Shown here in pieces: positions 1-12,142 of a DNA stretch of 12,142 nucleotides; position 1 is the stretch's first letter, and each line of letters begins with the position of its first letter. The DNA comes from Treponema sp. (GTDB lineage Bacteria > Spirochaetota > Spirochaetia > Treponematales > Treponemataceae): NCBI GenBank assembly GCA_016290335.1, contig JAEETM010000096.1:1-12142 (forward strand), read 5' to 3'. A program made the translations under genes and the position numbers. Under the pieces are notes generated by a model. It was not told where the DNA came from. It made no database searches and saw only the letters and a list, made by a program, of their open reading frames with translations.

Positions 1-157
1 CGAAAAGCTTCTTGAAGATTTTAGAATCATCGTGATCGAAAAATTCGGTTACGGTTATTCTGATTTATTTGAAGCTTCCTGCGAAATTGATTGTGTAATT
101 GACAGACAGCGGAAAATCCTGCAGGAGGCCGGAGAAACAGGAGAGAGCGCAAGTTAA
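1..157 (+). pseudogene. 3' end of a truncated alpha/beta hydrolase paralogue
   Basis: The frame beginning at base 2 is open to a TAA at 155-157. About 45 residues (from EKLLEDFRII to LQEAGE) match residues 52-96 of the intact hydrolase encoded at 1922-2746, with only scattered silent or conservative changes. Bases 1-137 align without gaps to 2074-2210. After the shared GGAGAAA the two copies diverge: this one runs into TGESAS and stops, while the intact gene continues to its nucleophile motif PHSLSG. This copy therefore lacks the catalytic serine, the lid and the C-terminal histidine and cannot be an active hydrolase. Its 5' end lies outside the window, so it may be a gene cut at its 3' end or an isolated fragment. 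It most likely arose by a local duplication. Confidence 0.8.
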
Positions 158-235
158 ATTTTACGATTCATTCACCAGCTTGCCGGTTATGTGTTCAAGT
201 TCAAGACACTGACCGAATATGTTATAATTGCTAAA

Positions 236-300
236 TATTTTCGTAATTTATTTTCGTAAAATTGCATATTTTCGTAAAATATGTTAATATTTTCGTAAAA
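236..300 (+). repeat. Four direct TATTTTCGTAA repeats in the regulator promoter
   Basis: TATTTTCGTAA starts at 236, 249, 267 and 288; the last three copies extend to TATTTTCGTAAAA. Start-to-start spacings are 13, 18 and 21 bases. Each copy is an imperfect palindrome (TTTT, CGT, AAAA). The third copy lies in the spacer and the fourth overlaps the -10 box of a candidate promoter, directly upstream of a gene for a putative DNA-binding regulator. The simplest reading is an autoregulatory operator array. Binding is inferred. Confidence 0.72.
262..290 (+). promoter_or_regulatory. Candidate promoter of the AlbA_2/HATPase gene
   Basis: TTGCAT at 262-267 and TAATAT at 285-290 are separated by 17 bases, a good sigma-70 arrangement, with the start expected near 297. 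A second candidate -10, TATAAT at 223-228, has a weak TTCAAG 17 bases upstream and would place the whole repeat array in the leader. Either promoter would be covered or followed by the repeats. AGGAGG at 311-316 is the ribosome binding site. Confidence 0.5.
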
Positions 301-321
301 CCGCTGATTTAGGAGGCACGT

Positions 322-1755
322 ATGCAGGAATCCGAATTAAAAGAACTCATTACGAAAATTTTAGAAAGAAAGACAGAAACTTCAAAAATTGAATTCAAAA
401 GCGCAAAAGGTGGAACTCCAGAGAAACTGTATGACAGTCTTTCCAGTTTTTCTAATACAAGCGGTGGAATCATTATTTTTGGAATTGACGAAAAAGCAGG
501 TTACAAGGTATGTGGAGTTCAATATCCTGATGAACTGGAAAAAAAACTTGTAGACCAGTGCAAAGAAATGGAGCCGATTGTTCGTCCTTTGATTACATTC
601 TGTGAATACGAAGGAAAAACTATTGCATCTGCAGAGATAGCCGAGATGGATGCTGTAAGCAAGCCTTGTTATTATACTGGAAAAGGTAAGAGTAAAGGTT
701 CGTATATCAGAGTTGGTGAAGCTGATTTACCGATGACCGAATATGAAATCTATAGTTATGATGCTTTTAAGTTCAAAACAGAGGATGAATTAAGAACTAA
801 TAAAAGAATTGATGAATCTCTTTTAGATCAGATTCAAGTAGATGGTTTTATTGCAAAGGCTGTTTCTGTAAAACCAAACCTTGTAAACATGGATAAAAAG
901 ACTCTTATGACAATGAGTGGCCTTATAGACAAAAATGGCCTTCCAACTGTTTGTGGAATTATGCTGTTTGGAAAGTATCCGCAATATCTTTCTCCGAATC
1001 TTGATATTGTTGCCGTTGTATGTGCTACAACAAAATATGCAGAAGAATCTGAATCTGGTGAAAGATTTATTGTTAATAAACGCCTTGACGGAACTATTCC
1101 GCAAATGCTTGAAAGTGGCTTAGCTTTTGTTCAGCAAAATATTGCAAAATCAACAGTGATTGACGATACAGGACATAGAAATGATGTCAGCGAGTATCCG
1201 GTTAAAGCAATTCGTGAAATTATTTTGAATGCATTGATTCATCGGGATTATAGTATTCATACAGAAAATGATCCAATCAGAATCGAAATATATCCGGATA
1301 GAATCGAAATATCAAATCCTGGTGGACTATATGGTCGTTTATCGATTGACGATTTGGGAAAGATAAAGGCAGATGTCAGAAATCCTTTTATTGCTGCAGC
1401 TCTTGAATTATTGAATACTACTGAGAACCGCTATTCTGGAATTCCAACTATATATTCTGAAATGAAAAAAGCAGGATTGATGGAACCAAAGTTTGAAGAC
1501 TTGAGAGGCACTTTTAAAGTAACACTTTATAATTCTAAAAAGGTTCAGGCAGATTTATCAGAACAGATAATTGAGTTTTGCAGAAAGCCTCGAACAAAAG
1601 AAGCTCTTGCAAAGGAATTTGGATTTGATGAAAAGCATCCTGCTTATTTTATAAGTAACTACATTCTTCCTCTGATTGATGAGGGCAGACTTAAATATAC
1701 AATACCAGAAAAGCCTAAGAGTAAAAATCAGAAGATTGTAGTAGCGGACAATTAG
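322..1755 (+). CDS. AlbA_2 / HATPase_c_4 domain putative transcriptional regulator (COG2865-type)
   Basis: The 477-residue protein has the usual three-part layout of this family. An N-terminal AlbA_2 (Schlafen-like) domain covers about residues 15-135, with the EFK signature at 24-26, NTSGGIIIFGI at 45-55 and YIRVGE at 128-133. A GHKL/HATPase_c_4 domain covers about 290-395, with E299 and N303 in EIILNALIHRDY, a NPGG turn at 332-335 and RYSGIPTI at 370-377. A winged-helix-like tail covers about 411-462. The family is annotated as a DNA-binding or ATP-binding regulator and its precise role is not settled. The start is fixed by AGGAGG five bases before ATG. The gene is visibly more AT-rich than the flavodoxin genes and stands alone between two copies of a hydrolase sequence, which suggests independent acquisition. 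Autoregulation through the upstream TATTTTCGTAA copies is likely. The family call is firm; the function is not. Confidence 0.88.
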   Translation: MQESELKELITKILERKTETSKIEFKSAKGGTPEKLYDSLSSFSNTSGGIIIFGIDEKAGYKVCGVQYPDELEKKLVDQCKEMEPIVRPLITFCEYEGKTIASAEIAEMDAVSKPCYYTGKGKSKGSYIRVGEADLPMTEYEIYSYDAFKFKTEDELRTNKRIDESLLDQIQVDGFIAKAVSVKPNLVNMDKKTLMTMSGLIDKNGLPTVCGIMLFGKYPQYLSPNLDIVAVVCATTKYAEESESGERFIVNKRLDGTIPQMLESGLAFVQQNIAKSTVIDDTGHRNDVSEYPVKAIREIILNALIHRDYSIHTENDPIRIEIYPDRIEISNPGGLYGRLSIDDLGKIKADVRNPFIAAALELLNTTENRYSGIPTIYSEMKKAGLMEPKFEDLRGTFKVTLYNSKKVQADLSEQIIEFCRKPRTKEALAKEFGFDEKHPAYFISNYILPLIDEGRLKYTIPEKPKSKNQKIVVADN

Positions 1756-1831
1756 TTTTATGACTTTAAAAACGATTTTAATATTCAAAATCTAGAAATG
1801 CACGACTTGCGGTAAATTGGCGAACCTCTTT

Positions 1832-1855
1832 TACACATTTGGTGTACTGTTTTTT
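1832..1855 (+). terminator. Weak candidate terminator after the AlbA_2 gene
   Basis: TACAC (1832-1836) and GTGTA (1842-1846) form a five-pair stem around ATTTG, followed three bases later by six T residues (1850-1855). The stem is short, so termination would be weak. An A/T-rich inverted repeat, GATTTT (1774-1779) and AAAATC (1787-1792), lies closer to the stop codon but has no T run. Confidence 0.35.
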
Positions 1856-1893
1856 GCATTTCGTGAATCATTATTTTTATTTCGTCATAGTCA

Positions 1894-1915
1894 TGATAGA
1901 ATGATATATGTGAGG
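1894..1915 (+). promoter_or_regulatory. Extended -10 promoter and RBS for the hydrolase gene
   Basis: TGATAGAAT at 1894-1902 fits an extended -10 element (TGN plus TAGAAT), which can work with the poor -35 region seen upstream (TTTTTA at 1874-1879). GAGG at 1912-1915 is six bases before the ATG at 1922. Confidence 0.42.
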
Positions 1916-1921
1916 TAGAAT

Positions 1922-2746
1922 ATGAATGAGCTTGAGCAAAATAATCTTGAACTTTTTACGATAGAAGGCCACAAGCTGCATCTTTTTAGAACGGGCAATG
2001 TAAAAAAGCCCAAGCTGATTTTTATGTCCGGTTCTGGAACGGCTGCCCCTATGTATGATTTTAAAATCCTGTACCAAAAGCTCCTTGAAGATTTTAGAAT
2101 CATCGTGATCGAAAAATTCGGTTACGGTTATTCTGATTTATTTGAAGCTTCCTGTGAAATTGATTGTGTAATTGACAGGCAGCGAAAGGTCCTGCAAGAG
2201 GCTGGAGAAAAGGGGCCTTATATTCTGCTTCCTCATTCGCTTTCGGGTCTTGAGGCAATAAGGTGGAAGCAGAAATATCCTGATGAAGTTAAGGCGATAA
2301 TAGGTCTTGATATGGCAACTCCAAAAACATATTTATCTTGGAAAGGCGATGAAATAGACCGGCGAATATCAGTCATAAAGAAGATGAAAAAAGCAAAAGA
2401 CAAAGGTCTTCTGTTCTGGTTTCCACTAAATAAACGAGCTTTGACCAAAGAAGAAATTAAAGAGCAAAAAATCTTGTGGAAAAGAAATGCTTTTAATGAA
2501 TGCTATATAAAAGAGGCTGAAGCCGTGTTGAAAAATGCAGAAAAAGTGGCGGCTGCAGGCATGATTAAATGTCCTGTACTGATGTTTGTTTCTAACGGAA
2601 AGCAGGTGTCACCGAACTGGCTTGAACACGAACAAGAATTCGCAGAGCAATGTAATGCAAAACTTATCAATCTAAATTGCGGGCATTATGTGCACTATTA
2701 CGAAAGTGATTTAATAAGTTTAGAGATTCGTAATTTTGTGAAATGA
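1922..2746 (+). CDS. Alpha/beta hydrolase fold protein
   Basis: The 274-residue protein has no signal peptide and the usual length of a single-domain alpha/beta hydrolase. The first strands and the oxyanion region are KLIFMSGSGTAAP (31-43). The nucleophile elbow is PHSLSG at 104-109, with S106 the likely nucleophile; the first glycine of the common GHSxGG form is replaced by proline. A lid-like, lysine-rich helical insert follows (about 135-195). The C-terminal strand CPVLMFVSNG and the NCGHYVHYYE segment supply the late acidic and histidine positions. The substrate cannot be inferred. The gene sits alone, converging on the LysR gene with 10 bases between stop codons. Residues 52-96 are duplicated at the window's left edge, so this is the intact member of a local duplication. 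Confidence 0.85.
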   Translation: MNELEQNNLELFTIEGHKLHLFRTGNVKKPKLIFMSGSGTAAPMYDFKILYQKLLEDFRIIVIEKFGYGYSDLFEASCEIDCVIDRQRKVLQEAGEKGPYILLPHSLSGLEAIRWKQKYPDEVKAIIGLDMATPKTYLSWKGDEIDRRISVIKKMKKAKDKGLLFWFPLNKRALTKEEIKEQKILWKRNAFNECYIKEAEAVLKNAEKVAAAGMIKCPVLMFVSNGKQVSPNWLEHEQEFAEQCNAKLINLNCGHYVHYYESDLISLEIRNFVK

Positions 2747-2756
2747 TGTCTACTTA

Positions 2757-3608
2757 TTACGCCAGTAAGACTTCCTTCAGTTGCCTCATCATTTCAACCC
2801 TGCACACGGCATAAAACTTAACATTCACTTCCCCGTCTTCAATTGGAACGGCTACACGGCTTGTTTTTTTTAAGGCAGGAAGATGGTCTGCCTGTTCAGT
2901 GTAATCCGTTACGAATGCTGGAAGTGTTGAATGTGCAATTATATCCCTCAGGTCTGTAATGTCTTCCTGCTCAATAAACTTTGCATCGGGAATTGCATGC
3001 TTAACCGCATTGGACCAGAATCCAAGTTCTGAAAGCATTATGAAGGTTTCGCCTGCAAGTTCTTTGAGTTTTACAGATTTACGATTGGCCAGGCTGTGGC
3101 TTTTTGGAAGCAATACTTTGAGATGTTCTTCAAAAATCTCTGTTGCAAAAAAGCGTTCGTCCGAGCGGTTAATTGTTGTGATTATAATTTGAGCCTTGTC
3201 TTTTTCCAGCAGTGAAAAAAGCTCATCATTTTCGTTTTTCATCTGGCCGGTTATTTTAGTCTTTGGAAAAGTCTTGTTAAACTTTTGAGTCAAAACATAA
3301 AGCGGCATTGGCGCAATTGAAGCAATTTTAATTTCCCGGGTCTTGTTGTATAAATCAAGAACCTCATTTTCCATCTCGTTCTGAAGCGCAAGAATTCGGC
3401 GGGCATAGTCCACGGCAAGTCGGCCGGTCTGATTCAAAGAGATTGTATTTTTCGTCCTGTCAAAAAGTTGTACTCCAAGAATATCTTCCAGTTTTTGAAG
3501 AGAACGCGTAAGTGACGGCTGCGTTACATTCACAATTTCACTTGCGGCAACAAGCGTTCCACTATCGGCAAAGGCAACAAGATTTTGAAGGATATAAGTT
3601 TCTATCAT
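2757..3608 (-). CDS. LysR-family transcriptional regulator
   Basis: The 283-residue protein has the classic LysR plan. An N-terminal winged helix-turn-helix covers residues 1-60, with the recognition region VTQPSLTRSLQKLEDILG (28-45) and QLFDRTKN after it. A linker helix covers 65-90 and an effector-binding domain of two Rossmann-like lobes runs from about 91 to 280. It is divergently placed from the first flavodoxin gene, the usual LysR arrangement for controlling a neighbouring operon and itself. Its start codon lies only six bases from a strong TATAAT on the same strand, with no Shine-Dalgarno sequence, so the mRNA is probably leaderless. A T-N11-A sequence (TTTGATTGTTCAA) occurs at the promoters of both flavodoxin units and is the best candidate binding site. 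The effector is unknown, though the targets suggest electrophile or redox stress. Confidence 0.93.
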   Translation of the reverse strand: MIETYILQNLVAFADSGTLVAASEIVNVTQPSLTRSLQKLEDILGVQLFDRTKNTISLNQTGRLAVDYARRILALQNEMENEVLDLYNKTREIKIASIAPMPLYVLTQKFNKTFPKTKITGQMKNENDELFSLLEKDKAQIIITTINRSDERFFATEIFEEHLKVLLPKSHSLANRKSVKLKELAGETFIMLSELGFWSNAVKHAIPDAKFIEQEDITDLRDIIAHSTLPAFVTDYTEQADHLPALKKTSRVAVPIEDGEVNVKFYAVCRVEMMRQLKEVLLA

Positions 3609-3614
3609 ATTGAT

Positions 3615-3642
3615 ATTATAGCATGAGATTTGCTATGCGCAA
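3615..3642 (-). promoter_or_regulatory. LysR gene promoter (leaderless)
   Basis: On the minus strand TTGCGC (3642-3637) is followed after 16 bases by TATAAT (3620-3615), with TGC directly before it giving an extended -10. The ATG begins at 3608, six bases after the -10 box, so transcription should start at or next to the A of the start codon. Confidence 0.62.
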
Positions 3643-3656
3643 GCCGCGAAAGCGGC
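3643..3656. repeat. GC-rich hairpin with a GAAA loop
   Basis: GCCGC (3643-3647) and GCGGC (3652-3656) pair perfectly around a GAAA tetraloop. The element is GC-rich in an AT-rich intergenic region and lies just upstream of the LysR -35 box. It resembles the second hairpin at 3676-3704: both have ATGC on the left, a GCGAA core and GTG on the right. Confidence 0.55.
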
Positions 3657-3675
3657 GTGTTAAAAAATTTCTACT

Positions 3676-3704
3676 CATGCAAACGAGCGAAGCGAGTATG
3701 CGTG
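3676..3704. repeat. Imperfect hairpin of the same family as 3643-3656
   Basis: CATGCAAACGAGC (3676-3688) pairs with GCGAGTATGCGTG (3692-3704) around GAA, with three mismatches and one G-T pair. The core GAGCGAAGCGAG looks like a dispersed intergenic repeat rather than coding sequence. It lies between the divergent LysR and flavodoxin promoters. Confidence 0.5.
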
Positions 3705-3763
3705 CAACGAATACTGCGATAAAAAAGTTTGATTGTTCAAAAGGGCATTCTTTAGGTTATATT
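3701..3763 (+). promoter_or_regulatory. Flavodoxin operon promoter with putative LysR-type operator
   Basis: The block contains CGT (3701), ACGAATA (3707-3713), AAAGTTTGATTGTTCAA (3724-3740) and, 17 bases later, a -10 box TATATT (3758-3763). The central part has a 4-4-4 inverted repeat (TTGA, TTGT, TCAA) within a T-N11-A sequence and overlaps the -35 region. The same pieces with the same spacings recur at 7782-7844. The ribosome binding site AAGGAG is at 3773-3778. Confidence 0.68.
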
Positions 3764-3785
3764 AAAAATCACAAGGAGCAAACAA

Positions 3786-4277
3786 ATGGCAAAGACACTT
3801 ATTCTTTATTTTTCAGTATACGATTCAACACGGCACCTGGCAGAAGAAATCGCCCGTCAGACTGGCGGCGACCTTCTGGAAATTGAACCGGTAATTCCTT
3901 ACGACAAAAACCGCGACCACTATGACGCGCTGGCAGCCTACGCTAAAAAGGAACACGACGAAGACCAGCGTCCTGCAATCAAAAATGCAATTGACCTTTC
4001 TGACTACGACACTGTTTTTATCGGTTACCCGATGTGGTGGTACACCTTCCCTATGATTATCTACACGCTTTTTGACACTGTGAATTTTTCGGGAAAAACA
4101 GTCGTGCCTTTCAACACACATATGGGAAGCAGAGACGGCGGAACCTATAAAACCGTTCGTGAAAAGGCAAGGGGCGCAACCGTTCTTGAAGGTCTTCCTG
4201 TTTCTATGAAAGAAGCAGAAGGCGGTGCCGGCAAGGCTGTAGAAAACTGGCTTACAAAGCTTGGGCTTAAAAAATAG
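3786..4277 (+). CDS. Flavodoxin family protein (flavodoxin_4 type), cytoplasmic
   Basis: The 163-residue protein is a complete short flavodoxin domain without a signal peptide. The phosphate-binding loop region is YFSVYDSTRHLAEEI (8-22). The second loop is FIGYPMWWYTFPMIIYTLFD (78-97), whose WW pair is typical of this flavodoxin subfamily and should pack on the FMN ring. The third is VVPFNTHMGSRDGG (106-119), where relatives usually read CTHEGSG; this one has Asn in place of Cys. The family carries FMN and passes electrons to or from unknown partners. The gene is first in an operon divergent from the LysR gene, behind AAGGAG. The next gene is 45 bases downstream and encodes an exported paralogue. 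It is probably induced by the adjacent LysR protein. The electron partner is unknown. Confidence 0.9.
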   Translation: MAKTLILYFSVYDSTRHLAEEIARQTGGDLLEIEPVIPYDKNRDHYDALAAYAKKEHDEDQRPAIKNAIDLSDYDTVFIGYPMWWYTFPMIIYTLFDTVNFSGKTVVPFNTHMGSRDGGTYKTVREKARGATVLEGLPVSMKEAEGGAGKAVENWLTKLGLKK

Positions 4278-4279
4278 AG

Positions 4280-4300
4280 ATTCTGAATCAAGTTCAGAAT
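4280..4300. repeat. REP-like palindrome between two flavodoxin genes
   Basis: ATTCTGAA (4280-4287) and TTCAGAAT (4293-4300) form a perfect eight-pair stem around TCAAG, bounded by GAG on the left and GAC on the right. The layout GAGATTC...TCAAG...GAATGAC resembles dispersed palindromic intergenic repeats in many bacterial genomes. It has no T run, so it is more likely a repeat or mRNA-processing hairpin than a terminator. Confidence 0.65.
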
Positions 4301-4322
4301 GACAATTTACGGAGGAAAACTT

Positions 4323-4895
4323 ATGAAAATCAAATCAATTATCTTAACTGCACTTATTGCAATTGCCGCAACAAGCGGATTATTTGCTCAGAACAAAGCT
4401 GATGCAAAATCGAACAACAAGACCCTGGTAGTTTATTTTTCGTGGTCAGGAAATCTTGACAAAATGGCACACTGGATTGCCGATGAAACAGGCGGAGACT
4501 TGCGGCGTGTAACTGCAAAAGAAACTTATCCTGAAAATTATAACAAAACAGCAGACCGAGCTAAAAATGAAAAGGACAAAGGAATCCGCCCTGCAATCAA
4601 CGTGAACATTACAAAAGAAGAAATGGCTGGCTATGATACAATTTATTTTGGCTTCCCTGTATGGTGGTACGATCTTCCTATGCCGATGTGGACTTTCCTC
4701 GAAAGCTACGATTTCAAAGGAAAAACAATCATTCCTTTCTTCTCTCACGAAGGAAGCTCAAACGGAGCAAATGCTCTTCCTACTGTTGAAAAGCTTGCAA
4801 AGGGTGCGAGCGTAAAATCGAAGAATGCACTTTCCATCCGTGGTGGCAATGTTGCAAAATCAGAAAAGGAAGTTCGTGCATGGGTAAAGAAATAA
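4323..4895 (+). CDS. Exported flavodoxin family protein
   Basis: The start at 4323 follows GGAGG (4311-4315) at seven bases and gives a 190-residue protein. An in-frame ATG at 4299 would begin inside the REP-like palindrome with no ribosome site and is rejected. Residues 1-22 form a Sec-type signal peptide: MKIK, a hydrophobic core, then SGLFA before QNK. No twin-arginine motif and no lipobox are visible. The mature part is a flavodoxin_4 domain: VVYFSWSGNLDKMAHWI (36-52), YFGFPVWWYDLPMPMWTFLE (108-127) and IIPFFSHEGSSNGANAL (136-152). It shares GIRPAIN with its paralogues. Flavodoxins normally act in the cytoplasm, so this one implies FMN-dependent electron transfer outside it, or a flavin-free role. 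Its 3' end overlaps the next gene by 16 bases, so the two are probably translationally coupled. Confidence 0.9.
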   Translation: MKIKSIILTALIAIAATSGLFAQNKADAKSNNKTLVVYFSWSGNLDKMAHWIADETGGDLRRVTAKETYPENYNKTADRAKNEKDKGIRPAINVNITKEEMAGYDTIYFGFPVWWYDLPMPMWTFLESYDFKGKTIIPFFSHEGSSNGANALPTVEKLAKGASVKSKNALSIRGGNVAKSEKEVRAWVKK

Positions 4896-5683
4896 AAAGA
4901 TTTCTTGTGCTCTGCGCTATAGTGAATATGATATCCGTCAATCTTTTTGCAGAGTCTGTTACTTTTGGAAAAGACAATATCCGTGGCTTTACCTTTGACA
5001 ATGTATTTCATTCGGATTCAGAAGGCGACATACACTTTGGACTTTATGTTCCAAAAGACTACGACGGAAAAGAAGCTTATGCGCTTTTTATAACACTTCC
5101 CGGATACGAAGGACTTCATTTTCAGGGCGTGGGTAGAAACATTAAAGCAGAGGACTACGGAATTGAAGCACAAAAATATAACGCTAAGATGATTGTCGTG
5201 GCTCCTCAGCTTTCGGATTGGAGGATGACAAGCGCAAAACAGACTGTAGCCCTTACAAAATATTTTCTTGAGCATTACAACATCGACCAGACAAAAGTCT
5301 ACTTAAACGGATATTCTGGCGGAGGAGAAACAGGTTCTCTTGTTATGCAGATTGCACCAGAGCTATATACAGCTTTTATACATTGCTCTTCGCAGTGGGA
5401 TGGAGAGTTAGATCCTCTTGTTCGCGCAAGAACGCCAGTCTACCTTGTCACCGGCAGAAACGACACTTATTACGGAAGCTCTTCGGTTCAAAAAACTTAC
5501 CGGACGCTTGTGGAATTGTATAAAAAAGAAGGCCTGTCTGAAGGAGAAATTGGAAGACTCGTAACGATGGACTTAAAAGATCAAAGTTATTTTGACACAC
5601 GTGGAATTAAAGACCAGCACGGAGGCGGCGGCCTTTTTGCTCATGATTCAGTGATTATGCTCTGGCTGTTTGGAGAGCATTAA
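4880..5683 (+). CDS. Exported alpha/beta hydrolase (esterase/peptidase-like)
   Basis: The 267-residue protein starts within the 3' end of the exported flavodoxin gene, with AAGGA (4866-4870) nine bases before the ATG. Residues 1-25 are a signal peptide ending NLFA before ES. The catalytic domain begins with a beta-strand stretch HFGLYVPKDY (52-61) and has the oxyanion-type motif ITLPGYEG (71-78). The nucleophile elbow is NGYSGGGETG (143-152), with S146 the likely nucleophile. A late acid is probably D195 in TGRND, and the catalytic histidine H255 in FAHDS or H247 in QHGGG. The architecture resembles secreted phospholipase/carboxylesterase and polysaccharide-esterase relatives. The substrate is unknown. 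It lies between a flavodoxin and an esterase-SUMF1 lipoprotein in one operon, suggesting shared control rather than a proven shared pathway. Confidence 0.84.
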   Translation: MGKEIKRFLVLCAIVNMISVNLFAESVTFGKDNIRGFTFDNVFHSDSEGDIHFGLYVPKDYDGKEAYALFITLPGYEGLHFQGVGRNIKAEDYGIEAQKYNAKMIVVAPQLSDWRMTSAKQTVALTKYFLEHYNIDQTKVYLNGYSGGGETGSLVMQIAPELYTAFIHCSSQWDGELDPLVRARTPVYLVTGRNDTYYGSSSVQKTYRTLVELYKKEGLSEGEIGRLVTMDLKDQSYFDTRGIKDQHGGGGLFAHDSVIMLWLFGEH

Positions 5684-5708
5684 TAGCAGGAAAAAGTTGG
5701 AGGTACAG

Positions 5709-7391
5709 ATGATTACAAAACAAAAATCACTATTCGGACTGTTATTCGTCATATTAATCTGCGGCTGCAGTAAAGAAGATCTGAACGCTCAAAGTTCAAA
5801 GCGAAACGGACAGGAGGCAACCATGAATAATCAAACAGGATTTACTCAGCCAGTTCCCTCGGAATACACACGGCAAGCCTCACAAAAAGGCAGTGTAACG
5901 CGCCTGGATTACACTTCAAAAGATTATGCCGGAAATGGAAAAGCAATCACCAAGACGGCCTATGTATACACACCATACGGCTACAATGAAAAAGGAAGCG
6001 AGCGTTACGACATTCTCTACCTCATGCATGGCTGGGGCGGTCATGCCGGTGAATATTTTGAGATGGCGGACATCAAAAATGTCTTTGATAACCTGATTGA
6101 AAAAGGCAAGATCAAACCTCTTATAGTTGTTTCTGCCACTTTCTATAACGCAAATAGCGGCTCAGACTTCGGATCTTCGGTGGCAGAGCTCCGCTCTTTT
6201 CACAATGATTTTGAAAAGCACCTTATGCCGGCGGTAGAAGGAAAATATCGCACTTATGCAGTATCAACTTCAGATGCCGACTTAAAGGCTTCCCGCAGTC
6301 ATCGTGCGTTCGGCGGATTTTCCCTTGGCTCTGTTACCACCTGGCTTGAGTTCTGTCATGACTCCGACTATATTTCAAGTTTTATTCCAATGAGCGGTTC
6401 GTCCTGGTACTATGGCGGATTCGGCGACTTTCAGATTAAGAAAAACGTGGATTTTATCGAAAACCTTGTGCGGGATAACAAACTGAACGAGCGGGGATAC
6501 TTTATCTACCACGCTGTTGGCACGAATGACGCAGTAAAAGAACAGAGCTATATGATGGCAGAAGAAATGCTTTCTCGAAAAACTTTTTCGTCTGAGCATT
6601 ATGTTTTTTATCAGAAACAGGATGGTATTCATGACCATTTTGCCGTGCGGGAGTTTTTGTACAATGCTCTGCCGGTGATTTTTCCAAAAAAGCAAACTAG
6701 TGAAAGCAACAACCTCGTTCTTGTCAAAGGCGGAACTTTTCTTTCCACATCGGACACGAAAAATCCTGATGACTACAGGCAGCACCGCGAGACTGTCGAG
6801 GATTTTTACATCTCCAAATATGAAGTTACGGTCGCCCTTTACAAAAGCGTTACTGGCAAAAATCCCACTTCCGCCCGCGACGGAACGGACGAGATGAATC
6901 GCCCTGTTGAAAATATCTCTGGTTATGACTGCATTGATTTTCTGAACGTATTGAGCTGCCTTGAAGGGCTTGAAGAATGTTACAACTTTGCAAATGGAAA
7001 ATGGACTTGCGATTTTTCAAAGAACGGCTACAGGCTTCCCACGCTCCCCGAATGGGAATATGCAGCCCGCGGCGGTTCTTTGTCTAAAGGCTACAAATAT
7101 TCGGGCAGCAACAGACTTAGCGAAGTCGGCTGGTATGACGAAAACTCTGGCGGACATGCCCATCAGGTTGGACTTTTGAAGCCGAACGAACTTGGACTTT
7201 ACGACATGAGCGGAAATGTGGGCGAACGCTGCTGGAATCCGTCATACAAGGGCGAAAATCCCGCACATGTTGGTCGCGGTGGCTGCTGGATTTACTACGA
7301 AGGCTACTGCACCCCAGACTACCGCTTCGTCACGACGGAAAACTACACGGGAGAGGGTCTGGGGCTTCGCCTGGTGCGGACAAAGATGTAG
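5709..7391 (+). CDS. Lipoprotein fusing an esterase-D-like domain to a SUMF1/formylglycine-enzyme-like domain
   Basis: I chose the ATG at 5709, with GGAGG (5699-5703) five bases upstream, giving 560 residues; an upstream in-frame ATG at 5670 lies inside the previous gene. The N-terminus is a lipoprotein signal with lipobox ICGC and C20 as lipid site. Residues ~60-325 are a putative esterase (PF00756-like): LYLMHGWGGH (103-112), nucleophile motif FGGFSLGS (201-208) with S205, acid D274 in GTND, and histidine H308 or H310 in GIHDHF. Residues ~335-560 are a SUMF1/FGE-sulfatase-like fold: VKGGTF, YRLPTLPEWEYAARGG (441-456), GLYDMSGNVGE (496-506) and GLRLVR at the end. In true formylglycine-generating enzymes two cysteines follow RGGS; here alignment gives Y529 and C534, so one is missing. 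I infer a surface esterase with a non-FGE accessory module. Transcription is probably shared with the upstream flavodoxins. Confidence 0.87.
   Translation: MITKQKSLFGLLFVILICGCSKEDLNAQSSKRNGQEATMNNQTGFTQPVPSEYTRQASQKGSVTRLDYTSKDYAGNGKAITKTAYVYTPYGYNEKGSERYDILYLMHGWGGHAGEYFEMADIKNVFDNLIEKGKIKPLIVVSATFYNANSGSDFGSSVAELRSFHNDFEKHLMPAVEGKYRTYAVSTSDADLKASRSHRAFGGFSLGSVTTWLEFCHDSDYISSFIPMSGSSWYYGGFGDFQIKKNVDFIENLVRDNKLNERGYFIYHAVGTNDAVKEQSYMMAEEMLSRKTFSSEHYVFYQKQDGIHDHFAVREFLYNALPVIFPKKQTSESNNLVLVKGGTFLSTSDTKNPDDYRQHRETVEDFYISKYEVTVALYKSVTGKNPTSARDGTDEMNRPVENISGYDCIDFLNVLSCLEGLEECYNFANGKWTCDFSKNGYRLPTLPEWEYAARGGSLSKGYKYSGSNRLSEVGWYDENSGGHAHQVGLLKPNELGLYDMSGNVGERCWNPSYKGENPAHVGRGGCWIYYEGYCTPDYRFVTTENYTGEGLGLRLVRTKM
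5812..5825 (+). promoter_or_regulatory. Strong internal ribosome binding site and in-frame ATG
   Basis: AGGAGG at 5812-5817 stands five bases before an in-frame ATG at 5823, codon 39 of the lipoprotein gene. Starting here would give a 522-residue protein beginning MNNQTGF, without the signal sequence and lipid cysteine but with both domains complete. It may be an alternative start producing a cytoplasmic form, or chance. Confidence 0.4.
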
Positions 7392-7403
7392 AATCCCATA
7401 TAA

Positions 7404-7585
7404 TCGACGATACCATTCATTATGGTGATGGTTGATGAAATTCAACTTTTGCAACGTTTAGAGGGCGAGGTGACGAAATTAAGGTGTTTCCCCTTCAGTT
7501 TTGCAGAATATATGTCCGCAAAGAAAATCACTTCTGATTATGATGTAAAAGCCGTTAATGACTATATGCAATTTGGAGGGCTTCC
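7404..7585 (+). pseudogene. Remnant of an AAA_14/DUF4143-type ATPase gene
   Basis: In the frame of the ATG at 7422 the translation begins MVMVDEIQLLQ, a Walker-B-like segment with the DEIQ typical of AAA_14 ATPases. It then goes almost directly to LEGEVTKLRCFPFSFAEYM and NDYMQFGGLPQ, matching the conserved (S)GR..L..PFSF.EY and YL..GGLP segments of that family. In intact proteins these pieces are separated by a longer sensor region, and an N-terminal Walker A part and a C-terminal domain flank them. Both flanks and much of the interior are missing here, so this is a deletion remnant. After GGLP the frame runs out of family similarity, at the join with the esterase remnant. Such ATPases are common, often multicopy genes in gut bacteria. 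Confidence 0.68.
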
Positions 7586-7756
7586 GCAAACTACCGCACC
7601 ATGCAAAACCGAATCAACAGAATCAAGGCAAAGGGCATCGACGCGCAGATAGAAGTATTCCGCGGTTTAGGACATGGCTTTGGACTTGGACAAGGAACCG
7701 TTGCTGAAGGCTGGATAGACAATGCGGTAAAGTTTTGGGAAAAGCAGAATGAGTAG
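7586..7756 (+). pseudogene. C-terminal remnant of an alpha/beta hydrolase (acetyl esterase-like)
   Basis: A frame different from the ATPase remnant reads from about 7586 to the TAG at 7754-7756. Its ATG at 7601 would give 51 residues, ending IEVFRGLGHGFGLGQG and WIDNAVKFWEKQNE. The GHGFGLG segment followed by W...AVKFWEKQ is characteristic of the last strand, catalytic histidine loop and final helix of BD-FAE or Abhydrolase_3 esterases. Everything upstream, including the nucleophile elbow, is absent. The reading frame is intact to its natural stop, so the deletion is probably fairly recent. It suggests that an additional esterase gene once stood here, next to the existing esterase cluster. 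Confidence 0.66.
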
Positions 7757-7781
7757 CTGAAATGTGTGAGCCCTGAGTATA

Positions 7782-7844
7782 CGTCTGACGAATAGCACCT
7801 TGCGAAAGTTTGATTGTTCAAGACAGGTATATCTCTGCTATCAT
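7782..7844 (+). promoter_or_regulatory. Second copy of the flavodoxin promoter/operator block
   Basis: CGT (7782), ACGAATA (7788-7794), AAAGTTTGATTGTTCAA (7805-7821) and a -10 box TATCAT (7839-7844) repeat the order and spacing of the block at 3701-3763: 6, 10 and 17 bases. The 17-base central piece is identical in both. It contains the T-N11-A, TTGA/TCAA inverted repeat expected of a LysR site. The ribosome site GGAGGA at 7855-7860 precedes the ATG at 7867. Confidence 0.7.
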
Positions 7845-7866
7845 TTAATCATACGGAGGACACAAG

Positions 7867-8427
7867 ATGAAATTAAAATCAATTCTTATGGCAACAGCAA
7901 TAATGATGCTTACATCATGCAGCCTGATTGCACAAAACTCAAAAAACTCACAAAACTCAAAAACTCTGGTTATGTATTTTAGCTGGGGTGGCACAACGGA
8001 AAAAATGGCAAAGATGATTTCCTCATCTAACGGCGGGGAGCTTTTTAGGATTGAACCGACAAAGGCTTATCCAACAAGCTACACTCCTTGTACTGAAGTT
8101 GTAAAAGAAGAACTGGATAATGGTATATTCCGCCAGGTAAAAAAGGCTCCGGATTTTTCTAAGTACGATACAATTTTTGTAGGAGTTCCTGTATGGTGGC
8201 ATACAGCACCAACCCTTATGACTCATTTCCTTGAAGAAAACAAGGAGGCGCTTAAGGGCAAGACAATCATTCCATTCTGCACGTATCAGGCTACTTACCG
8301 CGCGGAAACGCTTCAGGCAATTGTGGATGCAACTCCAACTGCCAGTCATAAGGAAGGCTATGGCACGACAAATCCAAATCAGAATGATGTAGATGCATGG
8401 CTTAAGAAAATTGGGTTAGGAAAATAA
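7867..8427 (+). CDS. Lipoprotein flavodoxin family protein
   Basis: The 186-residue protein begins with MKLK and a hydrophobic core ending LTSC, a good lipobox with C18 as lipid site; an alternative Sec cut after LIA would give QNSKN. A low-complexity linker QNSKNSQNSK follows. The flavodoxin_4 domain starts at VMYFSWGGTTEKMAKMI (35-51), continues with IFVGVPVWWHTAPTLMTHFLE (103-123) and ends with IIPFCTYQATYRAETL (134-149). That last loop differs from the CTHEGSG of relatives, and the ERPAI-type segment is also changed (GIFRQVKKAPDF), so this is the most divergent of the four flavodoxins here. It is the first gene of a two-gene unit with an aldo/keto reductase 20 bases downstream, under a promoter matching that of the first flavodoxin operon. 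It is predicted to sit on the outer face of a membrane; FMN binding there is unproven. Confidence 0.9.
   Translation: MKLKSILMATAIMMLTSCSLIAQNSKNSQNSKTLVMYFSWGGTTEKMAKMISSSNGGELFRIEPTKAYPTSYTPCTEVVKEELDNGIFRQVKKAPDFSKYDTIFVGVPVWWHTAPTLMTHFLEENKEALKGKTIIPFCTYQATYRAETLQAIVDATPTASHKEGYGTTNPNQNDVDAWLKKIGLGK
7931..7966 (+). repeat. 18-base near-perfect tandem repeat in the flavodoxin linker
   Basis: CACAAAACTC followed by an A run and ACT occurs at 7931-7948 and again at 7949-7965, differing by one base in the A-run length. It encodes the QNSKNSQNSK linker between lipid anchor and domain. Slippage here could change linker length or frame. Confidence 0.55.
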
Positions 8428-8447
8428 ATTTTTAGGGAGATATTATT

Positions 8448-9335
8448 ATGGACTATGTAACACTATCAAACGGCGTAAAAATGCCACAGCTGGGCTATGG
8501 CGTGTATCAGGTGACAAAGGAAGAGGCTGAACGCTGTGTTTCGGATGCACTGGAAGTGGGCTACCGCTCGATTGATACGGCACAGAGTTATTTCAACGAA
8601 GAAGAAGTGGGGAATGCGATTGCAAAATCAGGCATTGCGCGCGGCGATATTTTCCTTACCACAAAAGTCTGGATTGAGCATTACGGCTACGAGGCGTGCA
8701 AGAAGTCGGTGGAAGAATCGCTTAAGAAACTCAAGACTGATTACATTGATCTCATGCTGCTTCATCAGCCTTTTGGTGATGCTTACGGTGCATGGCGCGC
8801 TCTTGAAGAATTTTATGAAAAAGGAATTTTAAAGGCAATCGGAATCTCCAACTTTTATGCCGACCGCATGGTGGAGTTCGCTTCATTCAACAGAATCAAG
8901 CCTATGGTGAATCAGGTGGAATGTCATCCTTTGAATCAGCAGATAGAGGCAAAAAAATGGAATGACAAGTACGGTATTCAGCTTGAAGCCTGGGCCCCTT
9001 TTGGCGAGGGACGTGGTGGTCTTTTTGAAAATCCTGTGTTAAAAGAAATTGCTGCCGCACATGGAAAAACAACAGCTCAGGTTATGCTCCGCTGGCACCT
9101 GCAGAGAGGAATTGTGGTTATTCCAAAATCAACCCACAAGGAACGCATGGCAGAAAATCTGAATGTCTTTGATTTTACCCTCACTGCCGAAGAGATGGCA
9201 AAAATTACTGCTCTCGATACTGCAACAAGTTCTTTCTTCAGTCATCAGGATCCTGCAATGGTGGAATGGTTCGTAAAAATGGTTGAAGAGCGGAAGAAGC
9301 AGCAGGATTCCAGTAAAGAGAAGAAGGCCTGGTAA
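8448..9335 (+). CDS. Aldo/keto reductase, cytoplasmic
   Basis: The 295-residue protein is a standard (beta/alpha)8 aldo/keto reductase of the 2,5-diketo-gluconate reductase-like group, using NADPH to reduce carbonyls. The catalytic tetrad is complete: D43 in SIDTAQSY, Y48, K73 in TTKVW and H106 in LLHQP. GISNF (132-136), NQVECHP (155-161), APFGEG and the cofactor segment VVIPKSTHKERMAENLNVFDF near the C-terminus are all present. The tail from about 255 is extended and charged (VEERKKQQDSSKEKK). There is no signal peptide. AGGGAG (8434-8439) lies eight bases before the ATG. It is co-transcribed with the lipoprotein flavodoxin, so a shared inducer is likely. A strong hairpin follows the stop codon. 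The substrate is unknown. Confidence 0.94.
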   Translation: MDYVTLSNGVKMPQLGYGVYQVTKEEAERCVSDALEVGYRSIDTAQSYFNEEEVGNAIAKSGIARGDIFLTTKVWIEHYGYEACKKSVEESLKKLKTDYIDLMLLHQPFGDAYGAWRALEEFYEKGILKAIGISNFYADRMVEFASFNRIKPMVNQVECHPLNQQIEAKKWNDKYGIQLEAWAPFGEGRGGLFENPVLKEIAAAHGKTTAQVMLRWHLQRGIVVIPKSTHKERMAENLNVFDFTLTAEEMAKITALDTATSSFFSHQDPAMVEWFVKMVEERKKQQDSSKEKKAW

Positions 9336-9343
9336 TATTTCAC

Positions 9344-9383
9344 AATTCTGGATTTTGTAAACATGCTTACAAAGTCTAGAGTT
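9344..9383. terminator. Bidirectional hairpin between convergent operons
   Basis: AATTCTGGATTTTGTAA (9344-9360) pairs over all 17 positions, including three G-T pairs, with TTACAAAGTCTAGAGTT (9367-9383) around the loop ACATGC. It lies between the convergent aldo/keto reductase and SnoaL-like genes. T-rich sequence (GGTTTTATT) follows about nine bases to the right on the plus strand. Neither side has an ideal immediate T run, so it may also act as an mRNA-stabilising hairpin. Confidence 0.62.
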
Positions 9384-9395
9384 CTGTAAAAGGTT

Positions 9396-9839
9396 TTATT
9401 CTACCCGAATCCAGATACCATCCCTTTTTTTATAAGTGTAATCACCACTCATAGTCCAGCTGCCGCTTATTCCATAAACTTTTGCCGTGAGCGTGTGGGT
9501 GACTTTCATGTGAGCCGTGTCGCCATTCACACTGATTGAAAAATCCTTTGTATCCACTTTGAAGTAGTTTAGAGTTCCATCCATAATCTCGCCAATGAAC
9601 TCTTCCCGAGTCTGTTTTTTACCGCTCATGTGGGTAAAGAGCAGTTTTTCGTCAAAGTAGCGTTCCATTGCGACCCTGTCTTTTTTTATCATAGCATTGT
9701 TGATTGCATCGTAGGCAGAGTACACTTCTCTTTCTTCTTTGGTCATTGGCACTTTTCCATTTCTTTGTTTTGATTCCTGGCCCGTGCAGGCAAAAAGAGC
9801 CAGCACGAGCACTGCAAAAATTGTTGCAAGTTTTTTCAT
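9396..9839 (-). CDS. SnoaL/DUF4440-like (NTF2-fold) lipoprotein
   Basis: The start at 9839 gives 147 residues and is one base after the TGA of the upstream reductase gene, so translation is probably coupled; a longer in-frame start at 9893 would lie inside that gene and lack a signal. The N-terminus MKKLATIFAVLVLALFAC is a lipoprotein signal with C18 as the probable lipid site, though F at -2 makes the lipobox imperfect. The rest fits a SnoaL/DUF4440 NTF2-like fold: a first helix VYSAYDAINNAMIKKD, FDEKLLFTHMSGKKQTREEFI, and a closing sheet FSISVNGDTAHMKVTHT to WTMSGDYTYKKRDGIWIRVE. Such proteins often bind small ligands; some are enzymes and many have no known role. It is the last gene of the minus-strand redox operon, so a role in handling the substrate or product of that pathway is plausible. 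Confidence 0.82.
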   Translation of the reverse strand: MKKLATIFAVLVLALFACTGQESKQRNGKVPMTKEEREVYSAYDAINNAMIKKDRVAMERYFDEKLLFTHMSGKKQTREEFIGEIMDGTLNYFKVDTKDFSISVNGDTAHMKVTHTLTAKVYGISGSWTMSGDYTYKKRDGIWIRVE

Positions 9840-9840
9840 A

Positions 9841-10683
9841 TCAGGCCTTTTCAAAGTCTGGCTTCCATGCAGCAAACTGAACCAACTGCTCATCAGTCCG
9901 GTGGTAATAGCGTTCGCCTTTGTCGAGTTTTGCGATTTCTGCCATTTCTTCGCCGGTCAGTTCAAAGTCCATGATATTCAGATTGTCTTTGATGTGGTCA
10001 ACGTTCTTGCTTCCGGGAATTACGACGAATCCCATCTGAACATGCCAGCGTAAAATCACCTGGGCGGGTGTTTTGCCGTATTTTTTGCCCAGTTCAGCAA
10101 AGACTGGTTCCTGAATCAAAGACTTATCGCCATGTCCAAGAGGGTACCAGCTCATAAGACTGATGTCATACTTGTCCAGAGTTACGCGCAAATCCTTCTG
10201 CGTAAAATATGGATGGGCTTCCACCTGAATGAATTGAGGGGCAGTTTCCCATTTAGTCTCAAGTTCCTTAATATATTTTCCTTCAAAATTAGAAATGCCG
10301 ATAGAACGTGCTTTCCCATCGCGGAGTGCCTTTTCAAGCTGACGGTAGCCTGCAAGCCAGTTTCCAGCCGGCTGATGGATGTAAAGCAGGTCAACGTAAT
10401 CTACTCCAAGACGCTCAAGAGTTTCGTCAACAGCATTTGGGTTTTCGTATTCTGACGGCCAGAGTTTTGTAGAAAGAAAAACTTCGTTTCTTGTCACGCC
10501 GCTTTCCTTGATTCCCCGTCCAACAGCGCGCTCATTCACATAAGCATTTGCCGTGTCGATAAGACGGTAGCCCATCTTAAGAGCCTCGCGGGTGCTCTTC
10601 TGTGCATCTGCTGGTGAGAGCATAAAAGTTCCAAGTCCTATTACAGGGCAGTCGATTCCGTTGTTTAATTTGATTGTCTGCAT
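9841..10683 (-). CDS. Aldo/keto reductase, cytoplasmic
   Basis: The start at 10683 follows AAGGAG at seven bases and gives 280 residues; an upstream in-frame ATG at 10713 would overlap the preceding gene and adds ten residues without homology. The (beta/alpha)8 reductase has its full tetrad: D43 in LIDTANAY, Y48, K73 in STKLW and H103 in YIHQP. Other family signatures are GISNF, QVEAHPYF, SWYPLGHGD and the NADPH-binding VVIPGSKNVDHIKDNLNIMDF. It has no signal peptide. It is the third gene of the minus-strand operon, 16 bases after an exported paralogue, and its stop codon is one base from the next start. This pairs a cytoplasmic with an exported reductase in one transcript. The substrate is unknown. 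Confidence 0.93.
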   Translation of the reverse strand: MQTIKLNNGIDCPVIGLGTFMLSPADAQKSTREALKMGYRLIDTANAYVNERAVGRGIKESGVTRNEVFLSTKLWPSEYENPNAVDETLERLGVDYVDLLYIHQPAGNWLAGYRQLEKALRDGKARSIGISNFEGKYIKELETKWETAPQFIQVEAHPYFTQKDLRVTLDKYDISLMSWYPLGHGDKSLIQEPVFAELGKKYGKTPAQVILRWHVQMGFVVIPGSKNVDHIKDNLNIMDFELTGEEMAEIAKLDKGERYYHRTDEQLVQFAAWKPDFEKA

Positions 10684-10699
10684 GTTGAGTCTCCTTGTT

Positions 10700-11608
10700 T
10701 TAATAATTCGCATTTCTTCTGTCTTTGTTTATGGCAGCCATTTGCTTCATCTCATCATCGGTGAGGGAAAAATCCCAGACGCTTGCATCTTCTATGATGT
10801 GCTTTTCGTTGGAGCTGCCGGGGATTGCAATATTGCCTGCCTGCAGGTGCCAGCGGATAATGATTTGGGCGGAAGACTTGCCGTGGGCCTTTGCGATTGC
10901 GCTGATTGTAGGGTCGTTGAAAAGTTCCTGAGTGTAGCCGCGGCCGCCGAGTGGGAACCAGCTTTCCATAACTGTGCCGTACTTTGCAATGTGGGCTTTC
11001 ATTTTTTCGCTCTGGTGGTATGGATGGGTTTCGTTCTGCAAAAGGGCTGGCTTAATGCTTGTTGCTTTTACTAAGCGGTCAAAATCATCCGGCTCGTAGT
11101 AGTTTGAAAGTCCGATTGAACGAAGCTTTCCGGCTTTTACTGCGCGCTCCATTGCCTTGTAGGCGTCAACATCATTGCGTGGCTGAGAGTGGTGAAGAAT
11201 CATCAGGTCAATGTAGTCCAGCCCCAGGCGTTTGAGGGAAGCGTCCACTGCTGCATCTCCGTTTGAAAAATCACTTGTCCACATTTTTGTGGTAACAAAG
11301 ATTTCTTCGCGCTTTACAATTCCGTCTTTGATTGCCCGACGGATTCCACGACCAACCCCTTCTTCGTTTCCGTAAATGCGGGCAGTGTCAATCAGTCTCA
11401 TTCCGGCTTTGAGTGCCCAGTAAACAGAGTTTTCTGCCTGGTCTGACGAAAGATAAAATGTTCCGATTCCAAGAATTGGCATTTCATGTCCTGAGTTCAG
11501 CTTTACAGTACCTTTCTTAAGATCAAAGGCCGGGGCTTGTGCAAAAATTGAAGCTGTCATCATAGAAAAAACTCCTGCAATTAAAAATGTTTTCAGACCT
11601 CTTTTCAT
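10700..11608 (-). CDS. Exported aldo/keto reductase
   Basis: The 302-residue protein begins with a Sec-type signal peptide: MKRGLK, a hydrophobic stretch, then TASIFA before QAPAF. There is no twin-arginine motif and no lipobox. The mature part is a complete aldo/keto reductase with D74 in LIDTARIY, Y79, K108 in TTKMW and H139 in ILHHSQP. GLSNYY, NETHPYH, SWFPLGGRG and the cofactor segment IAIPGSSNEKHIIEDASVWDF are also present. NADPH is not normally found outside the cytoplasm, so an exported copy with an intact active site is odd. It could work with another cofactor, be inefficiently exported, or have a non-redox role. The ribosome site AGGAG overlaps the stop codon of the upstream flavodoxin gene, showing tight operon structure. 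Confidence 0.9.
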   Translation of the reverse strand: MKRGLKTFLIAGVFSMMTASIFAQAPAFDLKKGTVKLNSGHEMPILGIGTFYLSSDQAENSVYWALKAGMRLIDTARIYGNEEGVGRGIRRAIKDGIVKREEIFVTTKMWTSDFSNGDAAVDASLKRLGLDYIDLMILHHSQPRNDVDAYKAMERAVKAGKLRSIGLSNYYEPDDFDRLVKATSIKPALLQNETHPYHQSEKMKAHIAKYGTVMESWFPLGGRGYTQELFNDPTISAIAKAHGKSSAQIIIRWHLQAGNIAIPGSSNEKHIIEDASVWDFSLTDDEMKQMAAINKDRRNANY

Positions 11609-11617
11609 GCAAGTCTC

Positions 11618-12139
11618 CTACTTTCCCAATTTAGCAAGCCAGTCCTGTACGGCTTTTTTAGCCGCACTTCTGTTAGTCTGTGCTACCTTTCCCTGAACGG
11701 CAAGGCCTTTTTCTACGGTTGCGCCTTTGCAGGTTGAACGGATGCGGCTTTCTGTTCCGCTAAGTCCGCTTCCTTCGTGGGTGCAGAACGGGATGATTGT
11801 TTTTCCCTTCCAGTCGTGGGCTTCTAAGAATGTGTAAAGGGGCATTGGCATGTCTCCCCACCAGTTTGGATAGCCGATGTAGATTGTGTCGTATGCGGTA
11901 ATGTCGATATCAGCTTTGAGGGCTGGGCGGGCTTTTTTGTTCTGCTCATCTTTTGCAATCTGAGTCAGGCGGCTGTAGCTGTCGGTTGGATAAGGCTTTT
12001 GAGTTTCAAGTTCAAAAAGCTCTGAGCCTGTTTCTTCTGCAATGAACTTTGCGATGATTGAAGTATTTCCTTCTTTTATGTTTCCAACGTTATATTGTTC
12101 GCCTGCGAGCGAAAAATAAACTACCAGCGATTTTCCCAT
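11618..12139 (-). CDS. Flavodoxin family protein, cytoplasmic
   Basis: The 173-residue flavodoxin_4 protein is the first visible gene of the minus-strand operon. The phosphate-loop region is longer than in the other three: VVYFSLAGEQYNVGNIKEGNTSIIAKFI (6-33), with an inserted segment before the NTSIIA helix. TIYIGYPNWWGDMPMPLYTFLE and IIPFCTHEGSGLSGTESRI follow, the last being the canonical form of the motif. No signal peptide precedes the domain if translation begins at 12139. Only three bases upstream are visible, so the ribosome site and any earlier start cannot be judged. The insert resembles the arrangement in flavodoxins of gut bacteria encoded beside aldo/keto reductases. Its promoter, which might carry the operator seen at 3701 and 7782, lies outside the window. 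Confidence 0.88.
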   Translation of the reverse strand: MGKSLVVYFSLAGEQYNVGNIKEGNTSIIAKFIAEETGSELFELETQKPYPTDSYSRLTQIAKDEQNKKARPALKADIDITAYDTIYIGYPNWWGDMPMPLYTFLEAHDWKGKTIIPFCTHEGSGLSGTESRIRSTCKGATVEKGLAVQGKVAQTNRSAAKKAVQDWLAKLGK

Positions 12140-12142
12140 TTT

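What the first reader, a model, noticed from the sequence alone, without database searches (positions are those of the whole stretch)
3786..12139. LysR-linked redox island with exported and cytoplasmic flavodoxin and aldo/keto reductase pairs
Within 8.4 kb there are four flavodoxins and three aldo/keto reductases. Two flavodoxins and one reductase have export signals, next to two exported esterase-type proteins and a SnoaL-like lipoprotein. Each family is known, but parallel cytoplasmic and extracytoplasmic sets under one apparent regulon look like an undescribed system, perhaps for releasing and reducing toxic or electron-accepting aldehydes, quinones or plant phenolics. The function is inference.
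Basis: partly seen in the sequence, partly recalled or inferred. Interest (0 to 1): 0.75.

Follow-up and report, generated by a model that had tools for sequence, protein, structure and literature searches.

The report
Cell-surface flavodoxin and carbonyl reductase system
Rumen and gut bacteria appear to send a carbonyl-reducing enzyme and its flavin electron carrier, normally cytoplasmic proteins, to the outside of the cell as one working unit, in some species as one fused protein.

Summary
The genes are real and in the stated places, in Treponema-like DNA. There are two convergent operons: LysR | Fld1-FldS2-EstA-Est/FGE-FldL3-AKR1 (+) and Fld4-AKRS3-AKR2-DUF4440 (-). One correction: Fld4 is cut by the window edge, and its 95-98% identical orthologues carry a signal sequence, so three of four flavodoxins are probably exported. 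The strongest result is comparative. Relatives of the exported reductase AKRS3 are exported by different devices (Sec, lipobox, one Tat-like lipobox, SLH, Big_2, dockerin). In 10 of 80 loci they are fused to a flavodoxin, and four database proteins fuse flavodoxin, DUF4440 and reductase, the exported trio of the window's minus operon. The exported reductases keep the catalytic tetrad (74 of 74) and the nicotinamide-site residues checked; Gly and His replace the NADPH-phosphate Lys (73) and Arg (74), so NADH use is inferred. A nicotinamide enzyme thus seems to work outside the cytoplasm. DUF4405 membrane cytochromes, present in 21 of 80 loci, may carry the electrons. A single LysR regulon is not supported: the two operons were found apart in the relatives fetched. 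Substrate, NAD source and direction of electron flow are unknown.

The parts
2757..3608 (-). LysR-family regulator, divergent from Fld1
   Evidence: Pfam HTH_1 and LysR_substrate; a LysR gene also flanks plus-type operons in L119, L120, L121 and L077
3786..4277 (+). Fld1, cytoplasmic Flavodoxin_4
   Evidence: Pfam E 4.6e-30; no signal by rule
4323..4895 (+). FldS2, exported Flavodoxin_4
   Evidence: Pfam E 2.2e-26; GGAGG at 4311-4315 before the ATG; signal; orthologue in L117
4880..5683 (+). EstA, exported esterase-like hydrolase (signal called by eye)
   Evidence: weak Pfam Peptidase_S9 and NCBIfam PHB-type matches; relative in L120; signal not caught by my rule
5709..7391 (+). Est/FGE lipoprotein: esterase domain plus FGE-sulfatase domain
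   Evidence: Pfam Esterase and FGE-sulfatase; signal; esterase part alone in L117, FGE part alone in L119
7586..7753 (+). C-terminal remnant of a third esterase, longer in L117, L118 and L120
   Evidence: tblastn 62-86% identity over 53-56 residues; Pfam BD-FAE for the L117 and L120 proteins
7867..8427 (+). FldL3, lipoprotein Flavodoxin_4
   Evidence: Pfam E 1.4e-22; lipobox LTSC, signal; aligned DNA in L118 and L119
8448..9335 (+). AKR1, cytoplasmic aldo/keto reductase with Lys and Arg at the NADPH-phosphate positions
   Evidence: Pfam E 4.2e-55; site residues
9396..9839 (-). DUF4440 (SnoaL-like) lipoprotein
   Evidence: Pfam E 5.9e-16; signal; the same family is fused to flavodoxin and AKR in P0186, P0189, P0190 and P0194
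9841..10683 (-). AKR2, cytoplasmic aldo/keto reductase with Gly/His at those positions
   Evidence: Pfam E 7e-50; site residues
10700..11608 (-). AKRS3, exported aldo/keto reductase with intact catalytic tetrad and Gly/His cofactor site
   Evidence: Pfam E 1.7e-46
11618..12142 (-). Fld4, Flavodoxin_4 cut at its 5' end by the window edge; orthologues have a signal

Best explanation
The window carries two operons of a wider extracytoplasmic redox system of gut and rumen bacteria. Its core is an exported flavodoxin, an exported NAD-type aldo/keto reductase and often an exported DUF4440 protein, working as one unit on the cell surface or in the periplasm. SHOWN by sequence: export signals and surface domains of several kinds, fusion into one polypeptide, and an intact reductase active site. 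INFERRED: electrons from cytoplasmic flavoproteins or quinol cross the membrane through a DUF4405 b-type cytochrome (encoded near such genes in some relatives, not in this window), reduce the FMN of the exported flavodoxin, and are used by the reductase, through a bound or scavenged NAD(H), on carbonyl compounds outside the cell. In the plus-type islands exported esterases would release such compounds. The flow could also run the other way, oxidising alcohols outside and sending electrons in.
For: Export: of 120 rows in my broad AKRS3-like class 81 have a signal. The 39 without are 32 rows at 44-50% identity to AKRS3, cytoplasmic by their N-termini, and 7 rows at 71-79% whose starts are cut, broken or unclear. 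Of 100 other AKRs 1 scored, through a spurious upstream start. Fusions: 10 of 80 loci. Of the 120 listed hits of a search made with a fusion, hence biased to fusions, 82 are Fld-AKR, 4 Fld-DUF4440-AKR, 34 AKR alone; 102 of 120 have a signal. SLH, Big_2 or dockerin domains occur in fusions. Catalytic D, Y, K, H in 74 of 74 exported AKRs; Gly for K262 in 73, His for R268 in 74. A K-to-G and an R-to-H change at the same spacing are listed for 1A80 to 1M9H (table passage of PMC4580623), 1m9h being a 2,5-diketogluconate reductase. Tree: 4 label changes against a shuffled mean of 14.1. DUF4405: in 21 of 80 loci; 48 of 75 hits lie within 10 kb of a listed Flavodoxin_4 hit in 195 genomes of T. zioleckii's family. 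DUF4405 cytochromes and extracytosolic Flavodoxin_4 are described in PMC11334425 (abstract and passages).
Against: I searched for no NAD(H) source outside the cell and know of none in the window. No DUF4405 gene lies in the window; 59 of 80 loci show none. 19 of 80 loci show no flavodoxin, among them 5 of the 27 loci of at least 20 kb. In T. zioleckii's family only 20 of 45 AKR matches lie within 10 kb of a listed Flavodoxin_4 hit and 13 of 45 near DUF4405 (truncated list, short contigs, AKR2-like matches included). 60 of 63 exported flavodoxins lack the covalent-flavin motif in the loop, and the window's four lack it altogether, so FMN retention outside is unexplained. The signal tests are my own heuristics, not SignalP. 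The fold model places the fused domains with pTM only 0.50, so no docking is shown. In T. zioleckii both AKRS3 and the AKR2-like gene carry an in-frame stop. Occurrence is patchy: 38 of 195 and 10 of 200 genomes, at different cut-offs.
Confidence: 0.55

Rival explanations
1. The exported reductase works with a tightly bound NAD(P) as an internal hydride carrier, oxidising one outside compound and reducing another (as periplasmic glucose-fructose oxidoreductase does; recalled). The flavodoxin is an electron outlet or inlet rather than an essential donor.
For: Intact tetrad and nicotinamide-site residues in all 74 exported AKRs examined; no NAD supply outside is known to me; 19 of 80 loci show no flavodoxin.
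Against: Fusion to flavodoxin in 10 of 80 loci and in 86 of 120 listed hits of a fusion-biased search. Glucose-fructose oxidoreductase is exported folded by Tat (recalled), whereas of 65 non-fused AKRs with a signal only 4 had a twin-arginine pattern.
Confidence: 0.2
2. An ordinary electrophile or xenobiotic stress island (AKR, flavodoxin, SDR, MATE, TetR/LysR) in which a few members happened to gain export signals, with no joint extracytoplasmic pathway.
For: Many neighbours are of detoxification type: MATE in 34, SDR in 24 and TetR in 35 of 80 loci; cytoplasmic AKRs and flavodoxins accompany them.
Against: Exported AKRs form nearly one clade with several anchoring devices; in the 10 fusion loci the flavodoxin is fused to the AKRS3-type reductase each time, and triple fusions with DUF4440 exist.
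Confidence: 0.15
3. Extracellular modification of a specific lipid, steroid or terpenoid: AKR as hydroxysteroid-type dehydrogenase, DUF4440 as a ketosteroid-isomerase-like partner, flavodoxin or OYE for C=C reduction.
For: DUF4440 fused to Fld-AKR; SnoaL_4 in 18, OYE in 7 and SDR in 24 of 80 loci. The parallel to bile-acid genes is recalled.
Against: No substrate evidence; the best solved relatives are diketogluconate reductase and other small-carbonyl AKRs, although hydroxysteroid dehydrogenases also appear lower in that list.
Confidence: 0.1

Closest known systems
Extracytosolic flavinylated Flavodoxin_4 with DUF4405 cytochromes (Huang et al. 2024, PMC11334425; abstract and found passages seen)
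   Same: Flavodoxin_4 domains outside the cytosol, predominantly in Firmicutes, with DUF4405 cytochromes encoded nearby.
   Different: Here 60 of 63 exported flavodoxins lack the covalent-FMN motif in that loop, and the partner is an exported AKR with or without DUF4440; 'aldo' has no hit in that paper's main text.
Aldo/keto reductases of the 2,5-diketogluconate reductase type (DkgA, YvgN, PDB 1vp5)
   Same: Aldo_ket_red domain, catalytic tetrad, nicotinamide-site residues.
   Different: Exported and in many relatives surface-anchored; the 2'-phosphate lysine and arginine are replaced by Gly and His.
MsrPQ, periplasmic methionine sulfoxide reductase fed by a membrane cytochrome (recalled; DUF4405 is likened to MsrQ in PMC11334425, passage)
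   Same: Works-like model: a membrane b-cytochrome feeds an extracytoplasmic reductase.
   Different: Different carrier and catalytic proteins: flavodoxin and AKR instead of a molybdenum enzyme.
Feruloyl/acetyl xylan esterases (BD-FAE; XynZ type)
   Same: Exported proteins with these domains lie in plus-type operons; the XynZ-type match of Est/FGE is far below that model's cut-off.
   Different: Here they stand with exported flavodoxins; substrate untested.

Membership tests
Aldo/keto reductase superfamily (AKRS3) | Aldo_ket_red domain | tested here: met
   Pfam PF00248 E 1.7e-46
Aldo/keto reductase superfamily (AKRS3) | Catalytic tetrad Asp, Tyr, Lys, His | tested here: met
   present in AKRS3 and in 74 of 74 exported relatives
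Aldo/keto reductase superfamily (AKRS3) | Lys and Arg that bind the 2'-phosphate of NADPH | tested here: not met
   Gly and His instead. Not required for the superfamily; read as NADH preference
Aldo/keto reductase superfamily (AKRS3) | Carbonyl reduction with NAD(P)H | not testable with these tools
   needs purified protein
ApbE-flavinylated extracytosolic Flavodoxin_4 | Flavodoxin_4 domain with an export signal | tested here: met
   FldS2 and FldL3 directly; Fld4 through its orthologues
ApbE-flavinylated extracytosolic Flavodoxin_4 | Flavinylation motif in the beta1-alpha1 insertion | tested here: not met
   no motif in any of the window's four flavodoxins; in the loop of 3 of 63 exported relatives (L057, L077, L119). 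A looser search of whole proteins found 5 of 50
ApbE-flavinylated extracytosolic Flavodoxin_4 | apbE gene nearby | tested here: inconclusive
   no ApbE among the window proteins scanned; relatives were not scanned for it
DUF4405-linked electron transfer | DUF4405 cytochrome next to the flavodoxin | tested here: not met
   none in the window; present in 21 of 80 related loci and beside AKR with a signal and exported Fld in L123, L127, L129 and L130
LysR-controlled single regulon | Both operons next to LysR, or sharing its site, across relatives | tested here: not met
   operons found apart in the fetched stretches; candidate box not conserved; but a LysR fragment lies near the minus-type genes in L135

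The most novel reading that the evidence does not exclude
A nicotinamide-dependent oxidoreductase that works permanently outside the cytoplasm. A Sec-exported AKR captures NAD(H) as a quasi-prosthetic group and is recharged directly by the FMN of a fused or partner flavodoxin, itself fed through a DUF4405 cytochrome. This would be a flavodoxin-driven surface carbonyl reductase, and in dockerin or SLH forms part of the fibre-degrading or S-layer machinery.
Probability: 0.3. Interest if true: 0.85.

Novelty: new variant of a known kind. Interest (0 to 1): 0.68.

Why it matters
Nicotinamide enzymes are thought to need the cytoplasm's NAD pool. A clade with an intact nicotinamide site, export signals or surface domains, and fusions to flavodoxin suggests that some gut and rumen bacteria do carbonyl chemistry outside the cell. 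That would bear on how dietary, plant and host carbonyls, and perhaps quinones or steroids, are transformed in the gut. It also adds a likely partner enzyme to the known extracytosolic flavodoxin/DUF4405 electron route. The fusion proteins make the idea directly testable with single purified polypeptides.

Tried and rejected
One LysR regulon: rejected for lack of support, since the operons lie apart in the fetched relatives and the box is not conserved. Covalent flavinylation of the window's flavodoxins: rejected on the motif. A dead or moonlighting exported AKR: rejected because tetrad and nicotinamide residues are invariant in 74 of 74. The SnoaL count (37 loci) is not used, because my string match also counted SnoaL_4; recounted as 30 loci, 22 with a signal. 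The fold model did not settle domain placement. Literature: searches (0 papers; 1; 1; 15 of 2,396 listed; 10 of 219; 15 of 17; 20 of 243) listed no paper whose title or abstract start describes an exported AKR-flavodoxin system; most hits were not listed or opened, and the library lacks most subscription journals. PMC5898192 (passages) mentions an archaeal extracellular flavodoxin-like domain and assigns DUF4405 to the cytochrome b family; no keto reductase. PMC12934955 (passages) concerns another gene neighbourhood.

Rows dropped: one search used AKR domains covering at least 85% of the profile, 74 labelled exported by the first rule and 146 not (some of these were exported but missed). The tree used 52 of 224 rows, after removing near-copies and AKRs under 36% identity to all three window AKRs. 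Searches skipped flavodoxin domains with a missing start. The Flavodoxin_4 list was truncated by the tool, so the distances are lower bounds.
Full report
What is there. The 12,142-base window carries, after a SLFN/AlbA-type gene (322-1755) and an alpha/beta hydrolase (1922-2746), two convergent operons (Pfam; NCBIfam). Plus strand, divergent from LysR (2757-3608): Fld1, exported FldS2, EstA (signal called by eye), the Est/FGE lipoprotein, a decayed stretch, lipoprotein FldL3, cytoplasmic AKR1. Minus strand: Fld4 (cut by the window end), exported AKRS3, cytoplasmic AKR2, DUF4440 lipoprotein. No tRNA was found. The nearest relatives of AKRS3 among genome contigs are two Spirochaetes MAGs (L001, L002, 96%) and T. 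zioleckii kT3 (L003, 95%); that these are rumen organisms is recalled. No whole genome is held for the window.

Correction to the observation. Fld4's frame is open at the window edge. In L001, L002 and L003 its orthologue (98, 97, 95% identical) begins with a signal sequence directly upstream of the shared part. So FldS2, FldL3 and Fld4 are probably all exported, and only Fld1 is plainly cytoplasmic.

Export is not an accident of one genome. One scan of genome contigs with AKRS3 gave 102 relatives, of which 80 loci were kept. By my count of their titles, 63 of 80 bear Bacillota-type names, 4 Spirochaetes, 4 Chloroflexi/Anaerolineae, 3 others and 6 no group; many are near-copies of each other. 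Their N-termini show Sec-type signals, lipoboxes, one twin-arginine lipobox (L073) and surface domains. Pfam finds SLH-AKR (L004, L058), SLH-Flavodoxin_4-AKR (L007, L009), Big_2-Flavodoxin_4-AKR (L037, L049), Big_2-AKR (L057; L024 as a fragment) and RicinB-AKR (L052). With a simple signal rule, 81 of 120 rows of my broad AKRS3-like class have a signal. Of the 39 without, 32 are proteins at 44-50% identity with cytoplasmic-type starts, and 7 at 71-79% have cut, broken or unclear starts. Of 100 other AKRs, 1 scored, through a spurious upstream start. A tree of 52 rows needs 4 label changes against a shuffled mean of 14.1; two of the three 'cytoplasmic' rows inside the exported group have a signal that my first rule missed, and the third (L042) has an unclear start. 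In 200 genomes of the family of L033 (Lachnospiraceae by title) 10 have a match at E<=1e-85; the 13 matches lie in open frames of 344-657 residues, longer than a bare AKR, though these frames need not begin at a start codon. Occurrence is patchy.

One unit. A search with a Fld-AKR fusion (L010) gave 5,237 proteins at E<=1e-60 among 7,996 scored candidates; 120 are listed. By my HMMs 82 of these 120 are Fld-AKR, 4 are Fld-DUF4440-AKR and 34 are AKR alone; 102 of 120 have a signal by my rule. The query being a fusion, this list is biased to fusions. Pfam confirms the triple fusion in P0186, P0189, P0190 and P0194, and dockerin-Fld-AKR in P0170 and P0192. The triple fusion has the same three exported families as the window's minus operon. 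Exported FGE-Flavodoxin_4 fusions also occur (L123, L127), which links the FGE domain of the window's Est/FGE protein to exported flavodoxin. In the 80 loci, 61 have a flavodoxin, 44 one with a signal, 10 a Fld-AKR fusion, 4 a Fld-DUF4440 fusion, 30 a DUF4440-type gene (22 with a signal) and 21 a DUF4405 gene; 55 have a TetR or LysR gene.

The reductase is intact. Against 1vp5, the catalytic Asp, Tyr, Lys and His are kept in 74 of 74 exported AKRs, as are the residues aligned with Ser159, Asn160 and Gln183 (human aldose reductase numbers, recalled). The lysine and arginine of the NADPH 2'-phosphate site are Gly in 73 and His in 74. Changes K232G and R238H are listed for 1A80 to 1M9H (table passage of PMC4580623), and 1m9h is a 2,5-diketogluconate reductase. 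That these are the same two positions I infer from their spacing of six; I did not align 1M9H. That they favour NADH I infer from reference titles seen in PMC3565945 and from recall. The window's AKR1 keeps K and R; AKR2 has G and H. Among the 146 AKRs not labelled exported, K and G (43, 103) and R, H and Q (61, 58, 27) are mixed.

Flavodoxin and electron route. Huang et al. 2024 (PMC11334425; abstract and passages) showed covalently flavinylated Flavodoxin_4 proteins and heme-binding DUF4405 membrane proteins, and wrote that extracytosolic flavodoxins show signs of flavinylation. Here only 3 of 63 exported Flavodoxin_4 domains have the motif in that loop (L057, L077, L119), and 0 of 40 without a signal; a looser search of whole proteins found 5 of 50 exported. 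The window's four have none. In 195 genomes of T. zioleckii's family, 48 of 75 DUF4405 hits over cut-off lie within 10 kb of a listed Flavodoxin_4 hit (lower bound), 20 of 45 AKR matches lie that near to a listed flavodoxin and 13 of 45 to DUF4405. Of 38 genomes with an AKRS3 match at 1e-60, 27 have DUF4405, against 41 of the other 157 (Fisher p = 6.6e-7, not corrected for kinship; the AKR set includes AKR2-like matches). L123, L127, L129 and L130 carry an AKR with a signal, an exported flavodoxin and DUF4405 together. Pfam identifies exported DUF362 proteins in L123 and L129 and an exported cyclophilin-like protein in L130.

Two operons, not one regulon. Plus-type operons recur with LysR in L117, L119, L120, L121 and, in a Clostridia MAG, L077 (LysR, AKR, Fld, AKR, lipoprotein Fld, Est/FGE). 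In L117 a C5-methylase and an NgoBV-type endonuclease gene sit between LysR and Fld1. Minus-type operons lie apart from them in L125, L130 (beside TetR, without AKRS3) and L135 (AKR and Fld only, no signal found by my rule). Against a clean separation, a 104-base piece of the LysR 3' end lies about 5 kb away in L135. A palindrome ATAGCA-N7-TGCTAT at 3618-3636 is exact in the window, but only its right half is kept in L117 and L119.

Mechanism and limits. Best reading: a surface or periplasmic flavodoxin-AKR unit for carbonyl chemistry, fed (or drained) through a membrane cytochrome. Export signals, fusion and active-site integrity are shown by sequence. Electron route, NAD source, direction and substrate are inferred or unknown. 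The fold model of P0186 is confident for most residues (mean pLDDT 86.5) but not for domain placement (pTM 0.50).

Novelty. Searches of the held library listed no paper on an exported AKR-flavodoxin system, with most hits not listed; 'aldo' has no hit in the main texts of PMC11334425 and PMC8238504. This is not proof of absence from print.

Noticed in passing
window 10684-10697; L001, L002, L003/L125: In L001 and T. zioleckii (L003/L125) similar genes, restriction-modification type by Pfam in L001, lie at the AKRS3/AKR2 junction that is seamless in the window; in L002 the match also ends after AKRS3, and type I restriction genes follow further on.
   Followed up: partly
L117:10593-12621: A C5-cytosine methylase and NgoBV-type endonuclease pair lies between LysR and Fld1 of a closely related plus operon.
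   Followed up: partly
window 5709-7391: Esterase and FGE-sulfatase domains are one lipoprotein here; in L117 the matching gene covers the esterase part alone and in L119 the FGE part alone, which suggests a fusion.
   Followed up: partly
window 4956-5781 against L117: The window segments before 4956 and after 5781 are adjacent in L117, which thus lacks most of EstA and joins its start to the esterase.
   Followed up: no
L086 and L125: T. zioleckii kT3 has an in-frame stop in AKRS3 and in the AKR2-like gene: the operon seems to be decaying in that isolate.
   Followed up: no
L126:11309-13108, L132:8288-10048: A 1-deoxyxylulose-5-phosphate synthase gene lies inside Treponema-family islands with exported AKR and flavodoxin genes.
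   Followed up: no
L135:8431-8533: A 104-base piece 96% identical to the 3' end of the window's LysR gene, about 5 kb from Fld and AKR genes like the window's minus operon.
   Followed up: no
window 322-1755: SLFN/AlbA_2 plus HATPase_c_4 protein with a Fic-like C-terminal domain upstream of the operons.
   Followed up: no
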